DNA from: Nitrospirota bacterium | Lineage (GTDB): Bacteria > Nitrospirota > Nitrospiria > Nitrospirales > Nitrospiraceae | NCBI GenBank assembly: GCA_016219645.1 | Contig: JACRLR010000020.1 | Coordinates: 124,001 to 188,000, forward strand | DNA length: 64,000 bases | Direction: 5' to 3' | In this document: in pieces, positions 1 to 64,000 of the stretch | How positions within the stretch are numbered: the first letter of the stretch is position 1 | Layout: each line of letters starts with the position of its first letter | The notes under the pieces: model-generated | What the model was told of the DNA's origin: nothing | What the model saw: only the letters and a program-made list of their open reading frames with translations | The model's database searches: none | Position numbers and translations under genes: made by a program

Positions 1-681
1 CAACGGCTTTTGCATGAGTAACAGATGGTAGTAGGTTTCAATTCTGACAATCGCATCGACAATGTCTTTCAGGTGAGACCTGCTGGACCTGCCGGACCCG
101 ACACTGACCCAATAACGTTCTCGTCCATGTTCATCCGGCGTGAAGCTGGTAACCAGCGCAGTCTCCTCATCGAGAATATGGCTGCCGTACAGGACCGGGC
201 CTGGAAACTGCGGACGCAATACCTCACTGGCCGGCAACGGCTCGGTTATGAGCAGGATATCCAGGTGGCACACTTCCGCACCGAGCGGAGTAATTGGAAA
301 CCGATACTGCGGAAACGCCATCGGGCCGCAGGTTATCTTCCCAGTCTGGTCGGAAGGAATGTGCCAGATTTGATAGCTGTAGTACTCTGTGTGCGCCTCC
401 CAGATCACGATCAGCCGATCACCGGTCTCCGCCGCCTTCACACCATACCCAAACTCATCACGAACGAGCGTCACATCCGGAGGGATATTGTAGGCCTCCA
501 GAAGATATCTGAACTCATTCCGACTCGCCGGTCGTTGCATCGGCGGGTCGTTCATGCGAAACGCGATATAGTGCACATGCGCAGGGGCTCGCAGCCACTC
601 AGCTAAGGGCATCTGCGGCCGTTCGTGCAGCTTCCGCATCAATTCACCGGTATCCGGCTTAGTCGTCTCAGGCTCGGCCAT
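1..681 (-). CDS. DUF3422 family protein, 3' end cut by window edge
   Basis: This frame stays open from an ATG at 681 to the window edge, giving 227 codons without a stop. The N-terminus reads HERPQMPLAEWLRAPAHVHY, matching the HARP-P-L-AP-RVHHLAF opening I know from DUF3422. It continues with a WEAHTEYYSYQIW segment, like the family's WERHTEF-TY block, and a late IVRIETYYHLLLM segment, like LLEIETYRMLALL. DUF3422 proteins are poorly characterised and usually carry C-terminal membrane segments, which would lie beyond the window. It is co-oriented with nhaA about 200 bp upstream, so the two could share a transcript. Function is unknown. Confidence 0.75.
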   Translation of the reverse strand, partial: MAEPETTKPDTGELMRKLHERPQMPLAEWLRAPAHVHYIAFRMNDPPMQRPASRNEFRYLLEAYNIPPDVTLVRDEFGYGVKAAETGDRLIVIWEAHTEYYSYQIWHIPSDQTGKITCGPMAFPQYRFPITPLGAEVCHLDILLITEPLPASEVLRPQFPGPVLYGSHILDEETALVTSFTPDEHGRERYWVSVGSGRSSRSHLKDIVDAIVRIETYYHLLLMQKPL

Positions 682-881
682 ATGAGCACCCTACGAGGTG
701 GATAAGGGATAGAAAACGGCGTCAGGCTACTGTCTTGTCGGCAGCTCTGTCAATCGATTGAGAGTGAATCTCTAACGACTTCAGCCGCCGACCGAGCTTC
801 AGAACCAATTGATGTCGTGATGGCCCTTTATCCCTTCGGTCGTGGATAGACACTCGCGCGGCCTCATCCATGACAATCGGC

Positions 882-2057
882 TTATGACCGCGCCATTTCC
901 GGCCTGCTGAAAACTTTGAGCCAGAGAAATCCACCGGCTCCCGCTGTCACAGAAGCGACCAGAACAGCCATCTTTGCAGCGTTTATTACATCCGCATTTC
1001 CGGTAAAAGCAAGATTGGCAATGAAAATTGACATCGTAAATCCGATACCGCCGAGGATTCCCGCTCCTGAGATATGCCGCCAATTCAAATCGGACGGCAA
1101 GCGGGATAGGCCGCTTGCCACAGCAAGAAAACACAAGAACGTCACACCCAAGGGTTTACCCAGAAGTAAACCGACGATAATGCCGATGCTGTTCGTGCTC
1201 GCCAGGTTGGACATCCAGTCCGTACCGACAACGACGCCCGTATTTGCCAATGCGAAAATCGGCAAGATAACGAACGCAACGGGCTTGTGCAAGAAACCTT
1301 CGAGCTGGTGGGAAGGTGACTTCAGGTCGTTATCGTTGTGAGAGAATGGGATTGCAAAGGCAAGCAGCACGCCGGCAATCGTCGCGTGAATGCCTGACTC
1401 CAGCATCAGGAACCACATCAACGCGCCGCCAAGCACATACGGGACGAGGGACATGACCCGGAAAAGCCGATTCAACACAACCAGCAGGATCCAAATCCCC
1501 AGAGCGCCGACAAGATACCAAACTGACAGTTGCGTCGTGTAGAAGGCGGCGATAACAACGATCGCACCCAAATCGTCTATGACAGCGAAGGCCACGACAA
1601 ACACTTTCAGCGACGCGGGAACACGGTTTCCGAGAATGGCCAGGACGCCAAGTGTAAACGCAATGTCCGTAGCCATCGGAATTCCAAATCCGGCTTGCGT
1701 TGATGTTCCTGCATTGATCGACAAATGGATCAGTGCTGGGGCAACCATCCCGCCGGTCGCCGCAACGATCGGTAGCAGTGCGTTCCTGAACTGTGCCAGT
1801 TCCCCGTTATACAATTCGCGTTCGAGTTCCAATCCGATGAATAGAAAGAAAATCGCCATCAGCCCGTCGTTGACCCAATGCTCAAGGCTAAGCCCTCCGA
1901 CATACACGTGCCAGACACTCACATATGTTGCGCCGACTGAGGAGTTTGTCACCAAGAGCGAGGACAGGGTGCAAATAATCAGCAGAATGCCGCTCGACTT
2001 TTCCGAGTCGAAAAATTTATTGAACGTATCCGATAACCGTTGTTGGACAATATCCAT
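882..2057 (-). CDS. nhaA: Na+/H+ antiporter NhaA
   Basis: An inner-membrane antiporter that exports Na+ in exchange for H+, used for sodium and alkaline pH tolerance. The protein is about 391 residues and almost wholly hydrophobic. It carries the NhaA hallmarks MATDIAFTLGVLAILGNRVP and VVAFAVIDDLGAIVVIA; the two adjacent Asp (about residue 165) are the transport site in this family. I chose the ATG at 2057 (MDIVQQRLSDTF) because the 30 residues encoded upstream in the longer frame (to 2147) look unlike an NhaA N-terminus. The Shine-Dalgarno sequence is weak, so the start is not certain. Divergent from prfC. Confidence 0.92.
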   Translation of the reverse strand: MDIVQQRLSDTFNKFFDSEKSSGILLIICTLSSLLVTNSSVGATYVSVWHVYVGGLSLEHWVNDGLMAIFFLFIGLELERELYNGELAQFRNALLPIVAATGGMVAPALIHLSINAGTSTQAGFGIPMATDIAFTLGVLAILGNRVPASLKVFVVAFAVIDDLGAIVVIAAFYTTQLSVWYLVGALGIWILLVVLNRLFRVMSLVPYVLGGALMWFLMLESGIHATIAGVLLAFAIPFSHNDNDLKSPSHQLEGFLHKPVAFVILPIFALANTGVVVGTDWMSNLASTNSIGIIVGLLLGKPLGVTFLCFLAVASGLSRLPSDLNWRHISGAGILGGIGFTMSIFIANLAFTGNADVINAAKMAVLVASVTAGAGGFLWLKVFSRPEMARS

Positions 2058-2302
2058 AGCTGTAACCCCGATGAGGGACCCGCAATCAACTGGTGCGGAG
2101 TAGACACGACAATACCATAGATCGGAGGGTCTCTCAGTCCAAGGCACACTCGGATTATCAGGCGACGCTGCTTACGTGTCCTTGCCGAACAAAAAGAATG
2201 GTCGTGGGTATTCCCCTCCATCCTTCTGGGCCGCGTGTGGGACGACCACACAAGCAGGCTCCAGCCCCTCCCGATCATGCAGGTTCCTCGATCAGGAGGA
2301 TG

Positions 2303-2335
2303 ACCTGGCACCTATAGTTTTCTCCGGTGCCAGGT
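2303..2335. repeat. Perfect 10-bp inverted repeat between nhaA and prfC
   Basis: ACCTGGCACC at 2303-2312 is matched by GGTGCCAGGT at 2326-2335, with a 13-nt A/T-rich spacer. It lies 55 bp before the prfC start in the divergent nhaA-prfC gap. It could be an operator for a dimeric regulator, or a hairpin in the prfC leader. The symmetry is certain; the role is not. Confidence 0.5.
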
Positions 2336-2390
2336 GTTAAAACATTGCCGGATACTTCTGGTACTCCGGTGAGCAAGCAAAGGAAGACCT

Positions 2391-4016
2391 ATGTCTCTGC
2401 CGATTGAGAAATCGACATCGGATGGGTTGGCTAGAGAAGCGGCCAGACGGCGCACGTTTGCCATTATCTCGCACCCGGACGCGGGAAAAACCACGTTGAC
2501 CGAGAAGCTCCTCCTCTACGCAGGCGCAGTGCACCTAGCTGGAGCGGTGCAAGCGCGGTCGCACCAGCGTGCGGCAAAATCCGACTGGATGGAATTGGAA
2601 CAGGCGCGCGGAATTTCGATCACATCTACCGCGTTGCAATTCGATTACCAGGGTGTACGGGTCAATCTGCTCGACACGCCAGGCCACCAGGACTTCAGCG
2701 AAGACACCTACCGCACTCTCATGGCAGTGGATAGCGCAGTGATGGTGCTTGATAGTGCCAAAGGCATCGAGCCGCAGACGAAAAAGCTCTTCGCTGTCTG
2801 TCGCAAACGCCATATCCCGATCATGACCTTTATCAATAAACTGGATCAGCCTGGACGCCATCCGTTCGAGCTACTGGAGGAGATCGAACAGATATTGGGC
2901 ATGGCGGCAGTCCCGTTCAATTGGCCCATCGGAGAAGGATCAGGGTTTCAAGGGCTCTACGATCTTCGCCAGCCTCAAGTTCTGTTCTTTCAACGGACAC
3001 TGCATAACCAACGCCGGGCGCCGATGAGGGTGGAAACCTTCCCTCATCCAAGTCTCGCAGCGATGCTCGGAGAGGCATACGATCCCCTACAGGAAGAAAT
3101 CACCCTCTTGACCGGCGCCGGCACAAAGTTCGATCGCGACCGTTTTCTCGCCGGCCAACTCACCCCGGTCTTCTTCGGAAGCGCCCTCACGAACTTTGGC
3201 GTCGAACCATTTCTGAACGCATTCCTGCAGCTCGCACCGCCACCGGGGCCCCGCACGAGTTCTGAAGGCTTAGTGCAGCCAACGGATGACAAGTTTTCGG
3301 GCTTTGTATTCAAGATCCAGGCGAATATGGACCCTCAACACCGCGATCGAATGGCATTTCTGCGTATCGTGTCTGGTCGTTTTGAGAAAGACATGATGGT
3401 GTACCATGCCAGGCTGGACCGGAAGATCCGGATGACGCGGCCGCATCGGCTCTTTGGCCGTGACCGTGAAACGATTGAAGAGGCCTACCCGGGCGATGTC
3501 GTCGGTCTCGTGAATCCCGGCCTCTTTTCCATCGGTGACACACTCTGCTCCGGTAGTCCCCTCGTCTTTGACGCGATTCCGCAATTCCCCCCAGAATGTT
3601 TCGGCGTACTGAGAAGCCAGGACCTCACGAAACAAAAGCAGTTCCAAAAGGGGCTCCAACAGCTCGAAGAAGAAGGAGTCATGCAGGTGTTCTATTCACC
3701 GGATCACGTGCGCCGCGAGCCGATCCTAGCCGCCGTGGGGGAACTCCAATTCGATGTTGTCGCCTCACGCCTTGAAACTGAATACGGGGTTAAGACCCTC
3801 GTCGAGCGGATGCCTTTTGTTCTGGCCCGCTGGATAAGCGGCGATCCCGACGTGCTCGCAGGCATCTACTGGCCGCAGGACACGCGCCGACTCGTCGATC
3901 GTGACGGTTCGATGGTCATGCTCTTCGGCTCTGAACGACTGCTCACCTACTGCATGAGAGAATATCCTTCTCTTAAGTTTCAGTTGCGGGAAGAAGCCAA
4001 GATGACAGAACCTTAG
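2391..4016 (+). CDS. prfC: Peptide chain release factor 3 (RF3)
   Basis: A translational GTPase that recycles RF1/RF2 from the ribosome after peptide release. At 541 aa it is close to the usual ~530. The G domain shows G1 SHPDAGKTT, the switch I segment ARGISITSTALQF, G3 DTPGHQDFSEDTYRTL and G4 NKLDQPGRHP. The DTPGHQDFSED wording and the AAKSDWMELEQARGISIT segment separate RF3 from EF-G. The start is supported by AAGGAAG six bases upstream of the ATG. Its stop codon overlaps the left end of the palindromic element at 4015-4205. No partners in an operon. Confidence 0.95.
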   Translation: MSLPIEKSTSDGLAREAARRRTFAIISHPDAGKTTLTEKLLLYAGAVHLAGAVQARSHQRAAKSDWMELEQARGISITSTALQFDYQGVRVNLLDTPGHQDFSEDTYRTLMAVDSAVMVLDSAKGIEPQTKKLFAVCRKRHIPIMTFINKLDQPGRHPFELLEEIEQILGMAAVPFNWPIGEGSGFQGLYDLRQPQVLFFQRTLHNQRRAPMRVETFPHPSLAAMLGEAYDPLQEEITLLTGAGTKFDRDRFLAGQLTPVFFGSALTNFGVEPFLNAFLQLAPPPGPRTSSEGLVQPTDDKFSGFVFKIQANMDPQHRDRMAFLRIVSGRFEKDMMVYHARLDRKIRMTRPHRLFGRDRETIEEAYPGDVVGLVNPGLFSIGDTLCSGSPLVFDAIPQFPPECFGVLRSQDLTKQKQFQKGLQQLEEEGVMQVFYSPDHVRREPILAAVGELQFDVVASRLETEYGVKTLVERMPFVLARWISGDPDVLAGIYWPQDTRRLVDRDGSMVMLFGSERLLTYCMREYPSLKFQLREEAKMTEP

Positions 4017-4205
4017 CCCGCATTATTCATGACTCTTCTGCTGCAATCGCCGATCCGCTGTTGCGACAAGCCGGCGGCCGGCGGGCTCGCCCCTCGGACC
4101 CTCTCCGTAGTGCACGCGTACGCCTCAGGCCCTCCGGGCTCCGCGCACCGGTCTCACGACGCGGCTTGGCGATTTCGCCACGAACAGTCATGAATAATGC
4201 CGGCT
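4015..4205. repeat. Dispersed palindromic element with ~24-bp terminal inverted repeats (copy 1)
   Basis: The left end starts AGCCCGCATTATTCATGACT. The reverse complement of the right end starts AGCCGGCATTATTCATGACT. The match runs about 24 bp with two mismatches. The ends enclose a GC-rich core with the words CTTCTGCTGCAA and GCCTCAGG. A second, diverged copy with the same ends and core words lies at 36547-36722. There is no ORF inside, so this is a MITE- or REP-like element rather than an insertion sequence. It begins within the prfC stop codon and may act as its terminator. Confidence 0.7.
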
Positions 4206-4615
4206 AGCCTGCGCAGTGAACTGATTTTGCTCATCTGCCTTCTCTGGTTGATGTAGAGTCTCCGCTCATTTTTCCCTGTCCTATCTGTAGGCCCACGGCT
4301 ACATCATCTATCTTCTTATAAATGCTATGATTTGCTCAGCATCGCTGCCAATCTCGAACAGCATTTCCTGAGCTCCATCGGTATTCCTCTCGCTGCAGCT
4401 GATTTTCTTGATTTTCCACCTGATTTTCTTGCTCCTCGACGGCATGTACCTTGCTAGTTAAGGGAACAAATGGTGCGAAAGGGTCACTGGCTCATCATCT
4501 TCGACCTCTGCTCGGATGACCCGGTCAGTGGAGAATTTCATATAGACACCTGCACCAGAGCAGCTACCGACTCGGGAATCGGTGTGGCTGCTGCCGAAAA
4601 ATCTGTTAGGGGAGC
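4206..4615. other. Intergenic stretch; leader hairpin before the secreted protein
   Basis: No convincing gene here. The stretch contains the repeated word CTGATTTTCTTG (twice near 4397-4431). Just before the next gene there is a hairpin: AGCAGCTACCGA from 4559 pairs with TCGGTGTGGCTGCT ending at 4592, interrupted by a small bulge. It precedes an AGGGGAG ribosome-binding site. I compared it with the c-di-GMP (GEMM) riboswitch pattern and did not find the conserved core. Confidence 0.4.
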
Positions 4616-5314
4616 ATGAGCTTGAACTGGGTAAGAACCATCGCCGCCGTTCTTGTGTTGTGGTCGAGTACCGTGTGGGGTGCCACGTTGACCTGGACCG
4701 CCAATACTGAACCGGATCTGGCAGGATATCGCGTCTATCAATGCAGTCAACAACCCTGCACGCTCACGTCCGGCACGGCGACAATCCTCATCACGCTGGG
4801 AAAGGTGACAAGTTTCAATATCGGAACGCCGACAGTGATTCAGTATTATTTCGTTACGGCCTATGATCAGGCCAATAATGAGTCCGGCGGCAGCAACCTC
4901 GCAACCTTCACCCCTACCGAAGCACCACCTCCGGTCACGCAACCGGCTATCGGGGCAAGCCCGACGAGCTTTTCCTTTACTGCAACGCAGGGCGGGGCGA
5001 ACCCTACAACCCAGACCCTGAGCATCAGCAACACAGGGAGCGGTACGCTCAGCTGGACCACAACCGATAATGTCCCATGGATGACGCTGAGTCGGGCATC
5101 CGGCACAAACAACGGCGTTGTAATCGTGAGTGTGATAACTGGCGCCACAAGCCCCGGTACCCATAATGGCATGATCACGCTCAGTGCCACCGGGGCCTCG
5201 TTGGTCAGCGTGCCGGTGACATTCACGGTTACTACTGCCCCCGCACCACCCCCGCCTCCTCCTTTGACAGTGCCTCCCGTTCCGAACGGCCTACGCATCA
5301 CTATTGCGCAGTAA
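4616..5314 (+). CDS. Secreted protein with Fn3-like and BACON-like domains
   Basis: A 232-aa exported protein. Residues 1-23 form a signal peptide ending VWGA. Residues ~24-105 look like a fibronectin type III module (TANTEPDLAGYRVYQ to YYFVTAYDQANNESG). Residues ~115-205 resemble a BACON-type beta-sandwich (NTGSGTLSWTTTDNVPWMTL followed by a GTHNGMITLSATGA strand pair). A poly-proline linker and a short VPNGLRITIAQ tail follow. Such domains usually bind carbohydrate or mediate surface contacts; the ligand here is unknown. The start is fixed by AGGGGAG immediately upstream. A monocistronic unit ending at the hairpin at 5367. Confidence 0.75.
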   Translation: MSLNWVRTIAAVLVLWSSTVWGATLTWTANTEPDLAGYRVYQCSQQPCTLTSGTATILITLGKVTSFNIGTPTVIQYYFVTAYDQANNESGGSNLATFTPTEAPPPVTQPAIGASPTSFSFTATQGGANPTTQTLSISNTGSGTLSWTTTDNVPWMTLSRASGTNNGVVIVSVITGATSPGTHNGMITLSATGASLVSVPVTFTVTTAPAPPPPPPLTVPPVPNGLRITIAQ

Positions 5315-5366
5315 GACCCGGACCTGGTCTATCTAGCCAGTACTGCACCCGGCTTATCCAATTTGT

Positions 5367-5398
5367 TTCGGTCAGTCACACAAACGCAACTGACCGAA
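5367..5398 (+). terminator. Hairpin after the Fn3/BACON gene
   Basis: TTCGGTCAGT at 5367-5376 is perfectly matched by ACTGACCGAA at 5389-5398 with a 12-nt loop, 52 bp after the stop codon. There is no clear T-run, so termination is inferred from position and symmetry. Confidence 0.55.
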
Positions 5399-5859
5399 CA
5401 ACCGGACAGAACCAGGGTCGATCAAAGCCTTTGCTCACGTATTCACAGCGACAAGCCACCGTTGAGTCGTGTCTTGTACGAACCTAGCAGGAGATGCCCT
5501 CACCTTATCGGCACCCCCCACAATAGGCAACCCTGTCGATGCATTGATAATCAGTAGGGTATAATACTCCACTCTCTCTGTCGGTCATTAGATTTTCAAC
5601 AGACCCCCCAAAAGTCTTGGGTCTACTCCTGCATTCGTACTGTGCGGCAATGGAGACTCCGCAAAATGCGCCAACAGGCCGTAGAAGCCCCTTTTGCTCC
5701 CCATTTTGCCCCCCCTGGTTCCCCTTTCATCATATTGTTTTCAGAGACAATATCAGGCCTTTACTCGCGCAATAATCGGCACTTTTCTTGCCTCGCTGGG
5801 TATTTACTCTATGATGAGTCCATCCACCGCAGAGCGGCCTGGAACAAAGCAAGACTTGA
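5399..5859. other. Long leader region upstream of the diguanylate cyclase
   Basis: About 460 bp without a recognisable gene. A consensus -10 hexamer TATAAT sits at 5560-5565 but has no good -35 at the right spacing. A short inverted repeat (AGACCC ... GGGTCT) lies near 5601-5626. Small frames across 5642-5927 overlap the cyclase start and look non-coding. If the TATAAT is used, the transcript has a leader near 290 nt. Confidence 0.3.
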
Positions 5860-8049
5860 ATGGAAAGCCAAAGCCAAACCGCCCCGACCCCCAACCTCTC
5901 CAAGGATTCGTCTTCTGCTGTGAGTAGACCGGGTCACGTTTCATTCAAGGTAGACCGATTCCCTGCATGGATGAACCGTCATCAGACATGGATTGGTTCC
6001 ATGGTAGCCCTCTGTGGGCTGCTTACGCTCCTCTTGCTGGGATGGGCCGCATACACGGTCCAAGATCGTTTGATTCAATCTAGCGGCCACAGCCTGGTGC
6101 AAGCGGCCACGGATGCCGCCAGTAAATTGGACATGATGATCCTGGAGCGATACAGCGACATTCAACTGCTCTCCAACGCTCCATTCACCCGAGACCAGAA
6201 CCCGGAGGCGCTGACACAATATCTCCGCGACAAGGCGCAGGCTCATCCAGCCTATCAGTGGATTGGCATTACAGACTCCCACGGGAGAATCGTCGCGGCT
6301 ACCGATACCTCAAAGACCTCTCTCGATCGGAGTCAAAGCCACTGGTTCCAACTGGCACGCACCATCACCGGTGTCAGAATTCTAGATCCGCGGGTCGACG
6401 AGGAGTTCGGAAGCACCTCCGCGTTTACGGTAATCGCTCCCCTGCGTAGTCCCGATGGAAGATTTATCGGAGCGATCGCGGCCGTCGTAGGCGTCCCTTC
6501 ACTGATGCAGATCCTCGACGACACGATGCAAGTACTTAAGAATGTCGAGTGGACAGACGCATCGCATCTTGAATATCAGCTCCTCAACGAAAAGGGCAAC
6601 TTGATCGGCGACTCGACGCAACGAGGAGAAGGTCACCTCGATTTGAAACCAGTCGGATATCCTTCTGCAACTCTGGTGAGAAATCAGGAGCGGGGGTTCA
6701 TCCAAGAGACCCACCTTCAACGCGGATCTTCCCTCCTCACAGCCTATGCGCAAGTCAACATCGCCCGTGCTGACCCGCCATTACGGTGGGGCATCTTGAT
6801 ACATGTGGACAGGGATAGTCTCCTGACCCCCATTCACTCATTCCTCGGAGAATTGTCGTTCCTCGCCATTCTCATTCTTCTCCCCTTATTTGGTCTTGTG
6901 CTGGGAATGATGAAAGCGCTTCACGGAGAATGGGACATCGCGAAACGCGAATCTCGTAGGGCCACCGAGGCAGAAGCGGCGCTCACGAAACGAACGGAGA
7001 CTCTCCATACGTTAGTCGTCGCTGCCCAGACATTATCCGCGCAGCAAGATCTCGACGGACTGCTGCACCACATCCTTCATCTCGCAAAAGAAAACAGCGG
7101 CGCACGTTATGCGGCCTTGGAGGTCTACCACGACAACATGCACAAGACGACCAGCTTCCTGACCTCTGGAATCGATGAACCAGCGGCCCATACCATTCAG
7201 ACCATTCTGCTTAAACAGGCTGTGGGGGGATCCCTAGCACACGAAGACGGAGTTATCCGTCTGGACCATCTCACGAAACACTGGGCTGCCCACGGAATTC
7301 CTGCGGACTATGCATCACTGACCTCATTCCTCGGCGTATCAATACGATGCCAAAGCCGATTCTTCGGCCGACTGTTTCTCGCGAATAAAGTCATCGAACA
7401 GGGACTCGCAGACAGGTTCAGCGAGCTGGACGAGCAGACGGTACTGACCCTTGCCGGCCAGGCCGGTACCGCGATTCAGAATCTGCTACTGCTTCACGAT
7501 TCCAAGGAACAGGCTCGACACGATTCGCTGACCGGATTGCTGAATCACTCCACGACGCTTACGATCTTGGGCCAGGAACTGTCGCGGGCTCAACGTAGTC
7601 ATGAACCGGTGGCAGTCCTCATCGCCGACCTGGATCACTTCAAGAAAGTGAACGATACCTACGGACATCCCGTGGGCGATCTCGTCCTTCAAGAAGCCGC
7701 ACGGCGCTTTCGCGAAACTGCCCGACGCTCCGACCACGTCGGACGCGTCGGGGGAGAAGAATTCTTGATTGTGGCCCCCAATTGTGACTTGAACGTCCTA
7801 CAGGAGTGCGCCGAACGTTTTCGGAGTGCCATCGGCGACAGGCCCTTCGATACCACAAGCGGGGCGCTCCCCATTACGGTAAGCATCGGGGCGACAATCT
7901 GGTCCGCCGATCACCCGTTGAGTTCTGAACACATACGCAAGATGGCCGACTACGCCCTCTATCGTGTCAAAAGCCGCGGCAGGAACGGGGTCAATATCGT
8001 CCCCCATCCCGACACAGTTTCGAGTGAGCAGCTGAAGAAAACAGGCTAG
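5860..8049 (+). CDS. Membrane diguanylate cyclase (dCache-GAF-GGDEF)
   Basis: A 729-aa sensor that makes cyclic di-GMP from two GTP. TM1 is at ~46-68. A periplasmic double-Cache-like region follows (~70-325, with YQWIGITDSHGRIVAATDTS and a second sensor lobe). TM2 is at ~328-350, then a short coiled coil, a GAF domain (~375-530) and a GGDEF domain (~550-715). The active site is GGEEF (~630). The upstream RRSD, five residues before it, is an intact RxxD inhibitory site, so product feedback is expected. The domain order indicates an extracellular small-molecule signal plus a cytoplasmic GAF ligand. The ligand is unknown. The start has no strong Shine-Dalgarno sequence. Confidence 0.9.
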   Translation: MESQSQTAPTPNLSKDSSSAVSRPGHVSFKVDRFPAWMNRHQTWIGSMVALCGLLTLLLLGWAAYTVQDRLIQSSGHSLVQAATDAASKLDMMILERYSDIQLLSNAPFTRDQNPEALTQYLRDKAQAHPAYQWIGITDSHGRIVAATDTSKTSLDRSQSHWFQLARTITGVRILDPRVDEEFGSTSAFTVIAPLRSPDGRFIGAIAAVVGVPSLMQILDDTMQVLKNVEWTDASHLEYQLLNEKGNLIGDSTQRGEGHLDLKPVGYPSATLVRNQERGFIQETHLQRGSSLLTAYAQVNIARADPPLRWGILIHVDRDSLLTPIHSFLGELSFLAILILLPLFGLVLGMMKALHGEWDIAKRESRRATEAEAALTKRTETLHTLVVAAQTLSAQQDLDGLLHHILHLAKENSGARYAALEVYHDNMHKTTSFLTSGIDEPAAHTIQTILLKQAVGGSLAHEDGVIRLDHLTKHWAAHGIPADYASLTSFLGVSIRCQSRFFGRLFLANKVIEQGLADRFSELDEQTVLTLAGQAGTAIQNLLLLHDSKEQARHDSLTGLLNHSTTLTILGQELSRAQRSHEPVAVLIADLDHFKKVNDTYGHPVGDLVLQEAARRFRETARRSDHVGRVGGEEFLIVAPNCDLNVLQECAERFRSAIGDRPFDTTSGALPITVSIGATIWSADHPLSSEHIRKMADYALYRVKSRGRNGVNIVPHPDTVSSEQLKKTG

Positions 8050-8173
8050 CAGGATGCGTGCTCTTTACCCCTCTGAAACACTGTTCACTCAAGCCACATA
8101 GACGAGGCCTTTTCGTACTACTTGCAAAACTTCACGTTGCATTTTCCACGCGAAGAGAATATACAGACGAGCT

Positions 8174-8443
8174 ATGAACGCCGAGCAGATGGAAGAACTC
8201 AAGCGGCACTTTGGCGTTATCACCGAATCACTTCGAAGCGATATCCGACAGATTGCCGAAGGCCATGCAACCATTCAGCAGGAACTTCATGATCACCGCG
8301 AGGAGATGCGGGATGAGTTCAAAGAAATGCGGGCTATCCTGCGGCTCTCATTCTCCCAGCTCGATCAACGCATCCGCACCCTCGAATCGGACGTGACCCT
8401 GCTTAAGACCCGCATGGAACGGCTTGAAACAGGCCGAGCCTAA
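8174..8443 (+). CDS. Small coiled-coil protein
   Basis: An 89-aa soluble protein with heptad-like spacing over almost its entire length. It is rich in E/R/K/L, with EGHATIQQELHDHREEMRDE in the middle and a C-terminal RIRTLESDVTLLKTRMERLE helix. I recognise similar short coiled-coil proteins as conserved hypotheticals but know no function. It lies 124 bp after the diguanylate cyclase on the same strand and might be co-transcribed, although the gap allows its own promoter. Confidence 0.65.
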   Translation: MNAEQMEELKRHFGVITESLRSDIRQIAEGHATIQQELHDHREEMRDEFKEMRAILRLSFSQLDQRIRTLESDVTLLKTRMERLETGRA

Positions 8444-8610
8444 CCCCCCAGCAGGCCTCCTACTACGAGAACATTGTTCGCGAAGCGCATTCCAGTGCTT
8501 TACCACACTTGCGGCAAGGCTCCTTCCCTGTGACCATCGTTGACATGCTGCGATATGAGCTTGGTTCGCGCTGCAACTACCAACGCTGCGGCTTCTATCT
8601 TTCAAGATGA

Positions 8611-9012
8611 CTACTGCTCCCCGCACGCGATCTTCCTATAGGCCTCGTCTACACTCCCTCTGGTGATCTGACGCCATGGATCATTGGGATAATTATTGCC
8701 CCACACATACACACCTTTTCCCATGTGGTCAGCATGGGCGATCACAGAATGTGTCCGAACCTTCTCTTTCTTGCAGTCATATTCTTCGCGCGTTCGAACG
8801 GAAAGAAAGGGCTTCCCATCAAGCGTCTTTTGAGGAACTTTATAGTCATCGAGGACCCACATCTTGGCAAAGTGATCTGTTTTGTTAATGCTGCCAGGAT
8901 CTACATAATGATTGAACAGCTCCGCGGTGCCAACCTCTTGCCATCCCGCGTACACAATGTTCACGATCCCTAGGCCCAGCAGAATGGTGATGACGAACAG
9001 TCGAGTGATCAT
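8611..9012 (-). CDS. Secreted surface-adhesin-E-like protein
   Basis: A 133-aa protein. Residues 1-22 are a signal peptide (MITRLFVITILLGLGIVNIVYA). The mature part has the layout of the surface-adhesin protein E family: W near the start, then NHYVDPGSINK, MWVLDDYK, SVRTREEYDC and a GKGVYVWGN strand. The family is found in periplasmic or outer-membrane proteins; most members lack an assigned role. AAGGAG eight bases upstream fixes the ATG. The gene stands alone on its strand, convergent with the small coiled-coil gene. Confidence 0.7.
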   Translation of the reverse strand: MITRLFVITILLGLGIVNIVYAGWQEVGTAELFNHYVDPGSINKTDHFAKMWVLDDYKVPQKTLDGKPFLSVRTREEYDCKKEKVRTHSVIAHADHMGKGVYVWGNNYPNDPWRQITRGSVDEAYRKIACGEQ

Positions 9013-9114
9013 TCCGTCTCCTTAGAAGAACAATGGGTCGCTCCATCAAGACAGTACGCTAAATGGAATCTGGAATCTATCCGAAAGATCCCTGTCGCTC
9101 ATCCGGACCAGCGA

Positions 9115-9234
9115 GCAGGCTGTTGAGAAAGTCCGCCAGCGGCGTTCCTTGCCGCGGCCTTGCCCGCGGCAACGGCGCGTCTCGGCGCGGGCGGGGTTGG
9201 GCGGGTGAGAAAGTGGCCTTTCTGAACAGCCTGC
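9115..9234. repeat. GCAGGCTGTT-ended palindromic element (copy 1)
   Basis: About 120 bp bounded by GCAGGCTGTTGAGAAAG and, inverted, by GCAGGCTGTTCAGAAAGG. The core is extremely GC-rich and itself folds (GCCGCGG ... CCGCGGC). Related elements are at 12727-12937 and 34119-34246. It contains no ORF. The rest of the 9013-9468 gap shows only a possible promoter (GATATACT near 9432) just before the Sel1 gene. Confidence 0.65.
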
Positions 9235-9468
9235 GATGGCTTCTGAACGGGTCTGCGCGTATCCAGGCCTTGCGCGGCTGTTCTGCTCAAGTCGTTTGTC
9301 AACACACTGCTAGCTGTTTTCAGGTAGGTCTTTATTAGGCCGTACGCGACATATGGGAAATACACGATCACAAGCAAACGTTCAAGGGTGGCAGTCTGGC
9401 TTGCGAGACCGAGACAATTTTCTGACTCCCTGATATACTTTCACTTGAAACATTCATCAGGAGTAGGT

Positions 9469-10275
9469 ATGGCTACGAAAGGCTATCCTGGACTCGTAGT
9501 AGTGCCTCCCAGCGCTCGTTGGATCCTCAGGCGTCAACTGGCCCATTGGACTTTTATTGTTTTCGCGGTCGTATGGAGTGTGTCGCCGAGTAAGGTATGG
9601 GTTCCGTCCTTCGACAAGAATGGTGACTGTCAATCTGATATCGGACAAGGAGCTTCTGCAGGTGGCCTGAGGGAATGTGGCCAGCAGGGACGATCCTTCT
9701 CTGAGGAGACACAATTCCGTCTGGGAGAGTTCGCCGCCGCGGAAGCTTCGCCGGGTGGAAGCCTGGCTGGATCACACAATCGGATACCTTCCTCCTATTC
9801 TGCCCAACTCGTGACCCAGCACTATGGCAACCACACATCACTGGGCAATGTCTATGGTCCAGCAGGCCGCTCTTCGAACCGTGCGATATCAACCTCCTCT
9901 GGGAAAGTATTAAATACGAGCTCGACGATCCAAAAGGAGGCCTCCAGCCCGAGTCACGACGAGCGCTTAGCCCGACAGGGGGATGCCTTTGCCCAGTATC
10001 GTCTCGGCCGCTTTTACTCGCAGCTCGGCGGGCCAAGAGCACCCGAGTCTGTGAGTTGGTACGTAAAGGCCTCTGACGGACTTCAGCGCCTGGCTGAGGC
10101 CGGCAATGGACAAGCGATGTACGTGCTGGGAGTCATGTACGCCTATGGGCGCGGAGTGGCGAGGGATGAAGAACAAGCTCGACTTTGGCTGATGCAGGCC
10201 GCTGACCAACAAGTTCCAGCAGCTCACATGGTACTCGCAAGATTAGACGGGCATCGGAGTGCCGACTCCAGGTAA
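9469..10275 (+). CDS. Sel1-repeat protein with N-terminal membrane anchor
   Basis: A 268-aa protein starting at an ATG preceded by AGGAG (seven-base spacing). The frame is open further upstream to 9388 but has no matching ribosome site. A hydrophobic stretch near residues 28-45 is a signal or anchor. The middle is Ser/Gly-rich and probably disordered. Residues ~175-260 hold Sel1-like/TPR repeats (GDAFAQYRLGRFYSQLG, GNGQAMYVLGVMYAYGRGVA and DEEQARLWLMQAADQ). Sel1 repeats are protein-binding scaffolds often linked to envelope or signalling complexes; the partner is unknown. Convergent with the helicase gene, sharing the hairpin at 10349-10449. Confidence 0.75.
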   Translation: MATKGYPGLVVVPPSARWILRRQLAHWTFIVFAVVWSVSPSKVWVPSFDKNGDCQSDIGQGASAGGLRECGQQGRSFSEETQFRLGEFAAAEASPGGSLAGSHNRIPSSYSAQLVTQHYGNHTSLGNVYGPAGRSSNRAISTSSGKVLNTSSTIQKEASSPSHDERLARQGDAFAQYRLGRFYSQLGGPRAPESVSWYVKASDGLQRLAEAGNGQAMYVLGVMYAYGRGVARDEEQARLWLMQAADQQVPAAHMVLARLDGHRSADSR

Positions 10276-10348
10276 TCGATCCCTTCCCATTCTCTCTTCC
10301 TTCTTCATACGACATCGCATTCGCGCATCACTATTATCCAATCTCTAA

Positions 10349-10449
10349 GGGAGGGTATAGCCAGGCTGCCCTTTACTGTGCGCATCGAACGAGCACCTTC
10401 TGAGCGTGCGCGTTCTGCGAGCAAGAAGGGCACCTGGCTATGCCCTCCC
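10349..10449. terminator. Long shared hairpin between convergent genes
   Basis: Arms of about 25 nt at 10349-10373 and 10426-10449 pair almost perfectly (GGGAGGGTATAGCCAGG against CCTGGCTATGCCCTCCC). They enclose an apex carrying CGAACGAGCAC ... GTGCGCGTTC. The right arm overlaps the last codons and stop of the DEAD-box helicase gene. It likely terminates transcription from both sides. The apex is shared with the hairpin at 12321-12405 although the arms differ. Confidence 0.65.
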
Positions 10450-12204
10450 TCTACCCTGTTCCAGAAACAACCTCACTCCCACCTTCTGCCCTTTGACTCT
10501 GGTCCGGCTGAGCGCCTCGATGATCTCCCGGGCCAACACCTCCGGCACCTCCACCAGCGAAAAACGATCCATCACCTCGACCGCGCCGATCACATTCGAA
10601 TTGAGCCCGGCCTCGTTGGCAATCGCCCCGACGAGATCGCCAGGCCTGATGCCTGCCTCCCTGCCTGCCCCGATATACACCTTGGCCATGCCCGCCGTTC
10701 GTCTGCCACGGCCAGGCCCGCTGAACGATCTACCCTGCCCCTCTCGTTGCATCATGCCAGAGGCCCGTGGTTGTGAATTTACTATAGGCCGCCGCCCCAT
10801 CGATGGCCGCTCCGGCTGCCTGCTTGGTATAGCCGGAATATCCTGTTCCTTCCGCTCTCCTCCCTGCAGGCGGAAGACGAGTTTCAACGCTGCCGCCGCA
10901 ACCTCCGTTGGATCTCCATCTGTAGCGATCGACGCGACCAGGGCGCGAAACAGATCCAGATCACCGGACGTCAGCACCTCTTCGACTGCGCTCTTGGTTC
11001 GCGCAAGCCGCTTCGTGCGAAGGTCGGCCACAGATGGTACCGGAGTGACCACGATTTTTGCTTTCGTGAGCTGCTCGATATTCCACAACAACCGCTGCTC
11101 GCGCGGGTCGATGACGGTGATCGCTGCCCCTTCACGCCCTGCCCGCCCGGTTCGTCCGATCCTATGAACATAGCTTTCCGGGGAGGTGGGTAGATCGTAG
11201 TTCACCACATGCGAGACGGACGGAATATCCAACCCCCGCGCTGCCACATCAGTCGCGACGAGGAGTTCCGTTTGCCCGGACCGGAACGAATTCATCACGC
11301 GATCCCGCTGAGACTGATTCATCCCGCCATGGATCGCTTCAGCTCTATGCCCACGATCTGTCAACATGGCCGTGAGTTCATCGACTTCGATACGCGTGCG
11401 GCAGAACACGAGGGCCGACTTCGGCGCCTCCATATCCAGAATTCGGGCCAGGGCCGCCTCCTTGTGCGGTCGAGCGACGATGTAAGCCGTTTGGTGGACG
11501 CGCGGAGCAGCGCCTGCCTTGAGCGGCTCCTTGGCAATCCTGATCTCGACCGGCTCCTTAAGATGGCGTTTCGCAATGGAAGCGATCCGAGGCGGCATGG
11601 TGGCAGAAAACAACGCAGTCTGCCGTTCTTTGGGTGTCTGTTCAAGAATGGCGTCCAGATCATCGGCAAACCCCATGTCAAGCATCTCATCGGCCTCGTC
11701 CAGCACAACCGTCTGAACTGTCTTGAGTTGCAGTGTCTTTCGCTGGATATGGTCCAGGGCTCGTCCAGGTGTCGCGACGACAACATCGACCCCACGTTTC
11801 AGTGCGAAGAGCTGGGGACCGATGGCCTGTCCTCCATAGACCGGCAGTACGGAGATTTTTAATTCTTTGCCGTAACGCGCGACGGACTGGGCGACCTGAA
11901 TGGCCAACTCTCTGGTCGGCACCAGAACGAGTACGGAAGGACAGCGCCGCGCAGCATGGGCGACACGCTGAAGCAGCGGCAGCGTGAAGGCTGCCGTCTT
12001 GCCGGTCCCGGTTGCAGCTTGACCCAAGAGATCACGGCCTGCCAGCAGCGGAGGAATCGCTTCCCGCTGAATCGGTGTCGGCTCTTCATAGCCCAGCTGA
12101 TCGAGAGTAGCGAGCAGAGCGGCCTCCAGACCCAGCGCTGCAAAGCTGGGCGAAAAACCCTTTGCCGGTGTTTCTGCAGATGCATGTGGAGTTTCGTGTT
12201 TCAT
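10438..12204 (-). CDS. deaD: DEAD-box ATP-dependent RNA helicase with DbpA-type RNA-binding domain
   Basis: An ATP-driven RNA unwinding protein of the CsdA/DeaD type, used in ribosome assembly and cold adaptation. The 588-aa protein begins with a Q motif (GYEEPTPIQREAIPPLL). It then shows motif I ATGTGKT, Ia PTRELA, II DEAD, III SAT, V ARGLDIP and VI HRIGRTGRAG. A linker with Arg/Gly-rich stretches leads to a C-terminal DbpA-like domain (AKVYIGAGREAGIRPGDLVG to VEVMDRFSLVEVPE). This layout is full length for DeaD. The stop codon lies in the right arm of the hairpin at 10349-10449. Confidence 0.93.
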   Translation of the reverse strand: MKHETPHASAETPAKGFSPSFAALGLEAALLATLDQLGYEEPTPIQREAIPPLLAGRDLLGQAATGTGKTAAFTLPLLQRVAHAARRCPSVLVLVPTRELAIQVAQSVARYGKELKISVLPVYGGQAIGPQLFALKRGVDVVVATPGRALDHIQRKTLQLKTVQTVVLDEADEMLDMGFADDLDAILEQTPKERQTALFSATMPPRIASIAKRHLKEPVEIRIAKEPLKAGAAPRVHQTAYIVARPHKEAALARILDMEAPKSALVFCRTRIEVDELTAMLTDRGHRAEAIHGGMNQSQRDRVMNSFRSGQTELLVATDVAARGLDIPSVSHVVNYDLPTSPESYVHRIGRTGRAGREGAAITVIDPREQRLLWNIEQLTKAKIVVTPVPSVADLRTKRLARTKSAVEEVLTSGDLDLFRALVASIATDGDPTEVAAAALKLVFRLQGGERKEQDIPAIPSRQPERPSMGRRPIVNSQPRASGMMQREGQGRSFSGPGRGRRTAGMAKVYIGAGREAGIRPGDLVGAIANEAGLNSNVIGAVEVMDRFSLVEVPEVLAREIIEALSRTRVKGQKVGVRLFLEQGRGRA

Positions 12205-12320
12205 AGTTAGTCTGTCTCGTTTATCTGATTGATCTGCTTAGTCCATGCCTTCTATCAATACTCCCTCTAAGCTTACTTGTCTCTGCCCTTTCCAAGGGGT
12301 ATCCAACTGCACCCCTGTTC

Positions 12321-12405
12321 GGGCAGAGGACCCTTGGGATGGTTTCTATTGCGGCCGTCGAACGAGCACATTCCTATCGTGCGCGTTCCGGGAGCAGGGA
12401 AACCA
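12321..12405 (-). terminator. Hairpin with perfect 21-bp arms, same apex as 10349-10449
   Basis: The arms at 12326-12346 and 12379-12399 are perfectly complementary over 21 bp (GGACCCTTGGGATGGTTTC against GAAACCATCCCAAGGGTCC). The outer GGGC/GCCC pair also matches. The apex again contains CGAACGAGCAC ... GTGCGCGTTC. It begins 23 bp after the stop codon of the small minus-strand gene at 12428, so termination of that gene is the natural reading. Confidence 0.65.
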
Positions 12406-12427
12406 TCCCAAGGGTCCTCCGCCCCTC

Positions 12428-12625
12428 TTATTCTTCAGGCAGTTGGATCGGCCCCGCCCACTCCCCTTTGGCCAGCATCACTTCCTGAAATCCGCCGTCC
12501 GGCCATTGAAATTGGCCGATCTCGTCCACCTGCACAACAAAGGGATCTGCTTCATGTGCCAAGCCTCGAAACCAATACCAGCCCGCGACAGTGGGTTTAT
12601 TGATGGTCCATTGATACTCGGCCAT
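12428..12625 (-). CDS. Small conserved hypothetical protein (65 aa)
   Basis: A 65-aa soluble protein with many aromatic residues (NKPTVAGWYWFRGLAHEADP, then GQFQWPDGGF and GEWAGPI). I chose the ATG at 12625 because AAGGAAA lies nine bases upstream; the frame open to 12721 adds a basic segment unlike the rest. The GWYWFRG pattern resembles short proteins of unknown function that I cannot name. It sits between the helicase gene and a palindromic element, with its own terminator-like hairpin. Confidence 0.6.
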   Translation of the reverse strand: MAEYQWTINKPTVAGWYWFRGLAHEADPFVVQVDEIGQFQWPDGGFQEVMLAKGEWAGPIQLPEE

Positions 12626-12726
12626 GTCTCTGTTTCCTTTTCGCCGCGCTTCTGAGTCTGATACAGTCTGACAGGGTGTTGATGGAGCCCTGCGGGAGAA
12701 AGTCGTGGACAGTTTCACCATTCAAT

Positions 12727-12937
12727 GCAGGCTGTTCAAAAAGACCGTTCACCAAGGCCGCAGCAAGGGAGCAAAGATAGATCTTCTACGCTCGCTCGTT
12801 TACGGGATCCAAAGGATGACCCCGATGGGTCCCCCACTGCGCGCGTCCAACGAGGGCCTGCTGAGGCCGCGCGTTGCGCGAGCACAGGGGACTCACCGCG
12901 CCATCCCCCCCTGCTGGCGGGCTTTTTCAACAAGCTG
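12727..12937. repeat. GCAGGCTGTT-ended palindromic element (copy 2) with nested hairpin
   Basis: The left end is GCAGGCTGTTCAAAAAG; the right end is GGCGGGCTTTTTCAACAAGCTG-like (inverted match over ~15 bp). Near the left end is CCAAGGCCGCAGC, shared with the 34119 copy. A nested hairpin inside (GATGGGTCCCC ... GGGGAC ... GCCATC, about 12826-12906) has the apex words CAACGAG ... GCGCGTTG, like the hairpins at 10349 and 12321. The hrpB reading frame is open through this element, but the protein starts beyond it. Confidence 0.65.
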
Positions 12938-12955
12938 ATAGCTACTCAACCTATC

Positions 12956-15481
12956 ATGTCCAGACTCCCAATAGAAGATGTCCTACCCGCTCTTTGCCTC
13001 ACACTGTCGGAGGGGCGGAATGCCATACTGATTGCCGCGCCTGGCGCCGGTAAAACGACGCGAGTCCCGCTGGCGCTACTCGATACCCCCTGGCTCGGAG
13101 GAAAGAGGCTGCTCATGTTGGAGCCGCGCCGGCTGGCAGCCAGGGCCGCAGCCCATCGCATGGCGTCCACCCTGGGAGAATCGGTCGGGGGAACAGTCGG
13201 CTATCGCATGAGGCTCGACACAAGGGTGGGGACCATGACCAGAATCGAAGTGGTCACAGAAGGCATCCTTGCTCGCTTGCTCCAGCAAGACCCTGCACTG
13301 AGCAATTACGCGATCGTCATCTTGGATGAATTCCATGAACGCAGCCTACAGGCTGACACAGGCCTGGCCCTCTGCCTGGAATCGCAACGGCTTTTCCGCC
13401 CAGACCTCCGCCTACTCGTCATGTCTGCCACATTGGACTGTGGGCCGATCTCAGAACTCTTGGGCCAAGCGCCGGCGATCACCTGCGAAGGTCGCCTCTT
13501 TCCAGTAGAGACACGCTACCTCGACCAGCCGCTTTCAGGCCGTCTCGATGCGGCAGTCATCCAATCGATCCGACGGTCACTCACCCAGGAGCAGGGCAGC
13601 CTCCTGGTCTTTTTACCTGGCATGGCAGAGATTCGCCTGGTCGAACGAAAACTTTTGGATATGAATCTTGGCTCCAATGTTCTCATCACCCCGCTCCATG
13701 GCGACCTACCACAAGAAACACAGGACCGTGCAATCGCCTCCTCACAACCTGGCACAAGAAAAATTGTCCTGGCCACTTCGATCGCCGAAACCAGTTTGAC
13801 GATTGACGGAATTCGGATTGTCATCGATGCCGGCTTGCTGCGCGTGCCTCGATTCGATCCACGCTCCGGACTTACGAGGCTTGAAACCATCCGCGTCACT
13901 CAGGACTCAGCTGAACAACGCCGTGGTCGGGCAGGTCGCCTTGAACCGGGCATCTGTTCCCGCCTGTGGACTGCTGCGGAACACCGATCGTTAGCCCCTC
14001 GTCGCCCGCCCGAAATGCTCGATGCTGACCTCGGGCCACTGCTGCTCGAATTGGCCCTCTGGGGCACGCCCGACCCAGCTGACTTATCCTGGCTCACTCC
14101 CCCACCGGTCGGAGCCGTCGCTCAAGCGAGAGTGCTGCTGACCAACCTGGGAGCACTCGATATAGAGGGACAGATCACTCCCCATGGGAGACAGATGGCA
14201 GACCTGCCATTGCATCCACGTCTCTCTCACATGCTGCTCAAGTCTGGGCCATTGAATCTCACCGGCTTGGCTAGTGAACTCGCGGCTCTTCTCAGTGAAC
14301 GGGATATCCTGCGAGGCCCATCCGGCTGGCGGAATGCCGATCTGCGACTCCGATTGGATGCCTTGCATGGGAAGCACAATCAGGCTGCCGGTACAACCGT
14401 CAACCGCACCGTCTGCCAGCGAGTGAGGCGTACTGCCGACTTGTGGCAGCGACAACTTTCCCAACAGAGAGACAAGAAACAGGCTGACAAACACGACGAC
14501 CTCTATCCTGTCGGCCTCCTGCTCGCCCTTGCCTACCCGGATCGCATTGCCCAACGCCAACAGGGAAATGACGCACGCTATCTCATGACCAATGGCCGTG
14601 GCGCCCTCTTTGTGAATCCTGATCCACTCGGTTCAGAAGACTATCTGGTCATTGCCGACCTCGACGGGGGCGCACAGTGGGCCAGGATCGATCTGGCCGC
14701 GCCGGTACAGCTCAGTGATGTTGAATCCCTGTACGAAAACAGGATTCAAGTGATGGATGAAGTATCATGGGATGATCAGGCACAGGTGGTTCGTGCGACC
14801 AGACAACGGCGATTGGGCTCTCTCATATTAGCTGAGCAGGGACTCTCGGAGCCTGATCCTGCCCGCATCGTCGCTGCCTTGGTACAGGGTATCCGTCGAG
14901 CGGGACTCGACAAGCTCGCCTGGACTTCAGAGCTTCGTCACTGGCGGGCGCGAGTGGCCTTTCTACGGAGGATCGAAGGTCCAGAGTCTCAATGGCCTGA
15001 TCTGTCGGACGACGCCCTGCTGCAGACACTCAATAACTGGCTTGGCCCCTATCTCTTCGGACAGACGACACTTGACCGAGTCAGACGGCTCGATTTCAGC
15101 CAACCCTTGCACGCACTCCTCTCCCGGGAACAGCAACGCCAGCTCGAACGGTTGGCCCCCACTCACCTGACCGTCCCAAGCGGATCGACCATTCGAGTAG
15201 ATTATGAGACGGCTGATCTACCAATCCTAGCTGTGCGGTTGCAGGAAATGTTTGGCTGCAAGGACACGCCCCGTCTCGTCGGCGGGAAGATTCCCGTCAT
15301 GCTGCACCTCCTCTCACCGGCACGCAGGCCCGTCCAGGTCACGAAGGATCTTTCCAGTTTCTGGAGGTCCACCTATCTCGAGGTCAGAAAAGAACTCCGT
15401 GGCCGCTATCCCAAACACTCCTGGCCCGACGATCCGCTCACTGCCCTGCCGACTGCCAAAACGAAACGACGGCCACGCTAG
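12956..15481 (+). CDS. hrpB: ATP-dependent helicase HrpB
   Basis: A DEAH-family RNA helicase-like protein of about 841 aa, normal for HrpB. It shows motif I APGAGKTTRVP, Ia LEPRRLAARAAAHRMA, II DEFHERS, III SATLD, motif V ATSIAETSLTIDGI and VI QRRGRAGR. The helicase-associated region (LAYPDRIAQRQQGND) and the HrpB C-terminal domain (WLGPYLFGQTTLDRVRRLDF, then RPVQVTKDLSSFWRSTYLEV) follow. The cellular role is not well defined in bacteria. I placed the start at the ATG at 12956 because upstream codons back to 12725 are translated repeat-element DNA. No strong Shine-Dalgarno sequence precedes it. Confidence 0.92.
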   Translation: MSRLPIEDVLPALCLTLSEGRNAILIAAPGAGKTTRVPLALLDTPWLGGKRLLMLEPRRLAARAAAHRMASTLGESVGGTVGYRMRLDTRVGTMTRIEVVTEGILARLLQQDPALSNYAIVILDEFHERSLQADTGLALCLESQRLFRPDLRLLVMSATLDCGPISELLGQAPAITCEGRLFPVETRYLDQPLSGRLDAAVIQSIRRSLTQEQGSLLVFLPGMAEIRLVERKLLDMNLGSNVLITPLHGDLPQETQDRAIASSQPGTRKIVLATSIAETSLTIDGIRIVIDAGLLRVPRFDPRSGLTRLETIRVTQDSAEQRRGRAGRLEPGICSRLWTAAEHRSLAPRRPPEMLDADLGPLLLELALWGTPDPADLSWLTPPPVGAVAQARVLLTNLGALDIEGQITPHGRQMADLPLHPRLSHMLLKSGPLNLTGLASELAALLSERDILRGPSGWRNADLRLRLDALHGKHNQAAGTTVNRTVCQRVRRTADLWQRQLSQQRDKKQADKHDDLYPVGLLLALAYPDRIAQRQQGNDARYLMTNGRGALFVNPDPLGSEDYLVIADLDGGAQWARIDLAAPVQLSDVESLYENRIQVMDEVSWDDQAQVVRATRQRRLGSLILAEQGLSEPDPARIVAALVQGIRRAGLDKLAWTSELRHWRARVAFLRRIEGPESQWPDLSDDALLQTLNNWLGPYLFGQTTLDRVRRLDFSQPLHALLSREQQRQLERLAPTHLTVPSGSTIRVDYETADLPILAVRLQEMFGCKDTPRLVGGKIPVMLHLLSPARRPVQVTKDLSSFWRSTYLEVRKELRGRYPKHSWPDDPLTALPTAKTKRRPR

Positions 15482-15482
15482 T

Positions 15483-15574
15483 GGTCTGTCTGGTTCATCT
15501 GGTCTATTTGGTTTGTTTTGTTTATCTGGTTACCACAAACTGACCGACATAACGCCCAGACTACCTAACCGACC
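15483..15574. repeat. T/G-word palindromic repeat R1 (degenerate)
   Basis: Directly after the hrpB stop there is a T/G-rich arm made of words such as TGGTTCATCTGG and TTTGGTTTGTTTTGTTTA. A weaker A/C-rich half follows (ACCACAAACTGACCGAC). The same words occur in R2-R5 at 29557, 29969, 32947 and 39594. Here the second half is eroded, so pairing is partial. Confidence 0.55.
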
Positions 15575-15601
15575 ATGATTGCTCTACAATCTTTCAATCC
15601 T

Positions 15602-15623
15602 CGCCCGCTCTTTCGAGCGGGCG
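15602..15623 (-). terminator. Hairpin at the leader-distal end of the CRISPR array
   Basis: CGCCCGCTC at 15602-15610 is perfectly matched by GAGCGGGCG at 15615-15623 with a TTTC loop. It overlaps the degenerate last repeat of the array. Reading the array on the minus strand, it lies at the very end of the precursor transcript and may terminate it; there is no T-run. Confidence 0.5.
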
Positions 15624-18212
15624 CTACGCGCTCGCGGGGAACATGGATCACCCTTCCGCACATTGGGAGGGCAAGTCGGTTCATCCCCGCGCTCGCGGGG
15701 AACATGCAGGTCCCCGCCTCAGTTGGCCTGCTAGTTGCCGGTTCATCCCCGCGCTCGCGGGGAACATTCCTGGCCCACAATGACGCCTTGGGCAAGATGC
15801 GGTTCATCCCCGCGCTCGCGGGGAACATTCCTGGCCCACAATGACGCCTTGGGCAAGATGCGGTTCATCCCCGCGCTCGCGGGGAACATAGCTTTTCCCC
15901 TTCGCCCACCTTGGCGAACTTCGGTTCATCCCCGCGCTCGCGGGGAACATGCCGACCTTCTTCGGATACATCCGCCAAAATTCGGTTCATCCCCGCGCTC
16001 GCGGGGAACATCTAGGCTCCCGGCATAAGGGGATACCGGGAGACGGTTCATCCCCGCGCTCGCGGGGAACATAACTCGGGATACTTTCCCTTTAAACGTT
16101 GGTCCGGTTCATCCCCGCGCTCGCGGGGAACATACTGTTACATCTTCGATTAAGGACTGGGGCATCCGGTTCATCCCCGCGCTCGCGGGGAACATGGTCT
16201 CCTCAAACGATCGGCACTCACACAGAGCGGTTCATCCCCGCGCTCGCGGGGAACATTGCCTGACAAACTGATTTCCGCCGCCTTTTGTCGGTTCATCCCC
16301 GCGCTCGCGGGGAACATAGCAGCACCTATACGTGGATTGCCACACATTGCGGTTCATCCCCGCGCTCGCGGGGAACATAACATCTCGGGCAGTTATACCG
16401 CGCAGTACACCGGTTCATCCCCGCGCTCGCGGGGAACATCGTGGCTCGGGCACAAACTCATCGCCGCGTGGCGGTTCATCCCCGCGCTCGCGGGGGACAT
16501 ACCCATCTCACGCATACGGTCGCCTAAGCCTCCGGTTCATCCCCGCGCTCGCGGGGAACATAAATTCTGCATCGCTATGGCGAGATTCGGATACGGTTCA
16601 TCCCCGCGCTCGCGGGGAACATCCAATGGCGCCACGCGCCCAGTCGTCAGGATGCGGTTCATCCCCGCGCTCTCGGGGAACATAACTTCTGCATCGCTGT
16701 GGCGAGATTCGGATACGGTTCATCCCCGCGCTCGCGGGGAACATACTCGTGGCATTGGCCGCTACGGACAGATTTCCGGTTCATCCCCGCGCTCGCGGGG
16801 AACATAAATAATACTGCGACAACTTCACAGGGGGCGACGGTTCATCCCCGCGCTCGCGGGGAACATAGAATGGTTAACCGCTTACTGTTACGATGATAGC
16901 GGTTCATCCCCGCGCTCGCGGGGAACATTGCACAGTCGGAGACCTTGAGCGGTTTTCCGCCGGTTCATCCCCGCGCTCGCGGGGAACATCGGGCTTCCCG
17001 TAACACTCTCCGATAATGTAACGGTTCATCCCCGCGCTCGCGGGGAACATGCCAGGGTCTTTGACACCCACCGATCATAGAGGCGGTTCATCCCCGCGCT
17101 CGCGGGGAACATCAGAGTGACGCCGCGCACGCCTTGCATAACGGCGGTTCATCCCCGCGCTCGCGGGGAACATGCAAGACGAGGAAATCGCAGGGCACAG
17201 TACTCCAGGTTCATCCCCGCGCTCGCGGGGAACATACCATCAAGATTCATGGTGGCACGAATAGTAGCGGTTCATCCCCGCGCTCGCGGGGAACATACAG
17301 GTGCTGGAGCACAAGGGTCACTCGGTACCGGTTCATCCCCGCGCTCGCGGGGAACATGTTCGTTTGGTCCGCGCCTGCGCCTAACGTGCCGGTTCATCCC
17401 CGCGCTCGCGGGGAACATACCGACAATGAACGAGAGAACAAACGTTACAACGGTTCATCCCCGCGCTCGCGGGGAACATAGCACAACAATGGTCGTCGCA
17501 TTCCTCACAGGCGGTTCATCCCCGCGCTCGCGGGGAACATCAATGCGGGCCTTGAACGTGCGCCAGTCGATGGCGGTTCATCCCCGCGCTCGCGGGGAAC
17601 ATAATCACCAGGGCGCTCACAACTCACCGGCACCCGGTTCATCCCCGCGCTCGCGGGGAACATCTCGCCCCCGCCTATCGAGGGGGCCGCAATGCCGGTT
17701 CATCCCCGCGCTCGCGGGGAACATGTGGCACGGACCAGCGGCAGGGCCAACAGCGCCGGTTCATCCCCGCGCTCGCGGGGAACATTGATGTACAACATCC
17801 CATCCGATGGAATTTGGCGGTTCATCCCCGCGCTCGCGGGGAACATGAACTGCTGTGCCACATACCGCTTCGTGATACCGGTTCATCCCCGCGCTCGCGG
17901 GGAACATTTCGGCGCGATGCTGCTCCATCTTGGCCAAGGCGGTTCATCCCCGCGCTCGCGGGGAACATAGGGGCACCTTCACCCGCTCGCCCCCGTCCTG
18001 CGGTTCATCCCCGCGCTCGCGGGGAACATCTGATTTCGATGGTCCCCACATTGAGCGGCTGCGGTTCATCCCCGCGCTCGCGGGGAACATCTGATTTCGA
18101 TGGTCCCCACATTGAGCGGCTGCGGTTCATCCCCGCGCTCGCGGGGAACATTACTGTGCCCGTCATGCTGCCGGTCCAATTGCTGGTTCATCCCCGCGCT
18201 CGCGGGGAACAT
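15616..18212 (-). CRISPR. Type I-E CRISPR array: 43 repeats, 42 spacers
   Basis: Twenty-nine-base repeats occur every 61 or 62 bp. On the minus strand they read ATGTTCCCCGCG ... GCGGGGATGAACCG, the known I-E hairpin type, giving a predicted ATGAACCG crRNA handle. I count 42 full repeats (first bases at 15677, 15739, 15800 ... 18184 on the plus strand) and a decayed one at 15616-15644. Spacers are 32 nt, six are 33. The leader side is at 18213 next to cas2; the decayed repeat marks the oldest end. Two spacer pairs are identical (15768/15829 and 18030/18091). One pair differs at two bases (16562/16684). Point variants occur in the repeats at 16472 and 16655. Confidence 0.98.
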
Positions 18213-18291
18213 ACTTCTTTTATCCTATTGTTCTACCAAGCAAATCTATCGCCCTTAAATTCCACCGAATTTCTCTGAGGCATGACACCCG
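18213..18291 (-). promoter_or_regulatory. CRISPR leader
   Basis: Only ~79 bp separate the cas2 stop from the first repeat. Read on the minus strand, the leader becomes A/T-rich next to the array (TAGAACAATAGGATAAAAG). A perfect 6-bp inverted repeat CATGAC-ACCC-GTCATG (18281-18296) straddles the cas2 stop. I see no certain promoter hexamers or IHF site, so transcription may start here or read through from the cas operon. Confidence 0.6.
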
Positions 18292-19504
<1,213 letters not shown>

Positions 19505-19521
19505 TCAAAGGCTCCACGCCG

Positions 19522-20220
19522 TTATACACGTCGAACCAACAGCAAGCCGCAGCCAAAGCCTTTGGCGGGACCGACGCCTTTGAGTAATGCATCTGCGAAA
19601 CGTGCGGGGTCAGCTATGGTCAAGCTGCCCTCGAAATCCAGCATGGATAGCTCAATGCTCTTGGCACTATGTTTTCGCCAGGTGCGATAACCGTCCGCAC
19701 GCACTGTGGCATCATCAAACCTGCACCCTAAACGTTCCGCACGCGCCCGCAGCCAGGTTTCACCCGCTTTCTGAGCTAGATAAGCCAGTGTTGGGCGTTG
19801 ATCTTCTGGCAAGTGTTTCCAATTCATCTGACGTTTGGCATCCATCACTACGTCATGACGCTTGCTGTGACTGCCCACTCCCCCTGCACGTGTCACAACA
19901 GGACTCACCCGCAATTTGAACGCTAGGCGATCGCCGACCTGAATATCAGGACGATAGGGCCTGGATTCGATATGCCACAGCCCTGCATGGTCGCGAGGCT
20001 GGCGCTGGGATAAAAGGTAAAACGCTGGCAAGCGGTTTTTGCTCTCAGTGCGGAACAGAAATTCAGCTCGATCTGTGCGGTCCTCCTTCGCCACGTCAAA
20101 TAACTTCCACAATGCCTGATGCTGTCCATAGGGATCGAGCACACCTAAATCAACAAGCTGGCAATAGGTAATGTCGGGCCTAGGTGTGACACGGGAGAGC
20201 CAATGGGGTTCGCCATTCAT
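19522..20220 (-). CDS. cas6e: Cas6e (Cse3/CasE) pre-crRNA endoribonuclease
   Basis: Cuts the array transcript at the base of each repeat hairpin and stays bound as part of Cascade. The 232-aa protein has the family pattern DPYGQHQALWKLF, with H34 in the catalytic position. The C-terminal glycine-rich loop VGPAKGFGCGLLLVRR contacts RNA in this family. Its ATG overlaps the cas5e stop by 4 bp (20217-20220), so translation is coupled. Confidence 0.94.
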   Translation of the reverse strand: MNGEPHWLSRVTPRPDITYCQLVDLGVLDPYGQHQALWKLFDVAKEDRTDRAEFLFRTESKNRLPAFYLLSQRQPRDHAGLWHIESRPYRPDIQVGDRLAFKLRVSPVVTRAGGVGSHSKRHDVVMDAKRQMNWKHLPEDQRPTLAYLAQKAGETWLRARAERLGCRFDDATVRADGYRTWRKHSAKSIELSMLDFEGSLTIADPARFADALLKGVGPAKGFGCGLLLVRRV

Positions 20221-21032
20221 AGCTGCCCTCCTTGTCCGAGGTGGGCCTGGTGTTCGTCACGCACCGTGAACTGCCAACTGCGGCGTGAGAGTGTCGCATC
20301 GCGGCGGATAATGGTTTGCTCTGGCAACAGGCGAGTTTCAGCGTCACCATCCCACAGCAACAAGGGCGCGCTGGGCTGGAAACGCGTATAAAGTTTAGTC
20401 CACCCGGCATCACCGCCCGCTTCTGCCACTCGCGCTAGAATACCTTCGAGGTGCATGCTGGCCAACGCATCTTCCACAGCTTCTGCGCTCTTCACCTCCG
20501 GTTGTAGCGGCAGCGCCAGTGGGCAAGATTTCCGGCCAAGATACAGCATGAAGCAGGGTTCCAGTAGTGCTCGACGCAACTCATGCAGAGTATATGGCGA
20601 GTTGCCTCGTGCCCATATTGCAACGGCGTAGAAAGCATCTTGGCGATACTCGCGGCGGGAAAGAATGGTGTTGAGATCAGACTTGTGACCATGGGTCAGT
20701 TCACCCCGTCGAGTGGAAAAGACTTTGCGGTTTTTCCCGGTACCGGACGAAGGCACTTGAGCCGTGTGGTAGTCAGTCAACGGCAAACCTAAAGCCTCTA
20801 TTCTTACTGCCATGCCATAGCCCTCAGCCAAGGCGATATGGCGTGACTCCCATTCGGCACGTTCCGCTTCCGTGCGCGCAGTATCCGGACGACGCAACCC
20901 CAAGGCTGCCGCCACTAGTCCTAGCACCGCTGATTTGGTCGGTGTCATCGCCGATGGTCGCGTCTCCCCCACCGCAATGTCGCCCCACGCGGCCAACGGC
21001 CCATAAAGCTGAAAGACGAGGTAGTCGCGCAT
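20217..21032 (-). CDS. cas5e: Cas5e (CasD) Cascade subunit
   Basis: A RAMP-fold Cascade subunit that caps the 5' handle of the crRNA. The 271-aa protein opens YLVFQLYGPLAAWGDIAVGE and continues RPSAMTPTKSAVLGLVAAALG, the diagnostic Cas5 N-terminal motif. Later it has DYHTAQVP and LTHGHKSDLNTILSRREYRQ. It overlaps cas7e by one base (TAATG) and cas6e by four. Confidence 0.94.
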   Translation of the reverse strand: MRDYLVFQLYGPLAAWGDIAVGETRPSAMTPTKSAVLGLVAAALGLRRPDTARTEAERAEWESRHIALAEGYGMAVRIEALGLPLTDYHTAQVPSSGTGKNRKVFSTRRGELTHGHKSDLNTILSRREYRQDAFYAVAIWARGNSPYTLHELRRALLEPCFMLYLGRKSCPLALPLQPEVKSAEAVEDALASMHLEGILARVAEAGGDAGWTKLYTRFQPSAPLLLWDGDAETRLLPEQTIIRRDATLSRRSWQFTVRDEHQAHLGQGGQL

Positions 21033-22228
21033 TACACACCTCCGCTCCCTGTGGCAAAGTCCAGGAGCTTCTGGAAGTCGCCTTCACCAGTCAGCGCGTT
21101 GATACTCTCACTCGGTAATGGTTGGCCACTGTGATACACCTTATCCAGATTAGTGCGCATGGTATCGAGCGCTGTCATGGCATTTACGATCATGCCTTCA
21201 CCATATTCGTTGACCGGCTTCATGAATGCCAGAGAGAGCCCACGCGGCTGGCGGCTGCCTTTTTCGGCCAGCACGTATGGCGCCCATGCCCGGTTGGCGA
21301 AGCTATTCTGCTTGCCGGTGGGGGCGACAGTGGCGGCAGCTTCAACCAACGCCTTAATTGTCTTTCCAGTCAACTCAGCATCGCCGCCTAAATTTTCTTT
21401 CAGCAGATCGCAGTCTATGCACACGTAGCTATAAAATAGCCCCGCCCCGAATCCCTGCTCACCCATATGCGCGGAACCGGCATCTACCTCGCGAGTATTG
21501 AGGTCATCCACGGCAGTGAAGAAGTCATCCTCCACAGCAGCACGATGAACGGTGATGGCATGGGCAACCTGGCACGCGGCGTCAACATTGAAATCCGGGC
21601 TTGATGCAAGCATCCGCCCAAACAAAGCTAAATCTGCAGATCCGTTCGCCTCTTTCACTTTGAGGACTCTGAGTTGCTCGGCAGTCGGTGGCCTGCCGCT
21701 CTCGCGCAAACTCTGAATCAGGGTGCCCAAAACCTCGATCTCCTTTTGCGAATAGAAGACAATCTGTTCGCTCTTGAGCGTTTCCTTGCTGACATTTGGC
21801 TTCTTGACCTTTTTCTTACTTTTGCCCTCAGGTTCCTCACCTTCAGTTTCTTCCTCACCATCTTTGGTTTTCTTGTCCACGAACTCCCCGGCAATCATCC
21901 ATGCCCACTTTGTGGCATTCTCATCAGATACCTTGCCATCAGGCTCAGCTTGTAATGTTCCAGGCTTCAACAGATCGGCCAAGGCGACCCCGTTCAATAA
22001 GGCATCCCTCATACGACGCCCAAGCTCTTTGGATCGTATGCCCATCTGATCGCTGACCTTTTCGTGGAAGGTGTCAGAGATACGCCACGCACGTTTCAAA
22101 CTCTGCGACGAGACACGCAGTCTCGGCACCCCGCCCATAACAGCAGTCTTGGGGCGATTCAGATCGTCGCGGTTGAGGCAGGCAGGTGGATAGCTGGTAA
22201 GTAGGTGCAATTGCAAAAAAGTGGTCAT
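21032..22228 (-). CDS. cas7e: Cas7e (CasC) Cascade backbone subunit
   Basis: The six-copy backbone that coats the spacer part of crRNA. The protein starts at the ATG at 22228, preceded by AGGAG; upstream codons to 22261 lack such a site. It opens TFLQLHLLTSYPPACLNRDD and has PKTAVMGGVPRLRVSSQSLK, the Cas7e signature. Residues ~118-150 are a Glu/Lys-rich, low-complexity insertion (DGEEETEGEEPEGKSKKKVK). I do not expect this in the shorter ~350-370-aa relatives; here the length is ~398. Downstream the family pattern resumes (FNVDAACQVAHAITVH, GEQGFGAGLFYSYV). Confidence 0.94.
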   Translation of the reverse strand: MTTFLQLHLLTSYPPACLNRDDLNRPKTAVMGGVPRLRVSSQSLKRAWRISDTFHEKVSDQMGIRSKELGRRMRDALLNGVALADLLKPGTLQAEPDGKVSDENATKWAWMIAGEFVDKKTKDGEEETEGEEPEGKSKKKVKKPNVSKETLKSEQIVFYSQKEIEVLGTLIQSLRESGRPPTAEQLRVLKVKEANGSADLALFGRMLASSPDFNVDAACQVAHAITVHRAAVEDDFFTAVDDLNTREVDAGSAHMGEQGFGAGLFYSYVCIDCDLLKENLGGDAELTGKTIKALVEAAATVAPTGKQNSFANRAWAPYVLAEKGSRQPRGLSLAFMKPVNEYGEGMIVNAMTALDTMRTNLDKVYHSGQPLPSESINALTGEGDFQKLLDFATGSGGV

Positions 22229-22261
22229 GGTTTGGTTTCTCCTAAAAATGTAGTAGGTCAA

Positions 22262-22807
22262 TTAAAGTGGCGCTGCAGCGTAATAGTCGTATGCCATTCG
22301 GCGGCGTGGATCGTTCGAACGTTTTTCGTCCATCGGTGACCAGTGCCAAAGTGTCGCCGCGAGGTCTGCCAAGTTCGCTTGGTCGCCCAGTAAGGCAAGT
22401 GCCCGTCGCAACAAGGTATACAGCTCCTCTACGTCATCACAGGCGAGCACACGGCGCACCCGCAAGTCAGACATGGCGGCCTTGTCTCCTCCGCTCTTAG
22501 GACTACCCATGCGGGTGGCAAGCGTCTCGGATGTTTCCGTCTTGACTCGCGCCGCCAATCCGGCGATGGCGGCGAGCTTTGGATAACGATAGTCCGCCAT
22601 GCCGTAGCCTGCTCGCCGTAACGAATTGAGCAGTCGGTGAAAGGCCGGACTCAGCATCACCTCGGTAAGACTGGCCGCTCGGCGTAGCGCGGCACGTTCA
22701 CCCCGGTCCGATTCCAATTTCTGCCACCATGTTCTCAGCACATCGAAGGACGGATGGTCGGGCTTGCCCTGAGGAAAGGGGTTGTCCGGTCTGGTTTTGT
22801 CACTCAT
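22262..22807 (-). CDS. cse2: Cse2 (Cas11e, CasB) Cascade small subunit
   Basis: The small alpha-helical Cascade subunit (two copies) that stabilises the displaced DNA strand. The 181-aa protein has the family pattern FDVLRTWWQKLESDRGERAA, then LRRAASLTEVMLSPAFHRLL and a C-terminal RVRRVLACDDVEELYTLLRR helix. A clear AAGGAG precedes the ATG. The gap to cse1 is 18 bp and to cas7e about 33 bp. Confidence 0.92.
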   Translation of the reverse strand: MSDKTRPDNPFPQGKPDHPSFDVLRTWWQKLESDRGERAALRRAASLTEVMLSPAFHRLLNSLRRAGYGMADYRYPKLAAIAGLAARVKTETSETLATRMGSPKSGGDKAAMSDLRVRRVLACDDVEELYTLLRRALALLGDQANLADLAATLWHWSPMDEKRSNDPRRRMAYDYYAAAPL

Positions 22808-22825
22808 GAAAATCTCCTTATAAAG

Positions 22826-24388
22826 TCAAGCCGTTTTGCGGACGAGTTGAGGCAGACCGAGCAGATCTTGTAGCTTCTTGCCAACAAGCAACTTCCCCAG
22901 ATCATTACGAGCCACCGCCACCCGACGGGGATCGGCAGCATCAAAATCTCCTGTCTGAGCGTAGTGGTCAAACACAGAGAAGGCGGCCAAACGGAGAGTG
23001 GCGAGCCAGCTTTCCGTCACACTCAAGTCGCCACTCGGCGTAGACAAAGTGGCCCGCAAACGCCGAACGTGTTCGTAAAAGCCAGCTTCCGTAGCACCCC
23101 AGAAATGGTTCTGAATGAAGGACAGATCGCCACGATTATTCTCTTTGTCAAGCAAGACATCCTTGATTCGCCAGCGCAGTATCTGGGCAACCCAACTAGC
23201 GCCACGAACCATGTGTTCCACCTGTCCCTTGAAGCTCACCTCTATTTCTCTTGGCACAATAATGATAGGCATCGTGGCCTCATACCAACAACGCGCCTTC
23301 ATCTTGTCCATATCGAACCCGAACGCCCATAGCCGTGCGTCTTCCCGTGCTACAGATCGAAACTGCTCGATTACCTTGGCTGGTCGGCGCTCACGGTTGC
23401 CGTCTATGCTGCTTTCAACTAGCCCAAGCCAATGCCGATAACCAATGCCACCTGGTTGTGGATGCACCGAGCTGGCAACACCGTCTTCGACATAATGTGG
23501 ACTCAAGGGGTGCTCAAAACCCTCGTAGCTCACACCATAATTTTTTGTGACAAAATGACGGCACACACAGCTAACCTCTGCCCCACAAAGATCGCAACAT
23601 GCCATCTTCTCACCCTTTTCGAAGTGCAATCGGATGCGTCTGGGCATAGTCCAGAATTGCTGATCAGGATGAACATCGACGAGTCCAGTAATTTCCGTTG
23701 GCGAATTGGGTTCGCTTGTGCGAGTGCGAGCCGACCAAGGAAAACGATCAACATCGTCAAACTTGTCAAGATCGGCGGTTGCAAGATAACGGGCTTTCGT
23801 TAAAACATTTCGCCAACAAGTTTCCCAAAGCGTTTCCCCAAGCACTAGTGTGCTTAACGGTCCCCCGCCACGCAGACCGGTGCGATGCCCCTGGCCACCA
23901 GAAGGCGCATTAGTCTGGAGGGTAAATAAAGCAGTTGCTGCGCATGGCGGGCAAAGCTGATTGACTCGCCCTCGCTTGATAAAGTGATCCGTGTTGTCTT
24001 TGAGAGTTTTTTCGCCTGGCGCCTCAAGCAAGAGAGCAGAAATGCTCTCTTGCTTACTCAAGTCAGAAGGTGAGAAATCCTGCATAAATGCTCTCTCGCC
24101 TTCCAACTCAAAAGCTCTTGCTACCGAAACAAAGCGCTTTCGTAACGTCTCCGGCGGTGGCGGATTTTCACGCCACTCCCACCAGCCGCTTTCGTTAGGT
24201 GTGCATGTGGTTTGCAGCAACCCGATAACAAACTGGATAAGTGCGCCGTCAAAGTCAGGGCGCGGCGAGGCAATGGCAACAATAGGACTCCTGCCATCGG
24301 TAAAATCTGTGATGCGCCAAGGTTCAACCTTTTCTTGTGTCCCGTCTGCCCTCCGGATGGGAATCCAGGGCTCATTGATCAGATTCAT
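22826..24388 (-). CDS. cse1: Cse1 (Cas8e, CasA) Cascade large subunit
   Basis: The large subunit that recognises the PAM and recruits Cas3. The 520-aa protein opens MNLINEPWIPIRRADGTQEK, typical of Cse1, with FDGALIQFVIGLLQTTCTP next. It has the TDHFIKRGRVNQLCPPCAAT segment and a second Cys cluster, CCDLCGAEVSCVC, which together look like a zinc site. The C-terminal four-helix bundle is present. Its start, with AAAGGAG, overlaps the end of cas3 by 17 bp. Confidence 0.94.
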   Translation of the reverse strand: MNLINEPWIPIRRADGTQEKVEPWRITDFTDGRSPIVAIASPRPDFDGALIQFVIGLLQTTCTPNESGWWEWRENPPPPETLRKRFVSVARAFELEGERAFMQDFSPSDLSKQESISALLLEAPGEKTLKDNTDHFIKRGRVNQLCPPCAATALFTLQTNAPSGGQGHRTGLRGGGPLSTLVLGETLWETCWRNVLTKARYLATADLDKFDDVDRFPWSARTRTSEPNSPTEITGLVDVHPDQQFWTMPRRIRLHFEKGEKMACCDLCGAEVSCVCRHFVTKNYGVSYEGFEHPLSPHYVEDGVASSVHPQPGGIGYRHWLGLVESSIDGNRERRPAKVIEQFRSVAREDARLWAFGFDMDKMKARCWYEATMPIIIVPREIEVSFKGQVEHMVRGASWVAQILRWRIKDVLLDKENNRGDLSFIQNHFWGATEAGFYEHVRRLRATLSTPSGDLSVTESWLATLRLAAFSVFDHYAQTGDFDAADPRRVAVARNDLGKLLVGKKLQDLLGLPQLVRKTA

Positions 24389-27104
24389 CTTTCACTCCTT
24401 TTTCGACAGTCAGTCCCATGACAGATGAATATGCGACACAGACTTCCTCGTCGCGTGTGCTTTTGGCATGTCCGCGCCATATGTCGCCGTCCGCTTGTAA
24501 CCCGACGATGATGACGTAGCGACCTTCATCAGGCATGGTGGTTCTAACCGCCGCTAGCGCCGTTGGCATGCGTTCACTTTCCTTGGCGATCAGGCGATAG
24601 GGGACGGTGAGTTCGGATAGTGCCCATTCCATTCCGGTCATGGTTTGTGCCCAGGGGTGAAAAACGCCATCCACCAGGCGAGCTAGCCGTAGACGTACTG
24701 TTTTTTCACCAAGACGGGTGGGAGCTTCTCCTTCGTCCTGCCATTGCAGGCTGGTGGGGCTGTAGCCTTCGTCAAAAGCGAGCAGGTTGCCGCGCGCCAC
24801 CCCTTGGTCGGCATGGCAAGCGCCCTCGGCTTTCAGCGCTATTTCTTTGAGTCCCTCTGGCAAGCTGTCGAAAGCTGCATCGTCGTATACGGCCTCTATC
24901 ATGTCTCGCGCTTGCCGCGGCAAATCGAACCCGCCGTTTTTGGAAAGCCAGCGAGCGGTCAGCCAAAGTTTTCCGTGATCGGGATAAACCATCCCTCCCC
25001 TCGGTAGTAAATCAGTCATCCAGCGCTTGCCTGAGTCTTCTACGGGCATGGGCATGAGCACAGCCAGCCGTGCGCCGCCGCGTCCATCGGCAATATTGAG
25101 ATCTTGCAGCCGGTTACCGTCGGCATCTCGCTTGTGACGTTGCAACCGCCCGGTACGCTGGACCACCAAATCAATCGGAGCGAGGTCGGTCACCATGTCG
25201 TCGAAGTCCACGTCCAGCGATTGCTCGATGACCTGGGTCGCGATGACCAGCTTTCCGCGTCTGGTGACGGGTGTGCTGTCGGGGCCGAAGGCAGCCTCAA
25301 TTTTTTCCTTGCCAATACGCAAGCGATCAACTAAGGCAAAGCGAGCATGAAAGAGCGTCGCCGGATATTCGGGATAGGAGGCATTCCAGACTTTCAAAGT
25401 TTCCACTGCGTCCGCCACGCTATTGCGTATCCACACAACGCAACGGCCTTGCGCGAGTAAATTTTGCAAGCGTTCCCGTACTTCCCTTTCCTCGTGCAGC
25501 GCTTGCACGTCAACATGACGGGCAGATTCTGCGCGAGTTTCAAGCGGCTGCTCGGCAAGCCCATTGGTAGAAAAATGGCTTGCCAGTGGATAACCAACTT
25601 CCATCGGGCGCGCCACCGTCAACTCCGCACCCTCGGCGAAGGCTTTGATATAGCGGGCGCGTTGAGTCAGCGGTAGCGTTGCTGACAGCAGAATGACCGA
25701 GCCGCCCAGAGCGGCATGAAAACGCAACAACCTAGCCAGCAGCTCACCCATATAGGAGTCGCAGGCATGGACCTCATCCACCACCAACACCTTGTTGGCC
25801 AGCCCCAACAACCGCAGCGACTGATGTCGTACTGGCAGCACCGCAAGGAGCGCTTGATCTAGGGTCCCAACGCCGAAATCCGCCAACAGGGCTTTCTTGC
25901 GGTTGTCTGCAAGCCAGGCTGTGCAGTTTCTGGAGGCTGATTCTTCCTCGGTCGTACCATAGCCAGCATCTCCGCGATTAGCTTCTTCCAGGCGGAATTT
26001 GAGACGATCCGCCGAATGAGCCAAGGCAAGCTGCGCCTCTCCACCGGCGAAGAATCGCCGCCAACCATTATCCCGGCGCACCCGGTCGAACATGGCATCC
26101 GCCGTCGCCATTGTAGGCAGCGCCAGATAGAGACCCCGCCCCTGGCCCCCCGCCATGAGGCGGGCGGCTAACGTTAGTGCAACTTCGGTTTTGCCGGCAC
26201 CGGTAAGTTCTTCCAGCACGAAGAGTTGCGGGTTGTTCGTGATGTGGATCGCCTCGGCCCAGGCTTGTAAGGGTGTGGGAGCCTTGATCCGCGGAAACAG
26301 TTTTTCAAATCCAGGAAAGATGGGCGTGGTAGGCGCCAGTCCGCTCTCAGCAACGGCTCGATGTGCTTGGGGGAGCGCCGTATCCCACCAGTATTTTGCA
26401 AGTCCGACTTCTGGTTTTCGATAGGGAAACCAGAGAGTGTTAGAACCTAGCCAGTCCGCCGTCACGGCAAGTCCTGAAAGCAGCCAAGAGGCTTGCCAAT
26501 AGCGTTCCGCCTGCCCGTCCTGGTGTGTAGGCAATGGATGTCCATCGGGCATCAACAACTCAGTCGCTTCGAGAACAAACTGTCTGGTATCCTCCAGAAC
26601 TTGAGCGGGAAAGTGATCCCGCAGCAGCCTTGCCGAATCCCCTGCGGAGAGATTTCTCGGCGGTTTCCCATGGTGACCGGTCACAGCCGCCAACCAAGGG
26701 CGCATCTGTTGCCCACCACGTCGGGCCAGCTCTGGGCGGTTCAGCCATTGAGGCAAGGTCTTCATCAGTAGTTCATAACCTAGGGTGTCATGACGCTCCC
26801 CTGGTCTGGTGTCCTCCGTCCGGCTCTGAAGTGTCTGCCACAAGTCGGACCGCAAGCTTTGGAAACCATCACCGAACTTGCCTGAATCGTGAAGTGCCAA
26901 GAGGAACGTTACCCAACCAGGCAACACATCCAAAGAAATTCCTGACAACCGGCCCAAACTCCCTAACCATGATGGCTGCGCATTCAGCAGCACTTGCCCG
27001 CACGCCGCCACATCCAAACAGTGATACGCCAGCGGATGCCAGCTTGTTGCACCGACATATTTCTCGTCGGCTTTGCCCCAGTACTGAAAATAATGATTCG
27101 GCAT
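24372..27104 (-). CDS. cas3: Cas3 HD-nuclease/helicase
   Basis: The effector that unwinds and degrades DNA marked by Cascade. The N-terminal HD nuclease has SWHPLAYHCLDVA, LALHDSGKFGDGF and TGHHGKPP. The superfamily 2 helicase has motif I LTGAGKTEVALTLA, II VVDEVHA, III LLSATLP, a VIATQVIEQSLDVDFD motif V and VI VQRTGRLQRH. A C-terminal Cas3 domain follows. All catalytic motifs are intact. I use the ATG at 27104; a GTG six codons upstream (27122) is possible and neither has a good ribosome site. First gene of the cas operon; I found no clear promoter. Confidence 0.96.
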   Translation of the reverse strand: MPNHYFQYWGKADEKYVGATSWHPLAYHCLDVAACGQVLLNAQPSWLGSLGRLSGISLDVLPGWVTFLLALHDSGKFGDGFQSLRSDLWQTLQSRTEDTRPGERHDTLGYELLMKTLPQWLNRPELARRGGQQMRPWLAAVTGHHGKPPRNLSAGDSARLLRDHFPAQVLEDTRQFVLEATELLMPDGHPLPTHQDGQAERYWQASWLLSGLAVTADWLGSNTLWFPYRKPEVGLAKYWWDTALPQAHRAVAESGLAPTTPIFPGFEKLFPRIKAPTPLQAWAEAIHITNNPQLFVLEELTGAGKTEVALTLAARLMAGGQGRGLYLALPTMATADAMFDRVRRDNGWRRFFAGGEAQLALAHSADRLKFRLEEANRGDAGYGTTEEESASRNCTAWLADNRKKALLADFGVGTLDQALLAVLPVRHQSLRLLGLANKVLVVDEVHACDSYMGELLARLLRFHAALGGSVILLSATLPLTQRARYIKAFAEGAELTVARPMEVGYPLASHFSTNGLAEQPLETRAESARHVDVQALHEEREVRERLQNLLAQGRCVVWIRNSVADAVETLKVWNASYPEYPATLFHARFALVDRLRIGKEKIEAAFGPDSTPVTRRGKLVIATQVIEQSLDVDFDDMVTDLAPIDLVVQRTGRLQRHKRDADGNRLQDLNIADGRGGARLAVLMPMPVEDSGKRWMTDLLPRGGMVYPDHGKLWLTARWLSKNGGFDLPRQARDMIEAVYDDAAFDSLPEGLKEIALKAEGACHADQGVARGNLLAFDEGYSPTSLQWQDEGEAPTRLGEKTVRLRLARLVDGVFHPWAQTMTGMEWALSELTVPYRLIAKESERMPTALAAVRTTMPDEGRYVIIVGLQADGDIWRGHAKSTRDEEVCVAYSSVMGLTVEKGVKDESDQ

Positions 27105-27139
27105 GATGAGAACACTACACACGCATCAACTGCTATGCG

Positions 27140-27230
27140 TCAACGTGCCTTCCGTGTCCTACTACCTCCATCCAACAGCGCAAACGGCACGCTGGGGCTA
27201 TACTCGTTCACCTGCTCAGGGTTCGTGGGC
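27140..27230 (-). pseudogene. Relic of the 3' end of the NP-repeat secreted gene
   Basis: On the minus strand this reads NEYSPSVPFALLDGGS before a stop, closely matching NRYNPNVPFAPLDGGS at the end of the intact gene at 28001-28360. At DNA level 27165-27191 and 28023-28049 differ at only 2 of 27 positions. No start, signal peptide or further repeats remain. The relic and the intact tail flank the toxin-antitoxin pair as direct repeats, which suggests duplication or insertion. Confidence 0.7.
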
Positions 27231-27256
27231 GCATGTGACCATCGAGGTTGCTTACG

Positions 27257-27298
27257 TGTTGACATGAATTGTACATGGCTGTACCTTTCAGATATATT
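27257..27298 (+). promoter_or_regulatory. Promoter and operator-like palindrome of the toxin-antitoxin pair
   Basis: A TTGACA lies at 27259-27264. A second possible -35, TTGTAC (from 27269), is 18 bp before the -10-like TATATT (27293-27298). Between them is GTACA-TGGC-TGTAC (27271-27284), a perfect 5-bp inverted repeat. Antitoxins of the Phd type commonly bind such palindromes to repress their own operon, so this is the likely autoregulatory site. Confidence 0.5.
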
Positions 27299-27313
27299 CA
27301 ATCGGAGGCCGTC

Positions 27314-27580
27314 ATGAAACTTTCGATCAGTGAAGCGCGCAAGCGGTTGCCGGCGTTGGTCCGCCGGATCCGTCGAGATGCGGGTGCCCGTGTGGAAATT
27401 ACGGTTCACAACGAGGTTGTTGCGGAGCTTCGCGCCGTGCAGCCCGAACCTGAGCCTGGAGCGGCCGCTCAAAGCTTGCTCCGCCTGATGATGAAGCTGC
27501 CGAAGCGGCGCGGGCGGAAGATCCCGATCTCTTCCCGCGTTAGGACCCATCTCTACGGCCGGCGTGGCGCGATCCGCTGA
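27314..27580 (+). CDS. Phd/YefM-type antitoxin
   Basis: An 88-aa protein whose first half has the Phd/YefM pattern (MKLSISEARKRLPALVRRIR, then VEITVHNEVVAELRAV). This is the DNA-binding fold that also neutralises a toxin through its C-terminal tail. The tail here is Arg/Lys-rich. GGAGG precedes the ATG at 27314; an upstream ATG at 27269 lies within the promoter region and is unlikely. The stop overlaps the toxin start by one base, the usual coupled arrangement. Confidence 0.8.
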   Translation: MKLSISEARKRLPALVRRIRRDAGARVEITVHNEVVAELRAVQPEPEPGAAAQSLLRLMMKLPKRRGRKIPISSRVRTHLYGRRGAIR

Positions 27581-27996
27581 TGACCCTCCCTGCTCTGGTG
27601 TTTTGCGATACATCATTCTTCTATGCCTGCCTTGATCCGAAAGACGTCAACCACGCGCGGGCGCGTATCCTTGTGGCGGAATCGGCTTCTGCCGGAACGA
27701 CGTGGTGCACCACCTGGGACATTGTCAGTGAAACGGTGACGCTGCTGCGATACCGGCGTCATTTTCGGGCCGCGCTTGCGTTTCTCAGCGAGGTCAAGCC
27801 CCAGCTTCAGATTGTCCCCTACGGCGATCGCGTGAGAACGGAGGCAGAACAGGTTTTTACGTCGTATGGCCGCGATCATCGCTTGTCTTTCTGCGATGCC
27901 ATCTCGTTCGTTGTCGTGACATCGCTGCTCAATCATGTTCCCTGCTTCACGTTCGATGAAGACTTCCGACACCTTGGCTTGACCGTTCTTCCTTGA
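27580..27996 (+). CDS. vapC: PIN-domain toxin (VapC-like ribonuclease)
   Basis: A 138-aa PIN-domain protein. Acidic residues in the expected places are D10 (VFCDTSFFYA), E51 (WDIVSETVTLL), D106 (LSFCDAISFVV) and D126/D128 (FTFDEDF). PIN toxins of type II systems cut tRNA or rRNA under stress; the target here is unknown. It follows its antitoxin with a one-base overlap and ends 4 bp before the convergent NP-repeat gene. Confidence 0.85.
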   Translation: MTLPALVFCDTSFFYACLDPKDVNHARARILVAESASAGTTWCTTWDIVSETVTLLRYRRHFRAALAFLSEVKPQLQIVPYGDRVRTEAEQVFTSYGRDHRLSFCDAISFVVVTSLLNHVPCFTFDEDFRHLGLTVLP

Positions 27997-28000
27997 CCAC

Positions 28001-28360
28001 TCATCGTCTTACCTTCCCGCTCCCTCCATCCAGCGGCGCAAACGGCACGTTGGGATTATATCGGTTCGCCGGGTTCAGTGGATTCTCTGGATGATACCGA
28101 TTCACCGGATTAAATGGATTGTTCGGACTGTACTTATTGACCGGGTTGGCTGGATTACCTGGATCGTAGCGGTTGACGGGATTGAACGCGCTATCCAGGT
28201 CATATTTGTTGGCCGGATTGAGCGGATTGTCCGGTTGATACTGCGTGGCCGGGTTGAAGATGTTGTAGTCCCTCTCATAGCGCTCATCGAAACTCATATC
28301 GGCGTGGCTTAGCGTGCCCCGTAGGAGCAGTAGCATTGCCGTTGCGATCGTGTTGCACAT
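28001..28360 (-). CDS. Secreted NP-rich 12-residue-repeat protein
   Basis: A 119-aa protein with a signal peptide (to about residue 20, ...RGTLSHA). Then come about six 12-residue repeats of the type NPxNRYxPxNPx (for example NPVNRYDPGNPA, NPVNKYSPNNPF and NPANRYNPNVPF) and a short FAPLDGGSGKVRR tail. I do not recognise a family; such repeats suggest an extended periplasmic or surface structure. AGGAGG precedes the ATG at 28360, which I prefer to the upstream codon at 28408. A diverged copy of its 3' end lies at 27140-27230. Confidence 0.7.
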   Translation of the reverse strand: MCNTIATAMLLLLRGTLSHADMSFDERYERDYNIFNPATQYQPDNPLNPANKYDLDSAFNPVNRYDPGNPANPVNKYSPNNPFNPVNRYHPENPLNPANRYNPNVPFAPLDGGSGKVRR

Positions 28361-28525
28361 GACCGCCTCCTTGTGTGATGGGGTGGTGGTGCGCCCAGTT
28401 TCACACAACGATATGACATCCGAGGTCCAGTCCTGTCTAATTCTGCTCCCGGCCTCCCCTGCTTATTTACCACAGGTTTACCGGCTCTCAGCAGTACCCA
28501 TCCAAGCCACGCGTGACACCCGGGG

Positions 28526-29509
28526 TCACTGCGACTCCAGAATCTTCCTGACTTCCTGCTGAACTGCTCTGCGTAACGAGTCCGGCTGCACCACCTTTAC
28601 CCCGCTGCCGAAACTGAGAATCCACCCGACAAGTTCGCGCGTGTCCGCAATGGACAATGTCATCCGCAATCGCCCTCGCCTCAGGCGTGTCAGCCGTTGG
28701 CTGGGATGCCATACGCGGTCTTTAACCCAGGCCGCTGTCGGCTTATCGAACGCCAACTCGACATCGATGCGCCGTCCGCGCATGACGGTGAGCGAGTCCT
28801 CCACAAATGCGTCGAAATCGAAGTGCAACGGGATCTGATACGGATGGTCGGTCTGCGTGACAGACTTGATCCGCTCGACGGCGAACATTCTCGGCTCCTT
28901 GCGCAGGTGGCAGTAGCCGACAAGATAGAGGCCGCCCGATGCGTACCAGAGTCGGTAGGGATTGATCTCGCGCCTGGTCATCCGCGTGCGGGAGGCGGAG
29001 AAGTACCGCACTTGAACGGTGCGCTGCTTATCGATGGCCTGAGTGAGCCGGTCAATCGACTCTCGATGTGTCCGGTATGTCTTGTGCGGGCCCAGCCCGA
29101 CCGCAAACACGCTTTGAATGCGCTGGACATAGTCGAGCGATGCCGGGGGCAGGAGTCCCGATGCTTTCGTCATGGCCGACTCTATTGCCGCCTGGATCTG
29201 TGTCCCGGCCAATGGCTTGAGGAGAGCCCGGCTCATGACCAACGCCATGAGCTCGGTGGGAGAAAACGAGAGGGCGGGGACGTGGCGAAACCCGTCCATC
29301 AACCGCCAGTGGATGCGCCCGTCTCTTCGTTCGTTCAGGATGGGGAATCCCGCCGCCTCGAGGGCTTCCAAATCTCGCCGCACGGTTCGGGGATGTCTGA
29401 GATAGTCGGTCGGGAGCCGTTCGTTCAGTTCATCGAGCGTCATGCCATGTGACGATTCCAATAGGCGCAAGAGGTGCCACTGGCGCGTGACTTGGTCGTT
29501 GCGCGGCAT
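28526..29509 (-). CDS. HTH/WYL-domain transcriptional regulator
   Basis: A 327-aa regulator. The N-terminal helix-turn-helix (~1-60) includes HLLRLLESSHGMTLDELNER and HPRTVRRDLEALEAAGFP. A WYL domain follows, with YRLWYASGGLYLVGYCHLRK and the VERIKSV strand. A WCX-like C-terminal region (AFDKPTAAWVKDRVWHPSQR) completes it. WYL domains bind ligands or nucleic acid, and some family members control CRISPR or other defence loci. Here it is 1.4 kb from cas3 on the same strand, upstream of it, but separated by the toxin-antitoxin pair. Whether it controls the cas operon is inference. Confidence 0.88.
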   Translation of the reverse strand: MPRNDQVTRQWHLLRLLESSHGMTLDELNERLPTDYLRHPRTVRRDLEALEAAGFPILNERRDGRIHWRLMDGFRHVPALSFSPTELMALVMSRALLKPLAGTQIQAAIESAMTKASGLLPPASLDYVQRIQSVFAVGLGPHKTYRTHRESIDRLTQAIDKQRTVQVRYFSASRTRMTRREINPYRLWYASGGLYLVGYCHLRKEPRMFAVERIKSVTQTDHPYQIPLHFDFDAFVEDSLTVMRGRRIDVELAFDKPTAAWVKDRVWHPSQRLTRLRRGRLRMTLSIADTRELVGWILSFGSGVKVVQPDSLRRAVQQEVRKILESQ

Positions 29510-29556
29510 CGATAGACCTCAATCATGGGCCGACAAGCAGATGCAGGCTACACTAA

Positions 29557-29660
29557 TGGTCTGTATGGTTCATCTGGTTTGTTTTGTTTATTTGGTTTCC
29601 CCGGTTCAACCGCTTAATCTGGTTCAACCAAACAGACCAAATAAACAAGAGAAACAAGGC
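29557..29660. repeat. T/G-word palindromic repeat R2
   Basis: A T/G arm (TGGTCTGTATGGTTCATCTG, then GTTTGTTTTGTTTATTTGG) is followed by an A/C arm (AACCAAACAGACC, AAATAAACAAGAGAAACAAGG) that can pair with it in several registers. It lies in the gap between the MoaD-like gene's 3' end and the WYL gene's 5' end, 22 bp after the former. Confidence 0.65.
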
Positions 29661-29681
29661 AATTCTCGCGCGTCACGCAGC

Positions 29682-29960
29682 CTAAACGGGGATATGTCGC
29701 GTCCCGTCATACGACGCTCCAGACTGGTGGGATAACTTGACGATGTCCCCGTCCTTCACGACAGTATCTTCGGCGCTCACTTTCTTGTTTACCGCAATCA
29801 TCACTTCTCGATTCGCCAGGAACTGCAACAGAGACCCCATACGATCCTGGTTCGATTCAAGAAGCTTTCTCACAGTGGTGGGTCCGGAAATCACGAGATC
29901 GAATTCCGTTTCTCCGACCGCATCGCGAAGCGTCAATCCAAAGATCAGCACTGTGACCAT
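29682..29960 (-). CDS. MoaD/ThiS-like beta-grasp protein without terminal Gly-Gly
   Basis: A 92-aa protein with the ubiquitin-like beta-grasp layout of MoaD/ThiS (MVTVLIFGLTLRDAVGETEF, VISGPTTVRKLLE, VMIAVNKKVSAEDTVVKDGD, IVKLSHQSG). Sulfur carriers of this family end in Gly-Gly, which is adenylated and thiocarboxylated. Here the chain continues SGASYDGTRHIPV and has no GG. So either it is processed, or it is a beta-grasp domain used for something else. Flanked on both sides by R-type palindromes. Confidence 0.7.
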   Translation of the reverse strand: MVTVLIFGLTLRDAVGETEFDLVISGPTTVRKLLESNQDRMGSLLQFLANREVMIAVNKKVSAEDTVVKDGDIVKLSHQSGASYDGTRHIPV

Positions 29961-29968
29961 TGAAACCT

Positions 29969-30072
29969 CGTTGGTTGGTTCTTTTGGTTTGTTTAGTCTA
30001 TTTGGTTGCTTTAGTTCATCCGGTTAGTGTTGCCCAACCAAAAACCAAACAAACCAAATAAACGAAACAAAC
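29969..30072. repeat. T/G-word palindromic repeat R3
   Basis: A T/G arm (TTGGTTGGTTCTTTTGG, TTTGTTTAGTCTATTTGG) is followed by an A/C arm (CCCAACCAAAAACCAAAC, AAACCAAATAAACG). It fills the whole gap between the FAD/Fe-S oxidase stop codon (30073) and the MoaD-like start (29960). Confidence 0.65.
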
Positions 30073-32898
30073 CTACGGTCGGTCTGCTGCCTCGTAGGCT
30101 TCCTGAATCAGTTGGGCCACGTGCTTCACTTCTGCTGTGCCCTGCAATCCAGTTCGCAATTGAATCATGCAGGCCGGGCAACTGGTCGCCACCACCTCGG
30201 CACCACTCTGCTCGACAGCCTGCCGTTTGCGCAGGACAATCCGCTGCGATGTCTCAAAATCCTTTACGAGATACGTCCCGGCTCCTCCCGCACAGCGATC
30301 AGCATCCGGCATCTCGACATAATCAAAGCCGGGCATGCCTCCCAGAATCGCCCGAGGCTCCTTCGTCACTCCCGCTGCTCGCAGGTGACAGGAAGAATGA
30401 TAGGCTACCTTGCATGTTCTAGGCTGCGGACTCGCCATGGCCGGCTTCACCGACGATTGTGAGACAAACTCTGAAATGTGCGTGACCCGCTTGGCCAAGG
30501 CCTCGGCTGACCCTTGCTCAGGCTCGCCGGCAAATAAGGTGGGATAGTCCTTCAGCATGAGGGTACAGGAGGCACAACCGGTCACCACTTTCTCATAGCC
30601 AGCCATGGAGGCCAGATTGACCCGTGCCCCTTCTTTGGCCAATGTGCGATGCCCATAGGTTTCGATCGGCGTCCCGGAACAGCGTTGTGGTGGTAGATCC
30701 GGCTCGACTCCATGTTTTCGCAACACGGCGATGACGGCATCCCCTACCCCATCGTCGAAATAGTTGGCTGCGCAGCCATGGAAGTACGCTACTGGGGAAC
30801 GAGTCGCCTGCCCTGTGTCAGGAATCAGTTCCGGGTAACGGTCACGAAGATGTTGTCGGGCGAGTCGCGGCAGCACCAAGCGTGGCGACAATCGTGCGGT
30901 CTCGGCAAGACGATGCAGGAACGGCTTGGTCAGACGATCGAGTAACCGTCGAATCAAGGGCCGATCCCATATCGGCTGATACCTCGCGAGAAACTTTAAC
31001 AATCGTTCAAATCGTGCGGTCTGCGCATGGAAACGAAAGATGGATCCAGCCATTTCGTTTGGATTCTCGGCGCGCCGGTCCAGGATGAGCTGAGATACAT
31101 CGACACCTGCCGGACAGGCTGTGCGGCAAGACTTACAGTTCAGACAGGCCTCCACCACGCGCTTGGAATTGAGATAGCTATAATTCTTATCCGTGACGAT
31201 TTCGAACCAGCCCCGCGAACTCATGTCTTCCGACCGAAATACATCGTAGACCGGGCAGACAGCGTTGCACTTGGCGCAGGTCGCACAGGACTTTGACAGT
31301 CGCTCATAGTCGATATGGTCCGTGAATGGCCGGTCGCTGATCTTGATACCGGGATTAAAGACCCCAGTTGGGTCAAAACTCTGCTTTACCCGCACAAACA
31401 GATCGTACAGCTCCGGACCGAACATCGTCTTCACATATTCGGCGCGCACCCGACCATCTCCGTGCTCCCCACAGATCGAACCACCGAATCGATCCAACAC
31501 TGTTTGGTGAATCTCGGAATACCCCCGCACCATCTTCTGGAAATCGTCTTGGTTGTTCACATCGAGCAGGGGAATGATATGGGCATTCCCATTCCCGATA
31601 TGCCCAAAGATCGCTACTGGAACGCGCTGTTCTTCGAAGAACTCTTCCAAATATCGGATGAGTTCACTGATCCGCTCAGCCGGCACCACAACGTCGTCGA
31701 CGAAATTGATGGGCTTCTTCCGGGGGTCGAATCGGTAGAGCGTGGGATAGAGTGCTTTGCGGGCCTTCCACAGTTGCTCCCGTTGCTCAGGCTCAAGGGC
31801 GAGCAGGGGATCGGACGTGAGGCGAAAACGTCGACAGATCTCCAGCATGCGATTGGCCTGTGCCCAGAGATCGATACCCCTTGCATCGTCATCCAGCTCA
31901 ACCAACAGAGTGGCCGCCGCATCGGCAGGAATGCCGTGCTTCGCCCGCCCGATCAAGTTGAGCGTATTTGCATCCATCACTTCTAACGCGCTCGGATATA
32001 ACTCCAGTAGCTTCGGCACAGCCTCACCCACATCCTCCAGGCGATAGAAATGGACGAGGGCCGTGAGGGTTGCGCGGGGCACCTCAACCAGCCGAATCGT
32101 CGCTTCACTGAAGAGACCGAGCGTGCCCTCACTGCCGATAAAGAGCTTGGGAAGATCGAAGCAGCCTCGCGCAAGTCCATCGGCGATGCCAAAAAGGTTG
32201 TAGCCACAACTATTCTTGCTGACGATCGGGCGTTTCCGCGCAATCAGTTCGGCATTGTCCTGGACCAACGATCGCAGGTCTCGAAGGGGGCCTTGTGCCT
32301 TCAACAGATCGGCACAGGCCGGATCGTCGAGCCAATAGGCCCTAGCATCCAGCCACTCACCGGTCTGTAGGCATACACGAAGTGCCCCCACGTTATCCTT
32401 GACCGCGCCGTACCGCAGCGTGTGGGGACCGGATGAGTTGTTCGCCAACATCCCTCCGAGTTTGCACATGTCCCCGCTGGAAGGGTCTGGTCCGAACAAC
32501 AGACCCTGGCGGCTCAGTTGCTTGTTCAATTCGGCGAGCACGATCCCCGGCTGCACTCTGGCCCATTGCTCATCCCGATTCACTTCGAGAATCCGGTTCA
32601 AGCGTGAGACGTCGAGAATGATGCCGGAGCCGATCGCTGAGCCCGTCAGGTTCGTCCCAGCAGCCCGCGGCGTCAGGGGAATCCCTCGTTGTACGGCGTA
32701 GCGTACCGTAGCGGCAATGTCTTCCTCAGACTCGACAAGCACGACGGCTTTTGGCGTCATCCGATACATACTCGCATCCACCGCATAGGCAATGAGGGTC
32801 GAGTAGTCGTCCCTTACCTTGTCACCGCCGAGCGTGGCACGAAGGTCAGAGGCAATGGCGTGGGAACGTTCAGGCAAAATGAGCGTTGGTGAGGTCAT
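30073..32898 (-). CDS. Fused FAD-linked 2-hydroxyacid oxidase with Fe-S/CCG domains
   Basis: A 941-aa fusion of a GlcD-like flavoprotein and a GlcF-like electron-transfer unit. It likely oxidises D-lactate or another 2-hydroxyacid and passes electrons to quinone. The FAD domain has PLTPRAAGTNLTGSAIGSGI and VDNVGALR-like segments; the substrate half has FGHIGNGNAHIIPL. Two 4Fe-4S motifs follow (CATCAKCNAVCPVYD and CLNCKSCRTACPAGVD). Two CCG cysteine-rich domains come last (HGCAANYF ... GCASCTLM, and SSCHLRAAG ... CAGGAGTY ... SCPACMIQL). No membrane helix is seen, so it is probably peripheral. Divergent from the hydroxyacid dehydrogenase at 33110. Confidence 0.88.
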   Translation of the reverse strand: MTSPTLILPERSHAIASDLRATLGGDKVRDDYSTLIAYAVDASMYRMTPKAVVLVESEEDIAATVRYAVQRGIPLTPRAAGTNLTGSAIGSGIILDVSRLNRILEVNRDEQWARVQPGIVLAELNKQLSRQGLLFGPDPSSGDMCKLGGMLANNSSGPHTLRYGAVKDNVGALRVCLQTGEWLDARAYWLDDPACADLLKAQGPLRDLRSLVQDNAELIARKRPIVSKNSCGYNLFGIADGLARGCFDLPKLFIGSEGTLGLFSEATIRLVEVPRATLTALVHFYRLEDVGEAVPKLLELYPSALEVMDANTLNLIGRAKHGIPADAAATLLVELDDDARGIDLWAQANRMLEICRRFRLTSDPLLALEPEQREQLWKARKALYPTLYRFDPRKKPINFVDDVVVPAERISELIRYLEEFFEEQRVPVAIFGHIGNGNAHIIPLLDVNNQDDFQKMVRGYSEIHQTVLDRFGGSICGEHGDGRVRAEYVKTMFGPELYDLFVRVKQSFDPTGVFNPGIKISDRPFTDHIDYERLSKSCATCAKCNAVCPVYDVFRSEDMSSRGWFEIVTDKNYSYLNSKRVVEACLNCKSCRTACPAGVDVSQLILDRRAENPNEMAGSIFRFHAQTARFERLLKFLARYQPIWDRPLIRRLLDRLTKPFLHRLAETARLSPRLVLPRLARQHLRDRYPELIPDTGQATRSPVAYFHGCAANYFDDGVGDAVIAVLRKHGVEPDLPPQRCSGTPIETYGHRTLAKEGARVNLASMAGYEKVVTGCASCTLMLKDYPTLFAGEPEQGSAEALAKRVTHISEFVSQSSVKPAMASPQPRTCKVAYHSSCHLRAAGVTKEPRAILGGMPGFDYVEMPDADRCAGGAGTYLVKDFETSQRIVLRKRQAVEQSGAEVVATSCPACMIQLRTGLQGTAEVKHVAQLIQEAYEAADRP

Positions 32899-32946
32899 AG
32901 TTTAAGATCTCGACCATTCTAGACGGACCCCTGAGACCAGCACAAG

Positions 32947-33058
32947 TCTGGTTCATCAGGTTTGTTTGGTTGATCCGGTTTATTTAGTTTGTTTTGTTTA
33001 TTCGTTCCTCTGGATCAGTTTCGCTCAACCAAAAAAACCAAACAAACCAAATAAACCA
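32947..33058. repeat. T/G-word palindromic repeat R4
   Basis: A T/G arm (GGTTTGTTTGGTTGATCCGG, TTTATTTAGTTTGTTTTGTT) is followed by an A/C arm (CTCAACCAAAAAAACCAAAC, AAACCAAATAAACCATC). Unlike the other copies it lies between divergent genes (5' side of both), so termination cannot be its only use. Confidence 0.65.
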
Positions 33059-33109
33059 TCTTCTCACCCTAACATCCTGCTAAGATGGCGCGCTGAACGG
33101 AGTAGCCCT

Positions 33110-34075
33110 GTGACCGACTCACGCCCCACCCTCTATCTTTCTCGACTCCTCCCAGATCCTGTGATGGCCATCATACGGAATCGCTTCCAGCTGGTGCAGG
33201 ATCCTCATAATACATTGCCGACCGCACCTGTCCTTCGTGAGGGACTCTGCCGGGCCGATGCCGGGATCGTGACTCTGGGAGATCGCATCGACGCCGAAAC
33301 CATTCATGCCGCCACCAGGCTCAAAATTCTGGCGAACTATGCCGTCGGATACAACAACATCGATCTTGCCGCCGCGAAACAGTGTGGCCTGATCGTCACC
33401 AATACGCCGGACGTCTTGACCGATGCGACCGCTGATCTGACCTGGGCCTTGCTCCTGGCGACGGCACGTCGCATCGTTGAAGGCGACGGCCTCGTTCGAT
33501 CCGGACACTGGACCGGATGGAGTCCCACACAACTTTTGGGAGCGGAGATTTCCGGCAAGACACTGGGGATTATCGGAATGGGGCGCATCGGGCAGGCGGT
33601 AGCCAGACGCGCTATAGGGTTTCGCATGTCGGTGCTCTATCACACCCGACAAGCCATGGCCATCTCATCGCTCCCCCGTGAGTGGGAATATCGGTCATTG
33701 AGAGAGCTCCTTGAGGAAGCCGACCTTGTGACAATCCATGTGCCCCTGACTCCAGCCACTCACCATCTGATCGGAACGTGCGAATTGGGCTGGATGCGCC
33801 CCACTGCTTTTCTCATCAATACGGCTCGTGGTCCGATTGTCGATGAAGCAGCGTTGGTCGAAGCCCTCAAGAGAGGAACCATCGCCGGCGCAGGACTCGA
33901 CGTCTATGAAGAGGAACCAACTCTCCATCCAGACCTAGCTCAGTTGAGGCAGGTGGTGCTGCTCCCCCATCTAGGCTCAGCCACGATGCAGGCAAGGACT
34001 CAAATGGGACTGGTCTGTCTGAAGAATATTCAATCAGTGTTAGACGGCCGCCCCGCCCCAAACCAGGTCCAATAG
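33110..34075 (+). CDS. D-2-hydroxyacid dehydrogenase (glyoxylate/hydroxypyruvate reductase type)
   Basis: An NAD(P)H-dependent reductase of 2-keto acids, about 321 aa. The nucleotide motif is GKTLGIIGMGRIGQAVARRA. The catalytic Arg is in NTARGPIVDEAALVEAL, Glu in GAGLDVYEEEPTLHP and His in VVLLPHLGSATMQ. NYAVGYNNIDLAAA is typical of the glyoxylate reductase branch. I chose the GTG at 33110 with CGGAG upstream. A longer frame from 32966 translates the R4 repeat and gives an odd CFVY-type extension not seen in the family. Divergent from the 2-hydroxyacid oxidase, which suggests a shared 2-hydroxyacid metabolism. Confidence 0.88.
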   Translation: MTDSRPTLYLSRLLPDPVMAIIRNRFQLVQDPHNTLPTAPVLREGLCRADAGIVTLGDRIDAETIHAATRLKILANYAVGYNNIDLAAAKQCGLIVTNTPDVLTDATADLTWALLLATARRIVEGDGLVRSGHWTGWSPTQLLGAEISGKTLGIIGMGRIGQAVARRAIGFRMSVLYHTRQAMAISSLPREWEYRSLRELLEEADLVTIHVPLTPATHHLIGTCELGWMRPTAFLINTARGPIVDEAALVEALKRGTIAGAGLDVYEEEPTLHPDLAQLRQVVLLPHLGSATMQARTQMGLVCLKNIQSVLDGRPAPNQVQ

Positions 34076-34118
34076 AAAAGGGATGGTCAGCACGCCTATC
34101 ACAATGGGAGAAAATCCT

Positions 34119-34246
34119 GCAGGATGCTCAAAAAGTTCGCCCAGCAAGGCCGCAGCCGATGAAAGCACCGGAGGCGTAGCCTCTGGGCTACGTTGAGGAT
34201 GCTTTCAAGGTGAGAACGCCGCTGGCGGGCTTTTTCAGCATCCTGC
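34119..34246. repeat. GCAGGATGCT-ended palindromic element (copy 3) with nested hairpin
   Basis: The left end GCAGGATGCTCAAAAAG matches the inverted right end GCAGGATGCTGAAAAAG at all but one base. Near the left end is CAGCAAGGCCGCAGC and near the right end GGCGGGCTTTTTCA, both shared with the 12727 copy. Inside, TGAAAGCA ... TGCTTTCA and CGTAGCC ... GGCTACG form a nested stem. It ends three bases before the TPR gene's stop codon. Confidence 0.7.
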
Positions 34247-34248
34247 TG

Positions 34249-36531
34249 CTAGTTTCTGTAGCGAAAGGCTATGGGCTCAGTTGTGGCTCGCCTGTGCGCG
34301 CGGGCCAATTCAAGCCGTTGGGAGACGTCGTGGAAGGTCGGAATCAATTCGTAAATTGCGGCAGCCTGGTCCCACTGCTCTTGAGTTTCGTAGAGTAATC
34401 CCAGTTCATAGCGAATGGCTTGCCCCTTGGCCCCCTGGCACTGAGGGTCCTTCAGCAGCGCCTCGAGCTGGGCGATCGCCGACTGCCATTCGCCCTGCTC
34501 TTTCGAACAGACTGCGACCATGAGACAGGAGTCCAAGAAAAAGTCGTGGCTCTTCATCGAGAGGGAAAATTCTTCTTTCGCTTCGTTCAGCAGCCCCATA
34601 TTCTTGTAAGCCACTCCCAGCATGTAGTGAGTTTCTGGATCAATCTCTATCCCAGGTGGAGCCGATAGCACCGGCTCTGCAGCAGCCACCGATGCTTGCT
34701 GGTTCAGCGCAAATGTCGCAGCCCATTTGGCCAGCAAGGGGCTGGCCGGAGCTAATTCTTTGACTTTTGCATAGAGGCTCGCCTGTCGAGTCGGACTCTC
34801 ATTATTCTGGCCCGCCAGGATCAATTCGAGGGCACGGGAGTATTGCAAAGCTGCGCCGGCTGTATCGCCCTTGGCTTCGAGCAGGGAGCCGAACAGTTCC
34901 CGCGCCTCTGCATGATCCGGCTGCTCTGTGACCAATCGGCTAAGCCAATCCTCAGCCTCAGCCTGCTGGCCAGCCTTCACATAGGTCTGGAACTGCTCGC
35001 TGGTCGAAAGGACAGGCGGAGGAGGATCGTCTGCACCTGCCTCTTCCGGCAACGCCCCCCATAGCTGATCCGGCGCAACATTCTCCCACAATGATCCACT
35101 ACCAGGCGTAGCCGGTTCCGACTCCCTTGACCGTGCTAGCTCCCACGGGTTTGCTGCTGGTTCCGGCACAACCACTGAAGACTGCCTATCTTGTAATGGG
35201 GCAAGCTTGGAGGGCAGACTCCAGGGAGGGTCGTCTGGTGCAGCATTGGCTATCGAAAATGTGTCTGCCTGCACAGAGTCGGCTGGGATTGCAGCTATCG
35301 AAGGCGCAGGGGTCTCTGATCGAGGCGAACCAAGCGGTTCGTTCACTGCAGTGCCGTGCATGAGCGCAGTCAACCTCTTCACCGTTGGGCTATCCGGCGC
35401 CATCGCAGTGACCTTCTCAAACAGTTCCTCATGCAACGTCGGCATCCCTGGTTCGGGATGTTCCAGCAACAGCTCAATGGCCTTTCCATACTGGATCACC
35501 GCGTTGGCGGGGTCACCTTTTTCTCCATAGAGCTCTCCGTAGAGTTCCAGCATCGCAACCGACTGCGGTTCGACCTCAAGAAAATCTGTAATCAGCTTTT
35601 CAGCCTTCGGATAGTCCTGCACCCGCAATGCCGCCCCGGCAAGATAGCGATATTCGCCGAGGGCGATCTGAAGATCACCACGTTGCAGATGCAGCTTTGC
35701 GAGCAACTGGCAGACGTCAGGATTTCCAGGCTCTTTCGTCAACATTTGGTTGAGAATGGCCTCGGCCCCGGCAAATTGTTTTGCGTCAATCCGGCGTGTC
35801 GCTTCAGACAGGAGATCGAGCGGCTCGGCACTCTTGGGTGATTCAGCTTTAGAGCCGGCTGCTTTCTTGGTTGCGGGGCTAGAGCCCCCGCCGACTTTGG
35901 TGAAATGTTCGATGAACTGAGCCGCCTCACTATTGGCAGGAGCGATCCGCAAGACGGCTTGATAGGCATCCTTTGCCTCAGCATAACGCTGTTGGGCTGA
36001 CCGCTCACGCCCCAACTGCAAATAAACCTTCGTAGCCTCCTCCTGCATATTTTCTTGCAGGCATAATTCCGCCACACGCTGCTGAGCATCCAAGTTCGAG
36101 GGATCCTGGCTGACGATCTTCTTATAGATATCCAGCGCGTCTTTGGTTTTTCCCGATTTGAGATAGTGTTTCCCGAGCGTGAGATAATCTTGAACCGCGC
36201 TACTGAGCAAACCACGTTCAGCGTTGAGATCCCCGAGATGCCTGAATACATCGTATCGGGAAGGATCAAGCTTCAGTATCTTCTTGTATGTTGCGATCGC
36301 CTTGAGGGTGGCCCCTTCGGCGCGGAAGGCGGCGGCCGCCTGCGCAAAAGCTGCGACGGCATCGGCGGTGGCTTGACGTTTGAGGTGCAACTCCCCGATT
36401 GAATTGAAGATACTCCCATCGCCCGGCGCCTCGATGGAAAGTTTCTTCCATTCACTGATAGCGGCGTCGAATTGACCCCGCGAGGCAAAGAGTTGCGCAC
36501 TATGCAATACCGTACTGCGGTCGATCGCCAA
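34249..36531 (-). CDS. Large tetratricopeptide-repeat protein
   Basis: A 760-aa soluble protein made mostly of TPR helix pairs. Clear units include GDGSIFNSIGELHLKRQATA, ATYKKILKLDPSRYDVFRHL, ALDIYKKIVSQDPSNLDAQQ and AYQAVLRIAPANSEAAQ. A Pro/Ser-rich linker lies around residues 395-510. A second TPR block follows, up to the C-terminal ALLKDPQCQGAKGQAIRYEL region. No signal peptide, membrane helix or enzymatic domain is visible. TPRs act as scaffolds; the partners are unknown. Single gene, framed by palindromic elements at both ends. Confidence 0.8.
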   Translation of the reverse strand: MAIDRSTVLHSAQLFASRGQFDAAISEWKKLSIEAPGDGSIFNSIGELHLKRQATADAVAAFAQAAAAFRAEGATLKAIATYKKILKLDPSRYDVFRHLGDLNAERGLLSSAVQDYLTLGKHYLKSGKTKDALDIYKKIVSQDPSNLDAQQRVAELCLQENMQEEATKVYLQLGRERSAQQRYAEAKDAYQAVLRIAPANSEAAQFIEHFTKVGGGSSPATKKAAGSKAESPKSAEPLDLLSEATRRIDAKQFAGAEAILNQMLTKEPGNPDVCQLLAKLHLQRGDLQIALGEYRYLAGAALRVQDYPKAEKLITDFLEVEPQSVAMLELYGELYGEKGDPANAVIQYGKAIELLLEHPEPGMPTLHEELFEKVTAMAPDSPTVKRLTALMHGTAVNEPLGSPRSETPAPSIAAIPADSVQADTFSIANAAPDDPPWSLPSKLAPLQDRQSSVVVPEPAANPWELARSRESEPATPGSGSLWENVAPDQLWGALPEEAGADDPPPPVLSTSEQFQTYVKAGQQAEAEDWLSRLVTEQPDHAEARELFGSLLEAKGDTAGAALQYSRALELILAGQNNESPTRQASLYAKVKELAPASPLLAKWAATFALNQQASVAAAEPVLSAPPGIEIDPETHYMLGVAYKNMGLLNEAKEEFSLSMKSHDFFLDSCLMVAVCSKEQGEWQSAIAQLEALLKDPQCQGAKGQAIRYELGLLYETQEQWDQAAAIYELIPTFHDVSQRLELARAHRRATTEPIAFRYRN

Positions 36532-36546
36532 GTCAGACCTCCCTCA

Positions 36547-36722
36547 CCCGCATGATTCATGAAACTTCTGCTGCAAGCGCGGATACGCGGCTGCGACGGG
36601 CAGTCTCGCCGTTCAGCCCTTCGACATACTGCGCGAGTATGCCTCAGGGCTTCACATCTCCGAGTGCCCGTCTCGCTTCGCGTCTGCACGCTTTCGCGAC
36701 GAACCTTCATGAATCATGCGGG
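36547..36722. repeat. Dispersed palindromic element with terminal inverted repeats (copy 2)
   Basis: The left end CCCGCATGATTCATGAAAC and the inverted right end CCCGCATGATTCATGAAGG match over 17 bases. Core words CTTCTGCTGCAA and TGCCTCAGG are shared with the copy at 4015-4205, where the ends are CCGCATTATTCATGA. It has no ORF. It lies between the cold-shock gene and the TPR gene, both on the minus strand. Confidence 0.7.
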
Positions 36723-36803
36723 CTAACGATCAAACGCTAACAGTGTCTTTGGGTATTGTCAACGAATTGGAGGGTTTGGATGGGAATGTCTCAGCATTAC
36801 TAC

Positions 36804-36831
36804 GAAGGCCTGCCTTGAAAGGCAGGCCTTC
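36804..36831 (-). terminator. Perfect 11-bp hairpin after the cold-shock gene
   Basis: GAAGGCCTGCC and GGCAGGCCTTC enclose a six-base loop, 27 bp beyond the stop codon of the cold-shock gene. A T-run is lacking, but position and perfect pairing suggest a terminator. Confidence 0.65.
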
Positions 36832-36858
36832 ACGCGCAAATCTAGTAAAATCTAACGG

Positions 36859-37077
36859 TCAAGACTCGGTAATGGCCATCTTCAAGACGTTCGAAGCCTG
36901 CGGCCCCTTTGCGCCTTGCACGACTTCGAACTCGACACTCTCCCCCTCTTTCAAGGTTTTGAATCCTTCTCCCTGCAACGCCGAATAATGGACGAAAACA
37001 TCATCCCCGCCCTCAAGACGAATGAACCCAAATCCCTTGCGATCGTTGAACCATTTGACGGTACCTTTTGTCTTCAC
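36859..37077 (-). CDS. Cold-shock domain protein
   Basis: A 72-aa single OB-fold protein that binds single-stranded RNA/DNA. RNP1 is KGFGFIRLE and RNP2 is VFVHYSAL, both intact. The start is the GTG at 37077 with AAGGAG seven bases upstream ([19 protein letters not shown]). A longer frame from 37104 runs through that ribosome site and is unlikely. The length is normal for the CspA family. It has its own hairpin terminator. Confidence 0.93.
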
Positions 37078-37330
37078 GGAAATACTCCTTTCCTCAACGA
37101 CCACGACTCATGACGTGGCCGGTCCCGAAACTCTGCTGGCGATACCCATGATGATGAAGAGAAAAAGAAAGAAGAGACATAGGTTGGAATGATGGGTTCA
37201 TGTGGAGCGACAAAATATTATTCGTGAGACCCATCTCGGTTCAAGCTTCGGAGCATGTATCATGAGGTTTCAAATCTTGTCAAGCCATTCTTTGGCCTCA
37301 TGGCTTCCGGCCAGACAGTTGACAGTATGG

Positions 37331-37359
37331 TAGACAAGCCCTGCCTGCTCACTTATAGT
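37331..37359 (+). promoter_or_regulatory. Sigma-70-like promoter of the lptF operon
   Basis: TAGACA (37331-37336) and TATAGT (37354-37359) are separated by exactly 17 bp and lie 31 bp before the lptF ATG. No other element stands out in the 37078-37389 gap. Confidence 0.6.
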
Positions 37360-37389
37360 GTTAAATTCTGCGAGGGGCGGATTCTTCGA

Positions 37390-38481
37390 ATGTTTCTACG
37401 AACGCTGCTGGATCGCTACATCTTCACCGAACTTCTTTCCCCCTTCAGTGTCAGCCTCGGCGCACTGTGTTTTGTGATGCTGACGCGGGAACTCTTGCGT
37501 TTGGTAGAACTGTTGGTCTCCAAAGGCGTCGGAATCCTGGCGATTTTGCAAGTGTTTGTCCATCTGATGCCTTCGTTCCTCGTGTTAACCCTCCCGATCG
37601 CCGGGATCATTGCCTCGATCACTGCGTTCGGGCGATTGTCCTTCGACAAGGAACTGGTGGCAATGCAGACTGCGGGCCTGAGCCTCATGCGTTTGGCTCG
37701 GCCCGTGCTGCTCTTTGCCCTGCTCGTGTTCGGGTTGACCCTGTGGCTGGCACAGTGGGGGCAACCCTGGAGCTCACTGAATCTCAAGAAAGTCGCGCTG
37801 AATCTCCTGCGAGATCAGCTAGTCCTGGCATTGGAGCGGGGAACATTTAACGAGCCCATCCCCAAGATGATGATCTATGTTCCGGACGGGGATCCGACTC
37901 AAGCCACAACCGGTATCTTCGTCTCCGATGAGCGAAATCCAGATGATCCCCGCATCATCGTCGCCCAGCAGTTCGAGGTCTTTATGGATGCCTCCACCAA
38001 TCAGGTGGCCCTACGTTTACACCATGGAGTCATTCATAGCCGACCGAACCAGGCAGATCAGTATGAACAAGCGTCCTTCGCCAATTATGATTTGAAACTT
38101 TCGCTCAATCAGAGCGGCTATTCAGCCACGGAAGAGCGTCCGTCGTATGACGCCATTATCGGCCAGCTCACACAATCCCAATGGCGCGATCCTGGCGCAC
38201 TCCGGCGATTAATGGAGTATTATAAAGATCTGGCCTTCCCGACCGCATCGCTGGTATTTTGCCTGCTGGGCGTCCCGGTCGGTATCGCGTCCAGAAGATC
38301 CGGCCGAATAGGCGGATTTGCGGTCGGTGTGTTAGTCATCATCATCTACTACGTGCTGAACGTCGCGTGCGAATTCCTGGTCACGACAGCGCATCTGCCG
38401 CCTTTTGCCGGAGCCTGGCTACCGAACGGCATTTTTCTTTTCATCACCATTGGGTGGTTTTACAATATGAGTCGCCGCTAA
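37390..38481 (+). CDS. lptF: LPS export permease LptF
   Basis: One of the two inner-membrane permeases that, with LptB and LptG, extract lipopolysaccharide and feed the Lpt bridge. The 363-aa protein has TM helices near residues 15-35, 55-85 and 100-120, a periplasmic beta-jellyroll in the middle, and three C-terminal helices (FPTASLVFCLLGVPVGIASR). The ATG at 37390 starts MFLRTLLDRYIFTELLSPF, the standard family opening. Upstream codons in the same frame cross the promoter. Four bases separate it from lptG. Confidence 0.9.
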   Translation: MFLRTLLDRYIFTELLSPFSVSLGALCFVMLTRELLRLVELLVSKGVGILAILQVFVHLMPSFLVLTLPIAGIIASITAFGRLSFDKELVAMQTAGLSLMRLARPVLLFALLVFGLTLWLAQWGQPWSSLNLKKVALNLLRDQLVLALERGTFNEPIPKMMIYVPDGDPTQATTGIFVSDERNPDDPRIIVAQQFEVFMDASTNQVALRLHHGVIHSRPNQADQYEQASFANYDLKLSLNQSGYSATEERPSYDAIIGQLTQSQWRDPGALRRLMEYYKDLAFPTASLVFCLLGVPVGIASRRSGRIGGFAVGVLVIIIYYVLNVACEFLVTTAHLPPFAGAWLPNGIFLFITIGWFYNMSRR

Positions 38482-38485
38482 CCCC

Positions 38486-39577
38486 ATGACCATTCTCTTC
38501 CGCTATCTCCTTCGCGAATACGGAAAAATCTTCACGATGTGTTTTAGCGGGTTGATGACGATCTACCTCGTCATCGACTTCTTCGAGAAAGTACGCCGTT
38601 TTCTGCGCTATGACGCCGACTGGCTCGACATCCTGGCGTATTTTCTTCTCAAAGCTCCCGCGATTTCATACCAGATCGCGCCACTGGCCATTCTGATGGC
38701 GACATTGCTCACTTTTGGATTGCTCTCCCGCAGCCACGAAATTACCGCCATGCGCAGTTGCGGTATCAGTTTACGATGGATCATCACCCCCTTTATCGTC
38801 TTTGCCGCAGGAGTCACCCTTGTCCTCTTACTCTTCAGTTCTGCTGTCATCCCGCTGGCTGCCGGCAAGTCCGAAGAGATTCGGGCCACACGCATCGAAA
38901 AAAAATCTCCCGCCTCAACCGTGCTGCTCAAGCAGCCCTGGACAAGAGTAGGGACCGACAGCCTCATGCAGGTCACGAGCGTCTCCGTCGGCGGGGAACT
39001 CTTGGGCGGGGTGCGGCTCTTTCAGTTCGACCACAACTTCCAATTGGCTGACATGACCGAAGCCGACGAAGCCCGCTACGCTGACTCGACATGGACGCTG
39101 TATCAAGGACGGCGCCGACAATTTTCTTCCGACGGAACCGTCGCGACTACCGTATTCGACCACCAAGCCATCGCGATGACTCTCATCCCCGATGACTTCA
39201 CCACGTGGCTCGCTGGCGACTCCGAGTTGATGACATTCCACGATATCCGGGCCTATTCCAGACGTCGGCCGCAACAAGGCTCTCAGGTCGCGAGGCTGCA
39301 AACAGACTATTACAGCCGGATCGCGTTCCCGTTCGTCACCGTGATCATGGTCCTAATCGGTATTGCGCTGAGTCTCCGCCGGAGTGGCGCAAGAGGTGGG
39401 GGCATGGCGATAGGAATCGGGCAGGCACTTGCCGTCGGCTTCTGCTATTGGACGGCACATTCCATCGCGATTGCACTCGGCCGTGGCGGAGCTTTGACAC
39501 CTCTGATCGCCGGCTGGATGGCGAACGTTCTTTTCTTCAGTTTTGGCCTCTATCTGATCCTCAAGGTGCGGTACTAA
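38486..39577 (+). CDS. lptG: LPS export permease LptG
   Basis: The second permease of the LptB2FG exporter, 363 aa. It opens MTILFRYLLREYGKIFTMCF and has AYFLLKAPAISYQIAPLAIL, the LptG/YjgP-YjgQ pattern. A periplasmic domain follows, then C-terminal helices (AFPFVTVIMVLIGIALSLRR, GIGQALAVGFCYWTAHSIAI). The same length as LptF, tightly coupled to it, and followed by the R5 palindrome. Confidence 0.9.
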   Translation: MTILFRYLLREYGKIFTMCFSGLMTIYLVIDFFEKVRRFLRYDADWLDILAYFLLKAPAISYQIAPLAILMATLLTFGLLSRSHEITAMRSCGISLRWIITPFIVFAAGVTLVLLLFSSAVIPLAAGKSEEIRATRIEKKSPASTVLLKQPWTRVGTDSLMQVTSVSVGGELLGGVRLFQFDHNFQLADMTEADEARYADSTWTLYQGRRRQFSSDGTVATTVFDHQAIAMTLIPDDFTTWLAGDSELMTFHDIRAYSRRRPQQGSQVARLQTDYYSRIAFPFVTVIMVLIGIALSLRRSGARGGGMAIGIGQALAVGFCYWTAHSIAIALGRGGALTPLIAGWMANVLFFSFGLYLILKVRY

Positions 39578-39593
39578 CAAGATGCGAAAAACG

Positions 39594-39680
39594 TTATTTG
39601 GTTCATTTAATTCGTTTGGTTTTTTTGGTTGAAGGAAACTAACCAAATGAACCAAATAAACAAAACAAACCAAACCAACC
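39594..39680. repeat. T/G-word palindromic repeat R5
   Basis: TTATTTGGTTCATTT from 39594 is perfectly matched by AAATGAACCAAATAA on the other arm. More T/G words (TCGTTTGGTTTTTTTGG) and A/C words (AAACAAAACAAACCAAACC) flank them. It begins 17 bp after the lptG stop and ends 75 bp before fabF, within an apparent gene run on one strand. Confidence 0.7.
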
Positions 39681-39755
39681 AGCCTCCCGCCTTGTTGACT
39701 GCCATCGGCGCATCCGGTAAGTAGAAGCAAGCCCGTTAAGGAGATTATCGAAACG

Positions 39756-41033
39756 ATGCGCTCGCGTGTGGTCGTGACTGGACTGGGTATTGTTTCCCCT
39801 ATCGGTATCGGGGTCAGTGACTTCTGGAAAGCCGCCCTAGCCGGCCAATCCGGCATCTCAGCCATCACCTCTTTCGATCCGTTTCCTGTGGAGGGCTACC
39901 GCTCCAAGGTCGCTGGCCAAGTGCGCGGCTTCGCGGTCGAACGGTTCCTCGACTCAGCCCATGGCGAACGTGTGGACCGTTATGCCCAGTTTGCACTCGT
40001 GTCGGCAAAAGAAGCGTTGGCCGACTCCGGCCTTCAGATGGCGAAGGAAAATCCTCACCGTGTCGGGGTGATTGTGGGTGCCGGCATGGGTGGAATGGTG
40101 ATGGGCGAGCGTGAAATCACGCAGCTCCACCAGCAGCAGAAGCCTCATCGCGTCCATCCGAATTTTATTCCAGCCATCACCCTCAATTCAGCTTCGGGTA
40201 TCCTTGCCATGGCCCATGGCGCCAAAGGCCCCAATCTCACCATCTCAACCGCCTGCTCCTCCAGCGCCCATGCGCTCGGGCAAGCGCTCCACTGTATCCG
40301 TGAAGGCCGTGCCGATGTCGTGATCACCGTGGGAGCCGATGCCAGCATTACCCCGCTCGTCTTTGCAGGATTTTGCTCCCTGCGCGCACTTTCCTCGAAA
40401 TTCAACGACCACCCGGAGAAGGCCTCTCGACCCTTCGATCTGATGCGCGATGGCTTCATCATGGGAGAAGGCGCCGGCACACTCATCTTGGAATCGGCCA
40501 CGCATGCCAAGAAGCGCAAGGCGAGAGTCTATGCTGAAGTCGCAGGTTATGCAGCCACCAGCGAGGCTTACCATATGGTTATCCCCCGTGAAGATGGCAT
40601 CGAAGTGGCCCACACCATGCGGCTGGCTATCGCAGATGCCGGCATGACCCCAACCCAGGTGGATTACATCAATGCCCACGCAACGTCGACGACCATCGGC
40701 GACGCCGTGGAGTCCAAAGCCATCAGGCTTCTGTTCAAGAGACGGGCTGACGCCATTGCCGTCAACGCCACGAAATCGCTGATCGGCCACACACTGGGGG
40801 CCGCCGGCGCCATCGGAGGGATCGCTTCGGTGCTGGCCCTCCATACCGGCAAGATCCATCCAACCGCTAACTACGATGACCCAGATCCTGCTTGCGCGCT
40901 GGCAGGGCTATCCCGATCGGCGCAGGAGCGTCGTGTGAAAGTGGCATTGCTGAATGCCTTTGGATTTGGCAGCAACAACGCCGCTGTGGTATTCAAACAG
41001 GCAACGACTGAAGGCCGAAGGTTGAAAGCCTGA
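39756..41033 (+). CDS. fabF: 3-oxoacyl-ACP synthase II
   Basis: Condenses malonyl-ACP with acyl-ACP in fatty-acid elongation. The 425-aa protein has the Cys-His-His triad: C167 (TISTACSSSAHAL), H308 (VDYINAHATSTTIGD) and H345 (KSLIGHTLGAAGAIGG). It opens VVVTGLGIVSPIGIG. AAGGAG lies twelve bases before the ATG. The next gene is an acyl carrier protein 17 bp on, then lpxD, so this FabF may supply acyl chains for the outer-membrane lipid. The end is unusual: TTEGRRLKA comes from GAAGG-word DNA. Confidence 0.92.
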   Translation: MRSRVVVTGLGIVSPIGIGVSDFWKAALAGQSGISAITSFDPFPVEGYRSKVAGQVRGFAVERFLDSAHGERVDRYAQFALVSAKEALADSGLQMAKENPHRVGVIVGAGMGGMVMGEREITQLHQQQKPHRVHPNFIPAITLNSASGILAMAHGAKGPNLTISTACSSSAHALGQALHCIREGRADVVITVGADASITPLVFAGFCSLRALSSKFNDHPEKASRPFDLMRDGFIMGEGAGTLILESATHAKKRKARVYAEVAGYAATSEAYHMVIPREDGIEVAHTMRLAIADAGMTPTQVDYINAHATSTTIGDAVESKAIRLLFKRRADAIAVNATKSLIGHTLGAAGAIGGIASVLALHTGKIHPTANYDDPDPACALAGLSRSAQERRVKVALLNAFGFGSNNAAVVFKQATTEGRRLKA

Positions 41034-41050
41034 AGGTTAGAGATGGAGAG

Positions 41051-41365
41051 ATGACGGCAGACACTACCATATCACTGAAAATCCGCACCGCCTTGGGTGA
41101 GTACCTGAAACGCGATCCGGCCACGATACTCCCGACACAGCATCTACGCGACGATTTAGGCCTTGACTCTATGGCAGTGATCGAACTGCTGTACCGCATC
41201 GAGGAGGCCTTCGATCTCCAGATTCCCGACCAGGACCTGGCGGGGCTGACGAATGTCGGCCACGTCGTCACGTATGTTGAGAAGCGGCTGGGAAAAAACG
41301 GTTCAGCGGCCCCGATCGAGAAGCGAGTGAAGCCTCCCAACTTAAAGAGAAAAAAGAAGTCCTGA
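41051..41365 (+). CDS. Acyl carrier protein with basic C-terminal tail
   Basis: A 104-aa acyl carrier protein. The phosphopantetheine site is DLGLDSMAVIELLYRIEEAF. Residues 1-80 are the four-helix fold. The last ~20 residues are strongly basic (EKRVKPPNLKRKKKS), unusual for ACPs, which are acidic. Located between fabF and lpxD with gaps of 17 and 5 bp, it is likely a dedicated carrier for lipid A or another envelope acyl chain, rather than the main AcpP. That role is inferred from context. Confidence 0.85.
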   Translation: MTADTTISLKIRTALGEYLKRDPATILPTQHLRDDLGLDSMAVIELLYRIEEAFDLQIPDQDLAGLTNVGHVVTYVEKRLGKNGSAAPIEKRVKPPNLKRKKKS

Positions 41366-41370
41366 CCTCT

Positions 41371-42465
41371 ATGGCGACGAGCACGCGTACTCCTATTTCT
41401 CTAGCGCAGATCCATGACCTTGTCGGGGGAGAGATTGTGGGCTCCCCGCTGGCTACCGTGACAGGCCTATCAAGCCTAGAGGAAGCAGGCCCAAACGATT
41501 TGACCTTTGTCACAGGGGATCGGGTGCTCAAGACACATGGATCCACCGCTGCTGGGGCACTCCTTGCCCACCGGCGGCTTGATGAGTTCGTCACGCCTCA
41601 CATCATCATCGCCAATCCGACATTGGCTTTTGCGAAGGTGGCTCGGACGTTCTTCTGTCCCATCTCACCTCCCCGCGGTATTGACAAGACTGTCGTCCGA
41701 GGCCTTGATACTCAAATCGGTTCCGATCCCTCGATTTGGCCGGGAGTCACCCTGGGAGACCGGGTGACGATTGGCGCGCGAGTCACACTCTATCCAGGTG
41801 TCTTTGTAGGTAACGATACCACGATTGGAGACGATACGCTGCTCTATCCCAACGTCGTGGTCAGGGAGGGCTGCACAATTGGAGCCCGCGTCATCATTCA
41901 TAGCGGCACGGTGATCGGAAGCGACGGATTCGGCTATGTGCAGGACCAGGGGCGGCATTACAAAATTCCTCAGCTCGGGGGGGTTACCATCGAGGATGAC
42001 GTAGAGCTGGGGGCCAATGTGACAGTCGATCGCGCCACACTCGGTCAAACGATCATCAAGCAAGGCACCAAGGTCGATAACCTGGTTCAGATTGCTCACA
42101 ACGTCACGATCGGCGCCCACTCTATCCTGGTGGCTCAGGTGGGGATCGCCGGAAGCACTCGCGTAGGGCATCACGTCATGATCGGCGGACAGGCAGGGCT
42201 GGCAGACCATATCGCGATCGGAGATCAGGTCATGATCGCCGCTCGCGCAGGAGTGAACCGCAGCATCGAGCCCAACCAGATCGTGTCAGGGGCTCCCGCG
42301 ATGCCGCATGAGGTGTGGGTGAAAGCGCAAGCCGTGATTCCACGGCTCCCTGAACTCCGACAGGTCGTGCGTACCTTGGAGGACCGGGTGAAACAACTCG
42401 AAGCATCGCACTCGGCTTCTCAAGCCTCCAAGGCCAAAGCCACGACGAGAAAACGTAAGGGGTAA
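41371..42465 (+). CDS. lpxD: UDP-3-O-acylglucosamine N-acyltransferase LpxD
   Basis: Adds the N-linked hydroxyacyl chain in lipid A synthesis, using acyl-ACP. The N-terminal uridine-binding domain (GLSSLEEAGPNDLTFVTGDR) precedes a long left-handed beta-helix of hexapeptide repeats (VTIGARVTLYPGVFVGNDTT onward). SGTVIGSDGFGYVQDQGRHY and the VDNLVQIAHNV segment with the catalytic His are typical. A C-terminal helix ends in a Lys/Arg-rich tail (AKATTRKRKG). 364 aa is normal. It starts 5 bp after the ACP gene. Confidence 0.94.
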   Translation: MATSTRTPISLAQIHDLVGGEIVGSPLATVTGLSSLEEAGPNDLTFVTGDRVLKTHGSTAAGALLAHRRLDEFVTPHIIIANPTLAFAKVARTFFCPISPPRGIDKTVVRGLDTQIGSDPSIWPGVTLGDRVTIGARVTLYPGVFVGNDTTIGDDTLLYPNVVVREGCTIGARVIIHSGTVIGSDGFGYVQDQGRHYKIPQLGGVTIEDDVELGANVTVDRATLGQTIIKQGTKVDNLVQIAHNVTIGAHSILVAQVGIAGSTRVGHHVMIGGQAGLADHIAIGDQVMIAARAGVNRSIEPNQIVSGAPAMPHEVWVKAQAVIPRLPELRQVVRTLEDRVKQLEASHSASQASKAKATTRKRKG

Positions 42466-42469
42466 GAGG

Positions 42470-42552
42470 GATGGTCAATGGTAGATGGTTGACGTTCGGA
42501 AATGACCAAATCAAATCCTGCTCCGAACATTGCCCATTCACCATTGACCATT
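42470..42552 (+). terminator. Word-palindrome hairpin after lpxD
   Basis: GATGGTCAATGGTAGATGG (42470-42488) pairs with CCATTCACCATTGACCATTC (from 42534). An inner pair, GTTCGGA ... TCCGAAC, lengthens the stem. It begins 5 bp after the lpxD stop. It has the same design as the R repeats but a different word (ATGGTCAATGG), and is the probable end of the lptF-lpxD unit. Confidence 0.6.
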
Positions 42553-42572
42553 CCTTAGGCCCATGAATTCCG

Positions 42573-43094
42573 CTATTCTATGACTCCGCGCCAAATAAAT
42601 AACTTCGCCCAGTAGAATCCTGCCCATGGCATCAGAAAAGCCGGTAACGGATCGAGATCGCCTCGTAGTATGGCCGCAGCCGAAGCGCCAAAGATCAGTA
42701 GCGCCCCGGCAACAGAAATCGCCGTGACGAAGCCTCGCCCGGGGTGTTCGATCGAGGGCGCATCCGGCTCAGCCTTGGCCTTCCTGCTGCGTTGAGCCAC
42801 AGCGCTGCGCATCTTTGCCGCATACACCTCTGGAAAATTGGCGAAGAGATAGCAATGATAGCGTGCTTTTCCCCACCCGTATAACCCTCCGACCACGAAC
42901 AAAACTGTGCTGGTGAGAAGCGTCAGCCAACTGTACGTATGGCTGAATATGAGTTGATACGCGAGCGAGCCCACCCCACCGATCAGACAGATCAATCCTA
43001 TCGTTCCTGCAGGGAAGAGGACATAGGACCGGACATACATGCGTGCTTGCTCGTCAATTTTCTCTGGTCGCAACACCGTCACAAGTTTCGGCAT
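42573..43094 (-). CDS. Hypothetical membrane protein
   Basis: A 173-aa protein with two hydrophobic hairpins: helices near residues 26-48 and 54-74, then a charged cytoplasmic loop (VAQRSRKAKAEPDAPSIEHP), then helices near 123-143 and 150-168. I recognise no family. Convergent with lpxD across the hairpin at 42470. The ATG at 43094 is the only strong start candidate. Confidence 0.65.
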   Translation of the reverse strand: MPKLVTVLRPEKIDEQARMYVRSYVLFPAGTIGLICLIGGVGSLAYQLIFSHTYSWLTLLTSTVLFVVGGLYGWGKARYHCYLFANFPEVYAAKMRSAVAQRSRKAKAEPDAPSIEHPGRGFVTAISVAGALLIFGASAAAILRGDLDPLPAFLMPWAGFYWAKLFIWRGVIE

Positions 43095-43118
43095 CGATAC
43101 ATTCTCCTATCCAGCAGG

Positions 43119-43190
43119 CTGAGGTCGAGGTCAAGGTTGAGCGAAGATCTGACACGCTCATCTTAGCCTCAACCTTAACCTTAACCTTCT
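43119..43190. repeat. Word-palindrome of GAGGTCAAGGTTGAG type
   Basis: GAGGTCGAGGTCAAGGTTGAG-like DNA (from 43119) faces CCTCAACCTTAACCTTAACC (from 43167). An inner AAGAT ... ATCTT pair closes the loop. Located just upstream of the membrane-protein gene. Same design as R1-R5 but with AAGGTT words. Confidence 0.6.
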
Positions 43191-43726
43191 CCGAGTTGGC
43201 GGCGGGATCATACCACCCTTCCACCACTTGTTGCATAGACGAGAAACAGGGGATTGAGCATCTGTGCCTGAGCGGCCTGAACAATACGCGTAATCCCCAA
43301 GACTGGATGAGCAATTGTGGATGACCCACCGCCAACAGCACGCGACAGGCCCAGTTTTTACGCGCTGAACACCTATCTCCTCAATCCATAGGACTCAGGC
43401 AGGCCTCGACACCTGAACTCCTCTTGCAGAAAGACTTTTCACCGTAATCCACTCGCTGCCCCGCAAAGGAAACGGCGGCAGTTCGGTACGGCAAGGACAG
43501 CCCGACTCACGGTGTCCACAAAAGATGTGGATGGATTGTGGACAACCATGTGGACGAGCGGGCAATACCAGGCAGTACCAAAGCATCTTGCACATTGCCC
43601 AATTGATAGGCAGAACAATCCGTGCAATTTCACCGAGATGTGTTTTGTCAGCGGTGGGACTTAGGGGATGGGAGCGCAGAGCGACAGGAGATGCGAGACT
43701 CGCGTGACCAGCAGGGCAAACCTTCT
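43191..43726. other. Intergenic stretch with no recognisable gene
   Basis: About 535 bp. Short frames on both strands here have no family resemblance and poor ribosome sites. The one notable feature is the cluster of TGTGGA words at 43513-43557, described separately. The remainder shows nothing I can name. Confidence 0.4.
43513..43557. promoter_or_regulatory. Cluster of DnaA-box-like TGTGGA words
   Basis: TGTCCACAA (43513), TGTGGATGG (43526), TGTGGACAA (43537) and TGTGGACGA (43549) lie within 45 bp. The last three share one orientation and are spaced 11-12 bp apart, about one helical turn. Another TGTGGATGA is near 43315. They resemble but do not match the TTATCCACA DnaA box. It could be a DnaA titration or regulatory site, or a binding site for another protein. 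Confidence 0.3.
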
Positions 43727-45772
43727 TTAGACCGGCAGGATGTCACTAATGGCTGATCGTTCAACACGCCCTATGTTGCTCCATTGCTCTGCCATCGGGA
43801 TCAATGCGTGAACCCTGGTCTCGACCGTTCCCAGTCGCTGCGCCAACGACGAGGTTTTTCTGTAGGCCGAGACCATGAGGAAAGATCGCAGCCCTTGCAA
43901 AAACATCGTGATCATCGTCGCCTGCACACGACTGGCCAGATCGTAGAGGGCCTCGACCTGTTCAAGAACAGGATCGAGTTGCGCGGCCGTCACGAAATCC
44001 GTTGCCCCGCTCGCTCGCAAACTTGCAAGAGTCGAACTGATGATCGGAACCCGCCGACGGACCTCTTGAAGAAATTCTTCGTCGAGTTTGTCAAGTTGAG
44101 TCAAAATACGCTCGACACCGGCAACGTCAAGACGATCGCCTTCCCGCTCAGCTCGCTGGATCACCGCCTCCAGCACATCACGGGCAGGCTGCATCGACCT
44201 GGCGCGAGCCTGCTGGAGAGCCCGAAGGGCCTGTATGAGCGGCACATTGGAACTCACGGCGATGGGAGGCTGCGCATCAATAGATTTAGGGGGTTCCGCG
44301 ATGACGGTAGGAAGAACCTCCTGAGGCTCGCTGACCGTTTTTACTAGGACATCATCGGTTCTAATTCGTCGACCCTCTTGCTCTCCTGCTAAACGATGCA
44401 CAGCCAGACTGATCCGATCCAACCCCTCCTGAAGCGACTGAAGGGCTGCCGTTACCTTACGCGGTTCTTGTTGCTCCACATCGTGGAGAATCGACAGCAG
44501 ATTCGAGGCCATCTGTTCTATCGTCTTGAGCTGCGCCGTCGACGCAGATTTTGCAAGATTCGTAATGCCGTGTAAGAGAATGCCGTAGAGCTTCGGTCGC
44601 ACCGTCCCATTGGCCCCCCCAGCGATCTGTTTCACCGCCATCTGAATTTGAGCCAGCCATTGATGGGCTTCAAGAGCGAATAGACCGATGACCTCCTTTT
44701 CAAAACTGGCATCCGAGAGATCTTGCGCACTCCTCTCTTCAGGTAGAGGAGTCCTGGACTCGACGGCGCCTTGTATTGAGCTTGCAAGAGCGTCCAAGCC
44801 TTCCAAAAGCAGCGTAAACCGATCGGATGCCGTGGGCACAACATCAGCTGCCTTCGCGCGCACCTCCTGTGAGGGAAACGTGACACGCGCAACGTCAGGA
44901 GGCTTAAGTGTTTCGATGATGGACACCAGCGGGGCAAGACGCAGATCGATCTGCCGTTCCTCCTGGCCGGAGACCGCATCGCCTTCGACTAATACCACGG
45001 GGCGGAGCGGATAGCGCATATTGATGCGCATGACCGACCCGACTTCTCCGGTGCTCAACCGCACCAAGGTACCAAGCGGATATGCCGATAGCTGTTGGAC
45101 CAGCGCTTTGACGATTTCACGAGGAAACGCTGTCCGTTCCACAGCCAACAATTCACGCACCGCTTCATGCGGAAAGAATCGGCGGCGGTACCCGCGCGGG
45201 CTCACGAGGGCATCGAAAATATCCACCACGCCGATGATCTGGGCAAACTCGCTGACTTGCCGCCCCTTCAGTTTTTTTGGATAGCCCTGTCCATTCCACC
45301 GTTCATGCGCCTGGCTCACCACCTGAGCCAACCAGTCATATTTCTCACCGGCCTTCTGAATCGTTTGATAGCCGAGTTCAGGATGTCGTTCAATGAGCGC
45401 CCGCTCCTCCATGGTCAACCGACCAGACTTTGTGATCAACGATTGCGGGACGGCAAAGAGCCCAATGTCATGCAGGAGCCCTGCGAAGGTCAGTCGTTCC
45501 AGCTCTTTCCCATGATAGCCCAACCCCGCACCGACCTTGGTCGCCAGAATCCCGACATTCACGAGGTTCGTAATCAGAGGAGGACCTACCAGCCCACTCA
45601 TCGCCTGAACGAGCAATTGGTCATTTTTTTTGACCGCCTCTGCAATCCCTGTGGCTAGGGCAGACAAGGCCTCCATGTTGAGTGGCTCTTGCTGCTGGAC
45701 CGCAAGAGCCACCCCCGTCAGCTGTTCCTGCGCAAGGCGATACCAATCCGTCATACTGGGCTCGCTCACCAC
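43727..45772 (-). CDS. HD-GYP-like protein with degenerate Hpt-like C-terminus
   Basis: A 681-aa soluble protein. Residues ~50-270 form an HD-GYP domain (GLLHDIGLFAVPQSLITKSG, IERHPELGYQTI, QAHERWNGQGYP, VVDIFDALVSPRGYR). Such domains hydrolyse c-di-GMP. Here HDIGK has become HDIGL and HHE has become AHE, so activity is uncertain. Residues ~350-440 resemble an Hpt domain (EVIGLFALEAHQWLAQIQMA then HGITNLAKSAS) lacking the phospho-accepting HxxKGS. The last ~140 residues are paralogous to the end of the protein at 46999-47946. The start is a GTG at 45772 or the next codon. Confidence 0.75.
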   Translation of the reverse strand: MVSEPSMTDWYRLAQEQLTGVALAVQQQEPLNMEALSALATGIAEAVKKNDQLLVQAMSGLVGPPLITNLVNVGILATKVGAGLGYHGKELERLTFAGLLHDIGLFAVPQSLITKSGRLTMEERALIERHPELGYQTIQKAGEKYDWLAQVVSQAHERWNGQGYPKKLKGRQVSEFAQIIGVVDIFDALVSPRGYRRRFFPHEAVRELLAVERTAFPREIVKALVQQLSAYPLGTLVRLSTGEVGSVMRINMRYPLRPVVLVEGDAVSGQEERQIDLRLAPLVSIIETLKPPDVARVTFPSQEVRAKAADVVPTASDRFTLLLEGLDALASSIQGAVESRTPLPEERSAQDLSDASFEKEVIGLFALEAHQWLAQIQMAVKQIAGGANGTVRPKLYGILLHGITNLAKSASTAQLKTIEQMASNLLSILHDVEQQEPRKVTAALQSLQEGLDRISLAVHRLAGEQEGRRIRTDDVLVKTVSEPQEVLPTVIAEPPKSIDAQPPIAVSSNVPLIQALRALQQARARSMQPARDVLEAVIQRAEREGDRLDVAGVERILTQLDKLDEEFLQEVRRRVPIISSTLASLRASGATDFVTAAQLDPVLEQVEALYDLASRVQATMITMFLQGLRSFLMVSAYRKTSSLAQRLGTVETRVHALIPMAEQWSNIGRVERSAISDILPV

Positions 45773-46019
45773 AAACTGTTGCCCCCGCGAAATATTCGTC
45801 CGTCCACCGATGACCTACCAAGCCAACTGAACAAGCAGCTCGGCCATCTGACTCTGTTCGTAGAGACCTGGTAACGTCTCTCTTGTAACCACATTGGCCT
45901 ACCGCTTGGCGATTCTTACCCGTTTCGCACTATACCAGGGTTACGGCATTCCCGTTTCGCTCTGCAGGGGAGAGATTAATATTGTCTCTCGTGCGACGAC
46001 CCACCGATAGGCATCTACT

Positions 46020-46922
46020 TTATTGTCGCCCACTCGCGTACTTTGATATAACTTCACGATATGATCCGATCCCGTTGAGGTCCTTCGCGGCACTCTTCTC
46101 CACGGCCATGGGCGTATTCGTGACCGGCCCGACCCGCTGAACGAGCCGGTCATCGATCTGTGTGACCTGTTCGATAGCTCCGGCAAAGAGACATTGATCA
46201 CAGAGCGTATTAATGACCCTTCCGATCCCCTGGCTCTGCTCAAAAATGCTTGCGATCGCCTCTTTCGTAAATACGTCCGTCCGATCGGTCACCGCCTCCA
46301 TGCGTGCCCCGATATACGCCGTCGTCTCCTCTGCCGTGAACGGGCCCAGATGGGCTCGGACCGCAATCCGCTGGTTCAATTGCGGGATATCCGCAACAAG
46401 GCCACGCAATTCCGGCTGGCCGATCAGCACAACAGTCAAGAGATATCGATCGTTGAGCTGGAAATTCGTCAACAATCGGAGTTCTTCAAATCCGTTAAGG
46501 CTTTCAATCGCTTGCGCCTCATCCACCACCAGCACAGAGCTGACCCCTCGCTGCTCATTGAGTTGCAGACGTTCATTGAGCATCTGTAATCGCGCAGCCT
46601 TTGATTGCACCAGTTCGAGTCCGAACTGAGCTAACACTTCATCCAACAATTCGGAGGGGGACAACGCGGGATTGGCGACGAGCGCGACATCATATTGAGC
46701 AGGCGACAGCCCGACGATCAGTCGACGGCTCAACAACGTTTTCCCACACCCGATATCGCCTGTGAGGAGGAGTATCCCCTTGCGGGCCTGAATCCCGTAA
46801 TTCAGCCATCTGTGTGCCGCATCATGCTGAACGCAGGGGACATAAAATCGCGGGTCCGGCACATTGTCGAACGGAAGGCCCCGCAGCCCCCAGTAGCTCG
46901 TATAGTCATCTTCAAATTTCAT
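46020..46922 (-). CDS. ExeA/GspA-type AAA ATPase
   Basis: A ~300-aa ATPase of the ExeA/GspA type. It opens YWGLRGLPFDNVPDPRFYVP, the family signature. Walker A is TGDIGCGKTLLSRRL and Walker B SVLVVDEAQAI, followed by the LRLLTNFQLNDRYLLTVVLI sensor region and QRIAVRAHLGPFTAEET. In secretion and exopolysaccharide systems such proteins help assemble or regulate envelope complexes. No peptidoglycan-binding domain or membrane helix is present. I chose the ATG at 46922 (MKFEDDYTSYWGL); the longer frame upstream to 47090 overlaps the preceding gene. Confidence 0.82.
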   Translation of the reverse strand: MKFEDDYTSYWGLRGLPFDNVPDPRFYVPCVQHDAAHRWLNYGIQARKGILLLTGDIGCGKTLLSRRLIVGLSPAQYDVALVANPALSPSELLDEVLAQFGLELVQSKAARLQMLNERLQLNEQRGVSSVLVVDEAQAIESLNGFEELRLLTNFQLNDRYLLTVVLIGQPELRGLVADIPQLNQRIAVRAHLGPFTAEETTAYIGARMEAVTDRTDVFTKEAIASIFEQSQGIGRVINTLCDQCLFAGAIEQVTQIDDRLVQRVGPVTNTPMAVEKSAAKDLNGIGSYREVISKYASGRQ

Positions 46923-46998
46923 GGGGCCGGCACCAGTCGGAGGGGACAACTCCACCACAAGCTTGGATGAACATCTGTGCGGAATTCCAATACGACCA

Positions 46999-47946
46999 TT
47001 ACGAATGGCTGACAGGGAGCAACTGACCGATTGCAGCACGCTGGGCCCGCCCATGCTCCACCCATTGTCTGACGGCTTTACCCATTTCATGTAGTCGCGT
47101 CTTCACGGATTCAACCCGCGGGGCAGCCACACGCACTCGACGTTGAGCCGCCACAGTCAGCAGACTCTGCAAACCTGTGAAAAACAACACGGCCGATGCC
47201 GCATTCACCTGCTGCGCCTCTTCGCGAAGACGTGCGACGTCTTGAAGCGAGTCTTCGAGTGCTCCCTTCTGGGAGGAAGCCTCCTCCCCCTCCATCTTGA
47301 GGGCGTTCACTTTCTCGAAGATATCGGGGACTCGCTCGTCAATCGTCTTCAGAAACAACTCTTCCGCTTCAGCCACCCGTGCAAGATATCCATGGATGAC
47401 TGCGACATCGATACGCTCGACTCTGGCCTGCACGTGTTTCTCCATCTCCTCAATCAGATTGCGGATATGATTACGACCTGAGTCAATACCGGAAGACTGG
47501 TTTCTTAGAAGTTCCTGAAGCGCCAGCACAAACTTTTCGGGTGAGAGGCCTGCGGACCCCGCCGCTCCATCCGCACTGCTCCTACCCCCTTCAGAGGAAA
47601 GACTGGTTGCGCGGGTTAACGCAGTCTGGATCTGTCCCAGCTGCCTACAGACTGCAAAGAACTCCTGAACAGAAGACGCCTTCAGGGGATCTTTGAGAAC
47701 TTCTATCAAAGGAAACGCTGCAAGACAGGCATCCATAATGTCGCGCAGATTAATCGTGGCGGCAGACTCACCGAGGTTTGTCACTCCAACCAACATCATG
47801 TCGATCAGTTCTGCATACCGCTCAGGCGCCGGCCCCTGTTCGAGCTCGTCAAGCGCAACATGAAGGTTCTGGAGCCATTCATGGGCTTCCTCAACAAATA
47901 GATCGACCAGTTCTTTCTGAAAATCGTCCGTCGTGCCGGCAGCCAT
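46999..47946 (-). CDS. Degenerate Hpt-like signalling protein
   Basis: A 315-aa soluble helical protein. The start (ELVDLFVEEAHEWLQNLHVA) matches the first helix of CheA-type Hpt domains. The second helix, where HTLKGSA carries the phosphorylated His, reads GVTNLGESAATINL, so the His and Lys are missing. The rest is a helical region with coiled-coil character. Its last ~110 residues (VIHGYLARVAEAEELFLKTI ... LFFTGLQSLLTVAAQRRVRV) are clearly paralogous to the end of the HD-GYP-like protein. It starts 12 bp after the receiver/coiled-coil gene. I know no function for this pair. Confidence 0.65.
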   Translation of the reverse strand: MAAGTTDDFQKELVDLFVEEAHEWLQNLHVALDELEQGPAPERYAELIDMMLVGVTNLGESAATINLRDIMDACLAAFPLIEVLKDPLKASSVQEFFAVCRQLGQIQTALTRATSLSSEGGRSSADGAAGSAGLSPEKFVLALQELLRNQSSGIDSGRNHIRNLIEEMEKHVQARVERIDVAVIHGYLARVAEAEELFLKTIDERVPDIFEKVNALKMEGEEASSQKGALEDSLQDVARLREEAQQVNAASAVLFFTGLQSLLTVAAQRRVRVAAPRVESVKTRLHEMGKAVRQWVEHGRAQRAAIGQLLPVSHS

Positions 47947-47958
47947 GACATCAGTCCT

Positions 47959-49161
47959 TCATGACAAGGGTTGTCTCTTTCCACTCCCCAGCTGAGAAGC
48001 CCATCCTGCGATCTCGCCAAGCTTGGCCGCCACCTCTTCAAATCGCTTGGTGGCAAGCCCGGACGCCTGTTCAGCTTCAAATACGCGCCTCGCCAAGAGG
48101 CTATTGCGTTCCCGTTCCGCGAGAAGGAGCGTTTCAATTTCCTGGACTTTCTGCGAGGCACGCTGGGCCTCGGTGAGACGAACGTTAAGATCCTTATTTC
48201 TTTCCTGTTCAGCAGCGAGACCTTGTGACAATTCCTGAGTCCTGGCAACCTCGCCTTCCAGCTCAGTCATGTGCTGCGCCAATTGCAAACCTGTCTGCCG
48301 CTCGGTATACAGAGCAGCCTCCAGCTCAGGAACACGATTCACATTCATCTGCAGGTCGGCCAGACGCGTCGCCTGTTGCACTGCACTTTCGCGTTCTTTC
48401 TGAAGGGCTGCCTCCAGTTCCCACACCCGCCTGCCCAGGGCTTCCGCTGTGGATGCTTGATTCTTGGCCTCGATCGTCCGCTCTCGTTCGATCTGGATGA
48501 GGGATTCAAGTTCCGCAAGTTTCTTTTTGAGCTCCGCAACCTGCTCTCGCTCCAAGGCCGCCATCGACTCAAGTTCCTTGACACGAGCTACCGGTCCTTC
48601 GAGTGGTATGACCCGCTGAGTACCCTCTGTCGCTTGATCTCTTTCAAGCCGGGGTTCTCCCTCCAATGGACTCAGCCGCGGGATTGTCTGTCGGTAGGCG
48701 TCCGTCTGCTCATCGCTTACACGCGACCGTTGAAAGAGCTCGATGGACTTGACCGCTTTGTCCAGGTTCGTCGGCTTGGGCACAGCCGTACCTTGACGCT
48801 TTGCCAACAACTCGAGCGCGCGATCCTTGAGAGCCGTGCCCTGAAACGGCTTTTTCAAAACCCCATCCGCATGACAGGATTCAGCCTGCTTCGTCACCTC
48901 GTCATTGACAATGCCGGAGATCAAGAGCACCGGCGTGTTCGCGAGCGTGCTCTGTGCACGCACAAACGCGCAGACCTCATAGCCGCTTTTATCCGGCATG
49001 ATCACGTCGGTCACGACTAAATCAGGCGTCTCTTTGGCCAGATAGGCCAAGGCCTCCTCGCCGTTCGCTGCTAGCGTGACTCCGAATCCTGCCTCAGTCA
49101 GCAACCGTTCGGCAACCTTCCGGACTGCAATACTGTCGTCGGCAATCAAGACATTTGGCAT
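47959..49161 (-). CDS. Response regulator with long C-terminal coiled coil
   Basis: A 400-aa protein. Residues 1-120 are a receiver domain with the acidic pair (VLIADDSIAV), the phospho-accepting Asp in LVVTDVIMPDKSGYEVC, a conserved Ser (LLISG) and Lys (VLKKPF). Residues ~180-385 are a nearly continuous coiled coil (EREQVAELKKKLAELESLIQ and similar) with no DNA-binding or enzymatic domain. Output is therefore through protein contact. First gene of a minus-strand series with the Hpt-like protein, the ATPase and the HD-GYP-like protein. No histidine kinase is encoded nearby. Confidence 0.85.
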   Translation of the reverse strand: MPNVLIADDSIAVRKVAERLLTEAGFGVTLAANGEEALAYLAKETPDLVVTDVIMPDKSGYEVCAFVRAQSTLANTPVLLISGIVNDEVTKQAESCHADGVLKKPFQGTALKDRALELLAKRQGTAVPKPTNLDKAVKSIELFQRSRVSDEQTDAYRQTIPRLSPLEGEPRLERDQATEGTQRVIPLEGPVARVKELESMAALEREQVAELKKKLAELESLIQIERERTIEAKNQASTAEALGRRVWELEAALQKERESAVQQATRLADLQMNVNRVPELEAALYTERQTGLQLAQHMTELEGEVARTQELSQGLAAEQERNKDLNVRLTEAQRASQKVQEIETLLLAERERNSLLARRVFEAEQASGLATKRFEEVAAKLGEIAGWASQLGSGKRQPLS

Positions 49162-49713
49162 AGCAAATTCCTTCCCCCAGCGCCCTTAACGACTGACGGC
49201 ATCCTGTCTCGATTGCCCAAGCCGTTGTAAGGCTATGATATCCTCACCTTCTCCACCTGCTGTGATCGTACCCGGTATTTTGGCAGCCTCTTTACCGAGG
49301 GATGCGACCCCATGGCTCACCCCCTTGTGGCAACCTTCGATCAGCTGAAGCTCTGCATAGGTATTCCTCTTCGCCTCAGATCTCCATCATGTCGCGAAGC
49401 ATTTCCATGGCTCTGTCGTTGCGCGAATTTGAGTGTAGCCATTCATTCGCTATTAGCAAGCAAATCAACAATTTCGACAACTCTTTCTCTCTTTACGCCA
49501 CGGACGCTTGGGGCTCGCGAGCAGGGTATCATCAACCAGGAGACACAACGCCCCTGCATACCTCCGGTACAAATACTTGAAGAGAGGACCTATGAAACCC
49601 AGGTGGGGGGTGGGTGCTGCAGAGATTGACTGCTCAAAGGGAACGGGATATCCGAGACTCGCGGCATTCCTTGGAACACCGGCAACATAAAGAAACTTTG
49701 AAGGAGAAACCCT
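49162..49713. other. Intergenic stretch upstream of the receiver gene
   Basis: About 550 bp with only short frames that lack family features or ribosome sites. It must contain the promoter of the minus-strand signalling group, but I could not identify one with confidence. A weak GCTATGATATCCTC segment (49232-49245) is the only AT-rich spot near the gene. Confidence 0.35.
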
Positions 49714-49840
49714 CTAGCTATTCGGATCCCGCTGCCATAAGAACTCCGGTTGATTTTGCTGCTTAGCCATCCAACGGGCCAAGACAAACAAGACGTCGCT
49801 GAGGCGATTGAGAAACACTGGGAAATGAACTCTCAGGAAT
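49714..49840 (-). pseudogene. Relic of a PduO-type cobalamin adenosyltransferase C-terminus
   Basis: On the minus strand, just after cobQ, one frame reads NRLSDVLFVLARWMAKQQ then NQPEFLWQRD and a stop. The intact PduO at 56650-57246 ends NRLSDALFVLARWAAKTQ then GEPEFLWERD. The DNA also matches well (for example CCAACGGGCCA and ACAAACAAG). No N-terminal half, ATP-binding motif or start exists, so it cannot be functional. It suggests a duplicated or rearranged copy of the cobalamin cluster end. Confidence 0.8.
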
Positions 49841-49843
49841 TTG

Positions 49844-51391
49844 CTACAGGGGACTTCTTCGACCTTCACATGCAGGATAGATCAAATCCATGCTCAGATA
49901 TTTTTCAAGATGATCAGCCCAGCGATCCAGTTCAGCGCCCAATTGCGTTGTGACCAGTTCAGACTCATGGAGTGAAATAGGTGAAAGTCCCTTCCGGCCG
50001 CGCACACGGTTCAGCCAACTCCTGCGGAACTCTGCCTGATCGAATAAACCATGGATGCTGGTACCCCAGACACGACCATTCTCACTTGCCGCGCCTTCGT
50101 CACCCGTTGCGTCGCCTTCTCGAATTTCAGATGCTTCGGTCTGAAAACAGGGGTTGGCAGTTCCACGACTCGTATGTCCCATGTGGATTTCATAACCTCG
50201 GACCGGCACATCCTGTTCCATATTGTGAAGCAGCGACCTGGCCCGGACTTGTCGGCAGATCTTTGGCGCATCGAGCTCCGTCACCACGTCAAGAAACCCT
50301 AACCCTCTTGACGTTCCTCCACCCTCTAAACCCTTGGGATCAGCGACCTCTTGCCCAAGCATCTGGTACCCCCCGCAGATCCCGACTAGCTCACCTCCTC
50401 TCTCCATGTGCAATTGTAAGGCAGACGGGAATCCAGCGGACACAAGATACTCGAGATCTTCGAGCGTGTTCTTGCTCCCAGGAAGGATCACCACGTCGGC
50501 TCCGCTGAGATCATCCCGGGAAGCAGCAAACCGGAGCGCCACATCCTTCTCAGCCGACAACGCATTAAAGTCGGTGAAATTGCTCATGCGAGGGAGCAAG
50601 ACTACGACTACATTTGTGAGATCAGGCTTAAACTGAACCGCTCGTGAATGAGTCAGATCCAGGCTATCCTCTTGATCTAATAGAAGATCGCGCAAATAAG
50701 GAACGACTCCCAAGACTGGCAAACCTGTACGTGCCTCAAGGATACGGACACCGTCTTCAAACAGTCGGCGATCTCCGCGGAACTTATTCACGATCACACC
50801 GCGCACATGGTGGCGTTCATGAGGTGCCAATAAGTCAAGCGTTCCGATGATCTGCGCGAAGACTCCGCCTCGATCGATATCCGCTACCAACAGGACTGAT
50901 GCGTCGGCCAACTTGACAACCGGCCAATTTACGATGTCCCGGTCCCGGAGATTGATCTCCGCAGCACTCCCTGCCCCCTCGATGACGACGCACTCGTACT
51001 CGCCCGCCAATCGCGAATAACATTCTCGAACAATGTTGAACAGCGTCTCCTTTCTCTCAAAGTATGCAAGCGCATCCAAGCCATCGTAGACTTTTCCTTT
51101 CACCACCACCTGTGATCGTGAATCGGACTCGGGCTTTAACAGAATCGGATTCATGTCCACCGTCGGCTCGATCCCACAGGCCTGAGCCTGCAACGCTTGC
51201 GCTCTGCCGATCTCCCCGCCATCGAGCGTGGCGAAAGAATTCAGTGCCATGTTCTGCGCTTTGAATGGTGCAACCCGCAGGCCCTTTCTGAAGAGAAGCC
51301 GGCAGAGCCCGACAACGATGAGGCTTTTCCCCACATCGGAGCCAGTTCCAAGCACGGCAAGAGCGTTAGTTCGGGCTCTATCAACCATCAT
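49844..51391 (-). CDS. cobQ: Cobyric acid synthase
   Basis: Amidates the b, d, e and g side chains of adenosylcobyrinate a,c-diamide, using glutamine and ATP. The ~515-aa protein starts LAVLGTGSDVGKSLIVVGLC (P-loop) and has PFKAQNMALNSF. The class I glutamine amidotransferase domain has the catalytic Cys in GGELVGICGGYQMLG and His in VWGTSIHGLFD. The ATG at 51391 overlaps the cbiZ stop (ATGA), giving coupled translation; the frame's upstream codons to 51433 lie within cbiZ. Last gene of the cobalamin run. Confidence 0.95.
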   Translation of the reverse strand: MMVDRARTNALAVLGTGSDVGKSLIVVGLCRLLFRKGLRVAPFKAQNMALNSFATLDGGEIGRAQALQAQACGIEPTVDMNPILLKPESDSRSQVVVKGKVYDGLDALAYFERKETLFNIVRECYSRLAGEYECVVIEGAGSAAEINLRDRDIVNWPVVKLADASVLLVADIDRGGVFAQIIGTLDLLAPHERHHVRGVIVNKFRGDRRLFEDGVRILEARTGLPVLGVVPYLRDLLLDQEDSLDLTHSRAVQFKPDLTNVVVVLLPRMSNFTDFNALSAEKDVALRFAASRDDLSGADVVILPGSKNTLEDLEYLVSAGFPSALQLHMERGGELVGICGGYQMLGQEVADPKGLEGGGTSRGLGFLDVVTELDAPKICRQVRARSLLHNMEQDVPVRGYEIHMGHTSRGTANPCFQTEASEIREGDATGDEGAASENGRVWGTSIHGLFDQAEFRRSWLNRVRGRKGLSPISLHESELVTTQLGAELDRWADHLEKYLSMDLIYPACEGRRSPL

Positions 51392-52146
51392 AGACCTCTC
51401 ATGCGGCGAGATGAGGTACTGCGGGCATGCCAACGTTTGTACCGAGCCAGCCCTTCTGTAACGGCGGTCTCAATCACTTGTCCGACAAGTTCACCGAGAA
51501 TCGTATGGGTACCGCTGTATCGCTGAGAAGGTCCCTCTCCACTCACCACCACTACCGCATCTGTTCCCGTTCCCGTCGCCCCCGAGCGGCCAGTCCAACT
51601 CTTCACCTTGGCCTGTAACAGGGCAGCCGTCTTGGCTTCGGTCGCAACCTGCACCATCCCGACCATTGCCGAAGCGGATAGGCGCGCATTGGTCACAAGA
51701 ATCACGTTGATCGTGCCGGGATGAGCCCGCCCGTTGGTGAGCGAACTCGATGTTGCCGATTCCCCTGCCCGCACGGCATTGGCTGTTCCGACTGTCACAA
51801 ATCCTTCAACCCATATGTGATCCGAGGCAGCTCGGATGGCAACCAACTCTGCGAGCGACACGGCTGTCATGAGACCGACGAATTTCTCTCGTATACCAAG
51901 GGAGGAGGCCAGCTTGCCCAATGTTCTGGAAGGATCGGCGCATCTCGCAAATGCACCCGCACCACAAGCATCCCTACTAATTGGGTTGTTCGCCACTTGA
52001 TGGTTCAAGATATACCTGGCCCGCGTGATCCCCCCGGCCCTGGGAGCAGAGGAGAGAACGGACCGGAGATTCCCCAGATCGACGATGAGCGTTTTTTGTC
52101 TGACACTGAAGGCGGTCTGCATCGCAGGCTTAGTAAACAGCTTCAT
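51388..52146 (-). CDS. cbiZ: Adenosylcobinamide amidohydrolase
   Basis: Removes the aminopropanol side chain from salvaged (pseudo)cobamides to give adenosylcobyrate, allowing remodelling. The 252-aa protein has the CbiZ features GTINVILVTNARLSASAMVG, MVQVATEAKTAALL and SGATGTGTDAVVVVSGEG. It overlaps cobQ by 4 bp and follows cobD by 2 bp. Its presence with btuB suggests the cell both makes and salvages corrinoids. Confidence 0.9.
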   Translation of the reverse strand: MKLFTKPAMQTAFSVRQKTLIVDLGNLRSVLSSAPRAGGITRARYILNHQVANNPISRDACGAGAFARCADPSRTLGKLASSLGIREKFVGLMTAVSLAELVAIRAASDHIWVEGFVTVGTANAVRAGESATSSSLTNGRAHPGTINVILVTNARLSASAMVGMVQVATEAKTAALLQAKVKSWTGRSGATGTGTDAVVVVSGEGPSQRYSGTHTILGELVGQVIETAVTEGLARYKRWHARSTSSRRMRGL

Positions 52147-52148
52147 GG

Positions 52149-53237
52149 CTACCTTACCTTCAAGCAGGCGCCAAGGGCTGTGAGTAATCGGTGATTCTCC
52201 TTGGAAGTCCTGATTGCGACACGAATCATCTGCGTCGTCAGGCCCGGCAATGTCGAACAGTCGCGGACGAGCAGACGCCAGGAAGCCAGTCGGTCAGTCA
52301 CCTCGCCGGAGTTCGTCCAGGCAGGAAGACCGATCAGAATAAAATTCGCGGCTGATGAGTAGACTTGTAGACCGGGCAAGGAGCGAAGCCCGCGCACGAA
52401 ACAGGACCGTTCATTCTCCATGAATACACGACTTTTGTTCGCATAGATCTGATCCTGTAATACCGCGCAAGAAGCCTCTTGAGCCAAAGAGTTGACCGAC
52501 CAGGGCGGCTGACGATCTTTCAGAAGATCCACCACCTTGCTTGGCCCAATTAGGTAACCGATCCGAAGCCCCGGCATGGCATAAAATTTTGTCAAACTGC
52601 GCAGCACCACCATCCGGGGATGCTCTTTCAACATAGAAACGACAGACTGTTCATGACAATAGTCGATAAAAGCTTCGTCGACGATCAACCAGCCCTGTTG
52701 CCGCTCGACAGATTCAGCAAGCTCACACATAGCCTGCCGATTCATGAGTTGACCGGTTGGATTATTGGGATTGCATAGAAATACGGCATCGAATTTTGAT
52801 CGTTTGGTAGAAAGCCGTGCCAGAACGTCTTGTAACGGAGGGCGGAAGCGCTGCTGTCGCTTTGCATGAACGTATTGGACCACGCTCCCTGCGCCCAGCA
52901 GCGCACAGGCATACTCTTCAAATGTGGGACCGATAATGAGCGCAGACTTGATCGCAAGCGCGCGGGGCAATAGATGAATCAATTCACTCGAGCCGTTTCC
53001 GACCAGAATCATGTCTGGATCCACGCCGCACCGTAGCGCCAATTTTTGTCTAAGCTGCCGGCAATCGGGGTCCGGATAGTGCACGATCTGCTTGAGTGCC
53101 GAGCGGATCGCGCGGAGACCGGCCATAGAGAAACCCAGCGGGTTGATGCTGGCGCTAAAATCAATGATCTGCTCGACGGGAACTCGTTGTTCCTGAGCAG
53201 CCTTGTGGACATTCCCACCGTGAAAGGGTTGCGTCAT
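52149..53237 (-). CDS. cobD: Threonine-phosphate decarboxylase-like aminotransferase
   Basis: A PLP enzyme that makes (R)-1-amino-2-propanol phosphate, the linker for the nucleotide loop. The 362-aa class I/II aminotransferase fold opens PFHGGNVHKAAQEQ and has IIDFSASINPLGFS, typical of CobD/CobC. It also has VFLCNPNNPTGQLMNR, the VDEAFIDYC motif and the PLP Lys in VVLRSLTKFYAMPGLRIGY. It lies between cbiB and cbiZ, as expected. Histidinol-phosphate aminotransferase is excluded by the N-terminal pattern and context. Confidence 0.9.
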   Translation of the reverse strand: MTQPFHGGNVHKAAQEQRVPVEQIIDFSASINPLGFSMAGLRAIRSALKQIVHYPDPDCRQLRQKLALRCGVDPDMILVGNGSSELIHLLPRALAIKSALIIGPTFEEYACALLGAGSVVQYVHAKRQQRFRPPLQDVLARLSTKRSKFDAVFLCNPNNPTGQLMNRQAMCELAESVERQQGWLIVDEAFIDYCHEQSVVSMLKEHPRMVVLRSLTKFYAMPGLRIGYLIGPSKVVDLLKDRQPPWSVNSLAQEASCAVLQDQIYANKSRVFMENERSCFVRGLRSLPGLQVYSSAANFILIGLPAWTNSGEVTDRLASWRLLVRDCSTLPGLTTQMIRVAIRTSKENHRLLTALGACLKVR

Positions 53238-53241
53238 CTCT

Positions 53242-54195
53242 TCACCATAGAAGCCACCCTACACCAAGCAGAACTCCTGTGAGACTTGTCCAGAGCATGA
53301 GGGTAATCGCCATGCCAATGTGAACCCTCGCCAGCGACTGATGAGGATTGCCAAGGCATGGACGGTCAATTGGAAGACCGTCATAGCGATTGATTCCGCC
53401 CAGCTGGACTCCGAGCGCCCCGGCCATCGCGGCTTCTGGACGCCCGCTGTTCGGACTAGGATGCCGTCCCCCGTCACGAAGCAGAATCTGCCAGGTACGT
53501 TGCATTGCGGACCACGATCGAGAAACAATTCCTGCTGAGAAAACCAGTAGGAGCGCAGTGATACGGGCCGGAATAAAATTTGCCGCATCATCCATCCGTG
53601 CCGAGGCCCAACCGAACCAGCGGTATCGATCGTCCAAATGGCCGATCATCGAATCCAATGTGCTGATGGCCTTATATGCCAACGCCAATGGGGCTCCTCC
53701 GAGGACCAGATAGAACAACGGCGCCATAATTCCGTCAGCCGTACTTTCCGCAATCGTTTCCACCGTTGCACGGACGATATCAGACTCATCCATCTCCTCC
53801 GTATCGCGTCCAACAATCTTAGCGACCGCCGTTCGCGCCTCTGCCAAGGAGACAGATTGAAGCGCCTTTTGCACAGCGACGACATGGTCGATGAGATCGC
53901 GCGCCGCGAGAGTGGTCCAGGCCAACAGCACCGTGGCGGCACTTCCCCAGAAGGGATCAACCGAGCTGCCGAACCAGATCAGCATCGTGGCCGCTACATA
54001 GGCTCCCGCCGGCAAGACGACAGCCAAGAGCACCCCTGCCATGCGTTGCTGAGCAGGCGATAAAAGGAGGCGGTAGACGCAACGGTCGCACCAATCGACG
54101 AGGCATCCCATCCAACGCACCGGATGTGGAAACCACCGAGGGTCTCCGACCACAGCATCCAATAGACAGGCCACTGCTAATTCGCCTCCGGTCAT
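53242..54195 (-). CDS. cbiB: Adenosylcobinamide-phosphate synthase
   Basis: An inner-membrane enzyme that attaches the aminopropanol linker to adenosylcobyrate. The 317-aa protein has the family opening LLDAVVGDPRWFPHPVRWMG and VETIAESTADGIMAPLFYLV. It also has STLDSMIGHLDDRYRWFGWA and a C-terminal GAMAGALGVQLGG-like segment (EAAMAGALGVQLGGINRYDG). Four to five membrane helices are visible. It overlaps cobS by four bases (54192-54195). Confidence 0.92.
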   Translation of the reverse strand: MTGGELAVACLLDAVVGDPRWFPHPVRWMGCLVDWCDRCVYRLLLSPAQQRMAGVLLAVVLPAGAYVAATMLIWFGSSVDPFWGSAATVLLAWTTLAARDLIDHVVAVQKALQSVSLAEARTAVAKIVGRDTEEMDESDIVRATVETIAESTADGIMAPLFYLVLGGAPLALAYKAISTLDSMIGHLDDRYRWFGWASARMDDAANFIPARITALLLVFSAGIVSRSWSAMQRTWQILLRDGGRHPSPNSGRPEAAMAGALGVQLGGINRYDGLPIDRPCLGNPHQSLARVHIGMAITLMLWTSLTGVLLGVGWLLW

Positions 54196-54944
54196 CGAAA
54201 GAGCACCACAGGAACGATCATCACAAACAGAATCTCTGCGACCTCGTTGGTCGCCCCTAGCAAGTCACCCGTGACGCCGCCGAACATACGATGAAACCAG
54301 GCCGTCAAGAGGCGAATGAGAGCTGCGCCGATGAGAAGTGCGCCCAACGCCGCCCATGGGCCCAACAACAGCGCCAACGCCAGCCCTGCTGTGATAGTTG
54401 CCACACACACGTGTTGCCAGGACATATGCGAGAGGAACGGTTGGGCCAGTCCTCCTTCAGGCCGTGCATAGGTTACATGGAACGCCCCCACGACCATCGC
54501 CCATCGCCCGACCACCGGCATACTTATCAGTATCCCGATATGCTCGCCAGCCGGTACAGCGTTGAGCCCTGCGTAGCGCAAGCCAAGGGCGAGAAACAGC
54601 CCTGTCGCACCGATTGCGCCAATGTGCGCATCCTTCATAATCGCCAGGCGCGCGTGAACGGTTCGCCCGCCTGCCAGACCGTCTACCATATCGGCAAGGC
54701 CGTCCTGATGAAGGCCACGGGTAATGGCGACAAGAAGAATGATCAATACGATATTCGTAATCTGAGAAGAGAAGACCTGAACCAAGGCCATATCCGCTGC
54801 GGCCAGCAAGGCCCCAAGCAGACAGCCGACCACGGGATACCAGCTCATGGAGGAGGCCAACTCCTCGGGCTTGGCGTCGTGCGTCGAACGGCTGAGTGGA
54901 ATGGCCGTCAGGAACTGCCAGGCGAAAATGAATGGACGTGCCAT
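54192..54944 (-). CDS. cobS: Adenosylcobinamide-GDP ribazoletransferase
   Basis: An inner-membrane enzyme joining alpha-ribazole to adenosylcobinamide-GDP. The ATG at 54944 gives 250 aa, starting ARPFIFAWQFLTAIPLSRST, the usual opening. The upstream frame to 55109 is the hairpin and cobT 3' end. It has GLHQDGLADMVDGLAGGRT (the acidic active-site loop), MKDAHIGAIGATGLFL and a late FGGVTGDLLGATNEVAE. Multiple membrane helices. Confidence 0.93.
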   Translation of the reverse strand: MARPFIFAWQFLTAIPLSRSTHDAKPEELASSMSWYPVVGCLLGALLAAADMALVQVFSSQITNIVLIILLVAITRGLHQDGLADMVDGLAGGRTVHARLAIMKDAHIGAIGATGLFLALGLRYAGLNAVPAGEHIGILISMPVVGRWAMVVGAFHVTYARPEGGLAQPFLSHMSWQHVCVATITAGLALALLLGPWAALGALLIGAALIRLLTAWFHRMFGGVTGDLLGATNEVAEILFVMIVPVVLFR

Positions 54945-54949
54945 CGCTA

Positions 54950-55033
54950 GATGGGGATAACGAGATAGAGGGATAACGGGATAATAAGACCACCTCTCGT
55001 CTTCCCCTATACCCCTTCCCCCTTTATCCCCGT
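54950..55033. repeat. Word-palindrome of GGGATAACGGG type between cobT and cobS
   Basis: GGGGATAACGAGATAGAGGG and GGGATAACGGGATAATAAGA face CTTCCCCTATACCCCTTCCC and CCCTTTATCCCCG. The second arm includes the cobT stop codon, and the palindrome fills the whole cobT-cobS gap. Same design as R1-R5 with a different word. Inside an operon it could give partial termination or RNA stabilisation. Confidence 0.6.
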
Positions 55034-56094
55034 ACCCCTTCCCCAGTGCGCCCTGACACGCCTGCCTCGTCGAATGTCGCCATCTCCGTGAGAATCTTGA
55101 TCGCGCCAAAGACCAAACTCATGCCCAGACAGGCGCCAGTGCCTTCCCCCAGACGGAGATCGAGATCGAACAGCGGCTTCAAGCCAAGGTGGTCCAGTAT
55201 CGCCTGATGGCCTCGTTCGACTGACTGATGTGACGCAATGAGATAGTCTTTGCAGTAAGGTTGCAGACTCGCGGCAATCAAGGCTGCGGCCCCAGCGATA
55301 AACCCATCTAACACGATTGGAATGCGAGCTGCCGCTGCGCCAAGTATCAGTCCAGCCAGCCCACCGATTTCCAGCCCGCCCACTGTGGCAAGCACCTCCA
55401 TCGCATTCGTTGAATCCGGCCGATGGAGAGCGAGCGCACGCTGAACCACGTCGATCTTGCGCGCATGACTGGCGTCGTCAATTCCCGTTCCTCGACCAGT
55501 CACCTCGGAAACCGACCGCCTGGTCATCACGGCTGCAATCGCCGAACTGGCAGTCGTGTTGCCGATCCCCATCTCCCCGGTTCCAATTAACCCGATTCCC
55601 TCTTGAGCCGCCTCAGCAGCTAACTCCATCCCAACTGCCAGTGCTTGCTCCGCCTGTGCGAGACCCATTGCCGGTTCCACCAGCAAATTCTTCGTGCCAG
55701 GCATGATTTTTTTGTGAATGAGTCCTGGAGCCGCCTCAAAGTCAAAATTCACCCCGATGTCTACAACGCGAACCTCGACACCGGCATGCCGCGCCAGCAC
55801 ATTGACACCGGCCCCTCCACGCAAGAAGTTCAAGACCATCTGAGGCGTCACTGCAGAGGGATAGGCACTCACCCCTTCGACCGTTACTCCATGATCGGCG
55901 GCAAAGGTAAAGACCGCTCCTCGCGGGACCTTCGGTTTCATCTCACCCGTGATCATGACGTAGCGCGCAGCCAATTCTTCCAGTCGCCCCAGACTGCCAA
56001 TGGGTTTCGTCAATCGATCAAGCCGCGCCTGCGCTTGCGTCAAGAGTCGGAGGTCGGTCGGCTGAATCTGGTCAATGGTTTTGCGAATTAACAT
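55024..56094 (-). CDS. cobT: Nicotinate-nucleotide-dimethylbenzimidazole phosphoribosyltransferase
   Basis: Activates the lower ligand by transferring phosphoribose from nicotinate mononucleotide. The 356-aa protein has LDRLTKPIGSLGRLEELAAR, VFTFAADHGVTVEGVSAYPS, GTGEMGIGNTTASSAIAAV and the catalytic Glu in DLRLGEGTGACLGMSLV. All family features are intact. It lies between cobU (14-bp gap) and cobS. Confidence 0.95.
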   Translation of the reverse strand: MLIRKTIDQIQPTDLRLLTQAQARLDRLTKPIGSLGRLEELAARYVMITGEMKPKVPRGAVFTFAADHGVTVEGVSAYPSAVTPQMVLNFLRGGAGVNVLARHAGVEVRVVDIGVNFDFEAAPGLIHKKIMPGTKNLLVEPAMGLAQAEQALAVGMELAAEAAQEGIGLIGTGEMGIGNTTASSAIAAVMTRRSVSEVTGRGTGIDDASHARKIDVVQRALALHRPDSTNAMEVLATVGGLEIGGLAGLILGAAAARIPIVLDGFIAGAAALIAASLQPYCKDYLIASHQSVERGHQAILDHLGLKPLFDLDLRLGEGTGACLGMSLVFGAIKILTEMATFDEAGVSGRTGEGVRG

Positions 56095-56108
56095 CGCGAA
56101 TAATCCTC

Positions 56109-56645
56109 TTACTTCACACGCATGGGAATACCGCTGACCGTCAGATAGACCTCATCGGCTTCTGCTGCCACCTGTTGATTGACCCGTCCTGCCAGATCGC
56201 GAAACGCACGGACAGTTTTCGTCACCGGCACGAGCCCCAGCCCCAATTCATTACTCACAATCACGACACGAGCCTTCGTCCTTCGAATCGCCCGGAGTAG
56301 ACCTGCCGTCGCATCAGACATAGTTGAATCTCGCAGGCGTTGCCCGCCCATATTGTTCAACCATAAAGTGAGACAGTCGAGTACAACCGATTGATAATTA
56401 TTTCCATTGGCAGCAAACCATTTCTCGATTTCTATAGGGACTTCCGCCGTCTCCCAGTCAGATGAACGTGTGGCCTGGTGTCGTTCGATCCGGGCTTTCA
56501 TTTCGCGATCGAAGGCCTGCCCCGTCGCCACAAATGCTCTCGGGCCTCTCTGACCAGCCAGATCAAGCGCAGCCTGACTCTTGCCTGACGCTGCGCCCCC
56601 GAGTACAAGAATCAGCTTCGCTCGTTGCCTGTGCGCCCTCTTCAT
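56109..56645 (-). CDS. cobU: Adenosylcobinamide kinase / guanylyltransferase
   Basis: Phosphorylates adenosylcobinamide and attaches GMP. The 178-aa protein has the P-loop LVLGGAASGKSQAALDLA, then FVATGQAFDREMKARIERHQ with the guanylylated-His region, VVLDCLTLWLNNM and VIVSNELGLGLVP. Standard length. Four bases from pduO. Confidence 0.94.
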   Translation of the reverse strand: MKRAHRQRAKLILVLGGAASGKSQAALDLAGQRGPRAFVATGQAFDREMKARIERHQATRSSDWETAEVPIEIEKWFAANGNNYQSVVLDCLTLWLNNMGGQRLRDSTMSDATAGLLRAIRRTKARVVIVSNELGLGLVPVTKTVRAFRDLAGRVNQQVAAEADEVYLTVSGIPMRVK

Positions 56646-56649
56646 ACGA

Positions 56650-57246
56650 TCAACCCGCCGCCTTCTTCACGTCACGTTCCCACAGAAATTCCGGTTCCCC
56701 CTGAGTCTTAGCGGCCCAACGGGCCAGAACAAACAAGGCATCGCTCAGACGATTCACAAACTTGACATTCACCGCATCGACCGGCTCCTCACGCGAAAGA
56801 TGCACGCATACACGCTCCGCCCTGCGGCACACCGTCCTCGCCTGATGCAAAAAACCTGATACCTTTCCCCCTCCAGGCAGAATAAACTCTTTGAGCGGAG
56901 TCAAGTCCTTTTGACAACGGTCAATGGTCTTTTCCAGCTTAGTCACATCTTTCTCCGTCACCTGAGGCATGTTCTTGAATTCTTGGCCAGGGGCAGTCGC
57001 AAGAATCCCTCCAAGATCGAACAGCTTATTTTGTATCCACTGAAGATCCTCTTCAAGCTGTTCTGCCTCTGCATGGCGCCCCACCATCTCAGCATTCATC
57101 ACCCGCACGACCCCGACCACCGCGTTCAGTTCATCGAGAGTGCCGTAGGCCTCGACTCGCAGACTGTTCTTCCACACCTGCTGTCCCCCGGCTAGCCTTG
57201 TTTTTCCCGCGTCCCCGGTTCTTGTATAGACCTTCGTGATGCGCAT
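56650..57246 (-). CDS. pduO: PduO-type cob(I)alamin adenosyltransferase
   Basis: Adenosylates reduced corrinoids. The 198-aa protein has the ATP motif VYTRTGDAGKTRLAGGQQV, AYGTLDELNAVVGVVR, HQARTVCRRAERVCVHLS and NRLSDALFVLARWAAKTQ. AGGAG eight bases before the ATG at 57246 supports this start, which lies within the 3' end of bluB in another frame. It is functionally redundant with CobO at 58182 and has a relic copy at 49714. Confidence 0.94.
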   Translation of the reverse strand: MRITKVYTRTGDAGKTRLAGGQQVWKNSLRVEAYGTLDELNAVVGVVRVMNAEMVGRHAEAEQLEEDLQWIQNKLFDLGGILATAPGQEFKNMPQVTEKDVTKLEKTIDRCQKDLTPLKEFILPGGGKVSGFLHQARTVCRRAERVCVHLSREEPVDAVNVKFVNRLSDALFVLARWAAKTQGEPEFLWERDVKKAAG

Positions 57247-57952
57247 CGCCGTTTCTCCTATTACCCTGTACCTTTATTCCCCATGACTCGTAGTGAATGA
57301 GTTCCTCAATCGGGATCCTGTCTCGCCACCCTGCCGTTTCCAGCTCCGGCTTTATCGCAAAATCTGACACGTAGCCAAGACAGAGGTATGCCAGGACTTT
57401 AACCGGCCTGGGAATACCGAGCGCCTGCTTCAAGGCTCCATGGTCTAGAATGCTCACCCACCCGACCCCAATACCTTCAGCACGTGCAGCCAACCAGAGA
57501 TTTTGAATGGCGCAACAGGTGCTGTATAGATCCGTCTCACGCACCGTGGAGCGACCCAACACATGTCTGCCGCCACGTTGACGAGTACAGGTTACGCAGA
57601 GATTGATCGGAGCTTCCTCGATCCCTTCGAGCTTCAGGCTCCGGTACAGCGTGGCACGGATACCGGCGTAATGCTTGGCTGCTTCCGTATTCGCCTGAGC
57701 AAAGAGCTGCTTGACGGCGTGCTTTGTCGAGCGTTCGCGGATAATGACAAAATCCCACGGCTGCATAAACCCGACCGACCCGGCATGATGTGCGGCGGTC
57801 AAGATTTTCGCAAGGACGTCGTCGGCAATCGGCTTCCGCACAAAATTTCTCCGGACATCCCGCCGCTCGAAAATCACACGGTAGACCGCCGCCCGCTCAT
57901 CGTCTGAAAATCTTCCCTTGTCGGCGCTTCTGATGCCCTGACGCGCACTCAT
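57131..57952 (-). CDS. bluB: 5,6-dimethylbenzimidazole synthase with extended C-terminus
   Basis: A flavin-destructase that turns FMNH2 into dimethylbenzimidazole. The core has YRVIFERRDVRRNFVRKPIA, AAHHAGSVGFMQPWDFVIIR, STVRETDLYSTCCAIQNLWL and GWVSILDHGALKQALGIPRP, as in BluB. Family members end near the YESWG position (~57290). Here the frame stays open for about 45 more codons (VQGNRRNGDAHHEGLYKNRG ...), overlapping pduO by 116 bp. The tail is an out-of-frame reading of pduO and likely has no function. Either a stop was lost, or there is a frameshift or sequence error. Confidence 0.9.
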   Translation of the reverse strand: MSARQGIRSADKGRFSDDERAAVYRVIFERRDVRRNFVRKPIADDVLAKILTAAHHAGSVGFMQPWDFVIIRERSTKHAVKQLFAQANTEAAKHYAGIRATLYRSLKLEGIEEAPINLCVTCTRQRGGRHVLGRSTVRETDLYSTCCAIQNLWLAARAEGIGVGWVSILDHGALKQALGIPRPVKVLAYLCLGYVSDFAIKPELETAGWRDRIPIEELIHYESWGIKVQGNRRNGDAHHEGLYKNRGRGKNKASRGTAGVEEQSASRGLRHSR

Positions 57953-58185
57953 GCGGGCTCCTTATACTCGGCATGTGGCGGAGCAGCAAGTTTCAAAGGA
58001 ACCAACCCTACATCGCCTGCTCCGACCTTCTTCAAACATGCCGGACATAAACAATCTTGAAACCGAGCGGCGATCCAATCCATTTGCAGCTCTGTAATGC
58101 CGATCTTTCCGCACCAGCATTGGTATCCAACGCACTCGAACGCACTCCCACAGGCCTCACAAGTCTTTGTGGCCGGACCTCTCAA
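57949..58185 (-). CDS. Cysteine-rich CWC-family small protein
   Basis: A 78-aa protein with KTCEACGSAFECVGYQCWC, the pattern of the cysteine-rich CWC family, and a second pair LCPACLKK. Six to seven Cys suggest a metal site, probably Zn. The function of the family is unknown. It overlaps both cobO (58182-58185) and bluB (57949-57952) by four bases, so it is translated with the cobalamin genes and probably belongs to the pathway or its metal handling. Confidence 0.8.
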   Translation of the reverse strand: MRGPATKTCEACGSAFECVGYQCWCGKIGITELQMDWIAARFQDCLCPACLKKVGAGDVGLVPLKLAAPPHAEYKEPA

Positions 58186-58781
58186 AACTCCACCCCCGCT
58201 TGTGCCTTGATGCCCTTCCGAAATGGATGTTTGGTCTGCTTCATCTCTGTAACGAGATCCGCCTCTTCGATCAACTCCTCCATGGCACCACGGCCGGTAA
58301 TCACGACATGCTGCATGAGAGGCCTGGCACGAAGAACCGGCAATACGTCTTCAACTCGTACATAGTCATGCTGGAGAGCGATATTGAACTCGTCAAGAAT
58401 GACCATGGCATAGGACTCATCCTTCAGAAATTCGCACGCCGTCGTCCAAGCTTTTTGTGCAAACGTTGTATCGCGCTCCCGATCCTGTGTTTCCCAGGTG
58501 TACCCTTCACCCATGCGGAGAAAGGTGACACGCTCGCCAAAAGACTTGAGTGCCCGTTCCTCTGCCGTATCGATCGCCCCCTTGATGAATTGCACCACCG
58601 CCACCTTCATGCCATGACCAAGACATCGCAAGGCCATCCCCAGCGCCGCGGTTGTCTTCCCCTTACCGGCTCCAGTATAGACAATCAACAATCCTTTCTC
58701 TTCTTGCGCCGCCTCGATCCGTCGATCTACCGACGCTTTCAACCGCTCCATCTTGGTCTTATGCTCGGCCTGCCCGGTCAC
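58182..58781 (-). CDS. cobO: Cob(I)yrinic acid a,c-diamide adenosyltransferase
   Basis: The CobA/CobO/BtuR-type adenosyltransferase. The 199-aa protein has the P-loop LLIVYTGAGKGKTTAALGMA, KVAVVQFIKGAIDTAEERAL, a YAMVILDEFNIALQHDYV Walker B segment and VVITGRGAMEELIEEADLVT. Unrelated in fold to PduO, so the cluster holds two non-homologous enzymes for one reaction. It overlaps cbiA by four bases. Confidence 0.95.
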   Translation of the reverse strand: MTGQAEHKTKMERLKASVDRRIEAAQEEKGLLIVYTGAGKGKTTAALGMALRCLGHGMKVAVVQFIKGAIDTAEERALKSFGERVTFLRMGEGYTWETQDRERDTTFAQKAWTTACEFLKDESYAMVILDEFNIALQHDYVRVEDVLPVLRARPLMQHVVITGRGAMEELIEEADLVTEMKQTKHPFRKGIKAQAGVEF

Positions 58782-60187
58782 GTTATACCTCCGGAACTCA
58801 CAGATAAAACGCTATTTGTTCGGCGGGCAGAGGCGATCAACGAGATCGCTACCTGTGGCTGACTGGCAAAATGCAGATGGGTGTATAACGCCATCGTATT
58901 GCCGACACTGAGCCCATCCTGCCCCTTCGAATTTCCCTGCGCATCACGGAGTACACAGGCATAGCTGGGTATTCCCTTTAGAACCATCGTGGAGTAATGA
59001 AACTCATGCCCGCGCACGGTGGTGCCAGATGCACCGAGTACGCAGTCCCGCGAGAGTTCCACTGTCCTATACCCCAGAGTCAGATCCGACTTCTGCATGA
59101 CCGTTTCAGCAGGAAACAACCCGACCATGTCATACGATGTACCAGCGAAGTCGCGGATGGCTTGCGTGAGATACATCATCCCTCCGCATTCCGAATAGAT
59201 CGTCCCACCCCGCTCAGCGAACTGCCGGATTGTGGCCCGCATACTTACATTATCAGCCAGCGCCTTGCCATGCAGTTCCGGATAGCCCCCGCCGAGGTAC
59301 AACATATCCACGTCAGGCAGCACCTGATCGTTCAAGGGAGAAAATTTCACCAATTCCGCCCCTGCTGCTTCAAGCAACTCTAGATTGTCGGGATAGTAAA
59401 AGCAAAATGCCTGATCCTGCGCGACACCGATTCGAACCATACGATCCTGGTGTTTCTTTGCGGGCTGGGACATCGTCACCGTCAACTCTCCAGACGAACG
59501 GGCCAGTGCCTCGATTCGATCCAGATCGATCGTCTCTACCGCTGCCTTACCCAACCGGCGATAGAGTTCGCCCTTCCCCTGTTCCATGGCCATCACAAGT
59601 CCCAGATGGCGATCGGTGATCGTCACCGCCGGGTCTGGCCGAAGATATCCTACGACCGCCACATCAGTTTCTTGCTCCACCGCTTCCTTGAGCAGCCTGT
59701 AATGTCCATCACTGCTGATCCGATTGAACAGTACGCCGGCAACACGAAGTGCCGAGTCGAACTTCGCATACCCCGACACCATGGCTGCAGCAGAGCGGGC
59801 CATGGCACTTCCATCGATGACGAGTAGCACCGGTGCATCCAGCTGCTTTGCCAATTCAGCCGTACTGCTGACTTCGCTCACCGGTGAACTGCCGTCGAAC
59901 AAGCCCATCATCCCTTCGATGATGGAAAGGTCTGCATCAGTTGCGGCTCGCGTGAAAATGCCCCGATTGACGTCCGCCTCTAACATCCAGCCATCCAGAT
60001 TCCGCGACGGACGGCCGGTGACGGCAGCGTGATGGCTCGGATCGATGAAGTCCGGTCCCACCTTGAATGACTGGACACGACGGCCCCGAACTCTCAGGGC
60101 CGCCAAGATCGCCAAAGTCACAGTTGTCTTGCCGACTCCGCTATGGGTGCCGGCAATGACCAAACGGGAGAACCTCATGCTCCTCAT
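58778..60187 (-). CDS. cbiA: Cobyrinate a,c-diamide synthase
   Basis: Amidates the a and c side chains of cobyrinate. The 469-aa protein has the P-loop VIAGTHSGVGKTTVTLAILA, SFKVGPDFIDPSHHAAVTGR and EGMMGLFDG. The glutaminase half has the catalytic Cys in GGTIYSECGGMMYL and HFASQP at the end. The ATG at 60187 has AAGG upstream; a second ATG three codons on is possible. Seven bases after btuB. Confidence 0.94.
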   Translation of the reverse strand: MRSMRFSRLVIAGTHSGVGKTTVTLAILAALRVRGRRVQSFKVGPDFIDPSHHAAVTGRPSRNLDGWMLEADVNRGIFTRAATDADLSIIEGMMGLFDGSSPVSEVSSTAELAKQLDAPVLLVIDGSAMARSAAAMVSGYAKFDSALRVAGVLFNRISSDGHYRLLKEAVEQETDVAVVGYLRPDPAVTITDRHLGLVMAMEQGKGELYRRLGKAAVETIDLDRIEALARSSGELTVTMSQPAKKHQDRMVRIGVAQDQAFCFYYPDNLELLEAAGAELVKFSPLNDQVLPDVDMLYLGGGYPELHGKALADNVSMRATIRQFAERGGTIYSECGGMMYLTQAIRDFAGTSYDMVGLFPAETVMQKSDLTLGYRTVELSRDCVLGASGTTVRGHEFHYSTMVLKGIPSYACVLRDAQGNSKGQDGLSVGNTMALYTHLHFASQPQVAISLIASARRTNSVLSVSSGGIT

Positions 60188-60194
60188 TCATGCC

Positions 60195-62225
60195 TTAGTA
60201 GGTAAGCTTCACGCCGCCATACACCGACCGGATGGGCATGCCAAAGTAAAGGATTTCCTCATACTTTTCGTTCAAGAGGTTGTCGACCCGCCCAAAGACC
60301 TGCCAGTTATTTGTAACATCATAGGTCCCTGAAACATTGATGACTCCAAAGGACCCTTGCCGTTGACTCGGCGTGTTAGCGGCATCGTTGTTGCGTGCCC
60401 CCACGAATCGATAATCCACGTTGATTCGGACAGGATCGATCGGCTGGTAGGTCATGCCAAGGGTCGCCTGATCATAGGGCCATCGCGGAAGCCTAGTGTT
60501 TTCTGGACGGCCTGGCAGGCCATACGCTCTTGTCACCGTCATCGTATACTGTCCACGAAAATCAAGCCCCTTGATGAGTTCATACTTAAAACTTATTTCC
60601 CATCCTTCCGTCTTTGCCGATGCGATATTGGTGGGACAGAATCCGAAAGAAGATGATGGGCAATCGGGACTAGGGACCGACAGAAACGTGATTAGATTAT
60701 CAAAGTGATTCCAGAAATACCCGACACTCAGCTTCAGCTTGTCCCGAAACAGGCTCTGATCGACTCCCACATCAGCACTCTTGCTCTTTTCCGCCTGGAG
60801 ATTCGGATTCCCAAACCCTTGGAAGAAGAGATCATTCAGCGTGGGTGCCTTGAAGCCAGTCCCATAACTCGCACGAATCTTTGTGCCAGTTTCTTTGTGC
60901 AAGTAACCGCCAGTCAGGCGATAGGTTGTCGCATCTCCAAAAACATTATAACTATCCTGGCGAACTCCTCCCGTAAACAAGACGCGATCGAACAGATTGA
61001 CTTGCGCTTGAGCGAAGCCAGCATTCGATGTGAGCAGCCTATTGGGTGACGCAGAGCCATAAAATCCAGAGGCATCGCCTTGCTCTTGACGAAATTGATA
61101 GCCAGCCGTGAGAAGCACCTCCTTCCTTACTTGAAAATTGTGCTGCCATTCCAGCCGCTGGTTAAGGATGTCTAGATTTGTCGAAAATGGGGTGAAGCAC
61201 GTATCGAAATTAGGAAAACAGGACGTGGGGCTGGCGGTGATGTTCTGCCCTGTATTAACATTGTATCCGGCGGTCCCACTGTTGGCGGTTAATTGTTCAT
61301 TCGCCTGTGCGAGTGTGAGCTTCTGGTTCCACCACGACGTAATCGGCTGGTCATAGGTTGCACTGAGAATCAGGTTCCGATTCGTCTGTTTTGCTCCAAA
61401 TACGTCTGCCGGCGCACCACTGTCTGCAAACCCGTCGAAGTTGAGATCAGAGTTATACCAGCGAATATTGAACTCCAGGCGCCCATCCCTCGGCAACGAA
61501 ATGCCGAGCTTTCCTGAGGCTTGCCAGTTACGGAATCCGTCTCGCTCATATGCTCCACGTCGATAATTGATCGCGGAAAAGCTGCTGGTGTCCCAGCGAG
61601 AGAGCGAGGCAGAAATGTCAACGATCCCTTTACTACCGGACGCCTGGACACCTTCACGGATGGAGGCAAATGAACCATATTCAACGAAGGCACTTGATGT
61701 GAACTTGTCAGTTCCCCTCTTGGTATAGATATTGATGACTCCGCCGATCGCATCTGACCCGTACAACATACTCTGGGCTCCGCGAAGGATTTCAATTCGA
61801 TCGATATTCTCCGTCGTCAGATTCGCAAAGTCATAGACACCGGTCGTCGGACTGTTCACGATCACACCATCGATCAACACCATAGTATGTTTGGCAGCAG
61901 CTCCGCGCATTTTCACAGAGGCTTCCGTGCCAGGACCGCCGCTTGATGTGGCGAACAGACCCTCTGCAAGGCGCAACGCATCGATAACGGTCTTGATTTT
62001 TTTTCGTTCAAGTTCTTCTCCCTTAATGACCTCAACCGCGCTGGTCACATGAGAGACTGACATCGGAGTCTTGGTCGCGCTGACCACAACCTCGCGGGTT
62101 TCGATGACATCCGTTTGTTCAGCTGATGCCACTTCGATCTCCGGGGCAGCATGGGCGGGATAGCACAATGCAAACAGAGGAAGTAGACACCACCAGGCAC
62201 GACAAGAACGAACCAACCACGGCAT
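60195..62225 (-). CDS. btuB: TonB-dependent cobalamin receptor BtuB
   Basis: An outer-membrane, TonB-driven corrinoid transporter. The 676-aa protein has a signal peptide (~1-26, CYPAHA), a likely TonB box within ETREVVVSATKTP and a plug domain (RLAEGLFATSSGGPGTEASV, VLIDGVIVNSPTTGVYDFAN, EILRGAQSMLYGSDAIGGVI). A beta-barrel follows, ending RSVYGGVKLTY with a C-terminal aromatic. Substrate is assigned from the BtuB-like plug and the cobalamin riboswitch directly upstream. GGGAGG precedes the ATG. Confidence 0.93.
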   Translation of the reverse strand: MPWLVRSCRAWWCLLPLFALCYPAHAAPEIEVASAEQTDVIETREVVVSATKTPMSVSHVTSAVEVIKGEELERKKIKTVIDALRLAEGLFATSSGGPGTEASVKMRGAAAKHTMVLIDGVIVNSPTTGVYDFANLTTENIDRIEILRGAQSMLYGSDAIGGVINIYTKRGTDKFTSSAFVEYGSFASIREGVQASGSKGIVDISASLSRWDTSSFSAINYRRGAYERDGFRNWQASGKLGISLPRDGRLEFNIRWYNSDLNFDGFADSGAPADVFGAKQTNRNLILSATYDQPITSWWNQKLTLAQANEQLTANSGTAGYNVNTGQNITASPTSCFPNFDTCFTPFSTNLDILNQRLEWQHNFQVRKEVLLTAGYQFRQEQGDASGFYGSASPNRLLTSNAGFAQAQVNLFDRVLFTGGVRQDSYNVFGDATTYRLTGGYLHKETGTKIRASYGTGFKAPTLNDLFFQGFGNPNLQAEKSKSADVGVDQSLFRDKLKLSVGYFWNHFDNLITFLSVPSPDCPSSSFGFCPTNIASAKTEGWEISFKYELIKGLDFRGQYTMTVTRAYGLPGRPENTRLPRWPYDQATLGMTYQPIDPVRINVDYRFVGARNNDAANTPSQRQGSFGVINVSGTYDVTNNWQVFGRVDNLLNEKYEEILYFGMPIRSVYGGVKLTY

Positions 62226-62265
62226 GACGAACCTCCCTTGTGCTCGAAGGGTTGAGTCGAATCAA

Positions 62266-62411
62266 CCGCGGGATGGGTCTCCTGACTTGCGGATCGTTGT
62301 TCCCCTGCGCCTTCCCATGTGCTGATGCACACAGTGGCACGATGCAGAGTTACTCCCCGCTTACAGTGGCGGCACCGTGATGGACTTGCACCATCTTCCC
62401 CGTCACCCGCG
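62266..62411 (-). promoter_or_regulatory. Cobalamin riboswitch upstream of btuB
   Basis: Read on the minus strand: CGCGGGTGACGGGGAAGATG, then GGTGCAAGTCC, CACGGTGCCGCCACTGTAAG, a CGGGGAG loop, variable arms, and the B12-box end GCAAGTCAGGAGACC. CGCGGG at the start pairs with CCCGCG at the end (P1). This is the full core of the adenosylcobalamin riboswitch. It should lower expression of btuB, and probably the whole downstream run, when cobalamin is abundant. Confidence 0.95.
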
Positions 62412-62570
62412 TTGCTTCTTCAAAACGCCCTTTCTGAAAAGTTGACCGCCCCCTTAACGCAGCACAGCCGGACCGGGGACATGACCCTGGCTGCCAATTT
62501 TCTTCACGCCTCTTGACCGATACCAATGAGAAGGGCTGTCTCTTGCGCCTGTTGCAGACAGCTCGCTGCA

Positions 62571-63344
62571 TTATCTTGCTTTCACGTACTCTGCCTGAAA
62601 GCCGGCGGATCGCGGCTTCATGCTGCTGAAATCCCAGTCAACCGTCAGAATGACCGACTGGTCCGAGGTATGAGACAAGACTCGCTCCCCATTTGCAACT
62701 ACGAGGCTTGGAGCCTTCCAAAACTCGAGTGTGCGCTCGGCCCCAGTTCGATTGCAGACGATCAGAGGAAGGCCGGTTTCGTGCGTGCGAGCCTCCCACT
62801 CCCCGTTCGGACCGTGGATGCCCGGCCCCCATGAGGCTGGCGATACATAGATCTGTGCCCCGCCAAATCTCAACGCCCTGGCGATGTTTTGCGTATAAGC
62901 ATCGCTACACACGAGAATCCCGACTTTGATGCCATCGCACTCAATTGGGACGGCGTCGTCCCCTGGACTGGACCACGACAAGGAGTCGCTCGCGACATTG
63001 AGCTTGCGATGGCGGCCGATGATTTCCCCATGAGTGTTGATCACGAATACCGAATTGTAGAGTCGACTCCCATCGCGCTCAGGACATCCGATGAACAATG
63101 TGCATTGCAGCTCTTTCACTAACCGGCACATGCGTTGCATCCATGGATCCGGCTGGGGCTTGATCCAGTCGACCCCAATCAATCGAGGGAACTGGAGGCC
63201 GCATACGGCCAGTTCCGGTGTGACGATCCACCTCGCCCTGACGGCGGCGGCTCGCTTGATCGCTTCGACAATCACGTATTGATTGTGCTCGACGGCTCCA
63301 GGAATCGTCTCAAGATGCAAGAGCGCAATTCTGCCAGTCCTCAT
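62571..63344 (-). CDS. Carbon-nitrogen hydrolase (nitrilase superfamily)
   Basis: A 257-aa cytoplasmic amidase-like protein. The Glu-Lys-Cys triad is visible in WIVTPELAVCGLQ (Glu), IIGRHRKLNVASD (Lys) and VGILVCSDAYTQNIA (Cys). The substrate cannot be told from sequence. It starts one base after the ABC ATPase stop, so it is translated with a transport gene and lies before the riboswitch. A role in corrinoid amide chemistry is conceivable but only inferred. Confidence 0.85.
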   Translation of the reverse strand: MRTGRIALLHLETIPGAVEHNQYVIVEAIKRAAAVRARWIVTPELAVCGLQFPRLIGVDWIKPQPDPWMQRMCRLVKELQCTLFIGCPERDGSRLYNSVFVINTHGEIIGRHRKLNVASDSLSWSSPGDDAVPIECDGIKVGILVCSDAYTQNIARALRFGGAQIYVSPASWGPGIHGPNGEWEARTHETGLPLIVCNRTGAERTLEFWKAPSLVVANGERVLSHTSDQSVILTVDWDFSSMKPRSAGFQAEYVKAR

Positions 63345-63345
63345 A

Positions 63346-64000
63346 TCACACCATGTTCATCGGCATTGTCACACGCGGCCGGCCTGTCTGGGGATGGGCA
63401 TCTACAACCACGTCGCACCCGTACACTATCCGAAGCACCTCCGGGCGAATGGTCTCTTCAGGCGAACCAATACGGCAGAGCTGGCCTTCCTTGAGCATCA
63501 GCACACGATCACAATACTGGCTTGCGACATTCAGATCGTGCGACACCAAGACGACTGTCAATTGCCGTTCAGCCCTTAGTCTTGCGACGAGCGAACAAAT
63601 CTCAATCTGGTGGTTGATGTCGAGAAAGGCCGTCGGTTCATCGAGCAACAGAATTTTCGGCTCCTGAGCCAGCGCTCTGGCAATCACGACTCGCTGCCGT
63701 TCGCCCCCGGATAAGTCGGACACCAACCGATCGGCCAGCGACACAACATCGGTATCGACCATGGCTTGGTGTGCAGAAGCAAGATCGCTCGCAGTCTCAA
63801 CTCCGATTCCCATGCTCCACCAACGGACCGTCCGATGCGGAAACCGTCCCATTAACACAGTCTCAGCCACGGTAAACGGAAAGACTTGCGCATATTCTTG
63901 CGGTACCACCGCAACCAACCGGGCAATGTCGGCCTGGCTCCGTTTCTGAAGCGAAGTCCCACCCAGCAGGACATCCCCTTCCCCGACCGGCAGGAGTCCG
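63346..64000 (-). CDS. ABC transporter ATPase (BtuD/FecE type), 5' end cut
   Basis: The frame runs off the window at 64000; 218 codons are visible. It has the Q-loop region VAVVPQEYAQVFPFTVAETV, the signature DLSGGERQRVVIARALAQEP, Walker B LLLDEPTAFLDI and the switch His in LVSHDLNVASQYCDRVLML. Walker A lies outside the window. This is the FecE/BtuD subclass that energises metal-chelate or cobalamin import. With BtuB and the riboswitch beside it, BtuD is the likely identity, with the permease expected upstream. Confidence 0.88.
   Translation of the reverse strand, partial: GLLPVGEGDVLLGGTSLQKRSQADIARLVAVVPQEYAQVFPFTVAETVLMGRFPHRTVRWWSMGIGVETASDLASAHQAMVDTDVVSLADRLVSDLSGGERQRVVIARALAQEPKILLLDEPTAFLDINHQIEICSLVARLRAERQLTVVLVSHDLNVASQYCDRVLMLKEGQLCRIGSPEETIRPEVLRIVYGCDVVVDAHPQTGRPRVTMPMNMV

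Follow-up and report, generated by a model that had tools for sequence, protein, structure and literature searches.

In P. aeruginosa, FimL carries a pair of Hpt-like domains, each with Gln in place of the phospho-His, and is related to the N terminus of ChpA (PMC3019171). Together with ChpA, a hybrid CheA, it recruits the receiver PilG to the cell poles (PMC10519157). About 93% of the CheAs that carry multiple Hpt domains fall in the Tfp and ACF classes, which are recognized by at least two Hpt domains and a C-terminal receiver without a P2/CheY-binding domain, and the function of Hpt domains that lack the His has been called unsettled (PMC10782961). The role of such domains, found in FimL and at several positions in ChpA, is a question in type IV pilus chemosensing. 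The Nitrospirota proteins described here form a phylum-level family in which His-less Hpt domains make up a conserved output protein of their own and recur as a duplicate on a degenerate HD-GYP protein.

We analyzed a 64,000 nucleotide stretch of the genome of a Nitrospirota bacterium (the window; contig JACRLR010000020.1, positions 124,001–188,000). It contains four co-oriented genes, RRcc, P2, ATPase, and HDp, all on the minus strand from 49161 to 43727, with the motifs that the original prediction had reported. On balance, these genes are probably the FimL-like scaffold and output tail of a Pil-Chp-like (Tfp/ACF-type) chemosensory operon that has lost its kinase, with type IV pili as the putative target. 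The features of the locus are as follows.

49844–51433, minus strand: CbiP-type cobyric acid synthase, context gene (ancestral upstream neighbor of CheY in relatives)
49297–49365, minus strand: CheY remnant, codons 9–31, on the 5′ side of the deletion scar (tblastn, blastn)
49162–49272, minus strand: CheW3 3′-end remnant (codons 128–147) and CheW3-RRcc spacer, on the 3′ side of the scar (blastn)
49161–47959, minus strand: RRcc, 400 aa; receiver (residues 4–114; Pfam), ∼280 predicted coiled-coil residues, and a conserved C-terminal end
47946–46999, minus strand: P2, 315 aa; double pseudo-Hpt protein of FimL-like architecture
47593–47937, minus strand: first pseudo-Hpt of P2, residues 4–118, with Thr56 where the phospho-His is expected (hhalign, PDB profile, VIA)
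47020–47406, minus strand: second pseudo-Hpt of P2, residues 181–309 (moderate confidence), with Ala238 at the His position (bundle model, VIA, HMM)
about 46922–46020, minus strand: ATPase, ExeA/MshM-type AAA, ∼300 aa
45772–43727, minus strand: HDp, 681 aa; degenerate HD-GYP, small β domain, and double pseudo-Hpt
45143–45568, minus strand: HD-GYP domain of HDp, residues 69–210 (residue tallies)
44390–44713, minus strand: first pseudo-Hpt of HDp, residues 354–461, with the motif ITNLAKS
43745–44107, minus strand: second pseudo-Hpt of HDp, residues about 556–676 (moderate confidence), with E607 at the His position (Glu or Asp in 19/20)

The same genes form the 3′ end of a larger operon in about 60 other Nitrospirota loci, where the intact order is CheY-CheW-MCP-CheA-CheW-CheW-RRcc-P2-(ATPase)-HDp and the terminal gene encodes HD-GYP(-pseudo-Hpt). 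Our scan of GTDB genomes yielded 66 loci, nearly all in this order apart from those cut by a contig end. All are from Nitrospirota, N. moscoviensis among them, except two records assigned to Omnitrophota and Nitrosospira, both of which are probably misnamed bins. A neighboring family (f2) has a simpler tail, limited to RRcc and a single double pseudo-Hpt protein; it lacks both ATPase and HD-GYP. Among 61 related genomes, 37 carry the operon-type CheA and every one of these has the module, 22 have neither, and the only two with the module but no operon CheA are the window genome (G000) and its closest relative (G030). The original prediction described a possible new signaling module. That the genes belong together is upheld by their conserved order in dozens of Nitrospirota and by a three-domain fusion in one, but the module did not arise as a free-standing unit: it derives from the end of a chemosensory operon. 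Literature searches found no published description of this Nitrospirota tail.

The CheA of the intact operons comprises three Hpt hits, H-kinase_dim, HATPase_c, CheW, and a C-terminal receiver; the relatives' CheA gave no match to a P2/CheY-binding domain, and thus has the domain set of the Tfp/ACF classes. The operon resembles Pil-Chp (PilG/H/I/J, ChpA, ChpC) both in this CheA, with its several Hpt domains, C-terminal receiver, and missing P2/CheY-binding domain, and in its CheY-CheW-MCP-hybrid CheA order with an extra CheW. In contrast to Pil-Chp, we saw no CheR or CheB gene in the operon, the tail consists of coiled-coil RRcc, pseudo-Hpt, ATPase, and HD-GYP genes, and the MCP, a membrane protein with 4HB and HAMP, has 4HB where Pil-Chp has the PilJ domain. 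The core genes of this Tfp/ACF system (MCP, CheA, CheW, and CheY) are present in about 60 relatives and deleted in the window genome. The proposal of a non-phosphorelay assembly is therefore correct only in part: the Hpt and HD-GYP domains are indeed degenerate, but the CheA of the parent operon has several His-bearing Hpt domains, and since the kinase core was lost in the window lineage only, “non-phosphorelay” does not describe the system generally.

Profile comparisons identify the first half of P2 as an Hpt domain that lacks the phospho-His, that is, as a pseudo-Hpt. It aligns with the P1 domain of T. maritima CheA (PDB sequence; E = 2.9e-6), with Thr opposite the His, and with the Hpt domains of the CheA from the same operon (hhalign, 95–96%). 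Its predicted helices span residues 4–36, 41–64, 68–85, and 93–118, and its fold matches 1tqg (VIA Z 13.9). Pfam and NCBIfam searches with the window P2 alone gave no Hpt match; family members and profiles did match, with Pfam Hpt found in 46 of 50 members of the P2 family. P2 in its entirety is homologous to the final third of HDp (26–30% identity; up to E = 1.7e-27 in relatives), and the motifs VTNLGES in P2 and ITNLAKS in HDp occupy the position of the Hpt phospho-site (HxxKGS), as originally noted. Thr replaces the phospho-His in 66/67 P2 and 24/25 HDp homologs, within a near-invariant TNLxxSA.

The remaining region shared by the two proteins had been considered unassignable to any family, but HMM and fold comparisons point to a second degenerate Hpt domain. 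The predicted helices of the P2 second half (181–214, 223–246, 250–269, and 275–309) follow the same pattern as those of the first, and the half matches the CheA Hpt 2ld6 over 105 residues (VIA Z 11.0, rmsd 2.2). In basal family members the Hpt HMM aligns with it collinearly over its full length at up to 25.7 bits, compared with maxima of 10.0 bits for shuffled and 14.4 bits for reversed controls. At the His position, most P2 homologs carry Ala and two basal members carry His; in HDp the residue is Glu or Asp. Self-comparison of the two halves by hhalign gave a weak match (p = 0.0075), hhalign of the second half against CheA Hpt domains gave none (probability below 1%), and Foldseek with the P2 model returned nothing at E below 0.001, its list being dominated by generic helical bundles and GPCR fusions. 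The HDp structure model was weak (mean pLDDT 62) and was set aside. Because four-helix bundles are common and readily matched, we assign this region to a second, more decayed Hpt domain with moderate confidence. P2 and the HDp C terminus are double pseudo-Hpt proteins, in which phosphate uptake by the usual His is precluded.

P2 and FimL are both stand-alone cytosolic proteins with two Hpt-like domains lacking the His, and both have a multi-Hpt hybrid CheA and a receiver protein as partners. The site residues differ, being Thr (first) and Ala (second) in P2 and Gln at both positions in FimL. Unlike FimL, P2 is encoded inside the chemosensory operon and has a second copy fused to HD-GYP. The likeness is one of architecture, so we describe P2 as FimL-like rather than as a FimL, a name that would also entail binding to a PilG-type receiver and to the polar hub FimV.

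RRcc begins with a receiver domain (Pfam Response_reg, E = 5.6e-23) that, as predicted, has intact phosphorylation residues: D8, D9, D52, S82, and K103/K104, corresponding to the receiver pattern DD, D, T/S, K, are conserved in 63–64 of 65 homologs. Block conservation is 0.8–0.9 in the receiver and 0.4–0.6 in the coiled coil, and rises again in the final 40 residues, which carry the C-terminal motif KRFEExAxKLGEIAGxASQLG. The Myxococcus xanthus protein FrzS likewise consists of a pseudo-receiver followed by a long coiled coil. FrzS and RRcc share this arrangement of receiver and coiled coil, but RRcc keeps every phosphorylation residue.

The HD-GYP domain of HDp shares its fold and GYP motif with PmGH (4MCW; E = 2e-20), PA4781 (4R8Z), and the degenerate Bd1817 (3TM8). 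In contrast to the HD-GYP phosphodiesterases, the HDp family has neither the first-helix His nor the HDIGK Lys, and its HHE motif has lost the leading His. The latter two losses had been recognized in the window protein as HDIGL (Leu105) and AHE (Ala155); to these we add Asn69 in place of the first metal-ligand His. All three are fixed across the family (Asn69, L/I/V105, and A/V155, each 56/56), which leaves the domain two metal ligands and the motif lysine short of the complete set of a catalytic HD-GYP phosphodiesterase. The HD pair, H130, H156, GYP, and D184 are nevertheless invariant (56/56). The natural reading of an invariant pocket that has lost two ligands and the lysine is ligand binding without efficient hydrolysis; to judge from sequence, the domain probably binds c-di-GMP rather than cleaving it efficiently. 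The same invariant residues, which place the ligand pocket under selection, could be taken to indicate that HDp does cleave c-di-GMP, as a phosphodiesterase whose metal site is altered, and is the true output of the system, merely localized by P2 and RRcc. We regard this as unlikely given that two metal ligands (now Asn69 and Ala/Val155) and the lysine are lost in all 56 sequences.

The window ATPase has intact Walker motifs, and AAA_22 is its only Pfam domain. Its open reading frame of 356 aa overlaps P2, and we take the gene as ∼300 aa. It shares the AAA core with TIGR03015 (XrtA/PEP-CTERM-associated ATPase), the nearest model, and with ExeA/GspA, but differs from the former in scoring under the cut-off (211.7 versus 324.5 bits) and from the latter in that Pfam detected no peptidoglycan-binding domain. 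It is also the variable part of the operon: it occurs at 39 of 67 loci, many homologous operons lack it, and locus L116 retains just a remnant. An ATPase of ExeA type that powers an envelope machine, with the other proteins as its regulators, was the basis for suggesting control of secretion or polysaccharide export. The PEP-CTERM/XrtA-associated model being the closest lends this idea some color, yet nothing was found that links the locus to export: the match is sub-threshold, the peptidoglycan-binding part is missing, the ATPase is missing from so many loci, and the constant neighbors are chemosensory genes. We consider it very improbable. In one genome (locus L118, VBOJ01000014.1), ATPase, HD-GYP, and double pseudo-Hpt are joined in a single 1027-aa open frame. 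This fusion is the best sign that the three act in one complex, and a direct physical hint of what pseudo-Hpt domains connect. L116 was considered as a second fusion case and rejected, its ATPase being only a remnant.

Type IV pili are a better guess for the target than secretion or export, as judged by operon type and co-occurrence. PilT and PilQ are present in nearly all carriers of the operon, including the window genome and its closest relative, the exceptions being fragmentary genomes; both are also found in three genomes without the operon (G001, G003, and G010), and there are no pilus genes beside the operon itself. We propose that, in intact systems, the membrane MCP and three CheWs would control the hybrid CheA, which may phosphorylate CheY and the RRcc receiver. 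P2 and the HDp C terminus would engage these receivers by the Hpt-receiver surface, with no transfer of phosphate, as expected of a FimL-like protein, and hold them at one cell location. HDp would bring the degenerate HD-GYP domain into the assembly, to which many genomes would also add the AAA ATPase, coupling c-di-GMP and ATP use to it. The assembly could then inform the type IV pilus machinery of both the signal state and the level of c-di-GMP. The original suggestion of output by protein contact is plausible.

In the window lineage, the CheY-to-CheW3 core of the operon was lost by deletion. Upstream of RRcc, both the window genome and its closest relative retain a CheY fragment and, next to it, the CheW3 3′ end, in the ancestral operon order. 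In the window, the CheY fragment (49365–49297) is detected by tblastn (E = 4e-7) and blastn (40 bp, 87.5%, E = 8e-9), and the CheW3 end with its spacer (49258–49162) by blastn (97 bp, 74% identity, E = 1.6e-11); the corresponding CheW3 end and spacer of the relative extends over 128 bp (76.6%, E = 8e-21). The scar is thus present in two independent assemblies. CbiP lies upstream of it, and is also the CheY neighbor in many intact relatives. The joined remnants and the CbiP-CheY adjacency indicate one internal deletion from CheY to CheW3, ∼7.1 kb when measured against the intact operon L115, in a common ancestor of the two genomes. As the scar is common to both, all divergence between them postdates the deletion.

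The tail has since been retained under purifying selection. Between the window and its relative, dN/dS is 0.18 for RRcc, 0.22 for P2, 0.20 for ATPase, and 0.16 for HDp (range 0.155–0.224), the HDp value excluding its 5′ end since this gene lies on two contigs in the relative. Intact-operon pairs at similar silent divergence give 0.03–0.22, so the post-deletion values of P2 and ATPase lie at the upper end of the intact-pair range, and selection on the tail is perhaps slightly relaxed. With the kinase core gone, the four genes might be a useless, decaying relic on the way to becoming pseudogenes, to which the near-top P2 and ATPase values and a Gly60-to-Glu change in TNLGGS, seen only in the two core-less genomes, would conform. 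We think this quite unlikely: at a silent divergence of 0.39–0.53 all four reading frames are intact in the window, three of four are intact in the relative with HDp open up to the contig cut, dN/dS is far under 1 and near that of intact pairs, and the receiver active site is complete.

A tail kept under purifying selection is useful without its own kinase, and may work either phosphate-free or fed by a remaining CheA. The chemosensory remainder in each of the two genomes is one canonical CheA and a distant MCP. Rewiring to this flagellar-type CheA, with RRcc as an extra CheY and P2 and HDp as a buffer, would suit the full set of RRcc phosphorylation residues, but the tail is not physically linked to the remaining CheA cluster, and we hold this to be rather unlikely. 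We tentatively suggest, at somewhat short of even chances, that the kinase-less tail is a free-standing, phosphate-independent, c-di-GMP-responsive assembly, which would show that pseudo-Hpt scaffolds such as FimL are functional by themselves. The window lineage is a natural kinase-core knock-out in which the scaffold is kept, so that phosphate-dependent and phosphate-independent roles become separable; the orphaned tail is a natural test of what “dead” signaling scaffolds do alone.

One further locus, L085, was considered as a second core-less case and rejected, because CheA is still in the genome. Its RRcc is disrupted by an insertion of genes.

Upstream of RRcc, the receiver and coiled-coil protein, lies a junction of CheY and CheW fragments that is common to the window and its closest sequenced relative, G030 (locus L067).

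49162-49365, minus strand: deletion fossil, 7.1 kb lost, comprising joined CheY and CheW fragments
about 47769-47767: codon for residue 60 of P2, the double pseudo-Hpt protein, part of the TNLGGS motif

Within this P2 motif, Glu replaces Gly60 only in the two genomes without the kinase core. The whole genomes of three other relatives (G001, G003 and G010) encode PilT and PilQ, with both the chemosensory operon and the RRcc-P2-(ATPase)-HDp tail absent.

Residue 607 of HDp, the degenerate HD-GYP protein, occupies the phospho-His position of the second pseudo-Hpt and is Glu or Asp in 19 of 20 HDp proteins, whereas the corresponding P2 position is mostly Ala. The acidic side chain possibly mimics a constantly charged state.

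In Nitrospira RSF1, genes and a masked stretch (L085:7400-9946) lie within or ahead of RRcc, separating the receiver from the coiled-coil part; these genes include a putative OLD-like ATPase. Locus L116 retains HDp and has lost the ExeA-like ATPase, of which a decayed remnant persists 5′ of HDp (L116:5588-5866). In L118 (7940-11023), the ExeA-like ATPase, HD-GYP and double pseudo-Hpt form a single 1027-aa fusion.
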